Below are positions 1-64,000 of a DNA stretch of 64,000 nucleotides, piece by piece. The translations under genes and the position numbers were made by a program. The notes beneath the pieces were generated by a model that made no database searches, was not told where the DNA came from, and saw only the letters and a program-made list of their open reading frames with translations. The stretch spans positions 558,001 to 622,000 of the forward strand of contig NZ_FNKN01000002.1 of assembly GCF_900102175.1 (NCBI RefSeq), written 5' to 3'. Numbering within the stretch: the first letter of the stretch is position 1; every line of letters starts with the position of its first letter. The stretch is from Microbacterium sp. cf332 (lineage in GTDB: Bacteria; Actinomycetota; Actinomycetes; Actinomycetales; Microbacteriaceae).

Positions 1-411
1 CGCCAGGAAGGGATGGTCGGGGCGCCGCGGACGCACGATCGTGTGACCGCCCCGCTGCGCGAGCTCGATCACCCCGGTGACGTCGCCGTCGACGAAGCCG
101 AGGTTCACGCCGCCGCGCTCGGGGATCTCACCGAAGGCGTGCTCGCCGCGCAGCGTCTCGCCGTCGAGCTCGAGCGTCTCGCCGTCTGCCAGGCTCACGA
201 CCGGCCCGCCCGGTCCGAGCGTCCACGTGCCGGGTGCGTCGGGCAGCGTGACGGCGGCATCGCCGAGCCAGTGCAGCCCCGTCACCGCGAGGAAGCCGTG
301 GGGGTCGGCCCGCCGCGCCTCGTGCTCGCGGTGCCAGGTCTCCCAGTCGCGACCGAAGGCCGCGCGGTCGATCGTGCCGCCGGGGATGCGGTCATCGGTC
401 GTCGTGCTCAT
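1..411 (-). CDS. DUF1684 domain protein (partial, 3' end outside window)
   Basis: The first 137 residues of a minus-strand gene whose 3' end lies beyond the window. The start ATG at 411 overlaps the TGA of the upstream M20 peptidase gene by 4 bp, so it is the last visible gene of the peptide-importer operon. The reading begins MSTTTDDRIPGGTID and contains a Trp-rich segment (WETWHREHEARR, then HGFLAVTGLHWLGD) typical of DUF1684 proteins. That family has no settled biochemical role that I can state. The coupling suggests a job linked to the imported or hydrolysed substrate. The family call is from recognition of the N-terminal motif only. Confidence 0.75.
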   Translation of the reverse strand, partial: MSTTTDDRIPGGTIDRAAFGRDWETWHREHEARRADPHGFLAVTGLHWLGDAAVTLPDAPGTWTLGPGGPVVSLADGETLELDGETLRGEHAFGEIPERGGVNLGFVDGDVTGVIELAQRGGHTIVRPRRPDHPFLA

Positions 412-1751
412 GTGTTCTCCTGATCGTGGAAGGTGCGCACGACGTGGTCGAGCGCGTGGACGGTGAGGTCGAGCGAGGCGAGGTCGATGCGCTCGTTGTG
501 GCCGTGGAACAGCCGGCGGAAGGTGCCGTAGTCCCAGCGTTCGCTGAGCACCCCGAACCCGTAGGCCGGAATGCCGCGCCGCCGGTAGAACCGGCCGTCG
601 GTGCCGCCGATGCCGAGCATCGGAAGCAGCTCCGCCTGCGGGTAGGCCCGGCGCACGGCGCTGCCGAGCGCGGCGAACAGCGGGGTGTCGGTCGGCGAGA
701 TCGTCGACTCGCCGAACCAGTCGCCCTCGATCTCGATGTGCTCGAGCAGGTCACCGAGCGCCTCACGCAGGTAGCCGTGCACGTCGTCGGGTGTCACGCC
801 CGGCAGGATCCGGATGTCGAGCTGCACGGTCGCCTCGCCGGGGATGACGTTCGCCTTGTCGCCCGCGCGGACCACGTTGGGCGAGATGGTCGTGTGGGTC
901 GAGGCGTGTGCGAATCCGTTCAGCTCGCCGAGCGCGTCGACGCCGTCGAAGAACCGGGCAGGGTCGGTCACCGCCGCGCCGACGTCGGGGTCGAGGTCGA
1001 GGGCATCGGCATACGCGCGCCACTGCGGGGTGATGACCGTCGGACCGCGGAAGCGCGCGAGCCGCGTCACCGCCTCCGCTGCGATCACGCCGGCGTTGCG
1101 GGTCCCCCACGGCGCGGATCCGTGCCCCGGCACGCCCCGCGCCCGCAGCAGGCGGCCGGCTCCGCCCTTCTCTCCCACCATGACTCCGAGCGACGGTGTC
1201 GAGCCGGCGTGCGCGCCGCCCGACTCGGTCAGGACGTAGTCGGCGTCGATGAGGTCGAGCCGGTGCTCGGTGAGCCAGCCGACACCGAACCTGCTGCCGC
1301 TCTCCTCGTCGGCCACGGCCGCGAACACGAGGTCGCCGCGCGGTCGGAAGCCGCTCGTCGCGATCGCCCGGGTGACGACGGCGTAGGCCGCGGTGAGGTT
1401 GAGCATGTCGATCGCTCCGCGTCCCCACAGCACACCGTCGACGATCTCGGCTCCGAACGGATCACGCTCCCAGCCGGCCGGCTCGACGGGCACGACATCC
1501 GTGTGGCCGACGAGCGCGAGCGACGGAGCGCCGCGGTCGGTGCCCTCGATCCGGACGATCAGCGACTGACGTCCCGGATGCGGTTCGACGACGACGCCTT
1601 CGACGCCGGAGCCGGCGAAGAACTCCTGCAGCGTGCGCACCTGGCGCCACTCCTGCCCCGAGTCGGGGGTGCCGTCGTTGACCGCGGCGTTGCGGATCAG
1701 CTGCTGCAGCAGCTCGGTCGTCTGCTCGGCGAGCCCCGGTGCTCCGCTCAT
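408..1751 (-). CDS. M20-family metallopeptidase / amidohydrolase
   Basis: A 447-residue di-zinc hydrolase of the M20/ArgE/DapE type, expected to cleave peptide or amide bonds of a small imported substrate in the cytoplasm. Metal-site motifs are all present: GHTDVVP (His83, Asp85), GRGAIDM (Asp115 as the bridging ligand) and ADEESG (Glu149 catalytic base, Glu150 ligand). There is no signal peptide. The start ATG overlaps the stop of the dual ABC ATPase gene by 4 bp and its own stop overlaps the next start by 4 bp, so translation is coupled through the operon. The linkage to an oligopeptide-type importer suggests it processes that importer's cargo. The exact substrate cannot be read from sequence. 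Confidence 0.9.
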   Translation of the reverse strand: MSGAPGLAEQTTELLQQLIRNAAVNDGTPDSGQEWRQVRTLQEFFAGSGVEGVVVEPHPGRQSLIVRIEGTDRGAPSLALVGHTDVVPVEPAGWERDPFGAEIVDGVLWGRGAIDMLNLTAAYAVVTRAIATSGFRPRGDLVFAAVADEESGSRFGVGWLTEHRLDLIDADYVLTESGGAHAGSTPSLGVMVGEKGGAGRLLRARGVPGHGSAPWGTRNAGVIAAEAVTRLARFRGPTVITPQWRAYADALDLDPDVGAAVTDPARFFDGVDALGELNGFAHASTHTTISPNVVRAGDKANVIPGEATVQLDIRILPGVTPDDVHGYLREALGDLLEHIEIEGDWFGESTISPTDTPLFAALGSAVRRAYPQAELLPMLGIGGTDGRFYRRRGIPAYGFGVLSERWDYGTFRRLFHGHNERIDLASLDLTVHALDHVVRTFHDQENT

Positions 1752-3397
1752 GCGACGGCCTCTCGTGCGCGTCCGGGGATGGCGTTGATCAGGCGGCGCG
1801 TGTACTCCTCGCGCGGGTACGTCAGCACCGTGGCGGTCGCCCCCTGCTCGACGACGCGCCCCTTCTGCATCACCGCGACGCGGTCCGAGATCTCGCGCAC
1901 GACCGCGAGATCGTGGCTGATGAAGAGGTACGACACCCCGAGCTGCTGCTGCAGCTCGACGAGAAGGTCGAGGATCTGCGCCTGCACCGACACGTCAAGG
2001 GCCGAGACCGCCTCGTCGAGGACCACCAGGTCGGGGTCGGTCGCCAGAGCGCGCGCGATCGCGACGCGCTGGCGCTGCCCGCCCGACAGCTCGGCCGGTC
2101 GGCGCCGCGCGGTGTCGGCGGGCAGTGCGACGCGATCGAGCAGCTCCCGGACGCGCGCCGCCCGCCGTTCCCGGTCACCGATGCCGAACGCGCGCAGCGG
2201 CTCGTCGATGACGTCCGCGATCGTGAACCGCGGGTCGAGCGAGGCGTACGGGCTCTGGTAGACGAGCTGGAACCGCCGACGGAGCGACCGCAGCTGCTCG
2301 CGCCCGGCCGTCACGAGATCCACGCCGTCGAAACGGATGCCGCCGGCCGTGGGCTGCTCGAGTCGCAGGGCCAGCCGTGCGGTCGTGCTCTTGCCCGACC
2401 CCGACTCGCCCACGACCGCGAGGGTCTCGCCCCGCCCGACCGTGAACGACACGTCGTCGACGGCGACGAGGCGGCGACGGCCGGGGAGCGCGAACTCCTT
2501 GCGCAGCCCGGAGACCTCGAGGAGCGGAGCGGACGGCCGGCTCGCGTGCGGCTCGATCGTCTCGGCCGTCACGGCCGTCACGGGCCGCACATCCGTCGCC
2601 CGCAGTCCCGGTGCCGCCGCGATGAGCGCGCGCGTGTAGGGATGCCGGGGGTCGGCGAGCACGGCGCTCGACGACCCCTGCTCGACGATGCGTCCGTGCT
2701 GCATCACGATGATGCGGTCGGCCCGGTCGGCGGCGACGCCGAGGTCATGTGTGATGAGCAGCACCGCGGTGCCGAGGGTGTCGGCGAGCGTGTCGATGTG
2801 GTCGAGGATCTGCTTCTGCACCGTGACGTCGAGGGCGCTCGTCGGCTCGTCGGCGATCACGAGCTGCGGCTCGGCCGCGAGCGCCGCAGCGATGAGAGCG
2901 CGCTGCCGCATCCCGCCCGAGAACTGGTGCGGGAACTGCTGCGCCCGGGCCTCGGGCTCGGGGATGCCGGCGAGTCCGAGCAGCTCCACCGCCTGCCGGT
3001 CGGCGGCGCGACGCGAGGCGAGCCCGTGGATCACGAGCGGCTCGCCGACCTGCCGGCCCACGCGCTTCACCGGGTTCAGGCTCGTCCCCGGGTCCTGTGG
3101 GATCAGGCCGATCCTGCGACCGCGCACCGCGCGCCACGCCCGGGACGAGAGCCCGGTCAGGTCTTCGCCGTCGAACCGGATGGCGCCGGCGTCGACGCGG
3201 GCGTTGCGTGCGAGCAGGTGGATGACGGCGTGCGCGGTCGTGCTCTTGCCCGAACCGGACTCGCCGACGATGGCGACGACCTCTCCTCGGTCGACCGAGA
3301 ACGACACGTCCGTCACGGCGGGTCGCGTCTCACCGTCGACCGTGTACGACACGGCCAGCCCGTCGACCTCGAGCAGGGGGGTGCGCGGAGCGGTCAT
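1748..3397 (-). CDS. ABC transporter ATPase, fused DppD-DppF type
   Basis: A 549-residue protein carrying two complete nucleotide-binding domains in tandem, replacing the separate DppD and DppF subunits of peptide importers. Walker A motifs (GESGSGKS) lie at about residues 45-52 and 330-337. Signature motifs are FSGGMRQ (about 159-165) and LSGGQRQ (about 438-444). The Walker B segments end in DEPTSALD and DEAVSALD, the latter with Ala in the usual Pro position. Each domain is followed by the C-terminal oligopeptide-ATPase extension (HPYTRALI; EYTRRLI). It overlaps the permease gene upstream and the M20 gene downstream by 4 bp each. It powers the importer encoded at 3394-6996. Confidence 0.95.
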   Translation of the reverse strand: MTAPRTPLLEVDGLAVSYTVDGETRPAVTDVSFSVDRGEVVAIVGESGSGKSTTAHAVIHLLARNARVDAGAIRFDGEDLTGLSSRAWRAVRGRRIGLIPQDPGTSLNPVKRVGRQVGEPLVIHGLASRRAADRQAVELLGLAGIPEPEARAQQFPHQFSGGMRQRALIAAALAAEPQLVIADEPTSALDVTVQKQILDHIDTLADTLGTAVLLITHDLGVAADRADRIIVMQHGRIVEQGSSSAVLADPRHPYTRALIAAAPGLRATDVRPVTAVTAETIEPHASRPSAPLLEVSGLRKEFALPGRRRLVAVDDVSFTVGRGETLAVVGESGSGKSTTARLALRLEQPTAGGIRFDGVDLVTAGREQLRSLRRRFQLVYQSPYASLDPRFTIADVIDEPLRAFGIGDRERRAARVRELLDRVALPADTARRRPAELSGGQRQRVAIARALATDPDLVVLDEAVSALDVSVQAQILDLLVELQQQLGVSYLFISHDLAVVREISDRVAVMQKGRVVEQGATATVLTYPREEYTRRLINAIPGRAREAVA

Positions 3398-4326
3398 CGG
3401 GTTCCTCCGTTGCGTTCAAGAGCGCGTGAGATGCGGTTGGCCGAGAGCACGACGGCGACGATCACGAGCCCGGGCAGCGTCGTGAGCCACCAGGCCACCG
3501 CGAGGTAGTCGCGGCCGCCCGACACGAGCGATCCCCACTCGGGCGTCGGCGGCGGTGCGCCGAACCCGAGGAACGACAGCGACGAGATCGCCAGCACCAT
3601 GACGCCGAACTCGAGGGCGGCGAGGGCGACGACCGGTCCCGACGCGTTCGGCAGCACGTGGCGCGCCAGGATCGTGTACCACCGCACGCCCGACACCCGG
3701 GCTGCTTCGACGTACACCGCCGTCGCGACCTGCAGCACCTCGGCGCGCATGACGCGTGAGAACGACGCGACGCTCGCGAGTCCGACCGCGATCGCGACGT
3801 TGATCGTCCCGAAGCCCAGTGCCGTGATGAGGGCGAGCGAGAGCAGCAGGCTCGGGATCGCCAGCAGGACATCCATGAAGCGCATGATCGCGTCGTCGAC
3901 GAATCCGCGCAGGAAGCCGGCGAGCAGCCCGAACACCGAGCCCACCGTGAGCCCGACGGCGACGGCGACGCTCGTCGCGGCGAGCGAGGTGGCCGAGCCG
4001 TGCACGACCCGGGCGAACAGATCGCGCCCGAGGTTGTCGGTGCCGAAGAGGTGCGCGGCCGACGGCGGCTGCAGCCGGTCGCGCGCGACGCCCTCGATCG
4101 GATCCCACGAGGTGAACCAGGTCGGCGCCACGGCCCACAGCACGACCAGGCCGAGCACGGCGACAGCGAGCACGAGCGTCGGTTGGCGCAGGAACGAGCG
4201 GATGCCGCGCGCGGCGCGTGCCCGATCCGCTCCGCCACGAGTCGGTCGACGGCCGCTGCCGGGCTCCGGACGGGCGGGGTCGGCGGGGTCGGTCGGACGC
4301 GCGGGGGCGTCGAGGGTGATGGCCAT
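3394..4326 (-). CDS. Peptide ABC transporter permease, DppC type
   Basis: A 310-residue inner-membrane permease with a long hydrophilic N-terminus followed by about six hydrophobic segments. The EAA coupling loop is visible as EAARVSGVRWYTILARHVLP. The N-terminal region has the OppC_N character (LRQPTLVLAVAVLGLVVLW), and FGTDNLGRDLFARV is the typical DppC/OppC motif. The ATG at 4326 is preceded by GGAGGAACC. It follows the DppB-like gene after 12 bp and overlaps the ATPase start by 4 bp. With that partner it forms the transmembrane channel. Confidence 0.95.
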   Translation of the reverse strand: MAITLDAPARPTDPADPARPEPGSGRRPTRGGADRARAARGIRSFLRQPTLVLAVAVLGLVVLWAVAPTWFTSWDPIEGVARDRLQPPSAAHLFGTDNLGRDLFARVVHGSATSLAATSVAVAVGLTVGSVFGLLAGFLRGFVDDAIMRFMDVLLAIPSLLLSLALITALGFGTINVAIAVGLASVASFSRVMRAEVLQVATAVYVEAARVSGVRWYTILARHVLPNASGPVVALAALEFGVMVLAISSLSFLGFGAPPPTPEWGSLVSGGRDYLAVAWWLTTLPGLVIVAVVLSANRISRALERNGGTR

Positions 4327-4338
4327 GGTTCCTCCGGC

Positions 4339-5295
4339 TCAGGCGGCGATGAACGCCGTGCGGGCGAGCGTGATGCGGCGGTCGACGAGCGGGTAGACGA
4401 GATCGACGAGCAGGTTGGCGACGACGAAGACGAGGGCGGCGAACACCACGACGATCTGCACGACCGGGACGTCGCGGTTGTTCACGGCGGTCACCACCAG
4501 GCGCCCGATGCCCAACCGCGAGAAGACGGTCTCGGTCACGACGGCGCCCGAGAGCAACCCGCCCACGAGGACGCCGCCCATCGTCAGGGTGGGGATGACG
4601 GCGTTGCGCAGCGCGTGACCGAACTGCACGCGGGCCTCGCCGGCGCCCTTCGCGCGGACGACCTCGACGTAGGGCTGCGCGAGGGTCGAGCGCAGGCTGC
4701 GCGAGAGCAGCTGCGCGATGAACGCCCCCGAGGGGATCGCGATCGTCACGGCGGGCAGCACGAGACTCACGAAGCCGTCGTCACCCATCGCCGGGAACAG
4801 GCGCAGCTGGAACGAGAACGCCTGCAGCAGCAGGAGCCCGATCCAGAACACCGGGATGGAGACGCCGATCGGCGGGAGCGAGAACAGCAGGTTGCGCAGC
4901 CACGCGGTGCGCGTGAGCGAGGCCGCGAGGGCGAGGACCGCGCCGAGGACGATCGACAGGACGAATGCGAAGCCGGTCAGGGCGAGCGTCGGAGGCAGCG
5001 CCTCACCGAGCAGATCGGCGGCGGGACGACCGGTCTGCGTCGAGGTGCCGAAGTCGCCGACCAGGGCCCGGCCGAGCGCCGTGAGGTACTGCTCCCACAG
5101 GGGCCGGTCGAGCCCGAGCTCGGCGCGCAACCGCGCCACGAGCTCGGGGTCGACCGCTTCCTGGTCGGCCCCGCCCGCGAACAATGCGGAGGCGTCACCG
5201 GGCAGCAGGTACAGGACGAGGAACGAGATCGTGTACGCCGCCCAGAGCACGACCAGGCCCTGTCCGACGCGTCGCGCGATGTATGTCAGCCACAT
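4339..5295 (-). CDS. Peptide ABC transporter permease, DppB type
   Basis: A 318-residue permease starting MWLTYIARRVGQGLVVLWAA, the standard DppB/OppB N-terminal helix, followed by the periplasmic loop typical of DppB (LARLRAELGLDRPLWEQYL). The EAA loop reads YVEVVRAKGAGEARVQFGHA. It lies 30 bp after the solute-binding protein gene and 12 bp before the DppC gene, in canonical order SBP-DppB-DppC-ATPase. It forms the channel together with the 3394-4326 product. Confidence 0.95.
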   Translation of the reverse strand: MWLTYIARRVGQGLVVLWAAYTISFLVLYLLPGDASALFAGGADQEAVDPELVARLRAELGLDRPLWEQYLTALGRALVGDFGTSTQTGRPAADLLGEALPPTLALTGFAFVLSIVLGAVLALAASLTRTAWLRNLLFSLPPIGVSIPVFWIGLLLLQAFSFQLRLFPAMGDDGFVSLVLPAVTIAIPSGAFIAQLLSRSLRSTLAQPYVEVVRAKGAGEARVQFGHALRNAVIPTLTMGGVLVGGLLSGAVVTETVFSRLGIGRLVVTAVNNRDVPVVQIVVVFAALVFVVANLLVDLVYPLVDRRITLARTAFIAA

Positions 5296-5325
5296 GATGA
5301 TCCGGTCCCCGTCCGTTCGGCGCGC

Positions 5326-6996
5326 TTACTCGGCGATCCAGGCGTCGTAGAAGTCGAGACGGCTCGACGCCTCGAACGTGAGACCCTGCACCTTCGACGA
5401 CGCGGTGATGGTGGTCGAGAGCTCGTAGATCGGGATCGTGATGCCCTCGGTGATGAGCGCGCGCGCCGCATCGTCGACGACCGTCTGACGCTGTGCGGCA
5501 TCCGTGATCGCCGACTGCTCGTCGAGCAGATCGTCGACGGCGGTGCGCGTCGTGCGCCGGGTGTTCCCGGTCGGGTTGTCGGCCGTGAAGACGGTGCGCA
5601 GCACGTCGGGGTCGGACCGGGTCAGGTTGCCGTAGACGAAGTCGTAGGTGCCGTCGGCCGATGCCGCCTGCGAGTCGGCGATGCTGGCGAACTTCAGCTG
5701 CAGGTCGACGCCGATCGCGCGCAGCTGCTGCTGGACGAGCTCGAGCACCTCCTTGGGCGACTGCCAGTACGTGACGAGGAAGCTGAGCTTCTCGCCGTCC
5801 TTCTCGCGGATGCCGTCGGCGCCGATCGTCCATCCGGCCTCGTCGAGCAGGTCGCCCGCGGCATCCGGGTCGTATTCGAGCACGTCGCTCAGGTCGGTGA
5901 AGTACGGCGTCGACGAGGCGAGCGGCGACACCGCCGGCTTGTCGTCGGGTCCGAGCAGGGTCGCGGTGATCTCTCCGCGGTCGATGCCCTTCTGGATGGC
6001 CAGGCGCACGTCGGGGTCGGCGAGCTTGGGCGTCGACTGATTCGCGTAGAGGTTGTAGACGACGCCGGGGTTGGCGCGGTTCTCGCTCCAGAAGCCATCG
6101 CCCTCGAAGAGCACGGCGTCGGTCGCCGAGATGCCGGTGGTCGCGTCGATCTGCCCCGACTGCAGGCTGCCGGTGCGGTTGCCGGCCTCGGGAACGACGA
6201 CGTACTCGATCGCGTCGAGGTAGGCCTCGCCGGTGTGCTCGTTGGTCGCGGGGCCCCAGTCGTAGCCCTCCCGACGCACGAGCGTCGCGCCCTGGTTCGG
6301 GGTGTAGCTCTCGACCGAGAATGGGCCCGAACCGACGTAGTCGCCGAGACAGCGGTCGGCCTGGCTCACCGCGGCGGTCGCGGGGGAGAGCAGCCCGAGG
6401 CTGAACGTCGACGTCGCCTGCAGGAACTGCGCGCTCGGACGCGAGAACGCGATCGTCACGGTGCTGGCGTCGACGACGTCGATGCTCGCGAGGTCGGCGA
6501 GGTACGACGACCCGAGCGGAGCCTTCGCGCCGAGTGCCTGGATCGCCTCGAAGTTCGTCTTCACCGAGGCGGCGTCGATCGGCGCCCCGTCGGCGTAGGT
6601 CGCCCCGTCGCGCAGCGTGAACGTGAAGCTCGTGGCGTCGGCGTTGACCTCGTAGTCCTCGGCGAGCCAGGGCAGGATTTCGCCCGTCTCGGAGTCCTGC
6701 GTGGTCAGCGACGCGACCGTCTGGCGGGCGATCGCGATCGCGTCGTTGTTGCCGACCTGCTGGGGGTCGATGCACTGACTGTCGACGGAGATCGCGAAGG
6801 TCAGCGTGCCGCCCGACGCGGGCTCACCGGACGGAGAGGGGCTCGTGCCGGCGGTGGTCGAGCTGCAGGCGGAGAGGAGGAGGGCGCCGGCGGCCGCGCC
6901 GGCGATCAGTGCGGCCGGCGCGGTGACGCGATGCGCACGTGAGCGGGCGCGGGAACAGGTGCGGAGAAGAGGCATGCGTCCCAGGCTCGCGACCAT
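5326..6996 (-). CDS. Peptide ABC transporter substrate-binding lipoprotein (SBP_bac_5)
   Basis: A 556-residue family 5 solute-binding protein. A lipoprotein signal peptide ends in LLLSAC, giving Cys44 as the lipidation site if the ATG at 6996 is used. The ATG at 6975 (MPLLRTCSRARS) would give a more normal 37-residue signal and is a real alternative. The mature protein shows family features such as the FTLRDGATYADG segment and DVRLAIQKGIDR. It is the first gene of the six-gene operon running to the window start, and captures a peptide or another amine-containing ligand at the cell surface. Ligand identity is not evident. Confidence 0.93.
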   Translation of the reverse strand: MVASLGRMPLLRTCSRARSRAHRVTAPAALIAGAAAGALLLSACSSTTAGTSPSPSGEPASGGTLTFAISVDSQCIDPQQVGNNDAIAIARQTVASLTTQDSETGEILPWLAEDYEVNADATSFTFTLRDGATYADGAPIDAASVKTNFEAIQALGAKAPLGSSYLADLASIDVVDASTVTIAFSRPSAQFLQATSTFSLGLLSPATAAVSQADRCLGDYVGSGPFSVESYTPNQGATLVRREGYDWGPATNEHTGEAYLDAIEYVVVPEAGNRTGSLQSGQIDATTGISATDAVLFEGDGFWSENRANPGVVYNLYANQSTPKLADPDVRLAIQKGIDRGEITATLLGPDDKPAVSPLASSTPYFTDLSDVLEYDPDAAGDLLDEAGWTIGADGIREKDGEKLSFLVTYWQSPKEVLELVQQQLRAIGVDLQLKFASIADSQAASADGTYDFVYGNLTRSDPDVLRTVFTADNPTGNTRRTTRTAVDDLLDEQSAITDAAQRQTVVDDAARALITEGITIPIYELSTTITASSKVQGLTFEASSRLDFYDAWIAE

Positions 6997-7107
6997 GGGC
7001 TCGGCCGGCGCGCGCCCCCGTCACACAGCGGAAGACCCCGACACCCGGCTTCACACCCCGTCACGCAGCGTCATCCAGCCCGGCCCCGGTCCCCTCTCCT
7101 GCCCTCC

Positions 7108-7169
7108 GTCGAGTCGCCAGGAACGGCGGATGCTGACGCTCCCTCATCCGCAATCCGTGGCGAGTCGAC
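7108..7169. repeat. Dispersed palindromic element, copy 1
   Basis: An imperfect inverted repeat with 25-nt arms (7108-7132 and 7145-7169) matching at 20 of 25 positions. The left arm starts GTCGAGTCGCCA and ends GCGGATG; a 12-nt loop separates the arms. The same GTCGAGTCGCCA...GCGGATG core recurs at 42756-42823. The element sits 26 bp downstream of the stop of the iron-transport ATPase gene, so in RNA it could form a 3' hairpin and act as a terminator or stability element. Confidence 0.8.
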
Positions 7170-7195
7170 CCCGGGCGGAGCGAGGCGGCAGGTCG

Positions 7196-7999
7196 TCAGG
7201 CGCGGTGGTGGCGACTGAGGGGAGAGACGAGCGGCGCCCCGGAAGCGGGGTCGGGGATGACGATCGCGTCGATGCCGAAGACCTCGCGCACGAGGTCTGC
7301 CGTCACGACATCGACGGGAGCACCCTCCGCGACGATGCGCCCGCCTGACATCGCGACGAGATGGTCGGCGTAACGGCACGCGAGCGACAGCTCGTGCAGC
7401 ACCATCACGATCGTCGTGCCGCGCTCGTGGTTGAGGTCGACGAGCAGGTCGAGCACGTCTATCTGGTGGCTGATGTCGAGGTAGGTCGTCGGTTCGTCGA
7501 GCAGCATGACATCGGTCTGCTGCGCCAGGGCCATCGCGATCCAGACGCGCTGACGTTGACCGCCCGAGAGGGTGTCGACGGAACGGTCGGCGAGCTCGGC
7601 GACCCCCGCCGTGCGCATCGCAGCGTCGACGATCGCATCGTCTTCGGATGCGCGTCGCCGCAGCCAGCTCTGGTGCGGGTACCGTCCGCGGGCGATGAGG
7701 TCGGCCACGAGGATCGATTCCGGCGCGACCGGCGATTGCGGCAGCAGCCCCAGCACGCGCGCGACCTCCGCGGTCGGCCGCGAACGGATGTCGGCGCCGT
7801 CCAGCAGGATCGCGCCCGTGGCGGGCGTGAGCAGCCGGGCCAGAGCCCGGAGCAGCGTCGACTTTCCGCAGGCGTTCGCCCCGACGATCACGGTGATCCG
7901 CCCGGGCGGCACGGCGAGCGACAGGCCGTCGACGATCGTGACTCCGTCGTAGCCGAGCGTGATCGCCTCGGCGCTGAGTCGGTGGTCGGCGGTGGTCAT
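7196..7999 (-). CDS. Iron-siderophore ABC transporter ATPase (FecE/FepC type)
   Basis: A 267-residue ABC ATPase of the iron-chelate/cobalamin class. Walker A is GANACGKST (residues 40-48), the signature is LSGGQRQ (144-150), Walker B is VMLLDEP (164-170) and the switch His lies in VLHELSLACRYAD. The typical QSP Q-loop motif is present near residue 88. The ATG at 7999 overlaps the stop of the permease gene by 4 bp. An open frame continues far upstream on this strand, but it is antisense-like noise and the domain starts here. It ends the iron-uptake operon. Confidence 0.95.
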   Translation of the reverse strand: MTTADHRLSAEAITLGYDGVTIVDGLSLAVPPGRITVIVGANACGKSTLLRALARLLTPATGAILLDGADIRSRPTAEVARVLGLLPQSPVAPESILVADLIARGRYPHQSWLRRRASEDDAIVDAAMRTAGVAELADRSVDTLSGGQRQRVWIAMALAQQTDVMLLDEPTTYLDISHQIDVLDLLVDLNHERGTTIVMVLHELSLACRYADHLVAMSGGRIVAEGAPVDVVTADLVREVFGIDAIVIPDPASGAPLVSPLSRHHRA

Positions 8000-9051
8000 C
8001 GGGTGCCTCCCGGTCGGGTGGGGTCGGAGCGCGTGAGCAGCCAGGCGAGGTAGGGAGCGCCGATCGCTCCCGTCACGACCCCGACGGGAAAGGGGATGCC
8101 GGGAACGGCGTACAGCGCGATCAGGTCGGCCGCGCTGACGAGAGCGGCGCCGGTGGCCGCCGAGGCGACCAGCGAGATCGATCCCGGCCCCACGAGGCGT
8201 CGCGCGATCTGCGGCGCCATCAGGGCGACGAACCCGATCGGTCCGCTCGCCCCGACGGCGATCGCGGCGAGAACGACGGCGGTGAGCAGCACACCGACGC
8301 GGACCCGCTGCACCCGCACGCCCAGGGCCGCGGCTGTCGCGTCGTCGAGTTCGAGCCCGCGTAGCCCCCGCACCTGCAGAGCCAGCAGGGCGAACGCGAT
8401 GACCGCGACGACCCCGCTCGTGCCCACGACGCTCCACGACGAGCCGCCCAGACTGCCGACGAGCCAGGTGTACGCGACGCTCACGTCGCGGATCACCGCG
8501 CGGGTCAGCACGGTTCCCGTCAGCGCCGTGGCGAAGGCGGAGAACCCGACGCCGACGAGGATGAGCCTCAAGCCGTGCAGCCCGCGGTTCCAGGCCAGGA
8601 CGCCGATGAGCGCCGCGGCGACGACCGACCCACCGGCGACGAGACCGGTCAGCGCGATCCCACTGACACCGAGACCGAGCACGGCGGCCACGCCGACGGT
8701 TCCGGCGGACGCCGTGACCCCCAGCACGTCGGGGCTCGCGAGCGGGTTGCGCAGGACCGACTGGAAGACGGCCCCCGCGGCGCCGAGGCAGGCGCCGACG
8801 ACGACGGCAGCGAGGGCGCGCGGCATCCGCAGCTCCCAGACGACGAGCGAGACGACCGGCTGGGCGCGGCCTGTGATCGCCTCGACGACCTCTGCCGGCG
8901 AGAGCGCCGCCGGTCCCAGCAGCAGCGCCACCGCGAACAGGACGGCGACGGCGACGGCGGCGCCCCCCGAGACGATCGCGACCCGGCGAGCAGATGCTCG
9001 ACGGAGCGGTTGCGTCAGAGCCGCGGGCATCGCGGCCGGCGCGGGCGTCAC
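7996..9051 (-). CDS. FecCD-family iron-siderophore permease (second)
   Basis: A roughly 351-residue polytopic permease of the FecCD/BtuC family, with about nine or ten hydrophobic segments. Recognisable family motifs are GACLGAAGAVFQSVLRNPLASPDVLG and GPIGFVALMAPQIAR (quoted in short pieces: GAVFQSVLRNPLASPD, GPIGFVALMAPQ). The GTG at 9051 is chosen because it overlaps the upstream permease stop as GTGA. An ATG at 9030 (MPAALTQPL) is an alternative. It pairs with the 9048-10100 permease to form a heterodimeric channel. Confidence 0.93.
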   Translation of the reverse strand: MTPAPAAMPAALTQPLRRASARRVAIVSGGAAVAVAVLFAVALLLGPAALSPAEVVEAITGRAQPVVSLVVWELRMPRALAAVVVGACLGAAGAVFQSVLRNPLASPDVLGVTASAGTVGVAAVLGLGVSGIALTGLVAGGSVVAAALIGVLAWNRGLHGLRLILVGVGFSAFATALTGTVLTRAVIRDVSVAYTWLVGSLGGSSWSVVGTSGVVAVIAFALLALQVRGLRGLELDDATAAALGVRVQRVRVGVLLTAVVLAAIAVGASGPIGFVALMAPQIARRLVGPGSISLVASAATGAALVSAADLIALYAVPGIPFPVGVVTGAIGAPYLAWLLTRSDPTRPGGTR

Positions 9052-10100
9052 AGCCCCGCCATCCGACCCCGCCGCACGAGCGCGATGAAGAACGGTGCCC
9101 CGACCGCCGCGACCACGATGCCGACCTGCAGCTCTCCCGGTCGCGCGACGATCCGGGCGACGACGTCCGCCGCGACGAGGAGGACGGCGGCGGTCGGCGC
9201 TGCGAAGAGCAGGATCCACCGGTAGTCCGGGCCCGCGATGCTGCGCACGGTGTGGGGCACGATCAGGCCGACGAAGGCGATGGGACCCGCGACCGCCGTG
9301 GCGCCGGCTGCGAGCACGACCAGTGCGATCGCCAGAAGCAGGCGCGCGCGGTTCACCCGCAGGCCGAGGGCCGCGGCGGTCTCATCGCCGAGGGCGAAGA
9401 GGTTCAGCGTCCGAGCCGACGCCAGCGCGACGGCGGCCGCGACGATCAGGACCGGCAGCACCGGAACGAGCACGTCGAGACCACGCCCGGCCAGGGCGCC
9501 GACCTGCCAGAAGCGCATGGCGTCGAGCGCCTCACGGCTGACGATGAGCACCGCCGACACGAGCGAGAACAGCGCCGCGGACACGGCCGCTCCCGCGAGG
9601 GCCAGCTTGCCCGGGGTGGCCCCGTCGCGACCTCGCGACGACAGCACCCAGACGATGGCGGCGGCCATCGCCGCGCCGACGATCGCGAACCAGAGATACG
9701 AGCTCGGCCCGGTCGCACCGAAGACCGTGATGGCTGCGACGACCGCGAGGGCGGCGCCCTGGTTGACGCCGAGGATGCCGGGGTCGGCGAGCGGGTTCCG
9801 GGTCACCCCCTGGGCGAGGGTGCCCGACAGTCCGAGCGCCGCGCCGACGATGATGCCGACGATCGTGCGTGGCAAACGTTTCTGGATGATCGCGATGTGC
9901 TCGGGATCGGCGGGATCGTAGGCCGTGAGCGCGTGCCAGACGGTGCCGAGGGGGATGTCGGACGTGCCGATCGCGAGGCTCGCGACCACGACGCCCGTGA
10001 GCGCGAGCGCGATCGCTGCCCCTGCCCAGACGCGCCGACGGGGCAGCGACCGCGGCGAGCGGCCACTGCCCCGGGGAAGCGCGAGGGTGTCAGCCGACAC
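9048..10100 (-). CDS. FecCD-family iron-siderophore permease (first)
   Basis: A 350-residue FecCD permease. Family motifs visible are GLSGTLAQGVTRNPLADPG and GPIAFVGLIVPHTVRSIAG, both standard for iron-chelate permeases. The start is GTG at 10100, inside the end of the solute-binding protein gene (11-bp overlap). Its stop overlaps the second permease start by 4 bp. About nine hydrophobic segments are evident. It is part of the operon controlled by the iron box at 11191. Confidence 0.94.
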   Translation of the reverse strand: MSADTLALPRGSGRSPRSLPRRRVWAGAAIALALTGVVVASLAIGTSDIPLGTVWHALTAYDPADPEHIAIIQKRLPRTIVGIIVGAALGLSGTLAQGVTRNPLADPGILGVNQGAALAVVAAITVFGATGPSSYLWFAIVGAAMAAAIVWVLSSRGRDGATPGKLALAGAAVSAALFSLVSAVLIVSREALDAMRFWQVGALAGRGLDVLVPVLPVLIVAAAVALASARTLNLFALGDETAAALGLRVNRARLLLAIALVVLAAGATAVAGPIAFVGLIVPHTVRSIAGPDYRWILLFAAPTAAVLLVAADVVARIVARPGELQVGIVVAAVGAPFFIALVRRGRMAGL

Positions 10101-11142
10101 GCTCGGCGACGGCGGCGAGCTGCGGGACGTACTGGTCCAGCATCCACGGGATCGACAGCACCGTGGGCGCGCTCGAGGCCATGACGAACGACTCGCCGAC
10201 GATCGGGGCGAAGCGGTCCTCCTTCACCTGCGGCATGGCGGCAACGAGCGGGTCGGCGACGAAGGCGTCGACGTCTGACTGTGTGCCGAAGTAGGCCACG
10301 AGCACGTCGGACTCGAGGGCGTTCAGGTTCTCGAAGCCGAGCTGGTAGAAGTAGCTGTCGTCGTCGGGGGCAAGCGTCTCGACCGAGGGGGCGACCGTCA
10401 TGCCCAGCTGGGTGAGCAGCTGTACGCGCGGGTCGTCATCGCGGAAGACGTTGAAGATCTCGGGCTGGTTGTTCGCTCCGTAGGCGAACGATGTGTCTGC
10501 GAGCGCCGGATACTGCGCCGCGAGGTCGGCGATGTCGGCGTCGACCTGGGCGACCAGGTCGGCGGCCGCGTCCGTCAGGCCCAGCGCCTGGCCGACGATC
10601 GCGGTCTGGTCCTCCCACGAGGTCGCCCAGCGCTGGTCGGGGTAGGCGACGACGGGGGCCACCTTGCTGAGCGCGTCGTACTGCTCCTGCGTCAGCCCCG
10701 AGTAGGGCGCGAGGATGACGTCGGGGCGGGCTTCGACGAACTCTTCGATGTTCGGCTCGCCCGTGTCGCCGCCCGTCAGGAGCGTGGGGGTCTCGCCGCC
10801 GAGGTCCTCGATCGCATCGGTATCCCACGGGAGCACGCCGTCGACGCCGCCGTAGGCGAAGGCGGGCATGGCGACCGGGACGACGCCGAGAGCGAGCACC
10901 GCGTCCTGCGCCGACCAGCCCCATGTCGCGATGCGCTCGGGCTTCTCGGGGATCACCGCGTCGCCCAGGGCGGACGTGATCGTGACGGGGAAGCCGGCAG
11001 CACCGGCGCCGTTCGCGGCGGGGTCCGTGCTCGCGTTCTCGGCCGCGGGCGCGGAGCAGGCGACGAGGCTGGCGCCGGTGACGAGGAGGGCAGTGATGAC
11101 CGCGGCGGCGCGGCCCCCGGGACGGGAGAGAGCAGTGTGCAT
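10090..11142 (-). CDS. Iron-siderophore substrate-binding lipoprotein
   Basis: A 350-residue periplasmic-binding-protein-type (FepB/FhuD-like) lipoprotein. The signal peptide ends LVAC, giving Cys29. The family features ERIATWGWSAQDAVLALGVVP, EFVEARPDVILAPYSGLTQ and the C-terminal SIPWMLDQYVPQLAAV segment are evident (each seen directly). AGGA lies about 6 bp ahead of the ATG at 11142. It is the first gene of a four-gene importer operon. An iron box lies about 50 bp upstream, so expression should rise on iron starvation. The siderophore itself is not predictable, and no siderophore synthesis gene is visible nearby. Confidence 0.95.
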   Translation of the reverse strand: MHTALSRPGGRAAAVITALLVTGASLVACSAPAAENASTDPAANGAGAAGFPVTITSALGDAVIPEKPERIATWGWSAQDAVLALGVVPVAMPAFAYGGVDGVLPWDTDAIEDLGGETPTLLTGGDTGEPNIEEFVEARPDVILAPYSGLTQEQYDALSKVAPVVAYPDQRWATSWEDQTAIVGQALGLTDAAADLVAQVDADIADLAAQYPALADTSFAYGANNQPEIFNVFRDDDPRVQLLTQLGMTVAPSVETLAPDDDSYFYQLGFENLNALESDVLVAYFGTQSDVDAFVADPLVAAMPQVKEDRFAPIVGESFVMASSAPTVLSIPWMLDQYVPQLAAVAERVG

Positions 11143-11190
11143 GGAGATCCTGGCTGAAGAGGGCTGTCTGACCGGCGACCCGGTCGGACG

Positions 11191-11209
11191 TTAGGTTACC
11201 CTAACCAGC
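11191..11209 (-). promoter_or_regulatory. IdeR/DtxR-type iron box
   Basis: The sequence TTAGGTTACCCTAACC (11191-11206) matches the mycobacterial/corynebacterial iron-box consensus TTAGGTTAGSCTAACCTAA at about 15 of 19 positions, with both inner half-sites intact. It lies 49 bp upstream of the siderophore-binding protein start. Its first bases are also the TAA stop codon of the FAD/NAD(P)-binding protein gene, so the operator overlaps the end of the preceding operon. Function is inferred from consensus and position. Confidence 0.8.
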
Positions 11210-13080
11210 GGCACGGCTGCGTCGAGAACCGCATCGACGATGGCGCCGGCGGTGCGATCCGTCTGGCGGATCGAGAGCGCGTTCGATCCCGGGCGGGTGA
11301 AGGCGCCGCTCTCCGGCAGCGATGTGAAAGGCCCGAGCGCGAAGACGGATGCCGTCGGCACGCCGTCCGCCGTCAGCACGCGGCCGTCGGCGTCGGTCAG
11401 CACCCGTGCTTCCGAGCCCTGCTGCTGGGCGAGCGCACGCAGCACGGGGTTCTCGCTGAGAGCGGCGCCGGGTCCCGGCAGCCAGGCGTCGACGAGGCTG
11501 CGGGCGACCGTCTCCCCCGGAACCCGGCGGCTCGAGGCGACGAAACCGCGCTCCGGGTCGACGCTCACGTCGGTCTCGGGTCCGAGGAAGCGGACGACCC
11601 CGGCATCCGCGAGGGCGAGGAGTTCCTCGAGCCGATGCGCGGGCGGGCCGCTCGCGACGTAGCTGAAGAAGGTGTGCCACCGGCCCGGCAGCGACTGCGA
11701 GCGCGAGCGCTCGTTCCACCGGGCCGCGGGGATCTCGGCAAGCGCGAGGAACGACAGCAACGCCGCAAGGAAGACGCCCTGCGCGGCGCTGCGCTCCGGG
11801 GTCGTCCGCAGATGCAGGTCGGTGACGATGTGGGCGCGCACCCGCTCGTGCGCGTCGTCGCGGTCGGCGAAGGCCGCAGCGGCCAGCGGGCGGTCGAGCG
11901 AGCCGACGTCGAACCGGTCGAGCGGGTCGGGCACCGTCGCCGCGATCGCCTCGAGAAGGGCCGGATCGTCCCACGCGTGCGACTGCAGCACGGTGCGGAA
12001 CGTCGGCCAGTCGCCCACGACGCGGTCGGGGTGGCCCGTGAACAGCTCGCGGTAGTGGCCGTGTAGCAGCTCGCCCGCGATGAGCGGCCACACGTCGGCC
12101 TCGAAGTCGATGAGACGCGGGCGGGCCGCCAGCTCGGCGATCGCCGCGGGCGTCAGCACCTCGCGCTGGGGCGCGTCGCCCTGTATCGCCGACGACACCT
12201 TGGAACGGTAGGGCACGCCCCGGCGCGACCCGAGATGCAGGCGGGGCTCGCGCCCGGATGCGACGTAGCGCAGCACGCCGTCGTCGTCGACGAAGCGTCC
12301 GCCGCGGCCCTGCGTCAGCAGCACGACGAGGTCGACCGCGGCCAGCCCCATGCCGCGCACGATGACGTCATCGCCCGCGCCGAGCTGCGAGAGGTCGGCG
12401 TCGGCCGTGAAGGCGGGAGGCACGTAGTGCAGCCGCTCGCTGCGCGCCGCGTCGATGAGCGCCGCGGTGGCGGCATCCGGTTCGCGACCGGTGTGACCCA
12501 GCGCGAACACCACGCCGTCGGTCTCGAGCTCGAGGCCGCTCACCAGGGTGACGCGATTCTCCGGGCTCACGCTCGCGACCGTGTCGCGACGCCAGCGCAC
12601 CGTGACCCCGCTGGGTGCCTCGGCGACCGTACGCCGGTAGAACCACTCCAGGTAGTAGCTGTGCAGGCGGCGGGTGGGGAAGCTGTCGCCGCGCAGCCCG
12701 CGCGCCTCGGCCGCGGCCACCTCGTCGTCGATCTCGATGCCTCGACCGGTCGCGGCCAGCTCGCCGCTGCGCCAGAGCTCGGCCCACTCGATGAGCGACG
12801 GGCCCGGACGGATCGGACCGTCGATGGTGCAGCTGTCGTCGGTGAAGACCGTCACGTCGCGCGCCATCGAGTTGAGCTTCAGCAGCGGTGACTGCGCCCG
12901 CCGCCAGATGCGGCCAGCACCCGGAGGATGCGGGTCGATCAGCTCGACGTGCAGGCGCGGTGCGCCGACCGAGCGGGCGTCCGCCGTGCCCGCGGCGACG
13001 CCGAACCGCGCGATGATCCGCTCGAGGAGCATGATCGCGCGCGGGCCGGCGCCGACGAAGACGAGCCGGTGGACGCTCAC
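11191..13080 (-). CDS. FAD/NAD(P)-binding oxidoreductase (FAD_NAD_binding_9 type)
   Basis: A 629-residue soluble flavoprotein. The N-terminal Rossmann motif GAGPRAIMLLERI follows directly after the GTG start at 13080. The sequences LIDPHPPGAGRIWRR, SPLLKLNSMARDVTVF and VFALGHTGREPD are characteristic of the large FAD/NAD(P)-binding family often found beside flavin-dependent monooxygenases. It probably oxidises a small molecule or supplies reducing power, but no substrate can be named. It lies 13 bp after the 13094-14416 monooxygenase and closes that operon. Its stop codon falls inside the iron box of the next operon. Confidence 0.85.
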   Translation of the reverse strand: MSVHRLVFVGAGPRAIMLLERIIARFGVAAGTADARSVGAPRLHVELIDPHPPGAGRIWRRAQSPLLKLNSMARDVTVFTDDSCTIDGPIRPGPSLIEWAELWRSGELAATGRGIEIDDEVAAAEARGLRGDSFPTRRLHSYYLEWFYRRTVAEAPSGVTVRWRRDTVASVSPENRVTLVSGLELETDGVVFALGHTGREPDAATAALIDAARSERLHYVPPAFTADADLSQLGAGDDVIVRGMGLAAVDLVVLLTQGRGGRFVDDDGVLRYVASGREPRLHLGSRRGVPYRSKVSSAIQGDAPQREVLTPAAIAELAARPRLIDFEADVWPLIAGELLHGHYRELFTGHPDRVVGDWPTFRTVLQSHAWDDPALLEAIAATVPDPLDRFDVGSLDRPLAAAAFADRDDAHERVRAHIVTDLHLRTTPERSAAQGVFLAALLSFLALAEIPAARWNERSRSQSLPGRWHTFFSYVASGPPAHRLEELLALADAGVVRFLGPETDVSVDPERGFVASSRRVPGETVARSLVDAWLPGPGAALSENPVLRALAQQQGSEARVLTDADGRVLTADGVPTASVFALGPFTSLPESGAFTRPGSNALSIRQTDRTAGAIVDAVLDAAVPLVRVT

Positions 13081-13093
13081 GCGAACCGCCGCG

Positions 13094-14416
13094 TCATCGC
13101 ACGGGCGCAGCGGCCGGAACCGCGGCCGGCAGCCCGAGCAGATCGCGCAGGGTCGCGCCGTCGTCGTACGAGTCGCGGTACGACCCACGCTCCTGCAGCA
13201 GGGGGACGACGCGGGTGGCGAACTCGTCGAGCCCGTTCGGCGTCAGGTGGCCGACGACGGTGAAGCCGTCGGTCGCCCGCTCCTGCACGTAGCGGTCGAT
13301 CTCGCCCGCGATGTGCTCGGGCGTGCCCACGAACGTGTGCTTCGCCGTCAGCCGGATGACGAGCTCGCGCACGCTCAGGCCCTCGGTCTCGGACAGCTCG
13401 CGCAGCGTCGCGATGCGTGCCTGCACCGCCTTGTGGCGGTTGGCCCAGCCGCGAGCCGTCTCCGACCCGGTGTCGGGCTCGACGTCGGGCAGCGGACCGT
13501 CGGGGTCGTAGCCGCTTAGGTCGCGGCCCCACACCTGCTCGAGGTACGTGAGCGCCTGCTCCGGCCGCACCTGCTGCAGAGCGATCTCGCGCGACCGCTC
13601 GCGCGCCTCGGCATCCGTGTCGCCGATGACGAACGTCGCGGCGGGCAGGATCTTCAGCGAGTCCTCGTCGCGACCCCACGCGGCCAGACGGCCCTTGACG
13701 TCGTCGTAGAACACGCGCGCCGCATCGAAGTCCTGATGAAGCGAGAAGATGACCTCGGCGTGCTCGGCCCCGAAGTCGCGACCGTCGGCGGAGTCGCCGG
13801 CCTGCACGATCACGGGGCGCGCCTGCGGCGACCGCGGCACATCGAACAGGGCGTCGACGTCGAACTGCGGGCCGGAGTGCCGGATGCGGCGGGGCAGCGC
13901 CTCGCCCTCGTCCCACGAGTCCCAGAGCTTCTTCGACAGCGCGGCGAACTCCTTCGCGCGCTCGTAGCGGTCGGCGTGGTCGAGGAACCCGCCGCGACGG
14001 AAGTTCGCGCCGTGGAAGGCGTCGGAGCTCGTCACGGCGTTCCATCCGGCGCGGCCGCCCGACAGGTGGTCGAGCGAGGCGAGCTGACGGGCGAGCTCGT
14101 ACGGCTCGTTGAACGTCGTGCTCAGGGTGCCGACGAGACCGACGTGGTCGGTGACCGCGGTGAGCGCCGCCAGGATCGCGAGGGTGTTGGGTCGGCCGAG
14201 CACGTCGAGCTCGTGCACGCGGCCCTTGTGCTCGCGCAGCCGCAGTCCCTCGGCGAGGAAGACGTAGTCGAAGAAGCCGCGCTCGGCGGTGCGGGCGAAG
14301 TACTCGAAGGCCGCGAATTCGATCTGGCTGCCCGAGGTGGGGTCGGTCCAGACGGTCGTGCTGTTGACGCCGGGGAAGTGCGCGGCGAGATGGATCTGGC
14401 GGGGCGAACGGCTCAC
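13094..14416 (-). CDS. LLM-class flavin-dependent monooxygenase, NtaA/SnaA/DszA group
   Basis: A 440-residue luciferase-like monooxygenase using reduced FMN. The start is GTG at 14416, overlapping the previous stop as GTGA. The N-terminus IHLAAHFPGVNSTTVW and the diagnostic SGGRAGWNAVTS segment place it with nitrilotriacetate, EDTA, pristinamycin IIA and dibenzothiophene-sulfone monooxygenases. Such enzymes oxidise C-N or C-S bonds of bulky substrates. It is followed by the FAD/NAD(P)-binding gene and preceded by a second luciferase-like gene. Degradation of an organic chelate or sulfur compound is plausible but inferred. Confidence 0.9.
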   Translation of the reverse strand: MSRSPRQIHLAAHFPGVNSTTVWTDPTSGSQIEFAAFEYFARTAERGFFDYVFLAEGLRLREHKGRVHELDVLGRPNTLAILAALTAVTDHVGLVGTLSTTFNEPYELARQLASLDHLSGGRAGWNAVTSSDAFHGANFRRGGFLDHADRYERAKEFAALSKKLWDSWDEGEALPRRIRHSGPQFDVDALFDVPRSPQARPVIVQAGDSADGRDFGAEHAEVIFSLHQDFDAARVFYDDVKGRLAAWGRDEDSLKILPAATFVIGDTDAEARERSREIALQQVRPEQALTYLEQVWGRDLSGYDPDGPLPDVEPDTGSETARGWANRHKAVQARIATLRELSETEGLSVRELVIRLTAKHTFVGTPEHIAGEIDRYVQERATDGFTVVGHLTPNGLDEFATRVVPLLQERGSYRDSYDDGATLRDLLGLPAAVPAAAPVR

Positions 14417-15603
14417 AGGGCGACCTTCTCTCGTGCCGGAACGGAGTCTTGGGTGGGGGCGGCGTACCTGCTCGCAGGACGCGGCAGGCCGAGTCGGCCG
14501 CGCAGGGTGGCGGCGTCGTCGTCGCGGAGCACGCGGGTCGCGCGCAGCAGCGGGGCGAGGCGCTCGGCGATCGCGACGACGTCGTCGGGCTGGCGCGCGG
14601 GCCGCAGTCGCACGCCGTCGACGCCGGTCTCCGCGAGGGCGCGGATGTGCTCGGCGACCTCCGTGGCCGTGCCCGCGACGACGCGCGCATCGGAGCGGAA
14701 CTCGGCTCCGGCGAGGTCGTCGAGCCGCGCGAGCGCGTCGCGTGCGGCGGGCGATGTCTCCTCGATCAGCACGATCACGTCGGCGAACACACGCAGTCGC
14801 TCGGGAGAGCGGCGCAGCTCGGCGGCGGCGCCGTCGAGCTCGGCGAGGATCCCGGTGGCCGCGGCCTCGTCGTGGGGCGTGACGAATACTACGTCGGCGT
14901 GCTCGGCAGCCAGTCGGAACGGCACCGTCTGATGCGCGAGCACCGAGATGATCGGGCGCCCCTGGGGCGACCGGGGCACGATCGACGCGCCGGTGATCGA
15001 GAAGAACTCGCCCGCGAAGTCGATGTTGTGGATGCGGTCGGCGTCGACGAACCGGCCGCTCGCGGCATCGCGGATGATCGCGTCGTCCTGCCACGAGTCC
15101 CAGAGGCGTCCGATCGCGTCGGCGACCTCGCCGGCCTCGCGGAACCCGGTCTCGAGGTCGATCTCGTCGCGCCGGCCGAAGTTCGCCCGCTCGGCGGCCG
15201 AACCGCCGACGACGAGGCGCACGCCCGCGCGGCCTCGGCTGGCGAAGTCGAGCGTCTGGATGCCGGTGGCCAGGTGGAACGGCTCGGTGTGCGTCGTCGT
15301 GACCGTCGGGATCAGGCCGATCCGGTGGGTGATCGGCGCGAGAGCTGAGGCCAGCAGCACCGCGTCCACGCGCCCGTGCAGACGCCGCGGGTCGGGGTCG
15401 TCGGCGTTCTCGGAGCGATCGGTCAGGGTGAGCGCGTCTTCGATGGTCGCGAAAGCGACGCCCGCCCGGTCGAGGACGCGCACCTGGTCGGCCCAGTGAC
15501 GCGGTGTGGTGAGCGTGCTCGGCGAGAGACCCGCGGCGCGCCACGCGGCGGGGTGCCAGCCGGCCCGCTCGAGGGCGACGGCGAGATGGATGCGGTGAGA
15601 CAT
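14413..15603 (-). CDS. LLM-class flavin-dependent oxidoreductase
   Basis: A 396-residue luciferase-like protein, starting at the ATG at 15603 (MSHRIHLAVALERAGWHP). The open frame extends 16 codons further to a GTG at 15651, but the family start fits 15603. Segments such as LASALAPITHRIGLIPTVTT and RGRAGVRLVVGGSA are typical of bacterial luciferase-like TIM barrels. It is related to but shorter than its downstream partner. A GTGA overlap couples the two, suggesting that they act on one pathway. First gene of a three-gene operon. Confidence 0.88.
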   Translation of the reverse strand: MSHRIHLAVALERAGWHPAAWRAAGLSPSTLTTPRHWADQVRVLDRAGVAFATIEDALTLTDRSENADDPDPRRLHGRVDAVLLASALAPITHRIGLIPTVTTTHTEPFHLATGIQTLDFASRGRAGVRLVVGGSAAERANFGRRDEIDLETGFREAGEVADAIGRLWDSWQDDAIIRDAASGRFVDADRIHNIDFAGEFFSITGASIVPRSPQGRPIISVLAHQTVPFRLAAEHADVVFVTPHDEAAATGILAELDGAAAELRRSPERLRVFADVIVLIEETSPAARDALARLDDLAGAEFRSDARVVAGTATEVAEHIRALAETGVDGVRLRPARQPDDVVAIAERLAPLLRATRVLRDDDAATLRGRLGLPRPASRYAAPTQDSVPAREKVAL

Positions 15604-15695
15604 GTGCCCACTGTCGACCTCACCCCGGGCACCGCCAAGGCCGCGCGTCATCCGGCGACACCTGTCGTAACCGGAGTTCGCGGCGGGAGCCCGGG

Positions 15696-16259
15696 TCAGG
15701 CGCTGCGGAGCCGATATCGCGTCGCCACGGCCCCGGACCGGAACGCCGTGCGGTCCACGGGGTCGAGTTCGATCTGCCGGTCCAGGCCCGCGAGCAGGGT
15801 CGGTCCGCGCCCCGCGACGACCGGTTGCACGAGGAACTCGAACTCGTCGATCAGCCCCCGGTTCGCCAGGGCCGTGGGCAGCGCCACGCCGCCCACCCAG
15901 AGCCCGGCACCCGGTTCGGCCTTCAGTGCCCGAACGGCCGTCTCCAGGTCACCCGAGAGGAGCTCGGCATTCCAGTCGGGGTCGCTGAGGGTCGACGACA
16001 CGACGTACTTCCGGGCACCGTCGATCGCTTCGGCGAACCGGATCTCCGCCTCGTCCATCCACGCGGGCCACCCGCCCGATGCCGGGCGTCGCCAGGCGGC
16101 CGCCATCATCTCGTACGTCACCCGGCCGAGCAGCAGCGCGTCGACCCCGGCCATCTGAGTCGTCCAGAAGTCCATCGACTCCTCGTCGGGCGGCAGTCCC
16201 GCTTCGTGGTGGCAGCAGCCGTCGAGCGTCACGTTGATCGAGTAACGGAGAGGTCTCAT
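15696..16259 (-). CDS. Dihydrofolate reductase family protein (RibD C-terminal type)
   Basis: A 187-residue cytoplasmic protein of the RibD_C/DHFR-like fold, starting MRPLRYSINVTLDG. The family pattern is clear: the ALLLGRVTYEMMAAAW motif, KYVVSSTLSDPDWNAEL, and LWVGGVALPTALANRGLIDE. These proteins bind NADPH, but most outside riboflavin or folate synthesis have unknown substrates. It sits 16 bp after the 16276-17295 oxidoreductase and is probably co-transcribed with it. Confidence 0.9.
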   Translation of the reverse strand: MRPLRYSINVTLDGCCHHEAGLPPDEESMDFWTTQMAGVDALLLGRVTYEMMAAAWRRPASGGWPAWMDEAEIRFAEAIDGARKYVVSSTLSDPDWNAELLSGDLETAVRALKAEPGAGLWVGGVALPTALANRGLIDEFEFLVQPVVAGRGPTLLAGLDRQIELDPVDRTAFRSGAVATRYRLRSA

Positions 16260-16275
16260 GCCTCATCCTGTCTAC

Positions 16276-17295
16276 TCACACCTTCGCGGTCCAGCCCAGT
16301 GCCGGGCCGAGGTTCGTCGCGAGCTCGCGCACGATGTGCCGCTGGTCCTCGGCGCTGAACGAGAAGGGCAGCTCGAGCAACAGGTCGTCGACAGCGGTGA
16401 ACGCCGGATCGTTCGCGATCGTGTCGACGATCTCGGCGGTCGAGCCGATGATGTCGCGGGCGATCAGGGTGCGGCCCGGTCCCTGCGGCGCGAGCGTGCG
16501 AGGCGTCCGCGTCTCGACGTAAGCGGCGAAGCGCTCGCGCTGCTCGGGAGTGGCGTTGTCGGTCGGCAGGATGACGTGGCCTTTCCCGACCGTCGCGGCG
16601 TCGCCGAGCGGATGCCGCGACCGGAAGAGGTCGATCTGCTGCCGCTGCACGTCGGAGAAGACCTCCGAGTCCTCTGCGGTGGAGATGTTGCTGACGAGCA
16701 GGTTGAGTCCCGCCGAACCGGCCCACTCCGCCGAGCGCAACGATCCGCCGCCGTACCAGAGGCGCGACGCGAGGCCGGGGCTGTGCGGCTCGACGCGATC
16801 GGAGGAGAGCTCGGTGACGCCGCCGAGCCCGATCTCGCGCTCGCGATCGACGGCGTCGCCGCGGATGAACCCGAGGATGCGCTCGATGCGGCGGTAGGTG
16901 ACGTCCTCGTCGCGCCAGCGCTCGCCGAGCACGCGATCGGCGACGTCGTCGGGGAGCCGCGGCGCCCCGACGCTCAGCCCCGGCTGCAGGCGGCCACCCG
17001 AGAGCAGGTCGGCCGTGGCGAGGTCTTCGGCCAGACGGAGGGGCGACTCGAACACCGTCGGGATCACGGCGACGCCGAGATCGATGCGCCGCGTGCGCTG
17101 CGCGGCCGCGGCGAGGAACACGGCCGACGACGGCACGCCGTACTGCAGGTGCCGCGTCCGGATCCACCCGCCGTCGAGGCCCAGCTCCTCGCCGTACGAG
17201 AACAGCTGCAACGCCTCCTCGAGACCCGTCGCCGGGTCGTCCCGGCGGAACGGCACGATGTGGAGGAACCCGAGTTTGCGCAGTCGACCGGTCAC
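16276..17295 (-). CDS. LLM-class flavin-dependent oxidoreductase
   Basis: A 339-residue luciferase-like monooxygenase, starting at the GTG at 17295 (MTGRLRKLGFLHIVPF). The barrel motifs GVAVIPTVFESPLRLAEDLATADLLSGGRL (seen in short pieces such as RLAEDLATADLLSGGR) and SAEWAGSAGLNLLVSNI are clear. It is a different subgroup from the two at 13094-15603. It reads into the RibD-like gene after 16 bp. Substrate unknown. Confidence 0.88.
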   Translation of the reverse strand: MTGRLRKLGFLHIVPFRRDDPATGLEEALQLFSYGEELGLDGGWIRTRHLQYGVPSSAVFLAAAAQRTRRIDLGVAVIPTVFESPLRLAEDLATADLLSGGRLQPGLSVGAPRLPDDVADRVLGERWRDEDVTYRRIERILGFIRGDAVDREREIGLGGVTELSSDRVEPHSPGLASRLWYGGGSLRSAEWAGSAGLNLLVSNISTAEDSEVFSDVQRQQIDLFRSRHPLGDAATVGKGHVILPTDNATPEQRERFAAYVETRTPRTLAPQGPGRTLIARDIIGSTAEIVDTIANDPAFTAVDDLLLELPFSFSAEDQRHIVRELATNLGPALGWTAKV

Positions 17296-17381
17296 GACAT
17301 CACGCTAGCCATGCCGAGTGTGCCCGCGGCTCGTGAGCGTTCACATGCCGACACAGTCGCGCGGCACGTCGCGTGTCCACC

Positions 17382-18371
17382 TCATGCCCGCGACTCGGCG
17401 ACCGGAACGACGATCGGCAGCTCGCGGACGGGCACGAGCACGATGTCCTGCACCTTCCAGTCCAGCTCGACGCAGCCGTCGCGCGCCGCCTCCAGCTCGT
17501 CGAGGCTCGGCATCCGTCCGTCGCGCGGCACGACGAACGACTCGACGTGGAACACATGGCCCTCGTCGCGGACGCGGCTGCCCGCCGCCGACACCCACGG
17601 CAGACCCGCGAGATACGCGTCGATCTCGCCCGCGAGAGGATGCGGCTCGGCGTCGTCGAAGGTCGTCGCCCGCGCATCCATGAGGTCCACGATCGCGGCC
17701 CGCAGGTTCTTCAGGCCGTCGCGCAGGATGCCCGCCGCGATGAAGAGCGCCGCCGCCGCGTCGAGCCACCACAGGCCGAGACCGATGCCGGTGACGCCGA
17801 CGATCGAGCCGACCGCGGTCATCCAGTCGGCCTTGTTCATGTCGGCATCCGCGTAGAGCACCTTGTTGTGCAGCTCGCGCGCCAGCTTCAGCTTCGCGCG
17901 CCCGAGGAGGACGGGTGGCACGGCCGTCATCGCCATGACGCCGATCATGAGCCACCCGAGCCAGATCGAGGCGCCGAACAGCTCGACAGTCCCGATCGTC
18001 GGGTGCTCGCCGCTCAGCAGCCCGATGCCCGACTCGACGATCAGGTACGTGCCCATCGTGGTCAGGGCCACGGCCGCGACCAGGTGGCCGACCCCGACCG
18101 AGCGGTGATAGCCGTACGGATGCGTGAGCGTCGGCCGTCGGCGGTTGACCCGGATCGCGATGAGGAACGCCAGCGGCGGGATGAACGACAGCAGATCCTC
18201 GATCCACGCCGCCTTCATCGCCTGCGAGTTGCCGAGCACGAGGAAGACCAGCGTCACGGTGACCGCCAGGAACGCGATCGTGATCCACTCGAGCCGCACC
18301 GCCCGTCGCAGCGCCTCGACCTGGCGTTCCGGCAGCGTCGTCTGCCCGAACCGCACCTCCGACCGGTTCAC
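17382..18371 (-). CDS. Cation diffusion facilitator (CDF) family transporter
   Basis: A 329-residue CDF protein with about six membrane segments and a cytoplasmic C-terminal domain. The GTG at 18371 overlaps the stop of the lipoprotein gene upstream as GTGA. The HPYGYHRSVGVGH stretch and the second metal motif around LYADADMNKADW are typical of CDF metal/proton antiporters. The first site (AAWIEDLLS) departs from the classic HxxxD zinc site. Metal specificity (Zn, Mn, Fe or other) is therefore uncertain. Expected to export divalent cations. Confidence 0.88.
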   Translation of the reverse strand: MNRSEVRFGQTTLPERQVEALRRAVRLEWITIAFLAVTVTLVFLVLGNSQAMKAAWIEDLLSFIPPLAFLIAIRVNRRRPTLTHPYGYHRSVGVGHLVAAVALTTMGTYLIVESGIGLLSGEHPTIGTVELFGASIWLGWLMIGVMAMTAVPPVLLGRAKLKLARELHNKVLYADADMNKADWMTAVGSIVGVTGIGLGLWWLDAAAALFIAAGILRDGLKNLRAAIVDLMDARATTFDDAEPHPLAGEIDAYLAGLPWVSAAGSRVRDEGHVFHVESFVVPRDGRMPSLDELEAARDGCVELDWKVQDIVLVPVRELPIVVPVAESRA

Positions 18372-18862
18372 AGCTCGCCCGCCTTCGCCCGCTCCGAGAG
18401 GAAGGTCTCGAGGTGCGAGAGGAACGCGTTCTCGCCGAGTGGCACGAGCATGACGACCTTGAGGGTGCTGCCGTCCTTCGCCGTGGCCTCGGCATACGGG
18501 CGCGTGACCCCCGCCTTGTCGGTCCACGGCGTCTGGTCGGTGATGCCGCCCGCGATGAGGTCGAGCCCGCCGTTCTCGAGCTCGCGCACCAGAGCCTCCT
18601 CCGACCCGACGGTCCATTCCACGTCGGCGTCGAGCGAGTCGGCGAAGGCCCGGATCGCGTCCGGCTCGCTGCCCTCCGGCTCGTCGCCGTCGACCTGCAC
18701 CCATTCGCCGTCGGGCGAGACGCCGGCCCGTAGAGTCCCGCCCTCGACCGAGGCGAGCGTGCCCGACGGGTCGGTCGGGATCGACAGGCCGCAGCCCGCG
18801 AGCGCGACCGACGACAGCATCACCAGGACGGCGCCGACCGCTGCAGGAAGCCGATGGTGCAT
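18368..18862 (-). CDS. Short solute-binding-domain lipoprotein coupled to CDF gene
   Basis: A 164-residue lipoprotein: the signal peptide ends ALAGC (Cys24 from the ATG at 18862), with a GGAGGGT ribosome-binding site. The mature part (GTLRAGVSPDGEWVQVDG, RAFADSLDADVEWTVGS, ENGGLDLIAGGITDQTPW) resembles the first lobe of family 3 amino-acid-type binding proteins. It is well short of the usual 240-270 residues, so it may be a one-lobe or degenerate binder. It is translationally coupled to the CDF transporter, which suggests a metal-related accessory role. This is inference only. Confidence 0.8.
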   Translation of the reverse strand: MHHRLPAAVGAVLVMLSSVALAGCGLSIPTDPSGTLASVEGGTLRAGVSPDGEWVQVDGDEPEGSEPDAIRAFADSLDADVEWTVGSEEALVRELENGGLDLIAGGITDQTPWTDKAGVTRPYAEATAKDGSTLKVVMLVPLGENAFLSHLETFLSERAKAGEL

Positions 18863-19004
18863 AAGACCCTCCTCGTTGCATTGCCGATGGACGCATCCGA
18901 CGCGCGCCATCACCCTGGCGCGTGTGCTGCGATCGCCGTAAGGGGGTTGCGTCGGTGTCGATAGGATGGGGTGCAATCCCTCCTCGACAGAAAGGGAGAT
19001 CCGC

Positions 19005-20291
19005 ATGCCGGGAATCGTCATCGTCGGCGTCCAGTGGGGCGACGAGGGCAAGGGCAAGGCCACCGACCTGTTGGGCGATCGCACCGACTGGGTCGTCAAG
19101 TTCAACGGCGGCAACAATGCCGGGCACACCGTCGTCATCGGTGACGAGAAGTACGCCCTGCACCTGCTGCCCAGCGGCATCCTGTCGCCCGGCGTCAACG
19201 CCGTCATCGGCAACGGCGTCGTCGTCGACCTCGAGGTGCTCTTCGCCGAGCTCGAGGCGCTGTCTGCGCGCGGGCTCGACATCTCGCGCCTCAAGGTCAG
19301 CGCCAACGCGCACCTCATCACGCAGTACCACCGCACGCTCGACAAGGTGACCGAGCGCTTCCTCGGCAAGCGCCAGATCGGCACCACCGGCCGCGGCATC
19401 GGACCGGCGTACGCCGACAAGATCAACCGCGTCGGCATCCGCGTGCAGGACCTGTTCGACGAGAACATCCTGCGCCAGAAGGTCGAGGGTGCCCTCGACC
19501 AGAAGAACCACCTGCTGGTGAAGGTCTTCAACCGGCGTTCGATCACCGCCGACGAGATCGTCGACGACCTGCTGTCGTACGCCGACCGTCTGCGTCCGAT
19601 GGTGTGCGACACCGGTCTGCTGCTGGGCCAGGCGCTCGACGACGGCGACGTCGTCGTGTTCGAGGGCGGCCAGGCGACGATGCTCGACGTCGATCACGGC
19701 ACCTACCCCTTCGTGACGTCGTCGTCGGCGACTGCGGGCGGCGCCGCGACCGGTTCGGGGGTCGGGCCCAACCGCCTCGACCGCATCGTCGGCATCGTCA
19801 AGGCGTACACGACGCGGGTCGGCTCGGGCCCGTTCCCGACCGAGCTGTTCGACGACAACGGCGACTTCCTGCGCTCGCGCGGATTCGAGTTCGGCACGAC
19901 GACCGGTCGTCCCCGCCGTGTCGGCTGGTACGACGCCCCGATCACGCGGTACGCGACGCGCATCAACGGCATCACCGACCTCGTGCTGACCAAGCTCGAC
20001 ATCCTGACGGGCCTCGACAGCATCCCTGTCTGCGTCGCCTACGACGTCGACGGCGAGCGGTTCGACGAAGTGCCGGTCAACCAGTCGGACTTCCACCACG
20101 CACAGCCGATCCTCGAGCACTTCCCCGGCTGGAAGGAAGACATCTCGACGGCGCGCACGTTCGACGACCTTCCCGTCGCGGCGCAGGAGTATGTGCTCGC
20201 CCTCGAGAAGATGAGCGGCACGCGAATCTCCGTGATCGGCGTCGGTCCCGCGCGCGACGCCGTCATCGTCCGTCACGATCTCGTCGACTGA
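19005..20291 (+). CDS. purA: Adenylosuccinate synthetase
   Basis: A 428-residue enzyme converting IMP, aspartate and GTP to adenylosuccinate in AMP synthesis. The start ATG at 19005 follows AAAGGGAG by 6 bp. Catalytic residues are visible in [14 protein letters not shown] (Asp13, Lys16) and NNAGHT (His41). [26 protein letters not shown] and [10 protein letters not shown] are universal PurA motifs. Full length. The lactonase-like gene starts 1 bp after its stop, so they are probably co-transcribed. Confidence 0.98.
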
Positions 20292-20292
20292 C

Positions 20293-21471
20293 GTGCGGCT
20301 GCTGCTCGGCGGCTACACCGCCGACATGGGCGGGGCGGCGACCGGCATCGGCCTGATCCACGCCGGCGACCCCGACGGGGCGACGGCCGATGGGCAGCTC
20401 GCATTGCGAACCGAGGTGCTGCCGGTGTCGTCGCCGTCGTGGCTCGCGCGCCACCCGAGGCTCGACGTGGTCTACGCCGCCCTCGAGTTCCGGGGCGAGG
20501 TGCAGGCCTACCGACGCACCGGACCCGATTCGTGGACGCCCCTCGGACGGGCCGTCCCCGCGGGCGAGGCCGTGTGCCACATCGCCGTCGCGCCCGACGG
20601 CGGCTCGCTGGTGGCGAGCTGCTGGAGCGACGGCCGCCTCGTGCGCATGACGCTGGACGCCGCGGGCGCGCCGTCGACCCCGATCGTCGCGCCCGCCGCC
20701 GCCGACCCGTACGGACCCGATGCTCCCGCCGAGAGGGCCGAGGGCGACGTCGACCTCGCCGCCGCCGCGCGGGCGCTCCGCGAGGCTGCGGGTCCCGAGT
20801 TCGCTCACCTCATCCCGGGATCGGACCGGCCCGCACCGGCGCATCCCGGTCCGGACGAGGATGCCGGCGCCGCGCGTCCGTCGCGTTCCCATCAGGCTCG
20901 GCACCTGCCCGGCGGCCTGATCGCCACGACGGACATGGGCCTCGACCTCGTGCGATTCTGGCGCGACGGCGGCGCCCGCGGGCTGCGGCCCGTGCAGCAG
21001 GTCGCCCTGCCGCTCGGGAGCGGACCGCGTCACACCCTGTGGCATCCGAGTGGCCACCTGTACGTCCTCACCGAACTGTCGCGCGAGGTGTTCGTCCTCT
21101 CCGCCGATCGCGAGGGCGTCTGGCGGATGCGGTCGGCGACCGGCCTCCTCGGCTCGCTCGACGACGACACGGCCGCCGAGATCGCGATGACCCCCGATGG
21201 CGAGACCGTCTATGCGGGCGTGCGCGGCAGCAACACCCTCGGCGTGCTGCGCGTCAGCGGCGCGGGCGACCGGCTCGAGCAGCTCGCCCTCGTAGATGCC
21301 GGGGTCTCGTGGCCCCGCCATCACGTCGTCGTGCGCGACACCCTGCTCGTGGCCGGCCAGCACTCGGACGACCTCGTTTCGATGTCCCGCGACCCGCGCA
21401 CCGGGGTGCCGGGTCGCGTGCGACACCGCGTCGGCGTTCCGAGCCCCACGTGCGTGCTGCCCGTCGCCTGA
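20293..21471 (+). CDS. Lactonase-family beta-propeller protein
   Basis: A 392-residue protein starting at the GTG at 20293, one base after the purA stop. The N-terminus LLLGGYTADMGGAATGIGL and repeated blades (HPRLDVVYAALEFRG, AVAPDGGSLVASC, MTPDGETVYAGVRGSNTL, HPSGHLYVLTELS) match the seven-bladed 6-phosphogluconolactonase-like family. A low-complexity Pro/Ala/Asp-rich insert lies at about residues 170-205. There is no signal peptide. Hydrolysis of 6-phosphogluconolactone is possible, but many members have untested substrates. Confidence 0.88.
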   Translation: MRLLLGGYTADMGGAATGIGLIHAGDPDGATADGQLALRTEVLPVSSPSWLARHPRLDVVYAALEFRGEVQAYRRTGPDSWTPLGRAVPAGEAVCHIAVAPDGGSLVASCWSDGRLVRMTLDAAGAPSTPIVAPAAADPYGPDAPAERAEGDVDLAAAARALREAAGPEFAHLIPGSDRPAPAHPGPDEDAGAARPSRSHQARHLPGGLIATTDMGLDLVRFWRDGGARGLRPVQQVALPLGSGPRHTLWHPSGHLYVLTELSREVFVLSADREGVWRMRSATGLLGSLDDDTAAEIAMTPDGETVYAGVRGSNTLGVLRVSGAGDRLEQLALVDAGVSWPRHHVVVRDTLLVAGQHSDDLVSMSRDPRTGVPGRVRHRVGVPSPTCVLPVA

Positions 21472-21501
21472 GCGCGCGTCTGAACGCCGGCGCGGGACCC
21501 G

Positions 21502-22650
21502 TCAGGTGATGCGCTTCTTCGCGTCCTGACGCGGGATGACGATCTGGTTGATGATGAGCAGGATCGACGCGGTCACCGGGATCGCGACGAGCGCGCCGAG
21601 GAGGCCCAGCAGGGTGCCGCCGACGAGCGCGCCGATGACGACGAGCGACCCGGGCACCGACACCGTGCGGTTCATGACCCGCGGCGTCAGCAGGTACGCC
21701 TCGATCTGCATGTACAGAAGGTAGGCGGCCGCGAAGATGATGGCCTGAGCGGGCGCCGTCGGGTTCGTCAGCAGGGTGATGACCGAGGCGCCCACCCAGA
21801 AGATGACCGTTCCGACCAGCGGGATGAGGGTGATCGCGAAGGCCAGCACCGCGAGCAGCGCCGCGAACGGCACGCCCAGCAGTGTCAGCAGGATGAACGC
21901 GAAGACCGCGTTCATGAGGGCGAGCACCACCATCCCCGAGAGGTAGCCGCCGATCGACTCGGTGATCTGCCGCGTCATGTCGGCGACCGTCTCGCGCGAC
22001 CGTGCGGGCGAGATGCGCACGAGCGCGTTCTTCATGCGCGGGAGCGATGCGAGGAAGTACAGGCTCAGCACGAGCACGATGATCGAACCCGAGACGGCGG
22101 TCACGACGTTGACGCCGATCTGGAGCAGCCCGCCGCCGATCGCCGCGATGTTCGCGGGGTTGGTGACGAAGCTCTGCACCTCGTTCAGGACGTCGCTGAG
22201 GCTGTCGCCGAACGTGTCCTCGGCCCACCGGACGGTGTCGCTCTGCAGCACGTCGTTGACGATGTTCGGCACGTCGCCCACGAACTGCTCGATCTGGCGC
22301 ACGACGGGCGGCAGGACGACCCACAGGATGCCCGCGATGATGAGCGCGAGAGCGCCGAACGTGATCACGATGCCCCATGCGCGGCTGATGCCGCGTCGCA
22401 TCAGGAACCGCACCACCGGGTCGAGTGCGAGGGCCACGAAGAGGGCGATGGCGACGTAGATGAGCACCGTGGACAGGCTGGAGACGGCGAGTCCGAGCAC
22501 GATCGCCGTCAGCGCCCCGAGGGCGAGGAAGAAGCCGGCGGCGAAGGGGCGGGAGAGCGCGCCCCAGACCGGTCGATCGCGCGACGGCGCCTCGGCTGCC
22601 GAGGCGGTGCGGGCCGCGGTCGCGGAGGTGCTCGGGGCGGGCTTGGTCAT
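21502..22650 (-). CDS. AI-2E family (UPF0118/PerM) membrane transporter
   Basis: A roughly 382-residue polytopic protein. The ATG at 22650 (MTKPAPSTS) is preferred over a GTG two codons upstream. The first hydrophobic segments (FFLALGALTAIVLGLAV, TVLIYVAIALFVALALDP), the central soluble region with amphipathic helices, and the later VPFAALLAVLAFAITLIPLVG motif are diagnostic of the AI-2E/PerM family. Members have been linked to autoinducer-2 export or Na+/H+ antiport; the role here is unknown. It is convergent with the lactonase gene. Confidence 0.9.
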   Translation of the reverse strand: MTKPAPSTSATAARTASAAEAPSRDRPVWGALSRPFAAGFFLALGALTAIVLGLAVSSLSTVLIYVAIALFVALALDPVVRFLMRRGISRAWGIVITFGALALIIAGILWVVLPPVVRQIEQFVGDVPNIVNDVLQSDTVRWAEDTFGDSLSDVLNEVQSFVTNPANIAAIGGGLLQIGVNVVTAVSGSIIVLVLSLYFLASLPRMKNALVRISPARSRETVADMTRQITESIGGYLSGMVVLALMNAVFAFILLTLLGVPFAALLAVLAFAITLIPLVGTVIFWVGASVITLLTNPTAPAQAIIFAAAYLLYMQIEAYLLTPRVMNRTVSVPGSLVVIGALVGGTLLGLLGALVAIPVTASILLIINQIVIPRQDAKKRIT

Positions 22651-22738
22651 GGTCACACTCTAGGCCGAGGCCGCCGGCGTCGCCGCGGGGGAACGTCGCC
22701 CCTCGACAGCCGATAGGGTCGGCGGGGGAGGAGCCACC

Positions 22739-23035
22739 ATGACCGACGCCACGACCGAACTCCAGCGCCTGCGCGCGAGCATCGACAACATCGACGCCGC
22801 CCTCGTCTTCATGCTGGCAGAGCGCTTCCGCTGCACCAAGCAGGTCGGCGAGCTCAAGGCGACGCACGGCATGCCGGCATCCGACCCCGGGCGCGAGGAG
22901 CGTCAGATCGCGCGGCTGCGGCGTCTCGCCGAGGAGGCCGACCTCGATCCCGAGTTCGCGCAGAAGTGGTTCGGCTTCGTCGTGGCCGAGGTGATCCGGC
23001 ACCACCGCATCGCCGCGGAGGACGCGACCGAGTGA
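22739..23035 (+). CDS. Chorismate mutase (AroQ class)
   Basis: A 98-residue monofunctional helical chorismate mutase that makes prephenate for Phe/Tyr synthesis. The start ATG at 22739 follows GGGGGAGGAG by 6 bp. The AroQ active-site residues are recognisable: Arg12 in RLRASIDNID, Arg29 in AERFRC and Lys40 in GELKATHG, with the GREERQIARLRRLAEEA helix after them. There is no signal peptide, so it is cytoplasmic. The gene is divergent from the AI-2E gene. Confidence 0.92.
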   Translation: MTDATTELQRLRASIDNIDAALVFMLAERFRCTKQVGELKATHGMPASDPGREERQIARLRRLAEEADLDPEFAQKWFGFVVAEVIRHHRIAAEDATE

Positions 23036-23076
23036 GTCGCCGCAGCGGCTGACCGTTCGCCGCTGCCCCTGCAATA

Positions 23077-23156
23077 CTTATACGTATTCACGAAACGTGA
23101 TCGTTACCAAGCAGGGTCCGGGGTAAGGCTTCCCTTATCGCTATGCATACGTATAC
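23077..23156. promoter_or_regulatory. Two ATACGTAT operator sites upstream of sugar importer
   Basis: Two copies of the palindromic core ATACGTAT lie at 23080-23087 and 23147-23154, the second within TGCATACGTATAC (23144-23156). They sit 86 and 10 bp upstream of the importer's ATG. The same core recurs at 29878-29885, and variants are at 29900-29909 and 31028-31043, next to the LacI-family gene and its neighbours. Palindromes with a central CG are typical LacI-family operators. Assignment to the 29968-30966 regulator is inferred from co-location. Confidence 0.7.
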
Positions 23157-23165
23157 GGTGTGGCC

Positions 23166-24473
23166 ATGTCATCCACTCAGAAGCGCGCTTTCGCCCTCGT
23201 CGCCGCGGCGGCCGTGGGTGCACTCGCCCTCACCGGATGCGGCGCCGGCAGCCGCACGGGGAACGCGAATGCCACCGAGGTCACGTGCGACTACACCGCA
23301 CCCGATTCGGCGACCACGGTCAACGTGCTCGCCTACAACTCCTCCGCCATCGACCCCTTCACGAACACCATGGTGTCGAGCTGCTCGAAGGACGATGTCA
23401 CCGTCAAGCACGATCCGATCGACTTCGGCGGTCAGGTGACGAAGACGACCGCGACCCTCGCGGGCGACTCCGGCACCTACGACATCGTCGAGACCTACGG
23501 CTTCGTCATCCCGGGGCTCGCCACCGACGAGAAGCTCGTGCCGCTCGACGATCTCTTCGACAAGTACGCCGACGAGTACGGCCTGAACGAGATCAGCGAG
23601 TCGATGCGCACCGGCATGTCGTACGACGGCAAGCTCTACGCCCTGCCGATGCAGGCGCAGATGTTCGTCATGGCCTACCGGGCGGATGTCTTCGAAGACC
23701 TCGGGCTCGAGGTCCCGACCACGTTCGACGAGGTCGTCGACGCGGCGGAGGCCATCCGCGCGGCGGGCACGATGGAGTACCCCGTCGCACTCCCCTGGCT
23801 CGCGACGGCAGACGTCACGACGAGCTTCCAGGCCGCGATGAACTCCCTCGGAGCCGACTTCGTCGACGAGGCCGGCGATGTCACCCTCGACACCCCCGAG
23901 GCCCAGCAGGCGCTCGAGGGCATGCTCGCGCTCGTGCCGTACATGGACCCGCAGGTCACCACCTTCGACCAGCCGAAGGTGCAGCAGCAGATGTACAACG
24001 GCACCGCCGCCATGTCGATCATGTTCTCCGGACGCATGAACGACCTCACCCTCGACACCAACAGCAACCTCGCCGACTCGTTCGACTTCGCGGCGCCGCC
24101 CAAGCTCTCGGCCGACGCGCCGTACGCCTACAACCGGCTCTCGATCGACGGGTGGTCGATCCCCTTCAACACGAAGCTCGACCACGAGATGCTGTTCGTC
24201 ATGATGGCGTCTGCCGTCAGCGAGGACGCCTCGAAGGCGTCGGTCCCCGCCGCCTACCCGGCGCGCGAGGGGATGGTCACGTCCGAGAACTCGCCCTACG
24301 GCGAGGCCGCGAACGACTCGATCGCGGCCGCGATGCCGCCGATCGTCTCGCCGATCCTGGCCGACCTCACCAATGAGATCCGTCCGATCCTCGTGCAGGT
24401 GCTGTCGGGCAACGTCTCGGTCGAGGATGGCATGGCCCAGATGCAGGCGGCGGGCGAAGCCTTCGTCGGCTGA
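23166..24473 (+). CDS. Sugar-type ABC transporter substrate-binding lipoprotein
   Basis: A 435-residue family 1 solute-binding protein with a lipoprotein signal ending ALTGC (Cys25). The ATG at 23166 is used; a GTG lies two codons upstream. SBP_bac_1 features include TATLAGDSGTYDIVETYGF, YALPMQAQMFVMAYRADVFEDLG and MYNGTAAMSIMFSGR. It is the first gene of the ATACGTAT-controlled operon with two permeases. The catabolic genes at 26334-35628 suggest that the ligand is an unusual sugar, polyol or derivative; it cannot be read directly. Confidence 0.93.
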   Translation: MSSTQKRAFALVAAAAVGALALTGCGAGSRTGNANATEVTCDYTAPDSATTVNVLAYNSSAIDPFTNTMVSSCSKDDVTVKHDPIDFGGQVTKTTATLAGDSGTYDIVETYGFVIPGLATDEKLVPLDDLFDKYADEYGLNEISESMRTGMSYDGKLYALPMQAQMFVMAYRADVFEDLGLEVPTTFDEVVDAAEAIRAAGTMEYPVALPWLATADVTTSFQAAMNSLGADFVDEAGDVTLDTPEAQQALEGMLALVPYMDPQVTTFDQPKVQQQMYNGTAAMSIMFSGRMNDLTLDTNSNLADSFDFAAPPKLSADAPYAYNRLSIDGWSIPFNTKLDHEMLFVMMASAVSEDASKASVPAAYPAREGMVTSENSPYGEAANDSIAAAMPPIVSPILADLTNEIRPILVQVLSGNVSVEDGMAQMQAAGEAFVG

Positions 24474-24507
24474 CCCGCCCGTCCGCACCGTACCGATGCA
24501 TCGACGA

Positions 24508-24537
24508 CCGCGGCCTGGATTCGGGTCCAGGCCGCGG
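24508..24537 (+). terminator. Intercistronic hairpin after solute-binding protein gene
   Basis: A perfect 12-bp stem (CCGCGGCCTGGA at 24508-24519, TCCAGGCCGCGG at 24526-24537) with loop TTCGGG. It lies 34 bp after the binding-protein stop and 20 bp before the permease start. There is no T-tract, so it is more likely a partial terminator or an mRNA-stabilising hairpin that keeps binding-protein levels above permease levels. Confidence 0.8.
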
Positions 24538-24557
24538 CCGTTCGAGAGGAGCACTTC

Positions 24558-25430
24558 ATGAAGGCACGCGAGTTCTGGCTGCTGTTCGCGCCGAGCTTCG
24601 TGATCATGGCCGGCCTCTTGGTCGTGCCGCTCGTCCGGACCATCCAGTGGAGCTTCGAGAGCGTCCGCTACGGAACACCCGGCACGTTCATCGGTCTCGA
24701 CAACTTCACCGACGCGCTCACCGACGAGCGGTTCGGTCGTGCCGCGTTGTTCACCGTCGTCGTCACGATCGTCACGACGACGATCCTGCTCGTGCTGGGC
24801 TACCTCATCGCCACCGGGGTGAACCGCCTCACCCGCTCACGTCCGCTCGTGCTGGGGATCATGCTCGTCTCGTACGTGCTGCCGAACCTCGTCGGCGCCG
24901 TCGCCTATTCGTGGCTCTTCGACGACAACTTCGGCGGTGTCGTCAACCGGTTCATCGGGCTGCTCGGCGGCACGCAGGTGCTGTGGTTCACCGATCAGGT
25001 GCCCAACGCCATCCTCGTCATCTCGAACACCGTCTGGCACATGCTGCCGTTCGCGATGCTCATCATCCTCGCGGGCCTTCAGGGCGTGCCGGTCGAGCTG
25101 CGCGAGGCCGCGACGATCGACGGCGCGAACGGGTGGCAGACCCACCTCAACGTCATCATCCCGACCATCCGGGGCGTGCTGGGCTTCGTCACACTGATCT
25201 CGATCATGGACGTGCTGCGCATGTTCGACAACCTCATCCCGCTCTCCCCACAGGCGCAGGCGATCGGCAACGAGTCGATCATGCTGTACGTCTACTCCGT
25301 CGCGTTCGCCGACGGCGCCCAGAACCTCGGGCTGGGCAGCGCCATCAACGTGCTGACGATCCTGCTCATCCTCGTCATGCTCATCCCCTTCATCCGCGGC
25401 ATCTTCCAGGAAGCGAGGGCCGAACGATGA
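24558..25430 (+). CDS. Sugar ABC transporter permease (MalF/UgpA type)
   Basis: A 290-residue permease, ATG at 24558 preceded by GAGAGGAG. About six hydrophobic segments are present. The EAA loop reads VELREAATIDGANGWQTHLN. It starts with a typical MalF-type first helix (LLFAPSFVIMAGLLVVPLV) and the first periplasmic loop NFTDALTDERF. The stop overlaps the second permease start by 4 bp. No ATPase gene is nearby, so a shared MsiK-type ATPase is presumed. Confidence 0.94.
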   Translation: MKAREFWLLFAPSFVIMAGLLVVPLVRTIQWSFESVRYGTPGTFIGLDNFTDALTDERFGRAALFTVVVTIVTTTILLVLGYLIATGVNRLTRSRPLVLGIMLVSYVLPNLVGAVAYSWLFDDNFGGVVNRFIGLLGGTQVLWFTDQVPNAILVISNTVWHMLPFAMLIILAGLQGVPVELREAATIDGANGWQTHLNVIIPTIRGVLGFVTLISIMDVLRMFDNLIPLSPQAQAIGNESIMLYVYSVAFADGAQNLGLGSAINVLTILLILVMLIPFIRGIFQEARAER

Positions 25431-26332
25431 CGCTCACCGGCGGAGATCTCTCCACGCGAGCCATCACGACCGGCGACATCGAGGGGACGGGTCGCACCAC
25501 GCGACGCGGCCGGCTCCGTCGCCCGCCCGTGGTCACCGGCATCCTCCTCGCGATCCTCTGCGTCGTGATGCTGAGTCCCTTCATCTGGATGACGCTGTCG
25601 GTCACGAAGCCGACGAACGTCGCCTTCGCCAACCCGCCGGTGCTGTGGGACTACCAGCCCACGGTGCAGGCCTTCGTCGATCTGTGGCAGACGACCTACT
25701 TCGCCGACTACCTCGTGAACACGATCGTCGTCGCGGTCGTCTCGACCGTCATCGCGTTGATCATCGGCATCCCCGCCGCATACGCCCTCTCGCGTTTCCC
25801 GAGCTACGTCTCGGCGATCCTGCTGGTGCTGGCCCTGATCTTCCGGGCGCTCCCGCGCTTCGCCGTGGTGCTGCCGATGTACGACATCAGCCGGGCTCTG
25901 GGCATCTACGACACCACCTTCGCCCTCGCCATCGCGCTCGTCGCGATCAACCAGCCCTTCACGATCTGGCTGCTGCGCAACTTCTTCGCCGAGATCCCGC
26001 GCGAGCTCGACGAGGCGGCCATGATCGACGGCTGCACGCGGATCGGGATGCTGCGTCGCGTCATGATCCCGCTCATGGGTCCCGGCATCCTGACCGCGGG
26101 CATCTTCGTGTTCCTGTTCGCGTTCCAGGAGTATCTGACGGCCCTCGTGCTCACCGACTCGTCGTCGAAGACCGTGCCGGTGTTCATCGCCACTCAGCTC
26201 GGGCAGACGCTGCCGATGCTGCAGCAGGCCGGGGCCGCATCCATGCTGCTCACGATCCCCGTGGTGGTGATCGCCTTCATCGCGCAGAAGTACCTCGTCG
26301 CCGGACTCAGCGACGGTGCCGTCAAGGGCTGA
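25427..26332 (+). CDS. Sugar ABC transporter permease (MalG/UgpE type)
   Basis: A 301-residue permease beginning at the ATG that overlaps the previous stop (ATGA at 25427). About 35 hydrophilic residues precede the first helix (GILLAILCVVMLSPFIWM). The EAA loop is IPRELDEAAMIDGCTRIGML. Six hydrophobic segments are evident. With the preceding permease it forms the channel for the 23166-24473 binding protein. Confidence 0.94.
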   Translation: MTLTGGDLSTRAITTGDIEGTGRTTRRGRLRRPPVVTGILLAILCVVMLSPFIWMTLSVTKPTNVAFANPPVLWDYQPTVQAFVDLWQTTYFADYLVNTIVVAVVSTVIALIIGIPAAYALSRFPSYVSAILLVLALIFRALPRFAVVLPMYDISRALGIYDTTFALAIALVAINQPFTIWLLRNFFAEIPRELDEAAMIDGCTRIGMLRRVMIPLMGPGILTAGIFVFLFAFQEYLTALVLTDSSSKTVPVFIATQLGQTLPMLQQAGAASMLLTIPVVVIAFIAQKYLVAGLSDGAVKG

Positions 26333-26333
26333 G

Positions 26334-27059
26334 GTGGTTCCGCTCGTCCTGCTCCCGGGCATGAACTGCACCGCCGACCTGTGGGCGGGAACGGGACTCG
26401 ACGACGCCGTCGCGCCCGAGCTCGGCGAGGACAGCCTCGACGCGCAGGTCGACGTGCTCCTGCAGACGCTGCCGCCCGTCTTCGCGATCGGCGGGCTGTC
26501 GCTCGGCGGCATTGTGGCGATGGCGCTCGCCCTCCGCGCCCCGGAACGCGTCGCGGGCCTGTGGATCGCCGCAGCGAACGCGAAGGCCCCGACCGATGCG
26601 CAGCGCGCCGGGTGGCGATCGTGGCTCGAGCGGCTCGACGACGGAGTCCGGCCGGCGGACCTGCAGCGAGACATCCTCGGGGCGCTGCTCTCCCCCGAGG
26701 CTCGCGGACACCGCCCGGATCTCGCGGACCGTGCGGTGCGGATGGGAGGCGACACCGCGCCGGACCGACTGCGGGCGCAGCTGCGCATGCAGGCGACGCG
26801 CGTCGACCTGCGCGCCGGGCTTCGCCGCGTCACGGCGCCGAGTCTCGTGATCGACGGCGCGGCCGACGCCCTCTGCCCGCCGGCGTTCCTCGACGAGATC
26901 GCGGCGGCGCTGCCGCGGGCGCGCCGGGCGTCGGTGGCGGCCGGTCACCTGATCCCGCTCGAGGAGCCGCAGGCGTTCGGCGGGCTCGTGCGGCGATGGT
27001 GGGAGCAGATCGGGCCCGCGACGCCTCAGCCCCGCGCGTCGCGCAGCCCCCGCAGGTGA
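26334..27059 (+). CDS. Alpha/beta-fold hydrolase
   Basis: An esterase or lactonase-type hydrolase of about 241 residues. The nucleophile elbow is GGLSLGG (Ser), the acid is probably Asp in VIDGAADALCPP and the base His in AAGHLIPLEEP, a complete catalytic triad. The chosen start is the GTG at 26334, one base after the permease stop; a GTG at 26316 overlapping the permease end is possible. It resembles 3-oxoadipate enol-lactonase-like hydrolases, so a lactone or ester intermediate of the imported compound is a reasonable guess. Its 3' end overlaps that of the convergent aldolase gene by 34 bp. Confidence 0.85.
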   Translation: MVPLVLLPGMNCTADLWAGTGLDDAVAPELGEDSLDAQVDVLLQTLPPVFAIGGLSLGGIVAMALALRAPERVAGLWIAAANAKAPTDAQRAGWRSWLERLDDGVRPADLQRDILGALLSPEARGHRPDLADRAVRMGGDTAPDRLRAQLRMQATRVDLRAGLRRVTAPSLVIDGAADALCPPAFLDEIAAALPRARRASVAAGHLIPLEEPQAFGGLVRRWWEQIGPATPQPRASRSPRR

Positions 27060-27772
27060 CCCATGAGCGAGTGGGCGAGGTTGTAGACGACGAGCTGCGC
27101 ACCGTCGGCGAACGCGGCCTCGGCGCCCGCGCGCGTGCCGACGATGTCCATGCGCAGGCGGCCGGCCGCGGCGATCGCCGCAGTGACGACGGCCGACGCC
27201 TCCGCGACCGGGAGGTCGTCGGGCCCCGACGACGCCGCCAGGTCGGACGGGCCGATCATGATGCCGTCGAGCCCCGGCGTCCGGGCGATGGCGGACGCCG
27301 CGGCGACGCCGACCGGCGACTCGATCATGCCCATGACGAGCGTGTTGTCGAGGAACCAGTCGCGATGGACAGCGGCGTCCGTCTCGCCGAAGCGACCGGC
27401 GCGGCTGTACGTCGCGAAGCCGCGCTCGCCGAAGGGAGGGTAGTGCGCTGCCGCGACGATGTCGGCGGCGGCGCGGTCGTCATCGAGGTGGGGCGCGAGG
27501 ATGCCCTCGGCCCCCTGATCGAGAGCACGCAGGATCATGCCCCTGTCGCCCTCGCCCACGCGCACCATCACGGGCACGCCGTGCAGGGCCGCGACGGCGA
27601 TGTGCTGACGCAGCGCGATGACGTCGGCAGGACCGTGCTCGGTGTCGATCAGCACGAAGTCGAAGCCCGAGACCGCGAGCATCTCGACGAGCTCCTCGCC
27701 CGGCATCCGCAGCAGCGCGCCGATCAGGCGTTCGCCGGAGCGGGCCCGCGACCGCAGCGACTGCCGCGTCAT
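27026..27772 (-). CDS. HpcH/HpaI-family aldolase
   Basis: A 248-residue class II pyruvate-type aldolase. Family signatures are LIDTEHGPADV (catalytic His region), VRVGEGDRGMILRALDQGAEGI, MGMIESPVG (metal-ligand Glu) and GPSDLAASSG (metal-ligand Asp). Such enzymes cleave 4-hydroxy-2-oxo acids to pyruvate (or glyoxylate) plus an aldehyde. The ATG overlaps the SDR stop by 4 bp. It is the last gene of the HisD-like/SDR/aldolase operon and probably performs the carbon-cleaving step. Confidence 0.92.
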   Translation of the reverse strand: MTRQSLRSRARSGERLIGALLRMPGEELVEMLAVSGFDFVLIDTEHGPADVIALRQHIAVAALHGVPVMVRVGEGDRGMILRALDQGAEGILAPHLDDDRAAADIVAAAHYPPFGERGFATYSRAGRFGETDAAVHRDWFLDNTLVMGMIESPVGVAAASAIARTPGLDGIMIGPSDLAASSGPDDLPVAEASAVVTAAIAAAGRLRMDIVGTRAGAEAAFADGAQLVVYNLAHSLMGHLRGLRDARG

Positions 27773-28542
27773 CAGGCCACCATCCCGGCCGACAGGTCGA
27801 CATCGGCGCCGCTCATGCCGGGCATGTGCAGCATCGCCACCACCGCCGCCCCCACCTCGGTCTCGGTCACCATGCGACCGAGCGCGGACCGCGAGACGAA
27901 CGCCTCCTCGGCGTCGCGCGGCGTGCTGCCCGAGCGTTCGGCCTCGAGTCGGAAGTTCCGGGTCATCCGTTCGCCGGCGACGGGGCCGGGCGACAGGCTG
28001 TTGACCGAGACACCCGAGCTCCCGACCTCGAACGCCAGGGTCGAGGTGAGCCCGAGGACGGCCATCTTCGATGCCGTGTAGGGCGTCCGATGGGCGAGCG
28101 GCCGCTTGCCGGAGACCGACGCGACGTTGATGACGTCGCCCGAACCCCGCTCGATCATGCCCGGCAGCAGCGCGCGGCACACGAGGAACGTGCCGCGGAC
28201 GTTGACGGCGAACACCTCGTCCCAGTCGGCCGCCGACACGTCGGTGAGGGCCGCGACCGGACCGGCGATCCCCGCGTTGTTGACGAGGATCGACACGGCG
28301 GAGCCGGCGAGATCGTCGCGCAACCGGTCGACGGAGGCGGGGTCGGAGACATCGCACACGAGACGGCGCGCACCCGCGCCGAGACGCGCGACGACCGCGT
28401 CGAGCCGGGCGGCGTCGCGGCCCACGACGACGACCTCGGCACCCGCGGCATGCAGTGCCGTCGCGATCGCCGCGCCGAGCCCGCTGCCGCCGCCGGTCAC
28501 GACGGCGGTGCGGCCGGCGACCCGACCGGCGAGGGCGGTCAC
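27772..28542 (-). CDS. SDR-family NAD(P)-dependent oxidoreductase
   Basis: A 256-residue classical short-chain dehydrogenase. The cofactor motif TGGGSGLG, the NNAG motif, the catalytic Ser (NVASVSG) and the YTASK motif (Tyr and Lys) are all present, as is SLSPGPVAGERM. The start is GTG at 28542, overlapping the HisD-like stop as GTGA. It probably oxidises a hydroxyl of the imported compound or of the product of the HisD-like enzyme. Substrate unknown. Confidence 0.93.
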   Translation of the reverse strand: MTALAGRVAGRTAVVTGGGSGLGAAIATALHAAGAEVVVVGRDAARLDAVVARLGAGARRLVCDVSDPASVDRLRDDLAGSAVSILVNNAGIAGPVAALTDVSAADWDEVFAVNVRGTFLVCRALLPGMIERGSGDVINVASVSGKRPLAHRTPYTASKMAVLGLTSTLAFEVGSSGVSVNSLSPGPVAGERMTRNFRLEAERSGSTPRDAEEAFVSRSALGRMVTETEVGAAVVAMLHMPGMSGADVDLSAGMVA

Positions 28543-29858
28543 CGTGCGCCTGCCCCTGCGCTCTCGTCGATCCACGCGAAGCTCGCGCCGCCGTGGCGCC
28601 AGGCGCGGGCGTCGCCCGAGCGGGCGTGGCCCTCGAAGAGCTCGACGCGCGCGGCGCGCCCGCAGACCTCGCCCAGCAGGGCGGACGACGCGGGGTCGAC
28701 GATCTCCTGGTAGGTGACCGTCCGCAGGTACTTGCCGACCCAGAGGCCGCCCGTGTAGCGGGCGGCGCCCAGCGTGGGGAGCACGTGGTTCGTGCCGATG
28801 ACCTTGTCGCCGTACGAGACGCACGTGTTCTCGCCGAGGAACAGGGCGCCGTAGTCGTGCATCTTCGTCAGTGCCTCGCGAGGCTCGCGGGTGAACACCT
28901 GGACGTGCTCGAAGGCGAACGAGTCGGCGAGGGCGTAGGCCTCGTCGATGTCGTCGACGACGATCACCTGACCCCAGTCGCGCCACGCGGGCTCGGCGTA
29001 GTCGCGCGTCGACATGCCGGGCAGCAGCTCGTCGACGATCTGCATGACGCGCTCGCCGAGCTGCTGCGACGTCGTGATGAGCACGGCGGGGGACTCGGGG
29101 CCGTGCTCGGCCTGCGAGAGCAGGTCGACGGCGGTGAGGAACGGGTCGGCGTCGTCGTCGGCCACGATGAGGATCTCGGTGGGGCCTGCGAAGAGGTCGA
29201 TGCCGACCTCGCCGAACAGCTGGCGCTTGGCCTCGGCCACGTAGGCGTTGCCGGGGCCGGCGATCAGGTTGACCGGCGCGATCGTCTCGGTTCCCACGGC
29301 CATGGCGGTGACCGCCTGCACACCGCCCAGGATGTAGATCTCGTCGGCGCCGGCGAGCTTCATCGCGGCCACCGTCGCCGCGGGGATCTCGCCGCGGATC
29401 GGCGGCGTGCAGGCGACGACGCGCGGCACGCCGGCGACCTTCGCCGTGATGATCGTCATGTGCGCGGACGCCGTCAACGGATACTTGCCGCCCGGGATGT
29501 ACGCGCCCGCCGCCTGGACCGGCACGTGCTTCTGACCGAGGTGCACGCCCGGAAGGGTCTCGACCTCGATGTCGACGAGCGAGTCGCGCTGCGCCTGGGC
29601 GAACCGGCGCACCTGATCCTGGACGAAACGGATGTCGTCGATGACCTGCGGGTCGAGCGACGCCATGATCTCGGCGACGTGCTCGTCGTCGAGGCGGAAG
29701 GGCTGCTCCCAGCGGTCGAACTGCGCGGCGTATCGGCGGACGGCCTCGTCGCCGTTGCCGCGGATGTCGTCGATGATCGTGCCGACCCGCGCGGCGACGT
29801 CGCTCTGCGCGGTGTCGGTGAACGACTTGGTGGGCGCCTTCTTCAGGTACAGGGGCAT
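28539..29858 (-). CDS. HisD-like dehydrogenase (sulfopropanediol 3-dehydrogenase/HpsN-related)
   Basis: A 439-residue member of the histidinol-dehydrogenase superfamily. The ATG at 29858 is preceded by GGAAGGA. Zinc and catalytic motifs are kept: LSQAEHGPES (Gln, His), AFEHVQVF (Glu-His pair), YGDKVIGTNHVLPT (Asp) and a C-terminal FEGHARSGD (His). This last motif and the catabolic surroundings point to the HpsN-like branch, which oxidises 2,3-dihydroxypropane-1-sulfonate, and not to histidine synthesis; no other his gene is near. It likely performs a four-electron oxidation of an alcohol to an acid. Operator-like palindromes lie directly upstream. Confidence 0.88.
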   Translation of the reverse strand: MPLYLKKAPTKSFTDTAQSDVAARVGTIIDDIRGNGDEAVRRYAAQFDRWEQPFRLDDEHVAEIMASLDPQVIDDIRFVQDQVRRFAQAQRDSLVDIEVETLPGVHLGQKHVPVQAAGAYIPGGKYPLTASAHMTIITAKVAGVPRVVACTPPIRGEIPAATVAAMKLAGADEIYILGGVQAVTAMAVGTETIAPVNLIAGPGNAYVAEAKRQLFGEVGIDLFAGPTEILIVADDDADPFLTAVDLLSQAEHGPESPAVLITTSQQLGERVMQIVDELLPGMSTRDYAEPAWRDWGQVIVVDDIDEAYALADSFAFEHVQVFTREPREALTKMHDYGALFLGENTCVSYGDKVIGTNHVLPTLGAARYTGGLWVGKYLRTVTYQEIVDPASSALLGEVCGRAARVELFEGHARSGDARAWRHGGASFAWIDESAGAGAR

Positions 29859-29874
29859 CGGTGCATCCTTCCCA

Positions 29875-29910
29875 TGCATACGTATGTTGCCACTATGACT
29901 GCGTATGCAC
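29875..29910. promoter_or_regulatory. LacI-type operators between hisD-like gene and lacI gene
   Basis: Two related sites sit in the divergent intergenic region: TGCATACGTATG (perfect 10-bp palindrome CATACGTATG at 29877-29886) and TGCGTATGCA (29900-29909), whose reverse complement is TGCATACGCA. The first is 18 bp upstream of the HisD-like start and both are 58-90 bp upstream of the regulator start. They probably mediate repression of the leftward catabolic operon and autoregulation. Confidence 0.7.
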
Positions 29911-29967
29911 AGAAGGTCAAGTCTCCGGTAGACTCCGACCCGTAAGGCCGAGCCTGCAGGGGGGTCC

Positions 29968-30966
29968 ATGGCTGTCACCAGCAGAGATGTCGCTCGGCTC
30001 GCCGGAGTCTCGCAGCCCACCGTATCGCGTGCCCTGCGCGACGATCCCCGCGTGTCGGACGAGACGAAGAAGCGCGTGCGCGAGGCGGCCGAACTGCTCG
30101 GCTACGTCCCGAGCGAGGCCGGCCGCGCCCTGTCGTCCGGGCGCACCCGCCGCATCGGGCTGCTCGTGACCGACCTCGGCAACCAGTTCTACTCGCACAT
30201 CATCGCCCCGCTTCACCGCGAGCTCGAGGCGCGCGGCTACCAGCTCGTGCTGCACACCGAGACGACGGACGAGTCGGTCGCCGAGCGCCTGATCGCGAAC
30301 GGTCTCGACGGAGTCATCCTCGCGACGACGACCGTCGACTCGGTGGTGCCGCTGCGCCTGCGCGACCGAGGTCTGCCCTTCGTCTACTTCAACCGCACGG
30401 CCGCCTACGTCGACGCCGACGCGACCGTCGTGGCCCCGTCGGCCGGGTTCCAGGCCGCCGTCGATCGCGCGCTCGAAGTGGGCCACGAGCGGATCGGCGC
30501 CGTGCTCGGCCCCGAGAACACGAGCACCGGGCAGTCCCGCGAACTCGCGCTGCGTTCGGCGCTGGGCGCCCGCGGCATCACGCTCGATCCGGCGTACGTG
30601 CGCCGCGGCCCGTTCGACACCCAGACGGGCGACGCCGCCACCGCGGAACTGCTCGGGCTCGCCGACGCCCCCTCGCTCATCTTCTGCGGCAACGACGTCG
30701 TCGCGTACGGCGCGTTGAACGCGGCCCGGCGCGCCGGCGTCGAGGTGCCGGACGACGTCTCGATCATCGGCTTCGACGATCTCCCGCCGGCGTCATGGCC
30801 GATCATCCAGCTCTCCACGATCGCGTACGACTACGTGCGCATGGCGCGAGAGGCCGGTCGACTGATGGTGGAACGCATCGAGCGCCGCCCCGAGGCGTAC
30901 GCGCACGTCGAGTTCGAGACGACTTTCGTCGAGCGTCGCACCCTCTCCGCCCCGCACACCCGCTGA
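29968..30966 (+). CDS. LacI-family transcriptional regulator
   Basis: A 332-residue regulator. The N-terminal helix-turn-helix reads SRDVARLAGVSQPTVSRALR, followed by the hinge region (YVPSEAGRALSSGRTRRIG) and a periplasmic-binding-protein-like ligand domain (GLLVTDLGNQFYSHI, LIFCGNDVVAYGALNAA, VSIIGFDDLPPASW). The ATG at 29968 follows GCAGGGGGG. It is divergent from the HisD/SDR/aldolase operon. Candidate operators lie before this gene, before that operon, before the importer at 23166 and before the NTF2-like gene at 31096. Confidence 0.95.
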   Translation: MAVTSRDVARLAGVSQPTVSRALRDDPRVSDETKKRVREAAELLGYVPSEAGRALSSGRTRRIGLLVTDLGNQFYSHIIAPLHRELEARGYQLVLHTETTDESVAERLIANGLDGVILATTTVDSVVPLRLRDRGLPFVYFNRTAAYVDADATVVAPSAGFQAAVDRALEVGHERIGAVLGPENTSTGQSRELALRSALGARGITLDPAYVRRGPFDTQTGDAATAELLGLADAPSLIFCGNDVVAYGALNAARRAGVEVPDDVSIIGFDDLPPASWPIIQLSTIAYDYVRMAREAGRLMVERIERRPEAYAHVEFETTFVERRTLSAPHTR

Positions 30967-31026
30967 GCCGGTCCGGCGGCCGCGCGTCGGTGCCCCTCCG
31001 GTCGGCGCGGACTCTTGCGAGCCGGT

Positions 31027-31043
31027 TGTGCATACGCATACAC
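31027..31043. promoter_or_regulatory. LacI-type operator upstream of NTF2-like gene
   Basis: The site TGTGCATACGCATACAC (about 31027-31043) is a near-palindrome with a central CG and shares TGCATACG with the sites at 23144, 29875 and 29900. It lies about 50 bp upstream of the GTG start at 31096 and just after the LacI gene stop, so it could control the NTF2-like/bicupin transcript. Confidence 0.65.
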
Positions 31044-31095
31044 TGCGAGCATCACACGCCGCGCCGCTCGGCGCCGAACCCCCAAGGAGTGACGA

Positions 31096-32076
31096 GTGCC
31101 TCTCGATCCGGTCGCCTACCAGCCGTACGCCGACCCCGACGACTTCATCCGGGAGGTCACCGACCTCATCTGGGTGGACCGGTCGATCAGCTTCATCCGC
31201 GAGAACTACGAGCCCGACTCGATCGTCCACGGGGCCTACGGCACCTCGACGACGCGCGACGAGGTCATCGAGGGCACGCTGATGCGCATCTCGGCGACGC
31301 CCGACCGGACCGGCCAGGCCGAGGACGTGATCTGGGAGGCCCGTGGGGACGACGCCTTCCTGAGCTCCCACCTCGTGCTCTCGGGCCACCTGCAGACCTC
31401 GGAGCACAGCCGTACCATCGCCAACTGCCTCTACCGGCGCGGTCGCATGGTGGAGGAGTGGGTCGTCCGCGACTCGCTCGCCGGGGCGCTCGCGCTGGGC
31501 GTCGACCTCGACGAGCTGGCCCGACTCTCGGCCTTCCGCGGGTACACCGGCTCCTGGACCGAGCCGGCCCCCGCCGACCCGATCTCGGTCGGCGACTCGG
31601 GGCCGCGCCCCGACGACCACCGGTCCGAGGTCGAGCGGGTCATCGAGATGATCCAGACGGTGTGGAACGACCGCGACCTGCAGAAGGTCGAGAAGTTCTT
31701 CCACCGCGACCTCGTGCTGCTCACCGTGGGGAACCGCGTCGTCATCCGTCCCGAGGGCTACCGGCGGGCGCTCCTGCGCTTCCTCGAGTCGTTCCCGGCC
31801 GGACAGTTCGAGATCCGCGACATCCAGACCAACTACGACGTGCGCTACGCGGGACTGCGCGTCGCGGTCACTTGGCGGTTCGTCGGCGCCTACAACGGCG
31901 TCCCGAACTACGGTCCGCTCACCGGCAAGCCGGTCGACGTGCTCGGCATCTCGCAGTTCACGTTCCACCAGGGCGCCCTCGTCAAGGAGGTCCGCCTGTG
32001 GGACGACATCGCCCTGCGCGCCCAGATCGCGGGCATGCGCGGCGACGAGCCCGTCGGTCCCGGAAACATCTACTGA
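31096..32076 (+). CDS. Tandem NTF2-like (SnoaL-type) domain protein
   Basis: A 326-residue cytoplasmic protein starting at the GTG at 31096 behind AAGGAGTGAC. It appears to hold two NTF2-like/SnoaL domains: residues about 15-140 (FIRENYEPDSIVHGAYGTST, then NCLYRRGRMVEEWVVRD) and about 175-310 (VERVIEMIQTVWNDRDLQKV, then FTFHQGALVKEVRLWDD). Both end in the typical G-K-I/V-x-E-E-W type strand. Such folds act as isomerases, cyclases or binders. It is 24 bp upstream of the bicupin gene. The reaction is unknown. Confidence 0.8.
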   Translation: MPLDPVAYQPYADPDDFIREVTDLIWVDRSISFIRENYEPDSIVHGAYGTSTTRDEVIEGTLMRISATPDRTGQAEDVIWEARGDDAFLSSHLVLSGHLQTSEHSRTIANCLYRRGRMVEEWVVRDSLAGALALGVDLDELARLSAFRGYTGSWTEPAPADPISVGDSGPRPDDHRSEVERVIEMIQTVWNDRDLQKVEKFFHRDLVLLTVGNRVVIRPEGYRRALLRFLESFPAGQFEIRDIQTNYDVRYAGLRVAVTWRFVGAYNGVPNYGPLTGKPVDVLGISQFTFHQGALVKEVRLWDDIALRAQIAGMRGDEPVGPGNIY

Positions 32077-32100
32077 TCCACTGGAGGGAAGAACACCATC

Positions 32101-33267
32101 ATGAGTACCGATCACCTGAGCCACGACACCGTCGTCGACGGGGCCGAGATCGAGCGCCGCACCATCCGCAAGAGCGACTGGGCGCCCCACAACGCCGCTT
32201 TCATCGACTGCCGCACCCCCGGTTCGGACCGCAAGGAGAACTACGCCTTCATCGGCGGCGGCGTGTCGCAGAACGCGGGACAGATCATCAACCTGACCGA
32301 GGAGCACGGTTTCAACACCGGTGCGGCCGGCATGCCCAACGGCATCTCGAACAACCTGCACCTGCACTTCACCGCTGAGGTCTTCGTCAACCTCGGCGGC
32401 GAGTTCCGGCTGCGGTGGGGCATCGACGGCAAGCAGGGCGAGTACGTCAGCACCGACGGCGACATCATCTCGATCCCGACCTGGATCTTCCGAGGCTTCA
32501 CGAACGAGGGGCCCGACGACGGCATCCTCTGGACGGTCCTCGGCCGTGACGTCACCGGAGGCATCATCTGGGGTCCGTCCGTGCTGAAGGAGGCCGAGTC
32601 GTACGGTCTCTACCTGACCGCGGAGAACCAGCTGATCGACACCGTCGCGGGCGACGAGCTCCCCGACGACGTCGCGCTCATCAAGCCCATCCAGCAGAAG
32701 TACGTCGACGAGCTGACGTCGTACTCGGTCGAGGAGATGCGCCAGCGCGTCATCCAGCCCGGCGACCGGGTCTACAGCGCCAACGCCCTGCTGTGCGCGA
32801 GCCTGCCCGGCGGCGCTGCGGAGCTCAGCCTCGCGATCGGGTACGGCATGAGCGAGGACCGGCGCCAGGTGCCCCGCATCCACGAGCCGCACTCGTTCAA
32901 CATGGCCTGGCTGCGTGCCGCCGAGGACGAGGGGATGCTGCGTCATCGACACGACAAGAACCAGGCGCTGCTGGTCAAGAGCGGCCGATGGGCGGTGACC
33001 CTCAACGGCGACCCGTCGTCGACCGTCGAGCTGGCCCCGTCCGACTCGTTCTCGGTGCCCGCGGGCGCCTGGCGGGCGTTCCGCTGCATCGAGGCCGGCG
33101 AGTCCGGCGCGGGCGAGCTGCTCGTCGTGACCTCGGGCGACGACCGCGTCTACCTCGAATGGGCCCCCGAGGTCGTCGACGCCGCGCGCGACGCCGACTG
33201 GATGATCGATCCCAACGGATACCTCGCGCCCGTCGGCGTGATGGTCACCGCGACCGAGGACGACTGA
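32101..33267 (+). CDS. Bicupin protein, putative metal-dependent enzyme
   Basis: A 388-residue protein with two cupin domains. The first metal-site-like motif is NNLHLHFTAEVFVNLGGE (about residues 85-102); the second is RHRHDKNQALLVKSGRWAV (about 280-298). Both match the HxH...E cupin motif 1 pattern, followed by PTWIFRGFTN and VPAGAWRAFR as motif 2 equivalents. Bicupins include dioxygenases, isomerases and decarboxylases. It is co-directional with the NTF2-like gene after 24 bp. I do not recognise a described family member. Confidence 0.8.
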   Translation: MSTDHLSHDTVVDGAEIERRTIRKSDWAPHNAAFIDCRTPGSDRKENYAFIGGGVSQNAGQIINLTEEHGFNTGAAGMPNGISNNLHLHFTAEVFVNLGGEFRLRWGIDGKQGEYVSTDGDIISIPTWIFRGFTNEGPDDGILWTVLGRDVTGGIIWGPSVLKEAESYGLYLTAENQLIDTVAGDELPDDVALIKPIQQKYVDELTSYSVEEMRQRVIQPGDRVYSANALLCASLPGGAAELSLAIGYGMSEDRRQVPRIHEPHSFNMAWLRAAEDEGMLRHRHDKNQALLVKSGRWAVTLNGDPSSTVELAPSDSFSVPAGAWRAFRCIEAGESGAGELLVVTSGDDRVYLEWAPEVVDAARDADWMIDPNGYLAPVGVMVTATEDD

Positions 33268-33303
33268 CCCGGCGCACGTCGCCCGCTCCGGGGCGTCCGC
33301 CGG

Positions 33304-34230
33304 TCACGAGGCCGGCAGGCGTCCCGGATGCGCGTCGAGGCGGGTGCGCAGCAGCTGCTCGGCGAGCGTCGCCATCCGGCGCGCGGCCGGCGAGAGGTAA
33401 GCGCCGTCGCGGTGGGCGAGGGCGATCGTGTCGTACACCGGGTCGGCGAACGGCACCGCGGTGACGCCCGCCGGGAATCGTGCCGACTCGGCGATCGTCC
33501 GCGAGACGATCGTGTCGGCCGCGCCGCTCGCCACCAGGCCCAATGCCGTCTCGACGTTCTCGACCTCGATCGCCGGGTCGAGGGACAGCCCCTCGAGTCG
33601 CGCTCGTTCGAGCAGCTGGCGTCGGGTCGGGTCGGTCCATCCGGCGTACGCGTCGTAGAGGACGAGCTTCGCCGCCGCGACGTCTGCGATGGACACGGGT
33701 GCGGTGGGCGCGTCCGGGCGTCCCGACACGAAGAGCACCTCGTCGCGGAACAGCGGCGTGATCCGCAGACCGGTCTCGTCGACCGGCAGCACGAGCAGGC
33801 CGGCCTCGATCTCGCCGGCAGCGATCGACCGCGCCACGAGCGCGGAGTTGATGCCGACCAGGCGCACCCGCACGCCCGGGTGCTGCGCGTGGAAGCGCTC
33901 CACGAGGTCGGCGAGGTCGTAGTACGCCGCATTGCGGAGCACGCCGAAGGTGCACGTGCCCCCCTCGAGCGAGTGCAGGGCCCGCATCGTCTCGATGCCG
34001 TTGTCGATCGCCGACACGGCCTGTTCCGCGTGCGCCCGCAGGGCCGTCGCCGCCTCCGTCGGTGCGAGGCGTCGCCCGCCGCGACTGAACAGCCTCACGC
34101 CCAACTCGCGCTCGAGGCGCGCGACCAGCTCCGACACCGACGCCTGCGTGGTGTCGAGCTCGATCGCGGCGGCGGTGAATGATCCGCACTCGAGCGCCGC
34201 GAGGAAGGCCTTCAACTGGGTCAGGGTCAC
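33304..34230 (-). CDS. LysR-family transcriptional regulator
   Basis: A 308-residue LysR regulator. The start is GTG at 34230 (VTLTQLKAFLAALECGSF), with the winged helix-turn-helix (FTAAAIELDTTQASVSELVARLERELGVRLFSR seen in pieces) and the effector-binding domain that follows. It is divergent from the second HisD-like gene with a 78-bp spacer that contains a perfect 7-bp inverted repeat. It is therefore the probable activator of 34309-35628 and perhaps of proVWX beyond. It is convergent with the bicupin gene. Confidence 0.93.
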   Translation of the reverse strand: MTLTQLKAFLAALECGSFTAAAIELDTTQASVSELVARLERELGVRLFSRGGRRLAPTEAATALRAHAEQAVSAIDNGIETMRALHSLEGGTCTFGVLRNAAYYDLADLVERFHAQHPGVRVRLVGINSALVARSIAAGEIEAGLLVLPVDETGLRITPLFRDEVLFVSGRPDAPTAPVSIADVAAAKLVLYDAYAGWTDPTRRQLLERARLEGLSLDPAIEVENVETALGLVASGAADTIVSRTIAESARFPAGVTAVPFADPVYDTIALAHRDGAYLSPAARRMATLAEQLLRTRLDAHPGRLPAS

Positions 34231-34244
34231 GTCCCAATGGTAAA

Positions 34245-34272
34245 CCCGATGCTTCGTATCGGATCCATCGGG
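34245..34272. promoter_or_regulatory. Candidate LysR operator (inverted repeat)
   Basis: Perfect 7-bp inverted repeat CCCGATG (34245-34251) / CATCGGG (34266-34272) with a 14-bp spacer. It lies in the 78-bp region between the divergent LysR and HisD-like genes, 15 bp from the LysR start. Position and symmetry suit a LysR recognition site, but there is no second example in the window. Confidence 0.5.
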
Positions 34273-34308
34273 CTTGTGGGGGATGAGGGCTCGCCCTAGC
34301 GTTCCGGT

Positions 34309-35628
34309 ATGCGATTCACTCCCGCTCTGCTCGAGCGCCTCGACGGTTCCTTCCGCCACCTCAAGACGCCGCTCGTCGACGCCCCGGCGGCGCAACGCGA
34401 CCCGAAGGTCATCGAGACCGTGTCGACGATGCTCTCCGACATCCAGGCCCGCGGCCTCGACGCCGTCCTCGATTACGCCCGCTCGCTCGACCGATACGAG
34501 GGCGGCGATATCGAGCTGACGGCCCAGCAGATCGCGACCAGCGGCGACCGTCTGCCCGCCGACCTGCGCGAGGCGATCGAGCTGGGCTCGCAGCGCACCC
34601 GCGCCTTCGCCGCCGAGCAGCGGTCGCACCTGACCGACTTCGAGACCGAGCTCGTGCCGGGGCTCGTGACCGGCGCCCGATACGTGCCCGTGTCGCGCGT
34701 CGGCGCCTACCTGCCCGCGGGGCGCTTCCCCCTCACCGCGAGCGCGTTCATGACCGTCGGCGTCGCGAAAGCCGCCGGTGTGCCGACCGTGATCGCGTGC
34801 ACCCCGCCGCAGCCGGACGGCGGCGCGAACGACGCCGTCGTCTACGCAGCGCACCTCTCCGGTGTCGACCGCGTGTTCGTGCTGGGCGGCGTCCAGGCGC
34901 TCGCCGCCATGGCGTTCGGTCTGCTCGGCGACCTGCCGGTCGACATGCTCGTCGGCGCGGGCAACGCGTTCGTCGCCGAGGCCAAGCGCCAGCTGTTCGG
35001 GACCGTCGCGATCGACCTGCTCGCCGGCCCCTCGGAGGTCGCCGTCATCTCGGACGAGACCGCCGACCCCGAGATCGTCGCCGCCGACCTGCTCGGCCAG
35101 GCCGAGCACGGCCCCAACTCCCCGGCCGCACTCGTCACGACATCGGAGGTGCACGGCCGCGCCGTGATCGAGGCCGTCGACCGTCAGCTCGCCACACTCG
35201 CGACCGAACCGATCGCCGGCCCGGCATGGCGCGACTACGGCTCGGTCACGGTCGCCGACGACCGCGAGACCGCCGCCGCCCTGATGGACGACCTCGCGCC
35301 CGAGCACCTCGAGGTCATCTCGGCCGACGACACCTGGTATCACGACCGCCTGCGCAACTACGGCTCGATCTTCCTCGGCCCGTGGAGCACGGTCGCATAC
35401 TCCGACAAGGGCATGGCCGGCACGAACCACGTGCTCCCGACGGCGGGCGGCGCGAAGCACAGCGCGGGCCTGTCGGTCTCGCGCTTCCTCAAGCCGCTGA
35501 CGTATCAGCGCATCACGCGCTCGGCCACGCCCGAGCTCGCTGAAGCCGTGCAGGTCATCTCCGACTCCGAGGGTATGGCGGCGCACAGCGCGACGGCCAC
35601 GATGCGGCTCGCCACCTACGCCGACTGA
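34309..35628 (+). CDS. Second HisD-like dehydrogenase
   Basis: A 439-residue histidinol-dehydrogenase superfamily protein, the same length as the 28539-29858 paralogue. Conserved sites: LGQAEHGPNSPA (Gln, His), APEHLEVIS (Glu-His pair), YSDKGMAGTNHVLPT (Asp) and SEGMAAHSA (C-terminal His). The C-terminus differs from the FEGHARSGD of the other copy and is closer to true HisD. No histidine-pathway neighbours exist, however, and it is divergent from a LysR gene. Two interpretations remain: a catabolic alcohol dehydrogenase (favoured), or a displaced hisD. RBS before the ATG at 34309 is weak. Confidence 0.85.
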   Translation: MRFTPALLERLDGSFRHLKTPLVDAPAAQRDPKVIETVSTMLSDIQARGLDAVLDYARSLDRYEGGDIELTAQQIATSGDRLPADLREAIELGSQRTRAFAAEQRSHLTDFETELVPGLVTGARYVPVSRVGAYLPAGRFPLTASAFMTVGVAKAAGVPTVIACTPPQPDGGANDAVVYAAHLSGVDRVFVLGGVQALAAMAFGLLGDLPVDMLVGAGNAFVAEAKRQLFGTVAIDLLAGPSEVAVISDETADPEIVAADLLGQAEHGPNSPAALVTTSEVHGRAVIEAVDRQLATLATEPIAGPAWRDYGSVTVADDRETAAALMDDLAPEHLEVISADDTWYHDRLRNYGSIFLGPWSTVAYSDKGMAGTNHVLPTAGGAKHSAGLSVSRFLKPLTYQRITRSATPELAEAVQVISDSEGMAAHSATATMRLATYAD

Positions 35629-35690
35629 GACGCGCCCGCGCCGTGCGTGATGCCGAGGACATCCCGCGCGGCGCGCGCGTGATAGCGGAA

Positions 35691-35843
35691 CCGCCGATCA
35701 GCGGTCAAATCCCCGGGACGATTTGCGACCTCGGGGGAGACGTGAAACGTTGGGTCAGGCCTGTTGTGGGCCTCTACCCGACCAGTCCGCGGTCGCTGGT
35801 GGCAACCCTGGGGGTGCCAGACCGGCGAGCGTATGGTCGGCGG
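35691..35843 (+). ncRNA. Candidate structured 5' leader RNA of the proVWX operon
   Basis: This lies in the only gene-free stretch over 300 bp (35629-35956). The ends pair: CCGCCGATCA (35691-35700) with TGGTCGGCGG (35834-35843), ten pairs including one G-U. Inside, GGTCAAAT (35703-35710) can pair with ATTT-GC-GACC (about 35721-35730). TTGGGT-C-AGGCC (35750-35761) pairs with GGCCT-CT-ACCCGA (35769-35781). A CTGG...CCAG element (35796-35820) encloses GGCAACCC and GGGTGCC. The GGCAACCC/GGGTGCC pair recalls the core of SAM-clan riboswitches. The rest does not fit a class that I can name. Structure is by eye, not computed. Confidence 0.45.
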
Positions 35844-35926
35844 CCCGTGCGCGTGGATCCGACATCCGCGGCCGAGACGCCGTCGCGAGACGTGCGCCAG
35901 GAGGTCGCCACCCGGGCGTGACCGCT

Positions 35927-35950
35927 GCAGCCCTGCACCGGCTGCCGAGG
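35927..35950 (+). promoter_or_regulatory. Hairpin adjoining the proV ribosome-binding site
   Basis: A perfect 6-bp stem GCAGCC (35927-35932) / GGCTGC (35940-35945) ends one base before the GAGG (35947-35950) that serves the GTG start at 35957. It could be the expression platform of the leader RNA above, controlling ribosome access. The stretch 35844-35926 between them shows no gene. Confidence 0.4.
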
Positions 35951-35956
35951 TGACCT

Positions 35957-37281
<1,325 letters not shown>

Positions 37282-37282
<1 letters not shown>

Positions 37283-38205
37283 TGGACGGGTTCCGCATTC
37301 CGCTCGGCCAGTGGGCCGAGGTCGTGGTCGACTGGATCCGCGACAACGCGTCGTGGCTGCTCGGCGCCGTCTCGACCGCCGTCGGCTGGCTCGTCGGCTC
37401 GCTCGCCGACCTGCTGCTGAGCGCGCCCATCGTCGTCGTGATCGTCGTCGCGGCGTTGCTCGGCTGGTTCCTCCGGTCGTGGAAGTTCGCGATCGGCACC
37501 GCGATCTCGTTCGCGATCATCCTCGGCGTCGGGCAGTGGGTCACGGCGATGCAGACGCTCGCGCTCGTGCTGATCGCGACCATCATCGCCGTCGTCATCG
37601 CCGTGCCGCTCGGCATCCTCGCGGCCCGCAGCGACCGCTTCAGCGCGATCATCAAGCCCGTGCTCGACCTGATGCAGGCGATGCCCGGATTCGTGTACCT
37701 CATCCCAGCGATCGTGTTCTTCAGCATCGGCTTCGTGCCGGGCCTCGTCGCGACCGTGATCTTCGCGCTGCCCCCGGGTGTGCGCCTCACCGAGCTGGGC
37801 ATCCGCAGCGTCGACTCCGAGACCGTCGAGGCCGGGCATGCCTTCGGCGCCACGCCCGGGCAGATCCTGCGCGGCGTGCAGCTGCCGCTCGCCATGCCGA
37901 CCATCATGACCGGTGTCAACCAGGTCATCATGCTCGCCCTGTCGATGGCCGTCATCGCCGGCATCGCCGGAGCCCCCGGGCTCGGCAAGGAGATCGTCCA
38001 GGCGATGTCGACCGTCAACATCGGCACGGGCGTCGAGGCGGGCCTGAGCGTCGTCATCCTGGCCATCTACCTCGACCGCCTCACCTCGGCGCTCGGCGAC
38101 ATGAGCGGCCAGAAGGGCTCGCTCCTCGGCGTGATCGCCCGGCGCCGCACGGCCGCCGCCGTCACCGCTGCGGCGGAGAAGCGCGAGCTCGTCCCCGCCG
38201 CCTGA
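37282..38205 (+). CDS. proW: Glycine betaine-type ABC transporter permease
   Basis: A 307-residue ProW/OpuAB permease with a hydrophilic-amphipathic N-terminus and six or seven hydrophobic segments. Diagnostic motifs are LDLMQAMPGFVYLIPAIVFF and PPGVRLTELGIRSVDSETVEAGHAFG (seen in pieces), and the EAA-like loop GATPGQILRGVQLPLAMP. The ATG at 37282 overlaps the proV TGA as TGATG. It is the membrane channel of the importer. Confidence 0.95.
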
Positions 38206-38270
38206 GCCCCAGAACGTATCCTCCCTGCACCATCCATACGGAACGAACGAATACATACGGAAGGCACACG

Positions 38271-39182
38271 ATGAACAAGCGACACCTCGTCGGGATCGTG
38301 GCGCTCGGCGCCGCAGCATCCCTCACCCTCGCCGGCTGCGCGAGCGGCAACCAGGCCGAAGGCGGCACCGGCGGCGACGGCGACAGCCTCGGCACCATCA
38401 CCCTGGGCTACCTGCCCTCGTGGACGGACGGCCTCAGCACCGCCTACCTGCTCGAGGATCAGCTCGAGAAGATCGGCTACACCGTCGAGATGCAGGAGCT
38501 GACCGAGGCGGGTCCGCTCTACGCCGGTCTCGCTCAGGGCGACGTGGACATCTACCCCTCGGCCTGGCCCGAGCTCACCCACGCCTCGTACATGGAGCGC
38601 TACGGCGACCAGATCGAGGACCTCGGCGCGTACTACGGCAACGCCAAGCTCACGATCGCCGTGCCCGAGTACGTCGACATCACCTCGATCGAGGACCTCG
38701 CTGCCAACGCCGACCGCTTCGGCGGGCAGATCTACGGCATCGAGCCGGGCGCCGGCCTGACCGAGCAGACGCAGGAGTCGATGATCCCCGAGTACGGTCT
38801 CGACGGCACGTACGAGCTCGTCACGTCGTCGACCGCGGCGATGCTCACCGAGCTCGACACCGCGATCGCCGCCGAGCGCGACATCGTCGTGACCTCGTGG
38901 CGTCCCTTCTGGGCCAACGAGCAGTATGGGCTGAAGGACCTCGAAGACCCGCGCGGCGCCATGGGCGACGCGGAGGCCCTGCACTTCCTGGCCACCGCCG
39001 GCTTCGCCGACGAGTACCCCGAGGCCGCCGAGCTGATCGGCAAGATCAAGCTCGACGACGAGCAGTACGCCGCCCTCGAGGACATGGTCGTCAACCAGTA
39101 CGGCGAGGGCAAGGAAGCCGAGGCGATCACCGCCTGGCTCGAGGAGTACGGCACGCAGGTCGACGGTCTCCAGACCAGCTGA
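38271..39182 (+). CDS. proX: Glycine betaine-type substrate-binding lipoprotein
   Basis: A 303-residue ProX/OpuAC binding protein. The lipoprotein signal ends TLAGC (Cys23), with GGAAGG before the ATG at 38271. The Trp/Tyr-rich stretches characteristic of the quaternary-ammonium aromatic cage are present: LGYLPSWTDG, YPSAWPELTH and VTSWRPFWANEQYGL. It delivers betaine-like osmolytes or methyl donors to ProVW. A strong terminator follows. Which quaternary amine it binds is not determined. Confidence 0.94.
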   Translation: MNKRHLVGIVALGAAASLTLAGCASGNQAEGGTGGDGDSLGTITLGYLPSWTDGLSTAYLLEDQLEKIGYTVEMQELTEAGPLYAGLAQGDVDIYPSAWPELTHASYMERYGDQIEDLGAYYGNAKLTIAVPEYVDITSIEDLAANADRFGGQIYGIEPGAGLTEQTQESMIPEYGLDGTYELVTSSTAAMLTELDTAIAAERDIVVTSWRPFWANEQYGLKDLEDPRGAMGDAEALHFLATAGFADEYPEAAELIGKIKLDDEQYAALEDMVVNQYGEGKEAEAITAWLEEYGTQVDGLQTS

Positions 39183-39194
39183 CCCAGCCTGTAC

Positions 39195-39224
39195 GAAACC
39201 CCCGGGGGAATCCTCGGGGGTTTC
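39195..39224 (+). terminator. Rho-independent-type terminator after proX
   Basis: A perfect 10-bp inverted repeat GAAACCCCCG (39195-39204) / CGGGGGTTTC (39215-39224) with a 10-nt loop lies 12 bp after the proX stop. The distal arm ends in TTTC. It closes the proVWX operon, and its A/T flanks would also serve the convergent gene ending at 39248. Confidence 0.9.
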
Positions 39225-39247
39225 ATGCGTTCGCCGTGCGGCGAGAG

Positions 39248-40093
39248 TCAGTCGGGTCGGTCGGCGCGGTCGCCTCGCTCCGCGCGCGGAGGTCGGTCGC
39301 GCCGCATCCGGTTCCACATCTCGGTCGAGCGGGTGATCGCGCGCTGGGCGTTGTCGAGGAGATCCTGCGCGACCTCGGTCCAATCGGTCGAGCGGTCATC
39401 GGGCTCGGGCAGCTCACGCGGGGTGCCCTGACGCGCAGCCCGCTCGGCCGCGTCGAACGCGTGGGTCGCGCGGCGCACGGCCTCACGGTACGCGCTGTAG
39501 TCGGCGGGGGCCATGCGGGTCTCGCGTGTGGCCGGACGCAGCCACGAGGCCTGCTGATGCTCGCGGAGGAACAGCTCGAGCGGAGGCCAGCGGGCGTCGG
39601 ACATCATCGGGAAACCGATCGCCTTGGCGGCATCCGTCTCGTACTCCATCCAGCGGGCCAGCAGCTCATCGTGCTCGCCCATGAGCCGGGCGAGCGGCAT
39701 CCGATCGATCTCCTTGCGGGAGGCCGGCATCAGCGCCCGAGCGGCCTGGACACCGGCGCGACGCGCCTTGAGTTCGGCGACCGACGCACGCGCCTGGCGC
39801 TCGGCGAGCTGCAGCCGGCGGCGCGCTTCCGGCACCGCGCCCGCCGTCGCCCGCGGCGTCGACTTCTCGGCCTGCGCGCGCATCAGCTCGGCGCGGGCGA
39901 CCTTCAGCTGTGCCCGCGAATGGGTGACGGCCTGCGTCGCGCGTCGCACATCGAGCTGCGCGGCGTCGAGCTCGAGCCGCCGCTGCGACGGGCGGCGGCG
40001 GCGCAGGCCGACGACACCGAGGGCGCCCGCGCCGGCTCCCGCCGGTGCGATCCACCACCACTCGGCCACGAGCGCGAGGACGAGATCCACCAC
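39248..40093 (-). CDS. Membrane-anchored coiled-coil hypothetical protein
   Basis: A 281-residue protein of unknown function. One N-terminal membrane segment (LVLALVAEWWWIAPAGAGAG, start GTG at 40093) precedes a long Ala/Arg/Glu/Leu-rich helical region, residues about 40-120 (QLDVRRATQAVTHSRAQLKV and AELMRAQAEKS), which looks like a coiled coil. The C-terminal half is charged and contains REHQQASWLRPATRETRMAP. It is probably an anchored cytoplasmic scaffold, seen widely as a hypothetical protein in related actinobacteria. No catalytic motif is seen. Confidence 0.8.
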   Translation of the reverse strand: MVDLVLALVAEWWWIAPAGAGAGALGVVGLRRRRPSQRRLELDAAQLDVRRATQAVTHSRAQLKVARAELMRAQAEKSTPRATAGAVPEARRRLQLAERQARASVAELKARRAGVQAARALMPASRKEIDRMPLARLMGEHDELLARWMEYETDAAKAIGFPMMSDARWPPLELFLREHQQASWLRPATRETRMAPADYSAYREAVRRATHAFDAAERAARQGTPRELPEPDDRSTDWTEVAQDLLDNAQRAITRSTEMWNRMRRDRPPRAERGDRADRPD

Positions 40094-40161
40094 TCCAGCC
40101 TACGCATCCGGCTGAGCGGCGTCTGCGTGCCGGGGCCGGGGCCCCGCGGCGCACCGGAGGA

Positions 40162-40347
40162 TCAGCCGAAGAGGAGCGCGAAGACGGTCGAGCCGCCGCC
40201 GACGAGGATGAGCGAGACGATCGCGACCCACGCCGTCACCCGCAGACGACGCGAGCGCCCCCGCGCGAAGCCGGCGTACTCGTCGTCGTCGCCTTGCGGC
40301 GTCAGGTCTCGTCCGTCGCCCTGCGGCGTCAGGTCTCGTCCGCTCAT
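40162..40347 (-). CDS. Small single-pass membrane protein next to purL
   Basis: A 61-residue protein starting at the ATG at 40347, 7 bp after the purL stop. An N-terminal direct repeat of nine residues (GRDLTPQGD twice) precedes a basic stretch (GRSRRLRVTAW) and one membrane helix (VAIVSLILVGGGSTVFALLFG). The repeat is encoded by a 27-bp duplication. The position suggests co-transcription with purL, but no link in function is evident. Confidence 0.7.
   Translation of the reverse strand: MSGRDLTPQGDGRDLTPQGDDDEYAGFARGRSRRLRVTAWVAIVSLILVGGGSTVFALLFG
40295..40342. repeat. 27-bp period tandem duplication in small membrane gene
   Basis: The 21-bp unit beginning TGCGGCGTCAGGTCTCGTCC recurs exactly at 40295-40315 and 40322-40342, a 27-bp period. 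In the minus-strand gene it encodes a duplicated nonapeptide (GRDLTPQGD), keeping frame. It could expand or contract by slippage. Confidence 0.9.
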
Positions 40348-40354
40348 GCCGCGC

Positions 40355-42676
40355 TCATGACGTCGGCACCTCGTCGACGATCTCGCCGAAGGCGGCGGGC
40401 AGGGTCGCGCGCGAGGCCGCCCGGATCTCGGCGACGGGAACCGTGAACAGGCCCTGCACGTCGAGCACCGACTCGATGCCCTCGGCCGCGTCCGTCACGC
40501 CGATGCGGATGACGGGGTAGTTGCGGCCCTCGCAGAGACCCCGGAACTTCACATCCTCCTCGCGGGGGACCGAAACGATCACCCGGCCCGTCGACTCGCT
40601 GAACAGCGCAGTGGCGACATCGACGCCGTCGCGCTCGACGATCTCGCTGAGCCACACGCGGGCGCCGACGCCGAAGCGAGTCGTCGCCTCGGCGAGGGCC
40701 TGTCCGAGGCCGCCCGTCGACAGGTCGTGCGCGCTCGAGACGAGCCCCTGCTGCGACGCCGCCTGGATGAGGCCGGCCAGCCGCTTCTCGCCCGCGAGGT
40801 CGACCTTCGGGGGAAGCCCGCCGAGGTGGCCGTGGACGGTGTCGGCCCAGGCCGAGCCGTCGAGCTCCTCGGCGGTCGTGCCGAGCAGGTAGATGTTCTC
40901 GCCGGCATCCTGCCAGCCCGACGGGATGCGGCGGGCGACGTCGTCCACGATGCCGAGCACGCCCACGACGGGGGTCGGGAAGATCGGCTGGTCGCCGGTC
41001 TGGTTGTAGAACGAGACGTTGCCGCCCGTGACCGGAACGCCGAGCTCGAGGCACGCGTCGGAGAGGCCGTCGACGGCCTGGCCGAACTGCCACATGACCT
41101 CGGGGTTCTCGGGGCTGCCGAAGTTCAGGCAATCGGTGACCGCGGTCGGGGTGGCGCCCGTGACGGCGACGTTGCGGTACGCCTCGGCGAGCGCCAGCTG
41201 CGCGCCCGCGTACGGGTCGAGCTGGCAGTAGCGGCCGTTGCAGTCGGTCGCGATGGCGAACCCGAGGCCGGACTCCTCGTCGACGCGGATCATGCCGGCA
41301 TCGTCGGGGAAGCTCAGCGCCGTGTTGCCGAGCACGTAGTAGTCGTACTGGTTCGTGATCCACGACGTGTCGGCGAGATTGGGGCTCGCCACGAGCTGCA
41401 GGAACTCGTCGCGCAGGGCGTCGCCGTCGGACGCGCGGGGGAGGGACGCCGCCGAGTCGGCCTGCAGGCCGTCGATCCAGGTCGGGTAGGCGACGGGACG
41501 GTCATAGACGGGGCCGTCGACGGCGACGGTCGAGGGGTCGACGTCGACGATCTGCTCGCCGTGCCAGAAGATCTGCAGGCGACCGTCGCCGGTCACCTCG
41601 CCGAGCACGCTCGTCTCGACGTCCCACTTGCCGACGACGGCGAGGAAGGCGTCGAGCTTCTCGGGCGCGACGATCGCCATCATCCGCTCCTGGCTCTCGC
41701 TCATGAGGATCTCCTCGGGCGTGAGCGAGGGGTCGCGCAGCAGGACGTTCTCGAGGTCGACGCGCATGCCCGACCCGCCGTTGGCCGCGAGCTCGCTCGT
41801 GGCGCACGAGATGCCGGCGGCACCGAGGTCCTGGATCGCCTCGACGAGCTCGCCCGCGTACAGCTCGAGGCAGCACTCGATCAGCACCTTCTCGGCGAAC
41901 GGGTCGCCGACCTGCACCGCGGGGCGCTTGGTGGGGCCGCCGTCGGCGAAGGTGTCGGAGGCGAGGATGGACGCGCCGCCGATGCCGTCGCCGCCCGTGC
42001 GCGCACCGAACAGCACGACCTTGTTGCCGGCGCCGGTGGCGTTGGCCAGCTTGATGTCCTCGTGGCGCATGACGCCGACCGCGAGGGCGTTGACGAGCGG
42101 GTTGCCCTGGTAGACCGAGTCGAAGACCGTCTCGCCGCCGATGTTGGGCAGGCCCAGGCAGTTGCCGTAGAACGAGATGCCGCTCACGACGCCGTGCACC
42201 ACGCGGGCGGTGTCGGGGTGGTCGATCGCGCCGAAGCGCAGCTGGTCCATGACCGCGACGGGGCGCGCGCCCATCGAGATGATGTCGCGGACGATTCCCC
42301 CGACGCCGGTCGCGGCGCCCTGGAACGGCTCGATGTAGCTCGGGTGGTTGTGCGACTCGACCTTGAAGGTCACCGCCCATCCTTCGCCGACGTCGACGAC
42401 GCCCGCGTTCTGACCCATGCCGACCATGAGACGGGTCTTCATCTCGTCGGAGACCTTCTGGCCGAAGCGGCGCAGGTAGTTCTTGCTCGACTTGTAGGAG
42501 CAGTGCTCGCTCCACATAACCGAGTACATCGCCAGCTCGCCCGAGGTGGGGCGGCGGCCGAGGATCTCGCGGATCTTCGCGTACTCGTCGGGCTTGAGGC
42601 CCAGGGCTCCGTAGGGCTGCTCACGCTCCGGAGTGGCGGTGGCGTTCTCGACGGTATCTGCGACAGGGGTGCTCAC
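40355..42676 (-). CDS. purL: Phosphoribosylformylglycinamidine synthase subunit PurL
   Basis: A 773-residue small-type PurL, the FGAR amidotransferase catalytic subunit that works with PurQ and PurS in purine synthesis. Start GTG at 42676. The motif [19 protein letters not shown] with its catalytic His, the [14 protein letters not shown] segment, [24 protein letters not shown] (in pieces) and [17 protein letters not shown] are universal. PurQ and PurS genes are not in the window. Full length. Confidence 0.98.
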
Positions 42677-42755
42677 GCGGCTGGACTCCAGGACTCGGGA
42701 TGCCGGACGCGATCAGTCTAGTTGGCGCGACCGGCTCGCCCGCTCGTGCGGGTGA

Positions 42756-42823
42756 AGCGTCGAGTCGCCAGAAAACGCGGATGCGGGCGGCCCGGCATCC
42801 GCATTTCTTGGCGACTCGACGCT
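42756..42823. repeat. Dispersed palindromic element, copy 2
   Basis: A near-perfect inverted repeat with 29-nt arms (42756-42784 and 42795-42823) matching at 26 of 29 positions, with a 10-nt loop. The arms begin AGCGTCGAGTCGCCA and contain GCGGATGC, the same core as the element at 7108-7169. It lies 12 bp downstream of the stop of the phosphoesterase gene and upstream of purL, so again directly behind a minus-strand gene. Confidence 0.88.
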
Positions 42824-42835
42824 GGGAGACGGGGA

Positions 42836-44590
42836 TCAGGGGGTGTCGTAGGCGCCGAAGAGGCCGGTGCCGTGCTCGACGAGGGCGTCGTAGGCCTCGC
42901 CGTACGTCGCGGGCAGCGTGCTGCCCGGGTCGAAACGAGCAGCCAGGAGTCCGAGCAGTCCGCGCGCCGGCGGGGTGAGCGGTCGCTTGTGGTGGCGCTC
43001 GTCGGGCGCCTTGCGCGCGCCCTTCTCGGGATTGGGCGGCGCGTACAGCGACTGGGGCTGCGGCCAGGTGTAGGGCTGGCGCGGCGTCGTGAGGTTGACG
43101 GCGTTGAAGATGGGGTTCGCCGTCTCGTCGCGCACGGTGAGTGGACGCAGCCCGTGGAGTCGGCACAGGGTGTTCGTGACCGAGCCGTGGTGCATCTCGT
43201 CGTGCACGACCGTTCCGGCCGCGGTGTACGCGCTGACCACGATCGCCGGCACCCGCAGCCCCAGGCGGTCGAAGGCGAATCCCATCTCGCCCGGGCCGCT
43301 CGCGTCGGGCGGCGCGGCCGCCGGCGGAGCGACGTGATCGAAGGTGCCGCCGTGCTCGTCGAAGGTGATGAGGAGGGCGGTGTTCATCGCGTTCGATCCG
43401 GATGCCGACGCGCTCGTGCGGATGGCGTCGTAGACGTCCTGCGCGAGCTTGTCGCCCGCCCGCACGTCGCTGTCCGCGCTGTTGGCGATGCGGATGCGAC
43501 TGCCGTCGGGCAGCTCGAGCTCGCCGTCGCGCGTCGCTCCCCAGGGCGGGTGCATGTCGTTGTGGTTGAACACCATGCGCGGCTCGATGAACGCGTAGTC
43601 GGGCAGCGTGCCGTTCGCCGCATCCACGTGGAACTGCTCCATGACGCGGAAGTTCGTCTTCCAGTACCGCTCGAGGACGGGCGCGTGCAGCATGCCGGTG
43701 AGCGAGACGAGCTGCGTGGCGTCGTAGTAGACCCGCCAGGTGAGGCCGGCGTCCTCGAGGCGGTTGAAGACCGTGGGAGCGGCGGGGGCGTCGATCCACT
43801 TGTCGTAGTCGTCGCCGGTGTGGTTGACGACGTAGCCGTGCGAGGTCGAGGCGTGGAAGAAGCTGCGGTTGCAGAAGGTCTGCGACGGCACACCCGCGAA
43901 CCATCGGTCGTAGACCGCGAACTCGCGCGCGAGCGTGGAGATCACCGGCAGCATCTCGGGGGAGAACCCGCCCATGGCCGTGGCGTACTCGTCGGGGGTC
44001 GGTTCGCGCTTCTTCGCGAGGCGGTAGTTGACGACGTAGTCGTGCACGAAGCCGTCGTTGCGCGCGGTGGCGCCCGCGGCCGGGGCGTTGTAGGGCGCCT
44101 GCAGACCGTTGCGAGCGAGGTCGGCGTTACCGGCCGGATCGATCGTGCCGAACAGTTGCGTGTTGACGTGCGGGTAGGTCTCACCCGGGTCGGGCTGCGG
44201 CTGCTGCATGACGTGGTCGGTGGCGCCGGAGTAGACGTGCGCGGGCACCACGGAGCCGTCCGGGGCGGTGTTGGCGTAGTCGCCCTGCGGGACGCCGTCG
44301 AAGTCGGCCGCGCTCTTCTCGTCTGCCGAGTAGAGGTGTCCCAGCAGGTTGTCGAAGCTGCGGTTCTCGAACATCAGCACCACAACGTGGTCGAAGCCGG
44401 CGACGTGACGCGCCGCGAGCGGGGCGAACTCGGGCGGGTGCGCCGTGACGGCGGCCGTCGCGGCCGCGCCGGCCGACCCGCCGATCGCCAGCCCCGCCGC
44501 GCCGAGACCGGCGCGGCGCAGGAAGTCGCGGCGCGACGACCGGCGGCTCGCCCAGGAAGCGTCCGTCTCGTCGTGCCCGTCGTCGGTCAC
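42836..44590 (-). CDS. Tat-exported phosphoesterase (phospholipase C / acid phosphatase superfamily)
   Basis: A roughly 584-residue secreted metal-dependent phosphoesterase. The twin-arginine signal reads SSRRDFLRRAGLGAAGLAI. Motifs of the phospholipase C/AcpA family are clear: VVLMFENRSFDNLLGHLY near the mature N-terminus and ITFDEHGGTFDHVAPP further on. The start chosen is GTG at 44590 behind AAGGGGG; the ATG at 44608 is an alternative. It likely hydrolyses phosphodiesters or monoesters outside the cell for phosphate. Copy 2 of the palindromic repeat lies just after the stop. Confidence 0.9.
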   Translation of the reverse strand: MTDDGHDETDASWASRRSSRRDFLRRAGLGAAGLAIGGSAGAAATAAVTAHPPEFAPLAARHVAGFDHVVVLMFENRSFDNLLGHLYSADEKSAADFDGVPQGDYANTAPDGSVVPAHVYSGATDHVMQQPQPDPGETYPHVNTQLFGTIDPAGNADLARNGLQAPYNAPAAGATARNDGFVHDYVVNYRLAKKREPTPDEYATAMGGFSPEMLPVISTLAREFAVYDRWFAGVPSQTFCNRSFFHASTSHGYVVNHTGDDYDKWIDAPAAPTVFNRLEDAGLTWRVYYDATQLVSLTGMLHAPVLERYWKTNFRVMEQFHVDAANGTLPDYAFIEPRMVFNHNDMHPPWGATRDGELELPDGSRIRIANSADSDVRAGDKLAQDVYDAIRTSASASGSNAMNTALLITFDEHGGTFDHVAPPAAAPPDASGPGEMGFAFDRLGLRVPAIVVSAYTAAGTVVHDEMHHGSVTNTLCRLHGLRPLTVRDETANPIFNAVNLTTPRQPYTWPQPQSLYAPPNPEKGARKAPDERHHKRPLTPPARGLLGLLAARFDPGSTLPATYGEAYDALVEHGTGLFGAYDTP

Positions 44591-44658
44591 GCCCGCCCCC
44601 TTCCGCATCCGGTGATGCAGGCGATTGTAGGCCCGGGCGCGCGCACTACTGTCGCACC

Positions 44659-45291
44659 ATGGAACACGCACTGCGTACTGACGGTGACGCCCGGGACGGC
44701 GCCCGCTACGGTGCCGCGGTCGTCGCGGCGATGTTCGCGACGTACCTCGCGGTGGCCTTCGACTTCTCGGCCATCGTGCAGGCCGAGCTGTACGCCGGCA
44801 CCATCACGAACGACATGCCGTTCGTCGACGTGCTGCAGTTCCTGCTCGTGGTCGTCGCGCTCACGGTGGCCCTCGCCCTGTTGCCGACGGCGGCGACGCG
44901 TCGCGTCGGCGGCATCACCCTGTCCTGCGTGACGCTGTTCCTCTGGGCGACGTTCGGCCTGTTGCGGGGCGCCGGGCACCTCGCCTCGCTCGATCCGCTG
45001 TGGTCCGTCGTGCTGAACCAGGGGTTCGTGGCACTCCTCGCCGGGGTCGGGGGCTGGGTCATCGCCCGCGGTCGGCATCCCGCGTCGTGGGTCGTCGTCG
45101 CCGTCGCGCTGCTGCCGCCGCTCGTCGGCCCGCGTCTCGTCGAGGCGAACGTCACGAGCGGGGGATACGCGCTCGCGATGCAGGCGATGGTGATCGCGGG
45201 CGGGTCGGCCGCGGTGTGGATCGCGGCGGCGATCGACCGGTGGATGCGCGGGCGGCTCAGTGGTCGGGATGCAGCGACGCGTCGGCGCTGA
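44659..45291 (+). CDS. Hypothetical polytopic membrane protein
   Basis: A 210-residue protein with about six hydrophobic segments (for example YGAAVVAAMFATYLAVAF, VLQFLLVVVALTVALALL, ITLSCVTLFLWATFGLL). A short charged N-terminus and a basic C-terminus suggest N-in. No transporter or enzyme motif is evident and I do not recognise the family. It is divergent from the phosphoesterase gene, and its 3' end overlaps that of the convergent DUF1349 gene by 35 bp. Confidence 0.75.
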   Translation: MEHALRTDGDARDGARYGAAVVAAMFATYLAVAFDFSAIVQAELYAGTITNDMPFVDVLQFLLVVVALTVALALLPTAATRRVGGITLSCVTLFLWATFGLLRGAGHLASLDPLWSVVLNQGFVALLAGVGGWVIARGRHPASWVVVAVALLPPLVGPRLVEANVTSGGYALAMQAMVIAGGSAAVWIAAAIDRWMRGRLSGRDAATRRR

Positions 45292-45844
45292 CGCTGCGCC
45301 ACGAGACGAAACGCACGGTCAGCCCGGCCCGCGTCGGCGCGCAGCAGAACGGGCCGGCCGTCACGGCTGCGGCCGTGTCGAGCGGCGCGACACGAACGAG
45401 GCGCCAGTCCTCGTCGTCGACGCGCGCGCGGAGCGTGACGGCGTCTCCGGAGCGGCTCGCGCGGATCGTCACCACTCGGCCCGTCCACTCCGAGACGGGT
45501 GAGAGCGACCAGTCCGACATGCCGCGGGTGACGACGGCGCCGAGGCTGTCGGCGCCGTCGCTGTGCTCGACGCCCGCCTTGATCCAGGTCTCGTCGTCGA
45601 CGCGCAGGAAGACTCCGGCCTGGTCGAACTGGGCCGAGAAGTCGAGCACGAACGAGACCTCGACCGCGGTGCCCGACGGCATCGGAGCGAGCAGGGCGTG
45701 CTCGTCGTCGTGCACGAAGCCGTACGAGGTCACGCGCCAGGCGTCGCTGCCCGCGCGGGCCGTCACCAGCAGCGCTTCGCCGTCCGGTTCGACCCGTTCG
45801 GGGTCGTTGGTCCAGGTGCCGCGTGTCCAGGCGATGTCCGTCAT
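45257..45844 (-). CDS. DUF1349 domain protein (concanavalin-like fold)
   Basis: A 195-residue protein matching DUF1349: FSAQFDQAGVFLRVDDETWIKAG, MSDWSLSPV and the C-terminal GPFCCAPTRAGLTVRFVSW strand pattern. The family has a beta-sandwich related to concanavalin-like lectins, suggesting carbohydrate binding, without proven activity. No signal peptide is seen. It is the terminal gene of the 49584-45257 block that includes a sugar importer, consistent with a glycan link. Confidence 0.85.
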   Translation of the reverse strand: MTDIAWTRGTWTNDPERVEPDGEALLVTARAGSDAWRVTSYGFVHDDEHALLAPMPSGTAVEVSFVLDFSAQFDQAGVFLRVDDETWIKAGVEHSDGADSLGAVVTRGMSDWSLSPVSEWTGRVVTIRASRSGDAVTLRARVDDEDWRLVRVAPLDTAAAVTAGPFCCAPTRAGLTVRFVSWRSVSADASLHPDH

Positions 45845-45862
45845 CGCGGTTCTCCTCTCGGG

Positions 45863-46255
45863 TCAGTCGGTCAGTTGGGCGAGCAGCGCCGCGTGATCGG
45901 TGGTTCCGGCGAACTCGACGATGCGCCCGCCCGCCAGCCGCAGGAACGAGAACTCCGCGACGTTGACGTGACGCCGGGTGGGGCGGATGCCCCGGAACGC
46001 GCCGGTGTGGGTGCCGCCGGCCCGCACGTGTGCCGCGATGCGATCGTCCTCGGCGATGAGCTGGATGCGGCGCACCTGCCAGTCCGGGAACGCGTCGAGC
46101 ACCTCCACCGTGTCGGCCATCCACGCCTCGACGCCTCCCGGCAGGTGCGCGCGCCGGACGCTCGGGTCGATGAACGTCCGGATCGCGTCGAGGTCGTGCC
46201 GGTTGCACGCGTCGAGGTAGTCGGCGTACCAGGCGTGCATCTCCCACGGCTCCAT
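45863..46255 (-). CDS. SnoaL/NTF2-like (ester cyclase) protein
   Basis: A 130-residue single NTF2-like domain, starting at the ATG at 46255 (MEPWEMHAWYADYLDACNRH). The hallmark features are DLDAIRTFIDPSVRRAHL, DAFPDWQVRRIQLIAEDDRIAAH and the closing strand RLAGGRIVEFAG. Similar proteins are annotated as ester cyclases or polyketide cyclase-like. Located between the solute-binding protein and DUF1349 genes. Function unknown. Confidence 0.85.
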   Translation of the reverse strand: MEPWEMHAWYADYLDACNRHDLDAIRTFIDPSVRRAHLPGGVEAWMADTVEVLDAFPDWQVRRIQLIAEDDRIAAHVRAGGTHTGAFRGIRPTRRHVNVAEFSFLRLAGGRIVEFAGTTDHAALLAQLTD

Positions 46256-46302
46256 CCGCCCATTATCGGCGGCCCGCACGGGCCGGCCCGCCGAGAGGCC
46301 GG

Positions 46303-47661
46303 TCAGCGGGCGGCGGTGGCGTTCTCGTACGCGCGCATCGCGGCATCCTGCGCGTCGGCCAGTGCCTCCTCGGCGGTCTTGTCGCCGAGCAGGGTCGCCG
46401 TCACGGCGTTGTTCAGTTCGTTCTGGATGTCCTGTCCGGCGGGGGAGGATCCGAACGACGAGCCGTAGTCCACGACGTCGTAGTAGGTCGCGACGACCTG
46501 GTCGAAGCCCTCGTCGCCCGACGACGTCACCCACTTCTCGCGGATCTCCTGGTCGGGCTGCGGTGACCCGGTGAACAGGCCCGTGTTGGCGCCGCCGTCG
46601 GCCGCGCGGGTCTCGGCCCGGGCCTCGCCCGCGGCGTTCCAGGCCTCACCGCTCGTGAGCGCCGAGATCCAGGCGCACGCGGCAGCCGCGTTCTTCGCGC
46701 CGGCAGGGATCACGAACGCCTGTCCACCCGAGACCGAGAACGGCTCGCCCGTGCTGTCGCGGAACGGCACGGCCTCGATGTCGATCTGGTCGATGTAGGG
46801 CGAGAGCACGTTCGGGTACCACTGGGCGTTGACCTGCGCGCCGACCTGGTCGGTCACGTACTGGTTGCCGTCGCCGAACGAGTCGAAGGCGTCGGTGAAG
46901 CTCTTCACCTGCGCGAACCCGCCCTGGGCGTCGTTGATGCGCTGCAGCAGCTCGAGGCCGGCGAGGTTGCTCGGATCGTCGAGCGTCGGCGCGCCGTCGT
47001 CGCCGGTCAGGCGACCGCCCGAGCCCAGGATCCACAGCGCGGACTGCCCCGTCGACACGGGGTCGAAGCCGAGCCGGGTCGGCACCCCGTTCGACTCCTG
47101 GTACATCTTCTCGATCGCGGCGAGCAGGACGTCGGGCTGCGACGTGTCGATCTCGTCAGCGGTCACGCCCGCGGCATCCATCACCCGCTTGTTCAGGATG
47201 ATCGCCGGCGGCTGGTAGAACTGCGGCGCCCCCCACACCTCGTCGTCGTAGCGCACGTCGTCGACGACGGACTCGTACCAGCGCTCGTCGGCGTCGACAT
47301 CCTGCGCCTCGAAGCAGGCGTCGAGCGACACGATGAGGCCCTGCGCGGCGTACTGGGTGACGTATCGGCGGTCCATCTGCACGACGTCGGGCACGTCGCC
47401 GCTGGCGATGCGGGTCGTGAACTTCTGCGAGTCGAAGGCTGTCGCATCCAGCTCGACCTCGACGTCCGAGAGCTGGGCCGCCGCGTAGTCGAGCCGCGCG
47501 GTGCCGACGTCGTCGGCGTTCTCGAACCCCCACGCCGCGAGGGTGCCGGTGGGGGTCGCCGAGAAGTCGACGTCGGCGTCGGCCTCGCCGCCCGAGCAGC
47601 CGGCGAGGGCGAGGGCGGATGCCACGGCCACGGCCGTCGCTCCGATCACTCGATTGCGCAT
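46303..47661 (-). CDS. Sugar ABC transporter substrate-binding lipoprotein
   Basis: A 452-residue SBP_bac_1 lipoprotein with a signal ending ALAGC (Cys22). TTRIASGDVPDVVQMDRRYV, AIILNKRVMDAAGV and SGGQAFVIPAGAKNAAAACAW are typical of oligosaccharide-binding proteins. It is the third gene of the permease-permease-SBP operon (49584 to 46303), separated from the second permease by a hairpin. The nearby mannanases suggest a manno-oligosaccharide ligand, but this importer could serve another glycan. Confidence 0.93.
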   Translation of the reverse strand: MRNRVIGATAVAVASALALAGCSGGEADADVDFSATPTGTLAAWGFENADDVGTARLDYAAAQLSDVEVELDATAFDSQKFTTRIASGDVPDVVQMDRRYVTQYAAQGLIVSLDACFEAQDVDADERWYESVVDDVRYDDEVWGAPQFYQPPAIILNKRVMDAAGVTADEIDTSQPDVLLAAIEKMYQESNGVPTRLGFDPVSTGQSALWILGSGGRLTGDDGAPTLDDPSNLAGLELLQRINDAQGGFAQVKSFTDAFDSFGDGNQYVTDQVGAQVNAQWYPNVLSPYIDQIDIEAVPFRDSTGEPFSVSGGQAFVIPAGAKNAAAACAWISALTSGEAWNAAGEARAETRAADGGANTGLFTGSPQPDQEIREKWVTSSGDEGFDQVVATYYDVVDYGSSFGSSPAGQDIQNELNNAVTATLLGDKTAEEALADAQDAAMRAYENATAAR

Positions 47662-47680
47662 GTGTTCCTCCTGTCGTGGT

Positions 47681-47698
47681 CCCGCGCGAGCACGCGGG
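47681..47698 (-). terminator. Intercistronic hairpin after permease gene
   Basis: CCCGCG (47681-47686) / CGCGGG (47693-47698) forms a perfect 6-bp stem with a 6-nt loop directly behind the permease stop and 19 bp before the binding-protein start. With no T-tract it is more likely an mRNA processing or stability element than a full terminator. Confidence 0.55.
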
Positions 47699-48655
47699 TC
47701 ATCCCTTGCGGCCCTGCGTGGCGACGCCCTCGATGAAGTAGCGCTGCCCGAAGGCGAAGAGGATGAGCATGGGCAGCGTGACGATGAGCGAGGCCACCAT
47801 CACGTACTGGTAATCGCCCTGACCGCCGGCCGTCGGGCTGTACTTGGTCATGGCGTAGGCGATGCCGAGGGGCGCGGTGAACTCGTCGACCGACCCGGCG
47901 TTCAGATAGATGAGCGCGGCCTGCAGGTTGTTCCAGCTGGCCTGGAACTCGAAGAGGAACACGATCACGAACGACGGCACCGACAGGGGCATCGCGATGC
48001 GCCAGAACAGTCCCCAGTAGCTGGCGCCGTCGATGCGGGCGGCCTCGAAGAGTTCGCGCGGCAACCCCAGGAAGAACTGACGCTGCAGGAAGATGTAGAA
48101 CGCCGAGCCGAAGAGGTTGGCCCCCCACAGCGGCACCCAGGTGCCCAGCAGGCCCGTCTCCTTCCAGATCAGGTAAACCGGGATCATCGTCACCGCGCCC
48201 GGGAGCATCATCGTCGCGAGCACGAGCCCGAAGAGCAGCTTGCGCCCCGGGAACGAGAAGTAGGCGAAGCCGAACGCGACGATCGAGCTCGAGATCGAGA
48301 CGGCCGTCGCGGCGAGCAGCGCGATGGCGACGCTGGTGAACATCCAGCTGAGCAGCGGCAGCTGGTTCCACACCTCGGCGTAGTTCTCGGGAACGAACGT
48401 CTGCGGGATGAGGCGGTTGTCGAAGACCTCGCCGCGCGGTTTGAAGCTCGCCGCGAGCAGCCACGCGAACGGGTAGAGGAACAGCAGGGCGAAGCCGGTG
48501 GAGACGGCCGCGAGCACGACACGACCCGCGACGGTCTTCGGCGTGCCGATGCGGCGCCGGGCGCGGCGGGGGCGTCGACCCGCAGCCGGTGCCGCCGCTG
48601 CGGCGAGCTCCGGCGTGGGGTCGCCCACGCCGGGTGTCTGCTGCGTGATCGCCAT
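47699..48655 (-). CDS. Sugar ABC transporter permease (MalG type)
   Basis: A 318-residue permease with a long Ala/Arg-rich N-terminal tail before the first helix (VVLAAVSTGFALLFLYPFAW). The EAA loop is LPRELFEAARIDGASYWGLF. Six hydrophobic segments. The ATG at 48655 shares a base with the stop of the first permease (TGATG). It forms the channel together with the 48655-49584 product. Confidence 0.94.
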   Translation of the reverse strand: MAITQQTPGVGDPTPELAAAAAPAAGRRPRRARRRIGTPKTVAGRVVLAAVSTGFALLFLYPFAWLLAASFKPRGEVFDNRLIPQTFVPENYAEVWNQLPLLSWMFTSVAIALLAATAVSISSSIVAFGFAYFSFPGRKLLFGLVLATMMLPGAVTMIPVYLIWKETGLLGTWVPLWGANLFGSAFYIFLQRQFFLGLPRELFEAARIDGASYWGLFWRIAMPLSVPSFVIVFLFEFQASWNNLQAALIYLNAGSVDEFTAPLGIAYAMTKYSPTAGGQGDYQYVMVASLIVTLPMLILFAFGQRYFIEGVATQGRKG

Positions 48656-49584
48656 CAGCGGTCTCCCTCGTAGAAGACGAAGCGGTTGCCGAACTTCACC
48701 TGGACGACCGTGACGACCATGATGATGACGAAGAGCAGCCAGGCCATGGCGGCGGCGAAACCGAAGTTGAACTGCCGGAAGGCCTGCTGGAACAGGTAGA
48801 TCGCGTAGAACAGCGACGCCTCGGGCGACGCGTTGCTCTGGTCTCGCCAGAACAGCAGGTAGGCCTGATCGAAGACCTGGAAGGCCGCGATCGTCAGCAC
48901 GATGACGTTGAAGAACATCGCGCCCGAGATCATCGGCAGGGTGATGGAGAAGAACTTCCGCATCGGTCCCGCGCCGTCGAGCGAGGCGACCTCGTAGAGC
49001 TCGACCGGCACGTTCTTCAGGGCCGCGAGGAAGATGACCATCGTGCCGCTCACCGTCCAGAGCGCCATGATCACGATGCTCGGCTTGACCCAGGCCGGGT
49101 CGACGAGCCACTGCGGCCCCGAGATGCCGATGGTCGCCAGTCCCTGATTGATGGCCCCGGAGTTGCCGTTGAGCAGCAAAAAGAACACCGCGGCCGTCGC
49201 GACGGCGGGCGTCATCTTCGGAAGGTAGTAGAGGGTGCGGAAGATTCCCGCGCCCCGCCCCATGCGGTTCAGCAGCAGGGCCAGGAGGAGCGCGAAGAGG
49301 ATCTCGAGCGGCACGGCCATGACCGCGTAGAACAGGGTGTTCGCGAGCGATACGGCGACGCGGGGGTCATCGAACAGTCGCGCGTAGTTGTCGAGGCCGA
49401 TCGGCCGCGACGAGTTGGTCGCGAGGTTGTAGCTGCTGAACGAGATGTACAGGCTGTAGACCATCGCCCCGACCGTGAAGACGAGGAAGCCGATGATCCA
49501 CGGCGTCAGGAAGAGGTAGCCCGCCAGCGCTTCGCGCCGGTTGTACTTCTGCCGGATGCTGCGGGCAGGAGCGGAGCTGCTGAT
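48655..49584 (-). CDS. Sugar ABC transporter permease (MalF type), start codon non-canonical or misplaced
   Basis: Conserved permease sequence (EAA loop VELYEVASLDGAGPMRKFFS; six segments) is clear. The reading frame stays open upstream of the first in-frame ATG (49464), and the extra codons encode the expected MalF N-terminus (RREALAGYLFLTPWIIGFLV). No ATG, GTG or TTG occurs in frame between the upstream stop near 49733 and 49464. A GGAGG at 49590-49594 sits 5 bp before an ATC at 49584, which is taken here as a possible rare start. A CTG further up is another option. Using 49464 would delete half of the first membrane helix. Confidence 0.75.
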   Translation of the reverse strand: MSSSAPARSIRQKYNRREALAGYLFLTPWIIGFLVFTVGAMVYSLYISFSSYNLATNSSRPIGLDNYARLFDDPRVAVSLANTLFYAVMAVPLEILFALLLALLLNRMGRGAGIFRTLYYLPKMTPAVATAAVFFLLLNGNSGAINQGLATIGISGPQWLVDPAWVKPSIVIMALWTVSGTMVIFLAALKNVPVELYEVASLDGAGPMRKFFSITLPMISGAMFFNVIVLTIAAFQVFDQAYLLFWRDQSNASPEASLFYAIYLFQQAFRQFNFGFAAAMAWLLFVIIMVVTVVQVKFGNRFVFYEGDR

Positions 49585-49652
49585 GTCGGCCTCCGATGCT
49601 TCGTCGCGCCAGAACCGACGGACGCCGTCCTGTGGACCTGAAGCTAGGAGAA

Positions 49653-49697
49653 CCGAGAGACGCTTCCCCAGTGCCTTGACAGGGAAGCGTCTCTCGG
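49653..49697. terminator. Perfect 16-bp inverted repeat between GH76 and permease genes
   Basis: CCGAGAGACGCTTCCC (49653-49668) and its exact reverse complement (49682-49697) flank a 13-nt loop. On the minus strand it lies 60 bp after the stop of the secreted GH76 gene and is followed by TTCTCCT, so termination of that transcript is likely. It also lies just upstream of the sugar-importer operon, and each arm contains a GAGACGCTTC-like LacI-style half, so an operator role is possible. Confidence 0.7.
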
Positions 49698-49757
49698 GCA
49701 GTGATCGCGACGCAGCTGATCGCGGCGATCATGCCGCACCGCGCAGCCTCGATGCGC

Positions 49758-51275
49758 TCAGTCGGCGACGGTCATCCGATCGAGGTTCAGATAGTTCGTG
49801 CTGCCCGCCGCGCTGTCGACACGCAGGTCGACGCGGTTGTAGCCCGCAGCGAGCGAGACGGTCACCGTGCGCGCCTGCCAGTCTCCCCAGCCGGACGTCG
49901 CGGGGAACGACAGCGGGGTCGTCGCGCCGTTGACGGTCAGCGCCCGCGAGGCGACGCCCCCGGCCGCGGCGTAATGGAACTGCAGCTCGTAGGAGCCGGC
50001 GGCCGCCACGTTGACGTGGAAGGTCACTCCCGTGCCGTCGCCGATCCAGCCGCCGATGTATCCGCGCCCGCTGTAGCCCGACTGCCCGCTTTCGGAGATC
50101 ACTCCCGAGCGCTCGGTGTTCTCGGCCTCGTAGACGCGGGTGCCCTCGACCGGACCCGTGTAGCCGTCGGGAGTCGCCTGGTGCATGACCGCGACGCTGG
50201 CCGCCGCGGCCAGGCTCTGGATGGCGGTCGTGCCGAGCTCGGGCGCGGGAGCGGTCCAGTCGTATGCCCCGATGCCCGCGGAGTTGAGGTGATTGGCCGC
50301 CTGGGTCGCGTTGTCGGTGAGCAGCTGCTCGTACTGCGTCTGCCCGGCATCGTCGATCAGCGCGCGGATGTTGCGCGTGAGGATGGCCTTGAACCCGCCC
50401 GTGTCGTCGACGCCCTCGAAGAGGAAGGTCCCCGACGAGGTGAGGTTCGCCGTCGCCCAATCGATCGCGGCCACCGCGCGCGAGAGCTCCGCGGGATCGC
50501 CCGAGTCGAGGTACATCTCGAGGGCGGCGCCGGCGTAGTTTCCCTGGTTGTACGTCCAGTCCCAGTCGACGAACTGGCCGGTGCCCTCGATGTGGTCGCG
50601 CAGCTTGCCTCCGACGTAGAAGTTCGCGTCGAGCCATGCGAAGAGGCTGCGTGCGGTGTCGCGGTACGAGACGTCGCCCGTCGCCGCATAGATGCGCATC
50701 GCCGTGTAGACGGCCGTCGCGTTCGTGGCGACGTTCTTCTCATTGCGTTCGCCGTCGCCGATGTCGACGTTCTTCCACCAGATGCCGCCGCCGTAGGTCG
50801 TGTCGGCGTACTGGGCGATGAAATCGAACATCTCGATGGCGTCGTCGCGGTACTCGACGTCGCCGGTGATCTCGTACGCGCGGATGGCGCCGCGCGCCCA
50901 CCATCCGATGTCGTCGTTCCAGTCGTTGTCGCGGAAGTCCGGGTACTGCGTCTGGAAGCCGTCGTAGATGTCGTCGATCATCTGGCGGGCATCGACGTCG
51001 CCGGTGCGCTCGTAGACGTCCATCACCGTCTCCCAGAGCTGCGCCTCCCACCAGTAGTCGGTATAGAGACCACCGTGCGGGCCGTGCGCATGCTCCGGAT
51101 GGATCTGGTGGTCGCTGTAGGTGAAGAAGTAGTTCGCGGAGTCGTCCCAGAAGTCGTCGACGAAGTCGTCGAACGCCGAATCGGCCTGGGGAGGGGTCAG
51201 GGCGTGCGCCGGCTGCGGGACCAGCAGGGCAGCGGTCAGCGCCGTGGCGCCGAGGACGGTCAGGGATCTCTTCAT
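49758..51275 (-). CDS. Secreted GH76 alpha-1,6-mannanase with C-terminal carbohydrate-binding module
   Basis: A 505-residue secreted endo-mannanase. A Sec signal peptide ends near AHA (residues 23-25). The GH76 fold follows, with the catalytic Asp pair at DWNDDIGWWARG (Asp121, Asp122) and the WTYNQGNYAGAALEMY motif. From about residue 378 a beta-sandwich begins YEAENTERSG, typical of CBM6/CBM35. The ATG at 51275 has GAGGAGAG before it. It should cleave the alpha-1,6 backbone of yeast or mycobacterial-type mannans outside the cell. Divergent from the GH125 gene, with AT-rich candidate operators between. Confidence 0.93.
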   Translation of the reverse strand: MKRSLTVLGATALTAALLVPQPAHALTPPQADSAFDDFVDDFWDDSANYFFTYSDHQIHPEHAHGPHGGLYTDYWWEAQLWETVMDVYERTGDVDARQMIDDIYDGFQTQYPDFRDNDWNDDIGWWARGAIRAYEITGDVEYRDDAIEMFDFIAQYADTTYGGGIWWKNVDIGDGERNEKNVATNATAVYTAMRIYAATGDVSYRDTARSLFAWLDANFYVGGKLRDHIEGTGQFVDWDWTYNQGNYAGAALEMYLDSGDPAELSRAVAAIDWATANLTSSGTFLFEGVDDTGGFKAILTRNIRALIDDAGQTQYEQLLTDNATQAANHLNSAGIGAYDWTAPAPELGTTAIQSLAAAASVAVMHQATPDGYTGPVEGTRVYEAENTERSGVISESGQSGYSGRGYIGGWIGDGTGVTFHVNVAAAGSYELQFHYAAAGGVASRALTVNGATTPLSFPATSGWGDWQARTVTVSLAAGYNRVDLRVDSAAGSTNYLNLDRMTVAD

Positions 51276-51291
51276 CGTTCTCTCCTCGCTG

Positions 51292-51390
51292 AAAAAACAT
51301 ATTGATTGCGAGCCAGACGGCCGCGACATCGGGGGATGTGAGCAGACCATGAGCTCCGCGATCAGCTTTGCACATATTTATAGCTTTTAA
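51292..51390. promoter_or_regulatory. AT-rich divergent promoter/operator region, mannan locus
   Basis: Two AT-rich islands stand out in GC-rich DNA: AAAAAACATATTGATTG (51292-51308) and CACATATTTATAGCTTTTAA (51371-51390). Both contain ACATATT. A related TTATATTTAAT lies at 58362-58372 in front of the GntR-type regulator gene. They flank the starts of the divergent GH76 (minus) and GH125 (plus) genes, so they are candidate binding sites of that regulator. Confidence 0.55.
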
Positions 51391-51470
51391 TAGACGGATT
51401 GGCGGATCCGTCCTATACTCGGGCTCACCGTCCACCGCTGGGCGGGTCCCGACACCACCCGAGGAGCAAC

Positions 51471-52796
51471 GTGGCTCACGTGCATTCGGCATTCATCCGT
51501 TCCGTCACCGACCGAGTGCGGGAGCGCCTCGACGACGAGGTCGCCGACGTCTTCGAGCGGTGCTTCGAGAACACCCTCGGCACGACCCTCACGCCGATGC
51601 CCGACGGAACGCTCTTCATGCTCACCGGCGACATCCCCGCCATGTGGCTGCGCGACTCGACGGCACAGCTCGCGCCATACCTGCACTTCGCCGCCGAGGA
51701 TGCCGCGATCTCCGACATGATCGCCGCCGTCTCGCATCGGCAGATCGCCTTCGTCCTCGTCGACCCGTACGCGAATGCCTTCAACGCCGAGCCGAACGGC
51801 AACGGTCACCAGGACGACCTCACGGACGGCTCGCCCTGGGTGTGGGAGCGCAAGTACGAGGTCGACTCGCTCTGCTACCCGATCCAGCTCGCGCACGACC
51901 TCTGGGCGGTGTCGGGCCGGACCGATCACCTCGACGCCGACTTCGCCGAGGCTGCGCGGCGCATCATCGCGCTGTGGCGTGTCGAACAGGATCATGAGGC
52001 GGCGTCGCCGTACCGGTTCCAGCGGTTCGACTGCCCGCCGAGCGACACCCTCGTGCGCGAGGGCCTCGGCCCGGAGACCGCGCCCACGGGGATGACCTGG
52101 TCGGCGTTCCGCCCGAGCGACGACGCGTGCGCGTACGGGTACAACGTGCCCGGCAACATGTTCGCCGCCGTCGAGCTCGGTCACATCGCCGACATCGCCG
52201 AGGATGTGCTCGCCGACCCCGAGCTCGCCCGCGCAGCTCGCGAGCTGCGGGACGACATCGAGCGCGGTGTCGCCGAGCACGGCCTCGTCGCCGACGCCGA
52301 GCACGGCGAGCTGTACGCCTACGAGGTCGACGGTCGCGGCGGGGTGCTGCTCCTCGACGACGCGAACGTTCCGAGCCTGCTGTCGCTCCCGCTCGTCGGA
52401 TGGTGCGGGCCGGACGACGACCGATACCTCGCGACCCGCCGCTTCATCCTGAGCGATGCCAACCCCACCTTCGTGCGCGGCATCCTGCCGGGCGGGGGAG
52501 AGGTGCGCGGGCTCGGCAGCCCGCATACGCCGGCGGGTCACATCTGGCCCATCGGCCTGTGCATCGAGGGCCTCACGACCGCCGACGAGGGCGAACGCGC
52601 CCGCATCCTGCGGTTGCTCCTCGACACCGATGCCGGCACCGGGCTCATGCACGAGTCGTTCCTCGCGACCGATCCCGCGACCTTCACCCGCGAGTGGTTC
52701 TCGTGGGCGAACGCGATGTTCTGCGAGTTCGTGCTCGACCTCGCGGGTCTGCGCGTGCTGACCCGGGGCGCCGTCGCCGGGGCGCGGCGGTCATGA
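51471..52796 (+). CDS. GH125 exo-alpha-1,6-mannosidase
   Basis: A 441-residue glycoside hydrolase of family 125, formerly DUF1237. The start is GTG at 51471 behind GAGGAG. The family hallmark TGDIPAMWLRDSTAQLAPY lies at about residues 52-70, and GHQDDLTDGSPWVWERKYEVDSLCYPIQL (in pieces) and GLMHESF are conserved. There is no signal peptide, so it acts in the cytoplasm, removing terminal mannose from imported alpha-1,6-manno-oligosaccharides. Its stop overlaps the next permease start by 4 bp. Confidence 0.94.
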   Translation: MAHVHSAFIRSVTDRVRERLDDEVADVFERCFENTLGTTLTPMPDGTLFMLTGDIPAMWLRDSTAQLAPYLHFAAEDAAISDMIAAVSHRQIAFVLVDPYANAFNAEPNGNGHQDDLTDGSPWVWERKYEVDSLCYPIQLAHDLWAVSGRTDHLDADFAEAARRIIALWRVEQDHEAASPYRFQRFDCPPSDTLVREGLGPETAPTGMTWSAFRPSDDACAYGYNVPGNMFAAVELGHIADIAEDVLADPELARAARELRDDIERGVAEHGLVADAEHGELYAYEVDGRGGVLLLDDANVPSLLSLPLVGWCGPDDDRYLATRRFILSDANPTFVRGILPGGGEVRGLGSPHTPAGHIWPIGLCIEGLTTADEGERARILRLLLDTDAGTGLMHESFLATDPATFTREWFSWANAMFCEFVLDLAGLRVLTRGAVAGARRS

Positions 52797-53740
52797 GCGC
52801 GTCGACCGCCGTGCGGCCGAGCTCGGCCGAACAGGCACCCGCCCCTCGTCGCGCGCACCGCCCCGGCAATCCGTCGGCGCGGCAGATGACCCGGAGCGCC
52901 TGGCTGTTCCTGCTGGTGCCGGGTGTGCTCTTCCTCGTCTTCATGGCGCTGCCCATCGCGATCGCGCTCGTGCTGAGCCTGACCGACTACGCCATCGTCG
53001 GAGACTTCGACTGGCTCGGCCTGCAGAACTACGCCGAGATCGCCGTCGACCCGTTCTTCTGGATCGCGCTGCGCAACACCGCGTACTACACCGTGCTGTA
53101 CGTGCCGGCGGGTCTCGTCGTCGCGCTCGGCACGGCCCTGCTTCTCAACCGGCGGCAGCGGGCGGTGCGCATCTTCCGCACGCTCTTCTACATCCCCGTC
53201 GTGGCGTCGACGGTGGCGACCGCGACGATCTGGTTCTGGATGCTGAACCCGCAGAACGGTCTGCTCAACGTCGTGCTGAGCTGGTTCGGCATCGACGGCC
53301 CCGCGTGGCTGTACGAATCGCAGTGGGCGATGATCGCGATCGTCATGATGAGCGTGTGGGCCGGCTTCGGCGCCAACATGATCATCTTCCTCGGCGGGCT
53401 GCAGGGCGTTCCCGGCGAGCTGTACGAGGCCGCTCGTCTCGACGGCGCGAACGCCTGGCAGCAGTTCCGATACGTCACTCTGCCGTCGCTGACCCGGACC
53501 ACGTTCCTCGTCTCGACGCTGCTGATCATCGGCGCGTTCCAGGTCTTCGACCAGGCCTACGTCCTCACCAAGGGCGGGCCGGGCAACTCCACCGTGACGA
53601 TGGTCTATTACATCTACAACAAGGGCTTCGGCGCCCTCGAGATGGGCTACGCCTCGGCGCTGTCGTTCATCCTCTTCCTCATCATCCTCGTGTTCTCCCT
53701 GGTGAACGCACGACTCACGAATCGGGGAGGCGTCCGATGA
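52793..53740 (+). CDS. Sugar ABC transporter permease (MalF type), mannan locus
   Basis: A 315-residue permease with a Pro/Ala-rich 30-residue tail, first helix SAWLFLLVPGVLFLVFMALP and EAA loop VPGELYEAARLDGANAWQQF. ATGA overlaps couple it to GH125 upstream and to the second permease downstream, so enzyme and transporter are made together. Six hydrophobic segments. Confidence 0.95.
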   Translation: MSASTAVRPSSAEQAPAPRRAHRPGNPSARQMTRSAWLFLLVPGVLFLVFMALPIAIALVLSLTDYAIVGDFDWLGLQNYAEIAVDPFFWIALRNTAYYTVLYVPAGLVVALGTALLLNRRQRAVRIFRTLFYIPVVASTVATATIWFWMLNPQNGLLNVVLSWFGIDGPAWLYESQWAMIAIVMMSVWAGFGANMIIFLGGLQGVPGELYEAARLDGANAWQQFRYVTLPSLTRTTFLVSTLLIIGAFQVFDQAYVLTKGGPGNSTVTMVYYIYNKGFGALEMGYASALSFILFLIILVFSLVNARLTNRGGVR

Positions 53741-54702
53741 CGAACACCCTCGACGGCTCCGTCGACGGCGGCAGCGCCGTCCAGACCGCGCTCGCGGCGC
53801 GCACGCCGGTCGGCGCCGCCCCCGTCTCGCGCCCCCGCACGCCGCGCCAGCGCGCCGGCACGGTCGCGTGGTACGTCGGGGTGATCCTCGTCAGCATCGT
53901 CACGGTCGCACCGCTCGTCTGGACGATATCCACCTCGCTCAAGCCGGCCACCGAGATCCTCTCCGGAGCACTGTCCCTCATCCCCGACAACCCCACCCTC
54001 GAGAACTATGTCCGCGTCTTCGACGAGGTGCCCTTCGGGCGGTACTTCGTGAACTCGCTGGTGCTCGGCATCGGCGGCGCGGCGACGAACATCTTCTTCG
54101 GCGCGCTGGGCGGCTACGCCCTCGCCAAGCTGCGGTTCCGCGGCCGTACGGCGGTGTTCGCCGTGTTCCTGTCGTCGCTCATGATCCCGGGGATCATCAC
54201 GATGATCCCGTCGTTCCTGATCCTGCGCGCCATCCCGTTCGCGGGCGGCAACGACATCCTGGGGCAGGGCGGTCTCGGCCTCATCAACACCTACTGGGCC
54301 GTCATCATCCCGGGCGCCGCCGGCGCGTTCGCGGTCTTCTTCATGAAGCAGTTCTTCGAGACCCTGCCCGACGAGCTCGGCGAGGCGGCGCGCATCGACG
54401 GCGCCGGCGAGTTCCGCATCTTCGCGCTCATCTACTTCCCGCTCGCGAAGGCCGGGCTCGCCGTGCTCGGCATCATCAGCTTCCAGGCGGGATGGAACAA
54501 CTTCCTGTGGCCGCTCATCGTCCTGGGCAGCCAGGACATGATGACGGTCCAGGTCGGGCTCGCCTCGTTCGTCAACAACTACGAGACCGCGTTCGGGCCG
54601 CTCATGGCCGGCACCGTGGTCGCGAGCCTCCCCGTGCTGCTCGTGTTCCTCTTCGCCCAGCGATACATCATCGAGGGCGTCGCGCACGTCGGCACCAAGT
54701 AG
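53737..54702 (+). CDS. Sugar ABC transporter permease (MalG type), mannan locus
   Basis: A 321-residue permease, start ATG at 53737 in an ATGA overlap. The first helix (GTVAWYVGVILVSIVTVAPLVW) follows a 40-residue tail. The EAA loop is LPDELGEAARIDGAGEFRIF. It pairs with the preceding permease; no ATPase gene is in the locus. Confidence 0.95.
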   Translation: MTNTLDGSVDGGSAVQTALAARTPVGAAPVSRPRTPRQRAGTVAWYVGVILVSIVTVAPLVWTISTSLKPATEILSGALSLIPDNPTLENYVRVFDEVPFGRYFVNSLVLGIGGAATNIFFGALGGYALAKLRFRGRTAVFAVFLSSLMIPGIITMIPSFLILRAIPFAGGNDILGQGGLGLINTYWAVIIPGAAGAFAVFFMKQFFETLPDELGEAARIDGAGEFRIFALIYFPLAKAGLAVLGIISFQAGWNNFLWPLIVLGSQDMMTVQVGLASFVNNYETAFGPLMAGTVVASLPVLLVFLFAQRYIIEGVAHVGTK

Positions 54703-54751
54703 ACGACACTCTCCCACCCGCAACCACACCATCCGATCACAGGAGATTCCG

Positions 54752-56002
54752 ATGAAGAACACCGTGCGCTCGCTCGCCCTGCTGGGCGTCGCGACCCTGA
54801 CCGTCACCCTCGCCGGCTGCGGCGGCTCCGATGCCGGCAGCGGCGGCGACGGACCCGCGCCCGTCGTCATGTGGGGCTCGTGGTCGGGCGACCAGGTCGC
54901 CCAGCTCGAGGCCCAGGCCGCCCGCTTCAACGAGTCGCAGGACGACTACGAGGTCAGCTACGTGCCGCAGGAGCTCGTCGAGGAGAAGCTGCTCACCGCG
55001 CTCGCCGGCGGCCAGGTGCCCGACATCGTGCTGTGGGACCGCTATCAGACCTCGCTCTACGCCCCCAAGGGGGCTCTCGCCCCGATCGACGACTTCGTCG
55101 CCGAGGACTCCGTCGACACCGGCGTCTTCTACGAGCCGGCGCTCGGCGAGATGGAGGTCGACGACAAGCTCTACGGCCTGCCCCTGCTCGTCGACAACCG
55201 CTCGCTCGTCTACAACCGGGCGCTGCTCGACGACGCCGGCGTTGCGGCGCCGACGACTTGGGACGAGCTCCGGGCGGCCGCCCAGGCGCTCACCCTGCGC
55301 GACGGCAGCAAGCTCGTGCAGTCGGGCTTCGACCTGAGCGACCCCGGGCTGTTCAGCATGTACCTCGCGCAGGCGGGGGGTGAGCTGCTCAACGACGACG
55401 AGACAAAGACCGCCTTCAATAGTCCTGAAGGTCTGGAGGTGCTCGAGTTCTGGCAGAGCCTGCTCGATGACGGCGTGTACTCGCAGGGCTTCGGTGACAC
55501 GGGCGACGCGTTCGCCGAGGGGCGCACCGCGATGAAGCTCGACGGCCCCTGGGCGCTGTCGACCCTCGACAAGGTCGACGGGCTGACCTACGGCGTCGCA
55601 CAGCCCCCCGCCGGCCCCGACGGCGGCACCGGCGCGTACATGGGCGGCTTCGGGCTCGTCATCCCCGAAGGCGCCAAGAACGCCGAAGGGGCGTGGGAGT
55701 TCATGAAGTGGTGGACGACCGAGGCCGAGAACGGCGTCGCCTTCGGAGAGATCTCCGGGTGGATCCCGGCGAACATCGAGGCCGCGAACGACCCCTACTT
55801 CACCGAGGACGAGCACTACGCGGCCTTCATCGAGACCATGAACTACGCCGGCGCTCGGCCGAACGTCCAGGGCTTCTCCGACGTCGAGGGCAAGGCTCTC
55901 GTGCCCGCGCTCGAGCGCTTCATGTCGGGCGAGATCTCCGCCGAGCAGGCGCTGAAGGATGCGCAGGAGCAGGGCGACCAGATCCTCGCGCAGAACCGAT
56001 GA
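54752..56002 (+). CDS. Sugar ABC transporter substrate-binding lipoprotein, mannan locus
   Basis: A 416-residue SBP_bac_1 lipoprotein with a signal ending TLAGC (Cys23) and ACAGGAG before the ATG at 54752. MWGSWSGDQVAQLEAQAARF, LTALAGGQVPDIVLWDRYQ and YGLPLLVDNRSLVYNRALLD are typical of oligosaccharide binders. Flanked by GH125 and GH76 genes, its ligand is most likely an alpha-manno-oligosaccharide. Confidence 0.94.
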   Translation: MKNTVRSLALLGVATLTVTLAGCGGSDAGSGGDGPAPVVMWGSWSGDQVAQLEAQAARFNESQDDYEVSYVPQELVEEKLLTALAGGQVPDIVLWDRYQTSLYAPKGALAPIDDFVAEDSVDTGVFYEPALGEMEVDDKLYGLPLLVDNRSLVYNRALLDDAGVAAPTTWDELRAAAQALTLRDGSKLVQSGFDLSDPGLFSMYLAQAGGELLNDDETKTAFNSPEGLEVLEFWQSLLDDGVYSQGFGDTGDAFAEGRTAMKLDGPWALSTLDKVDGLTYGVAQPPAGPDGGTGAYMGGFGLVIPEGAKNAEGAWEFMKWWTTEAENGVAFGEISGWIPANIEAANDPYFTEDEHYAAFIETMNYAGARPNVQGFSDVEGKALVPALERFMSGEISAEQALKDAQEQGDQILAQNR

Positions 56003-56066
56003 CGCGCCCGGCCCGCACCTCGGCTCGCGAAGCCGCCGGCATCCCCACCCAGAGAGAAGAGCACGC

Positions 56067-57194
56067 ATGACCCGTCCCGCCGCGACCGCGTGGACGTCCC
56101 GAGCGGATGTCGCCCAGGAGAGCCTCGACCACTTCTTCGGCGTCCCCGGCATCCAGTTCCTCGCGAACAGCCACCCGCACGACCGCGGCGACACCGCGGT
56201 GTTCAACTACTGGTGGCTGGCGCACGTCATCGACGCCCGCATCGACGCGTGGCTGCGGACGGGGGAGGCCCGCTGGCTCGAAGCGGCCGTCGCCGCCCGC
56301 GACAACATCGTCGAACGCAACGGCGGCTCGCTGTTCAACGACTACTTCGACGACATGCTCTGGTTCGCGCTCGCACTCGAGCGGCTCCACGCCGCGACCG
56401 GCGATCAGCGTCACCTCGACGACGCCCGCGCGATCTGGGACCACGTCGTCGAGCACGGCTGGAACGAGACCCTCGGGTGGAGCCTCGCGTGGCGGAAGCA
56501 GCAGCTGGCCTACAAGAACACGCCGGCCAACGGTCCGCTCGTCATCCTCGGCGCGCGGCTGCATGCGCTCGACGCGTCCGGCGACCAGCTCGATTACGCC
56601 CGTCGCGCCTTCAACTGGCTCACGGCGAACCTCGTCGGGCCCGACGGGTTCGTCGAGGACGGCGTCAATCGGAACGACGACGGTGCGGTCGACACGCAGT
56701 GGCGCTTCACCTACAACCAGGGTCTGTACGCGGGGGCGGCGCTCGAGCTCTTCCGCGTCACGGGCGACCGTTCGATGCTCGAGCGGGCGGTGCAGACCGC
56801 CGTCACCGCCGTTCGCGAGCTGAGCGACGGCTCGGTGTTCCGCGACGAGGGCGACGGCGGCGACGAAGGCCTGTTCAAGGGCGTGTACTACCGCTATCTC
56901 GGGGAGGTGCTCGCGGTCCTCGTCGACGAGCCGGACTTCGCCGACGAACGGGCGCTGCTCGAGGGCTTCCTGCGGGCGAGCACGGATGCGCTCTGGCGCA
57001 CCGGAGTCGTCGACGGCATGCTGCGCCCCGGCAACGACTGGTCGGAGCCGGCGGGGGAGTGGATCCCCTATTCGACCGCGGTCAGCGCGATCTTCGCGAC
57101 CGAGCAGCGGGCGCGGCTCGAGGCCGCCGGAGGCAGGGGCGAACCGGTGGGGGCGGGCTCAGCCACCGCATCCCGCTCGGCCACCGGCGCCTGA
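56067..57194 (+). CDS. Cytoplasmic GH76-family glycosidase
   Basis: A 375-residue GH76 protein without a signal peptide, start ATG at 56067. The catalytic Asp pair lies in YFDDMLWFALALERL (Asp95, Asp96), and RFTYNQGLYAGAALELFR is the second family motif, matching WTYNQGNYAGAALEMY in the secreted enzyme. It should act on imported alpha-1,6-manno-oligosaccharides together with GH125. The last 20 residues are low-complexity. Convergent with the GntR-type regulator gene. Confidence 0.92.
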   Translation: MTRPAATAWTSRADVAQESLDHFFGVPGIQFLANSHPHDRGDTAVFNYWWLAHVIDARIDAWLRTGEARWLEAAVAARDNIVERNGGSLFNDYFDDMLWFALALERLHAATGDQRHLDDARAIWDHVVEHGWNETLGWSLAWRKQQLAYKNTPANGPLVILGARLHALDASGDQLDYARRAFNWLTANLVGPDGFVEDGVNRNDDGAVDTQWRFTYNQGLYAGAALELFRVTGDRSMLERAVQTAVTAVRELSDGSVFRDEGDGGDEGLFKGVYYRYLGEVLAVLVDEPDFADERALLEGFLRASTDALWRTGVVDGMLRPGNDWSEPAGEWIPYSTAVSAIFATEQRARLEAAGGRGEPVGAGSATASRSATGA

Positions 57195-57235
57195 CGCGCG
57201 GCGTCCGACGCGGCTCGGCAACCGACGGCGTCCCC

Positions 57236-58336
57236 TCACGTGCGAGGGGGCGCCGTCGACGCGCCCGGCACCAGCTCGGTGGCGAGCACGACCTTGTCCA
57301 CGGTGAGAGGCTTCGCGATCTGCTGCTGCAGCGCCGCGATCCCGCGGGAGCCGAGCTCGGTCTGCGCCTGGCGGATGTGGGTGAAGCGGAACAGTCCGGT
57401 GTCGAAGAAGGCGTCGGGGTGGTCGAAGCAGACCACCGACACGTCACCCGGGACGCTGAGCCCGAGCCGCGCGCAGGCCTCGCGCAGCATGAGTGCGATG
57501 TTGTACTCGGCCGCCACGTAGCCGGTGATGTCGGGATGCTCCCCGACGAACGCGATGAGCCGCTCGATGTCGTCCTCGACGGTGTCGGTGCTGCCGGGCA
57601 CCGTCGACTCGAGCGTCTGCAGCTCCGCACGGTTCTCCAGCGGCAGATGGTTCATGGCGTGGGCGTGGATGTACCCGTTCCGGCGGTCGTCGCTCGACGA
57701 CACGTGGCTCGACGGTCCCACGAAGCCCACGGTGCGGTGCCCGAGCTCGAGCAGATGCTCCGTCGCCGCACGGCCCCCACCGAGGTTGTCCGAGCAGACG
57801 GCCGACACGGGGATCCCGTCGAACAGGCGGTCGAGGATGACGAGCGGGAAACGCCGCGCGACGAGCTCGAGGGCCGCGGGCGGTATGTACTCCGACGAGC
57901 TCGGCAGCAGTACGAGCCCCTCGACTCCCGCATCGACGAGCGCGCGGATGCACGCGTCCTCCTCGGCGAGGTCGCCGCCCGACCGCTTGAAGATGACGTG
58001 CGTGTCGGCGCCCGCCGCGGCGAGGACTCCTTCGATGATCTTGTTGCCGAAGGTGTCGTCGAAGCTCGTCAGGACGCAGCCCAGGAGTCGGGTGGAGACG
58101 TCCGATCCCGCGGGCGGCACGGTCGTCGCCGTGGCGCTCGTCACCACGGTCCCGATGCGCGGACGGCGCATGATCATCCCCTCGCTGCGCAGCAGCTCGA
58201 GCGCCCGCTTGACCGTGATCGCGCTGACGTCGAACTGCTTCGACAGCTCGGCCTCGGAGGGCAGACGCTCGCCGACCGGGTAGGTGCCGTTGGTGATCGC
58301 CAGACGCAACGACTCGTACACGCGCTTGTACAGCAT
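57236..58336 (-). CDS. GntR-type regulator with LacI-like ligand domain
   Basis: A 366-residue hybrid regulator similar in layout to AraR: an N-terminal GntR winged helix (YESLRLAITNGTYPVGERLP, LSKQFDVSAITVKRALELL) and a periplasmic-binding-protein-like domain from about residue 80 (LLGCVLTSFDDTFGNKII, ICSDNLGGGRAATEHLLELGHR with Val for Ile at the start, VSVVCFDHPDAFF). It probably senses an imported manno-oligosaccharide and represses the mannan genes. An AT-rich candidate site lies about 20 bp before its ATG. Confidence 0.93.
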   Translation of the reverse strand: MLYKRVYESLRLAITNGTYPVGERLPSEAELSKQFDVSAITVKRALELLRSEGMIMRRPRIGTVVTSATATTVPPAGSDVSTRLLGCVLTSFDDTFGNKIIEGVLAAAGADTHVIFKRSGGDLAEEDACIRALVDAGVEGLVLLPSSSEYIPPAALELVARRFPLVILDRLFDGIPVSAVCSDNLGGGRAATEHLLELGHRTVGFVGPSSHVSSSDDRRNGYIHAHAMNHLPLENRAELQTLESTVPGSTDTVEDDIERLIAFVGEHPDITGYVAAEYNIALMLREACARLGLSVPGDVSVVCFDHPDAFFDTGLFRFTHIRQAQTELGSRGIAALQQQIAKPLTVDKVVLATELVPGASTAPPRT

Positions 58337-58355
58337 CCCGATCCTCCTCCGACTG

Positions 58356-58374
58356 GATTTCTTATATTTAATCT
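58356..58374. promoter_or_regulatory. AT-rich candidate operator upstream of GntR-type gene
   Basis: GATTTCTTATATTTAATCT (58356-58374) lies about 20 bp upstream of the regulator ATG. Its reverse complement contains TAAATATAAG, similar to TAAATATGTG in the reverse complement of the 51371 site. It would allow autoregulation. The following stretch up to 58605 holds no other gene, but has a second AT-rich patch near 58471-58493. Confidence 0.5.
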
Positions 58375-58605
58375 ACAGGGCGGCGGCGGGAACCCGAAGC
58401 CTGCTCCATCGGGGCTCGCACGCGCCGCGCCTACGACGAAGGGATGCCTGACGATCTCACCCTGCCGAAGATGATTAATCACTCATTTTGTCGTGAGCTG
58501 GTTCACGCGGTCGCGGGCGATATGTAACGTGAAATGACCGTCAATGCACCGGGACGTAATTCCGCTCGGATCATCCCGGTCGGCAATTTACTCGAAGGAG
58601 AGAGA

Positions 58606-58977
58606 ATGTCCCTCACAAAGAAGATTGCAACGGGTCTCGGTGCTGGCCTCCTGGCCGCTTCCGTCATCGTCGCGTCGCCCGCTTCGGCCTCGGAGGCCGA
58701 AGCTCAGCAGGCGTCGGCCGCGGTGGCACCGGCGAACACCACCCACTCGCTCTACGTCTCGCATGCCGAGGTCGAGCGGATGTACACGGGCATGAACGAT
58801 CTCGGCTCGCTCTGCGCAGTCGCCCCCATCCCGTATCCGATCAGCATCGCCTGTGCCGGTTTCGCACCCTCACAGGCCATCGAGCAGGCCTATTGGCAGG
58901 AAAAGCGCGTGCGCGTCGATTACACGAGCTGCGGCTTCAATTACTGCAGCTCGACGAGCTTCCACGTCGTCGATTGA
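58606..58977 (+). CDS. Small secreted four-cysteine protein, unknown function
   Basis: A 123-residue precursor, start ATG at 58606 after GAAGGAG. A clear Sec signal (MSLTKKIATGLGAGLLAASV, cleavage near ASPASAS) is followed by a mature part of about 93 residues. It has four cysteines (70, 83, 109, 114), probably two disulfides, and Tyr-rich patches. Base composition is lower in GC than the neighbours. I do not recognise a family; bacteriocin-like, adhesion or signalling roles are all possible. It stands alone with its own promoter region (TATGTA at 58521). Confidence 0.75.
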   Translation: MSLTKKIATGLGAGLLAASVIVASPASASEAEAQQASAAVAPANTTHSLYVSHAEVERMYTGMNDLGSLCAVAPIPYPISIACAGFAPSQAIEQAYWQEKRVRVDYTSCGFNYCSSTSFHVVD

Positions 58978-59095
58978 CCGGCCTGTTCGAGCAGCGGACC
59001 GTCAGCTGAACGTGCAGCGCGGCTGCGTCGAGATCGAGACGGATCTCGGTCTCGACGAGCCGCGCGCTCGGATCCGAAACGGCCGGTCACGTCTC

Positions 59096-59878
59096 TCAGG
59101 CCGGAGCGAGCCGGCGCGTGTTGGCCCGGACGGAGGGAAGCCGGCGGTGGTGGACGACGAGTTCGCGCAGGGCGCTCACCCGCCGGCGGACGCCCCAGAC
59201 GCTCACCTTCCACAGTGACTCGCGGACGATGTTCCCACTCATCTTGCTCTCGCCCCGTTCGCGTTCGATGAAGGTGATCGGCACCTCGACCACGTGCAGC
59301 CCGCGCTCGAGGCCGCGCCAGAGCAGATCGAGCTGGAAGCAGTACCCGTGCGACTCGACGGAGTCCAAGCCGATCGCCTCGAGGGCCTCCGTGCGGTACG
59401 CGCGGTAGCCGCCGGTGGCGTCGCGGATGTCGATGCCGAGGGCGAGGCGAGCGTAGACGTTGCCTCCGATGCTCAGCACCTTGCGGTGGAACGGCCAGTT
59501 GACGACGCTGCCGCCCGGCAACCAGCGGGAGCCGAGCACGATGTCGGCGGACCGCAGCTCGCTGAGCATGACGGGCAGGGATTCCGGCTGGTGCGATCCG
59601 TCCGCATCCATTTCGACGAGGACGTCGTACCCGCGCTCGCGGCCCCAGGCGAAGCCCGCGAGATACGCGCGCCCCAGGCCGTCCTTCGCGGTGCGGTGGA
59701 GGACGTGCACGCTCGCGTGCCGGGATGCGAGACGGTCCGCGAGATCTCCGGTGCCGTCGGGCGAGGAATCGTCGACGATGAGCACGTCGGAGACCCCGAC
59801 GGCGAGGACGCGGTCGACGATCCCCTCGATGTTCTCGACCTCGTTGTAGGTGGGGACGATGGTCAGCGCTGCGTTCAT
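59096..59878 (-). CDS. Polyprenol monophosphomannose synthase-like GT2
   Basis: A 260-residue family 2 glycosyltransferase of the DPM1/Ppm1 catalytic type. Motifs: [35 protein letters not shown], the metal-binding [15 protein letters not shown] and [13 protein letters not shown]. No membrane segments, as for actinobacterial Ppm catalytic domains. It would transfer mannose from GDP-mannose to polyprenyl phosphate, feeding GT39-type or lipoglycan mannosyltransferases such as the one at 62516. Start ATG at 59878; an ATG at 59893 is possible. Confidence 0.9.
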
Positions 59879-59910
59879 CTGGACGATCTCCATTCGGGTG
59901 GCAACGATTC

Positions 59911-59940
59911 GGGCGGTTCGGGGCGGTTCGGGGCGGTTCG
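59911..59940. repeat. 10-bp tandem repeat, three units
   Basis: GGGCGGTTCG occurs three times head to tail (59911-59940), preceded by a partial unit. It lies in the 70-bp gap between the sortase-fusion gene and the GT2 gene, just upstream of the GT2 start on the minus strand. It could vary by slippage and shift the spacing of the promoter or leader. Confidence 0.85.
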
Positions 59941-59948
59941 GGCAGGTT

Positions 59949-61556
59949 TCAGGCGGCGATCGCGGTGACGACGATGTTGTCCTCGTACAGGCCGGTCTCG
60001 GAGCTGATCGGTCCGCCGCAGGTGACGAGGCGGAGCTCCGGCGTAGGTACCGGCGCATAGATCGATTCGGTGGGGAATCCGTGCTTCTTCACGCTCTGCA
60101 TGCTCGTGACGACGAATTCGGCCACGGACCCGTCGCTGCGGGACACCGAGACGGTGTCACCGGGGCGCAGCCGGGGGAGGTTGTGGAAGATCGCCGGGGC
60201 GGTCGGTGAATCGACGTGGGCGGCGATGACGGCGGGTCCGACCTCGCCCGGAACGACCCCGTCCTCGTACCACCCGACGTCGTTGTAGTCGGCGGGCGCC
60301 TCGATCCAGCCGTCCGCGCCGCGCCCCAGCCCGATGAGGTCGGATTCGAGGCCGATGGCCGGGATCGACACGTGCACGGGGACCGCGTCCGAGGCGGCCT
60401 CCGCCGGCACCGGATCCTGGAACGCGCCCGCACTCGAGCTCGACGACGCTCCCGTCGCCGAGCTCGACGACGGCCCGAGCGGGGGACAGCCCGCGAGGGC
60501 GTCATCGGTCAGCATCGCCTCGGCGAGGGCGTTCCAGGCGTCGCCGTAGTATGTCGGCGTTCGCGCGGCGGTGTCTCTCATCCGCCCGAGATCGGCGCCG
60601 GCATCGTCGGTGCGCCCCGCCGCGGCATAGGCGGCCGCACGCGCCGCGTAGGCGACAGGGTGCTGATCCGTCGTCACGGCACCCGAACCCGAGTCGAGCT
60701 CGGCAGGCAGCACGTCGTCGCCCGGGAACGCCGTCGCCATCGTCGCCGCGAGCTCGGCGTCGGCGGCGTCGCAGGACTCGGCGTACCGGATCGGTGCGCG
60801 GGCGGCGTCGTATCCGAAGCCCGGCTCGCCCGTACCGTCCGCTGCGCCGGCGATGGCCACCGACCCGTCGGTCGCGACCGTCGCCCAGTTCGTCGGGAGC
60901 GCGTTCGCGTCCAGCAGTGCCTCGGTGGCGGCGCGACTGCCCTCGGCGAGCTCGTCCCAGCGCTCGTCGCCCGACGCGTCCGCCAGCACCGCGTAGGCCG
61001 CGGGCGATGCGTAGGACGGGTTGTACGCGTGCGGCGATGCCGTCGCCCACGTGCCCGGGAGGAGGATCCGTCCGAGATCGGTCGTCGCCGTCATCTCCTC
61101 GAGCAGCGCGTCGCCGAGGGCGAGTCCGTCGGCCGACAGATCGTCGCGGCCGAAGGCGTCGCCGGCCAGGACGAGGGCGCGCGCGGCGTCGAGGTCGGCG
61201 TCGGATGCCGGCTCGTCGTCGACGACCGCCCCGTCTTCCCAGCGCCAGGCGAGCAGCAGGTCGTCGCGCTGGAGGTTGTCGGTGGTCCAGTCCCAGATCT
61301 CGTCGAATCGGGCTTCGTCGTCGGCGACGACGGCGAGCAGCAGGCCGTACGCCTGGCCTTCGCTGACCGTGTCGCCGCCCTGGTCGGTGCGGACGACACG
61401 CCCCCCGTCCACGTAGGTATCGAGGAACGCGTCGGCCGCCACCGTCGCGCCGGTATCGGATGCGGCGCCGTCGGTGACCGGCCCGGAGCACGCCGTCACC
61501 GCCAGTGCGATCGCGGCGCCCGATGCGGCAGCCGCGAGGAAGCGCGGCGCCCGCAT
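59949..61556 (-). CDS. Lipoprotein fusing a GH8 glycosidase to a class F-like sortase
   Basis: A 535-residue surface lipoprotein (signal LAVTAC, Cys23; ATG at 61556). Residues about 40-357 match family GH8: the catalytic acid motif [14 protein letters not shown] (Glu66) and the [11 protein letters not shown] motif (Asp119/Asp121). A Ser/Ala-rich linker (about 362-378) leads to a sortase domain, residues 393-535: [23 protein letters not shown] (His447) and LVTCGG (Cys513). The position where I would expect the catalytic Arg (Y-R-D-N pattern) reads YEDN with Glu525. The TGATG overlap with the DUF4397 gene couples enzyme and likely substrate. Such a fusion is, to my knowledge, unusual. Confidence 0.88.
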
Positions 61557-62458
61557 CAGGCGGTGTCCCGCGCTCCGCGGCGCCGCACAGCCGCGGTCGT
61601 GACGACGGCAGCCGCGAGCAGTGCAGCGGCTCCCACGAAGATGCCGGTCGGTGCGGTCTCGCTGCGCGCGGCGCCGCCGCCGCCGGTCTCGATGCCTCCG
61701 ACGGGCATGTCGGCGAGGGTGGCGGAATCGGTGACCGCCGTGGCCGTCAGAGCTCCCGACGAGGTGTCGAGCACGAAGAGGGTCGAGACCGAGCCCGCGG
61801 GCAGGTCCACTGCCGCGGTCGACACGTCGTCGGCGCCGGCGAGCTCGAGGTTCCACGACCCCGCCGCGACGGCGGCGTAATCCGTGGCCGAACCGGTCGG
61901 GACGTCGCGCGCGATGGGCCGGCCCTGTGCGGTGTCGACGCTCACCGTCGGCTCGACGGTCGACGCCTGGATGACGCGCACGCGCGCCTCCCCCGCGGCC
62001 GGGGCCGAGAGGTCGTCCTCGAAGACGACGGTCTGGAGGTCGGCGTTGACGCCGTACGCCGCGACCGTGACGGGGCCGCCCGCTGCGACGTCGACGGACT
62101 GCTGGACGATCGGCTCGGCATCGTCTGCCGCATCCGACGGCACCATCGAGACGACGTACGTCCCCTCGGCGAGCGGGATGTACGAGCTCACCGCACCGTA
62201 GGCGACATCGTCGAGCTCGTACACGACGGCACCGCCGGCGAGCGCGGTCATCTGCACGTCGACGGACTTCGTGTCGGGCGAGAGGTGCGCGACGCGGGCC
62301 CAGCCCCCGGGTTCAGCGGGAACGGCCGCGGATGCGGCGGGGGCGACGGCGATGCTGATGGCGAAGGGGATGGCTGCGGCGGCGACGACAGCCAGCCCGC
62401 GGATGCCTCGCCCGGCGGTGCGGGCGTTCGGGTCGAGGTGCGAAGTGTGACGAATCAT
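61556..62458 (-). CDS. DUF4397 surface protein, likely sortase substrate
   Basis: A 300-residue exported protein: a long signal peptide with a charged N-terminus (cleavage near ASA), then DUF4397 repeats (ARVAHLSPDTKSVDVQM, ARVRVIQASTVEPTVSV). The C-terminus has a sorting-signal layout: MPVGGIETGGGG, a membrane helix (GIFVGAAALLAAAVVTTAAV) and a basic tail RRRGARD. It lacks a textbook LPxTG. GAAAGGATC precedes the ATG at 62458. It is coupled to the GH8-sortase gene, whose sortase domain probably anchors it. Confidence 0.88.
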   Translation of the reverse strand: MIRHTSHLDPNARTAGRGIRGLAVVAAAAIPFAISIAVAPAASAAVPAEPGGWARVAHLSPDTKSVDVQMTALAGGAVVYELDDVAYGAVSSYIPLAEGTYVVSMVPSDAADDAEPIVQQSVDVAAGGPVTVAAYGVNADLQTVVFEDDLSAPAAGEARVRVIQASTVEPTVSVDTAQGRPIARDVPTGSATDYAAVAAGSWNLELAGADDVSTAAVDLPAGSVSTLFVLDTSSGALTATAVTDSATLADMPVGGIETGGGGAARSETAPTGIFVGAAALLAAAVVTTAAVRRRGARDTA

Positions 62459-62515
62459 GATGATCCTTTCTTCGGGGTTGGGCCGGGAGGTGCCGCCCGG
62501 CGCGGGGGGAGGGTC

Positions 62516-64000
62516 TCAGGCCGCGGGGCGCGGCAGGAGTTCGGTGGGCTCGACGGGCGAGAAGGTCACGACGAGACCCGCGTCGCTGCGCTCCACGGAC
62601 AGCGGGGCGAGCGAGCCGGTGAGCGAGGTGAAGAATCGCAGTGCCGCGTCCGACCCCGCGGCACGTCCCCGGGCGTCCTCTCCGGCGAACGAGCTGATGA
62701 CCAGCTGCCGGTAGACGCCGGAGGGATCGCCCTCGAGCTGGGCGATGTCGGCGATGTCGATACGGCCCGTCGCGGCGATCTGCGCGAGGGACAGCAGGAT
62801 GCGACCGTCGACGACGCCGGCTGTCATGAGGTCCTGCTCCTCGACGGGCACACCGACATCGGGGTTGGTGAGGAGCTGCTGCCCGGCGAGAGAACGCGCC
62901 GCGTACAGGCCGTCGTCGGCTGCCTGCGCGAGACCGGACTGATCGCGGTCGATGTACCGGACCTCGACCTGCTGCGTGCCCTCGCCGAACGACGCCACCA
63001 CCACGCTGTTGTCGATCGCCTGGCGGACCGTCGGGAACTCGGTCGGGAAGGTGCGCATGGAGTCGGTGGTGACGACGTAGTCGTAGTCGCGCCATCCGTT
63101 GGGAGCGAGCGCCTGGACGTCGGAGTCGGTGTCGGCCTTGTAGTACCAGACGACGTTCTCGCGGCGGAACCCTTCGTCGACCAGGTCCACCCACATCGCG
63201 TCGTCGACGAGGATGCGGGCATCGCCCGAGGCGTTCTCGACCATCCAGGTCTCGGCATCGCGCAGCGGGCGATCGAGGTCTGCGAGCAGGAAGCCGCGCA
63301 GCTGCGTCGTCCACAGCGGGACGGCGGCGACCATCGCGACGACGAGCGCTGCGGCGATCCCCGCCCCGCCGATGCGTGAGAGCACCGGATGCCGTCCGCT
63401 GCGGGACCGGAGCCGTTCGACGGCGACCTGGCCGATGCCCGCGATGACGATGGCGGCGAACGGCAGCATCATGATGACGTAGGGCACGGGCAGATAGCCG
63501 CCCCGGAACATGAACGCCGTGAGCGCGAGCAGTGCGACGGCCCAGGGCCGCAGCCGCCGGACGAACAGCGCGGCGACCGCGGCGGCGAGGCCGGCGACGA
63601 TCAGGACCGAGTCGAGCTGCCACCACATCCCGACGGTGCGGGACATGAGGCTCTCGGGATCGAGCAGCGACCCGCTGCCCTCGCGGGATGCCAGCTGGAA
63701 GGCGAGCCCTTCGAAGAGGCTCACTCGGCCGGGGCCCGGCATGACCTCGCCCTTGACGAGGGCGAACGCGACGTACGTGAGACCCAGCAGTGCGAGCACC
63801 GACGACGCCACGGACAGCGTGTACCGGCGCGTGGTGCGGTCGGCGCCGCGCCACATGAACCAGGCCAGCAGCGGCAGCGCCAGCAGATACGTCTCCTTCG
63901 TGAGCACGGCGATGCCGAATGCGGCCGCCGCGCCGATGTATCCGAGCAGCTGCTTGTTGCGGCTCATGCCCAGCAGCAGCGCGGCGAGGAGCCAGGCCGT
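62516..64000 (-). CDS. GT39/ArnT-like membrane glycosyltransferase (partial, 5' end outside window)
   Basis: At least 494 residues of a polytopic glycosyltransferase; the frame is open through the window edge (TAWLLAALLLGMSRN precedes the first visible Met). About eight hydrophobic segments (GIAVLTKETYLLALPLLAWF, AVALLALTAFMFRGGYLPVP, VIMMLPFAAIVIAGIG) precede a long extracytoplasmic domain, residues about 250 to the end. The LTKE motif is typical of dolichyl/polyprenyl-phosphate-mannose-type transferases. The catalytic N-terminal loop is not visible. It may use the product of the GT2 at 59096. Confidence 0.82.
   Translation of the reverse strand, partial: TAWLLAALLLGMSRNKQLLGYIGAAAAFGIAVLTKETYLLALPLLAWFMWRGADRTTRRYTLSVASSVLALLGLTYVAFALVKGEVMPGPGRVSLFEGLAFQLASREGSGSLLDPESLMSRTVGMWWQLDSVLIVAGLAAAVAALFVRRLRPWAVALLALTAFMFRGGYLPVPYVIMMLPFAAIVIAGIGQVAVERLRSRSGRHPVLSRIGGAGIAAALVVAMVAAVPLWTTQLRGFLLADLDRPLRDAETWMVENASGDARILVDDAMWVDLVDEGFRRENVVWYYKADTDSDVQALAPNGWRDYDYVVTTDSMRTFPTEFPTVRQAIDNSVVVASFGEGTQQVEVRYIDRDQSGLAQAADDGLYAARSLAGQQLLTNPDVGVPVEEQDLMTAGVVDGRILLSLAQIAATGRIDIADIAQLEGDPSGVYRQLVISSFAGEDARGRAAGSDAALRFFTSLTGSLAPLSVERSDAGLVVTFSPVEPTELLPRPAA

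Follow-up and report, generated by a model that had tools for sequence, protein, structure and literature searches.

GH8 enzymes act mostly inside long beta-glycans. In the BcsZ and CMCax enzymes of cellulose synthesis operons, the GH8 fold, the catalytic motifs and a gene that adjoins one for a membrane glycosyltransferase resemble what we describe here for an actinobacterial locus. Class F sortases form the other half of the comparison, and a 2026 report describes their physiological role as unknown (PMC13251363). According to the same report, two class F genes of A. missouriensis adjoin proteins with a signal peptide, a TM segment and a basic tail without a known pentapeptide, which its authors put forward as possible substrates, and Actinoplanes lacking all four of its class F sortases showed no phenotype in the assays of that study (PMC13251363).

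We analysed a window of 64,000 nucleotides from Microbacterium sp. cf332 (contig C6, 558001-622000), in which a GH8 domain and a class F sortase are encoded as one protein. Compared with BcsZ and CMCax, this GH8 is lipid-anchored and fused to a sortase, its cluster holds no match at the level of BcsA, and its score is below the BcsZ cut-off. CelA of Clostridium thermocellum, the best structure match, is a free cellulase without a sortase. Like other actinobacterial class F sortases, the sortase half passes the family cut-off, has the catalytic His and the TC pair and adjoins a GVDTG-type substrate, whereas its membrane anchor precedes a GH8 domain of more than 300 residues and its linker carries a QDP motif specific to this cluster. 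The nearest counterparts are separate GH8 and class F sortase (SrtF) pairs of Curtobacterium, Frigoribacterium, Plantibacter and others, which share the core cluster and its order and whose domains are about 41-60% identical to those of the window in the aligned rows; there the enzymes are two proteins that each carry a membrane segment at the N-terminus, while the window has a single chain. In the titles and abstract starts of the open-licence literature we found no paper on a GH8-sortase fusion, nor any that joined DUF4397 or GVDTG with a sortase. Both domains are of known kinds and their fusion is new, although databases may hold the architecture unremarked.

A GH8 domain and a class F sortase in one lipoprotein

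The fusion gene lies on the minus strand at 59949..61556, and its translation runs without internal stop across 535 residues; the frame, Pfam and NCBIfam all mark it as a GH8-class F sortase protein. Its ATG shares bases with the TGA of the DUF4397 gene (TGATG). On the same strand, the chain opens with a signal peptide and lipobox recognised from the sequence (residues 1-23, LAVTA-C23, 61488..61556; the LAVTAC box is residues 18-23), followed by the GH8 domain (residues 36-362, 60471..61451; Pfam, alignment and structure match), a Ser/Ala-rich disordered linker (residues 363-391, 60384..60470; AlphaFold2 and alignment) with the QDP motif inside it (residues 380-382, 60411-60419), and the class F sortase domain (residues 392-535, 59952..60383; Pfam, NCBIfam and alignment). 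A single GH8-sortase lipoprotein of this length had been proposed in the initial annotation, and E66, D119, D121, H447, C513 and E525 are all found where it had numbered them. The domain search of both halves that it suggested gave matches above cut-off throughout: Glyco_hydro_8 (PF01270) on residues 50-339 with 117.3 bits (Pfam cut-off 24), Sortase on residues 397-532 with 71.6 bits (Pfam cut-off 26.6) and class_F_sortase (NF033748) on residues 386-532 with 170.2 bits (NCBIfam cut-off 166), the last model reaching 173.7 bits against the same cut-off in the search of the organism's own genome.

Third-position G+C is 0.86-0.92 in each 50-codon block and its phase is constant across the domain junction. 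AlphaFold2 modelling of the full chain with 44 sequences gave a mean pLDDT of 86.8 and a pTM of 0.66, with residues 365-387 below 50, a pattern expected of two folded domains joined by a flexible tether. A VIA-align comparison of the whole model returned only GH8-like barrels and thereby barely probed the sortase part; sortases are among the Foldseek matches of the same model (5k9a, 8.7e-8). Sequence searches of solved structures reached only distant sortases, with best E values of 0.034 and 7.8e-6. In the plasmid collection, the one match was 58 bases long and fell in a Halobellus amidohydrolase gene.

Regarding the GH8 domain, E66 (codon 61359-61361), D119 (61200-61202), D121, W104, W106, W224 and R253 are invariant in 81/81 rows of the GH8 alignment. 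D250 (60807-60809) is kept in 79 of the 81. Both the Glu of SEGQ and the Asp of YDAxR are present, and the latter motif aligns with its equivalents in 6vc5 and 1wzz. We take E66 to be the GH8 acid and D250 in YDAxR to be the base. Asp119 and Asp121, pointed out in the initial annotation, are thus conserved as well, while the general base is, judging from the aligned motifs, more likely D250 than either of them. Two Curtobacterium copies (L090 and L105) have Glu at this presumed base, and their GH8 activity is possibly altered.

The closest structure to the model is CelA of C. thermocellum (Z 37.9, rmsd 2.3 over 313 residues, 24% identity), and CMCax of Acetobacter (Z 37.0) and E. coli BcsZ (Z 34.3) are also near. 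A beta-1,3-1,4-glucanase (Z 36.9) and chitosanases (35.7) score on a par with the cellulases, ranks 1-8 spanning about 2 Z units, and thus the substrate cannot be named from the fold. In the PDB sequence search, Komagataeibacter and Acetobacter endoglucanases came first and all 13 entries below 1e-8 were glucanases. The domain scores 122.6 bits with the BcsZ equivalog (NF008305, cut-off 299); it may work like BcsZ, though it is not classed as one.

In the sortase domain, H447 (codon 60216-60218), T512 and C513 (60018-60020) are invariant in 109/109 cluster relatives, some species being counted twice, and all three, the catalytic His and Cys among them, are present in each of the 29 class F matches taken from other families across the phylum. 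The initial annotation had read Glu525 as the displaced catalytic Arg. This idea does not hold, as column 525 is variable both in the 109 relatives (V 38, T 31, A 14, L 11 and others) and in the 29 phylum sortases (R 9, L 6, E 4, V 3, Q 3, T 2, others 2). Column 527 is Asn in 109/109 cluster relatives and in 26/29 sortases elsewhere, and Arg in the other three, which makes it the likely seat of the classical Arg (SrtA R197 type). In most class F sortases examined this Arg is therefore likely replaced. R509, four residues ahead of the Cys, is never replaced in the cluster and occurs in 21/29 sortases elsewhere, being absent from all three with Arg at 527 and from five others; on the alignment, it may substitute for the classical Arg. 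The three with R527 (L144, L145 and L146) are distant class F-like sortases that carry Thr at 509 and so invert the pattern of most class F matches; their sequences suggest that the active-site Arg switched place within the class.

Recurrence and origin of the fusion

Alignment of the GH8 domain against species genomes gave 236 stretches and 196 relatives, the best 80 of which we refer to as named loci. The closest of them is Microbacterium radiodurans, with 88% identity over the GH8 region. A class F sortase match accompanies the GH8 at 79 of these best 80, the exception being a Geodermatophilus locus (L104), and at 22 of the 80 both are in one frame: 19 of the Microbacterium type, two in Subtercola and one in Herbiconiux. 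Among the other 58, separate GH8 and SrtF genes are found in 57, with SrtF downstream on the same strand; the gap between the two domains is 186-432 nt in 56 of them and 1129 nt in one (L052), where the polyprenyl-sugar synthase gene sits in between. The record of that locus (JASDDH010000002.1, 'Planococcus sp. APC 4015') bears a Bacillota name, yet it has the actinobacterial cluster and a G+C of 0.696, and the GH8 tree places it beside Antribacter and Microbacterium; its organism name is probably wrong.

Across the genus the cluster is patchy. The GH8 occurs in 25/247 genomes, fused in 19 and separate in 6, the fused genomes including our own and one that is 99% identical to it. Relatives of M. 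oleivorans or M. testaceum are among the carriers of the fusion. The family sample, counted by hand from the listing, has this GH8 in at least 41/398 genomes, three of them fused; the remaining 38 have a class F sortase match close by, within about 0.5 kb in 37 and at 2 kb in G040. The fusion is thus a joining of genes that are adjacent in nearly all other relatives examined. In this sense, the survey of the architecture that had been suggested shows a recurrent fusion.

The fusion arose in one or two events. On the GH8 tree (81 rows) two changes are needed, but a tree with a single fused clade cannot be rejected (p-AU 0.172). For four cluster proteins, a quick LG+G4 tree (75 rows; L039, L047, L078, L079, L104 and L110 were omitted because a gene was missing or cut) has one fused clade with SH-aLRT 93, its branch unstarred. 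The fusion may have a single origin. Given these two values, we do not claim repeated independent fusion.

Anchors were scored by a script for hydrophobic segments and lipoboxes. Separate GH8 proteins all (58/58) begin with a TM or signal segment and lack a lipobox, and the 57 separate sortases divide into 39 with a TM or signal segment and 18 with a lipobox. Among the 23 fused proteins (the window and 22 named loci), 20 have a lipobox, one a TM or signal segment, and two are unclassified. A Q-D/N/A-P motif precedes the sortase domain in 54/57 separate and 23/23 fused proteins, that is, in 77/80 cluster members overall, and a slightly wider pattern is matched by only 2/29 class F sortases across the phylum. 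Taken together, these counts indicate that the fused chain retained the linker of the sortase and lost its separate anchor.

The surrounding glycan cluster and its DUF4397 protein

Along the minus strand the cluster reads GtrA (PF04138), a GT2, a PMT_2-type GT-C, the DUF4397 gene, the GH8-SrtF fusion and a polyprenyl-phosphate-sugar synthase-like GT2. GtrA and the first GT2, a membrane glycosyltransferase with a QxxRW motif, lie at 64528-66623 in window numbering, outside the window. The PMT-like GT-C, a membrane glycosyltransferase with 7 hydrophobic segments (PF13231, Pfam), occupies 62516..64000 and continues to 64531, and the synthase-like protein of 260 aa is at 59096..59878 (Pfam, NCBIfam), all on the minus strand. 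Between the fusion and synthase genes, at 59909-59941, are three near-identical copies of about 10 bases. A scan of the cluster for promoters and terminators found none, and is uninformative as few are expected by shuffling. Beside the cluster, on the plus strand at 58534-58977, a 147 aa protein has a signal-like N-terminus and four cysteines, and Pfam gives nothing for it at E 1 or better. On the upstream side, immediately before the cluster at 66720-72891 (window numbering, outside the window), are what we take to be potassium uptake genes (kdpE, kdpD, kdpC and kdpB-like); the genes past the cluster are presumably sugar-uptake-like.

Five genes form the core, namely those for the QxxRW glycosyltransferase, the PMT-like GT-C, the DUF4397 protein, the GH8 and the sortase F. 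At the named loci (best 80 of 196), counted where the contig reaches, the GT2 is present in 74/75, the GT-C in 76/77 and the DUF4397 gene in 77/78, whether GH8 and sortase are fused or separate; this agrees with the DUF4397 neighbourhood suggested initially. GH8 and sortase occur together with all three in 74 of these best 80 loci, the rest being contig ends save L104, which is the true exception for GT2, GT-C, DUF4397 and SrtF alike. GtrA (54/74) and the polyprenyl-sugar synthase (60/78) are less constant at the same best 80, and a diverged GtrA might escape detection. Of 70 loci with full flanks, 49 have both, 16 neither and 5 one alone. The two are joint, optional travellers outside the constant core, and their joint gain and loss is as expected of a flippase-synthase pair. 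Among fused loci with full flanks, 10/18 have neither.

The cluster GT2 has D181, D231, D234, E322, D323 and QRTRW invariant in 75/75 rows, which we take to be the residues of a polymerising family 2 enzyme. It scores 23.7 bits with the cellulose synthase model TIGR03030 (cut-off 699.1) and is under the cut-off of all NCBIfam models listed, and hence no glycan can be assigned to it. Its closest solved relative is 6yv7.

The DUF4397 gene (61556..62458, minus strand; Pfam) encodes a 300 aa surface protein, modelled as mostly beta-strand, that we presume to be the sortase substrate. The best match of the model is the PepT2 extracellular domain (1.3e-9, 14% identity), which would reflect beta-sandwich domains and nothing further. 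The initial annotation had singled it out as the partner, and the gene product does carry a complete sorting signal: the motif PVGGIETGG (61679..61705; GVDTG_CTERM, NF058571, NCBIfam), then a TM helix at residues 273-291 and an Arg-rich tail with RRR, the helix and tail being assigned by hydrophobicity to 61571..61645, both features on the minus strand. The signal scores 33.1 bits, and 37.6 in the genome search, against a cut-off of 29. The pattern P-x-G/D/A-G/P-x-x-T-G is found in 78/78 cluster DUF4397 proteins (the window and 77 named loci). The C-terminal TM helix is present in 22/22 fused clusters versus 7/56 clusters with separate genes; the other 49 of the 56 have the motif, no TM helix and a short tail at the end, which is odd for a classical sortase substrate. 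As the fused set may be one lineage, the association of helix and fusion may reflect ancestry and not function.

Across the phylum (149 genomes searched), 11 genomes have GVDTG signals that pass the cut-off, 12 in all. When this listing and that of class F sortases were compared by hand, 10 of the 12, including that of the window, were found on the same strand as a class F sortase and upstream of it, at 1.3 kb or less. One of the other two is on the opposite strand within 1 kb; the second is at a contig end, and no class F match is listed on that contig.

In the genome of the organism itself, GH8, class F sortase and DUF4397 genes each occur once, and a lone GVDTG signal, that of the DUF4397 protein, passes the cut-off; two weaker matches, of 16.1 and 15.5 bits, fall below the cut-off of 29. 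A Pfam search adds a second sortase on the same contig (C6); it belongs to class E (235.2 bits, cut-off 160), and the DUF4397 protein could also be sorted by it.

Possible roles of the double enzyme

In our proposal, the fusion acts as a double enzyme, anchored by a lipid, within a surface-glycan cluster that is conserved in actinobacteria, and glycan synthesis, trimming and protein anchoring would meet at one spot of the membrane; we hold this to have about an even chance of being right. The QxxRW glycosyltransferase would make and extrude a glycan, probably beta-linked, and the GT-C transferase would decorate this glycan or a surface protein, fed in many species by the polyprenyl-sugar synthase and GtrA of the cluster. 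On the outside of the membrane, the glycan of the cluster would be cut by the GH8 in the way that BcsZ and CMCax act next to cellulose synthases. The sortase of class F, rather than that of class E, would cut at the G-[V/I]-x-T|G motif of the DUF4397 protein and join the latter to a wall precursor, and the surface protein would in this way be fixed at the site where the glycan is made. The fusion would hard-wire an older partnership, whose members are separately anchored neighbours in most relatives examined. The constant core genes, the conserved catalytic residues, the single class F sortase and GVDTG signal of the genome and the pairing of such signals with class F sortases across the phylum speak for this proposal. 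Against it count the low TIGR03030 score of the cluster GT2 and a better-scoring cellulose-synthase-like gene elsewhere in the genome, a GH8 fold compatible with several substrates and a score below the BcsZ cut-off, the Glu at D250 in two relatives, the class E sortase, the inconstancy of GtrA and the synthase, the missing TM helix in most separate-gene clusters, the Actinoplanes deletions, a possible single origin of the fusion and the patchy spread of the cluster.

Several other explanations have to be considered. A fusion that only sets stoichiometry and shares a lipid anchor, with GH8 and sortase working independently on substrates that have nothing in common except being required together, such as an environmental glucan for the former and a displayed adhesin for the latter, has an appreciable but clearly lower probability. 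The disordered linker, the separate anchoring of both enzymes in most relatives examined and the sugar-uptake-like genes that we presume past the cluster would fit such independent work, whereas the company of GT2, GT-C and DUF4397 with both enzymes in 74 of the best 80 loci of 196, and the presence of cellulose-synthesis-operon enzymes among the nearest GH8 structures, speak for a common task. It is rather improbable that the DUF4397 protein is glycosylated by the GT-C and that the GH8 trims protein-bound glycans before or after sorting. The PMT-type GT-C at 76/77 loci agrees with this, but a QxxRW GT2 suggests a polymer, and GH8 enzymes are known mostly for cuts inside long beta-glycans. The genome also has a cellulose-synthase-like gene at C8:544853-546883 (L172 3854-5884), with 335.9 bits for TIGR03030 (below its cut-off of 699.1) and 67.5 bits for Pfam Cellulose_synt (cut-off 24.7), an OpgC-type gene within 3 kb downstream and no GH8 beside it. 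Since the GH8 of the fusion is the only one in the genome, it could in principle serve this enzyme too. That it does so in the manner of BcsZ, with its place in the cluster reflecting only the need for the sortase, gains from the absence of a second GH8 and from a score with the cellulose synthase model well above the 23.7 bits of the cluster GT2; even so we consider it improbable, as the GH8 stays with the GT2 of the cluster at 74/75 loci of other species where the contig reaches.

The initial annotation had suggested that the DUF4397 protein is attached to a polysaccharide. The GH8 would then hold or cut the chain while the protein is moved onto an amino-sugar, giving a protein-polysaccharide conjugate, a proposal we regard as very unlikely. 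We find it just as hard to favour its fuller form, a single-chain conjugating machine whose GH8 would capture and cut nascent glycan and whose sortase, beside it, would transfer the DUF4397 protein with its GVDTG signal. Equally doubtful is its acceptor, which would be the nascent glycan or a lipid-linked form of it and would lead to a covalent protein-polysaccharide surface layer made at one site. All that speaks for it is that one chain holds both domains, together with the cluster context; nothing was found that points to a glycan as the sortase acceptor, and the glucanase YDAxR motif of the GH8 and its PDB hits below 1e-8, all glucanases, argue against it. We know of no sortase that accepts a sugar amine. 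Finally, a frameshift or assembly error joining two genes, which had been named as what would refute the fusion, is practically ruled out by its recurrence in 22 named contigs and in 19/247 genomes of the genus, by the open frame and by the even coding periodicity.

Returning to the proposed double enzyme of a surface-glycan cluster, a single class F sortase and a single GVDTG signal in one glycan cluster mean that few knockouts, with clear readouts, would be needed in this organism. The cluster could also be used to ask whether glycan export and the covalent display of proteins are coupled in actinobacteria. It provides a candidate sorting motif for class F, G-[V/I]-x-T-G, for which natural enzyme-substrate pairs number in the dozens. 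A GH8 that is fused to the sortase, or its neighbour, may be a route to the function of the poorly understood class F sortases.
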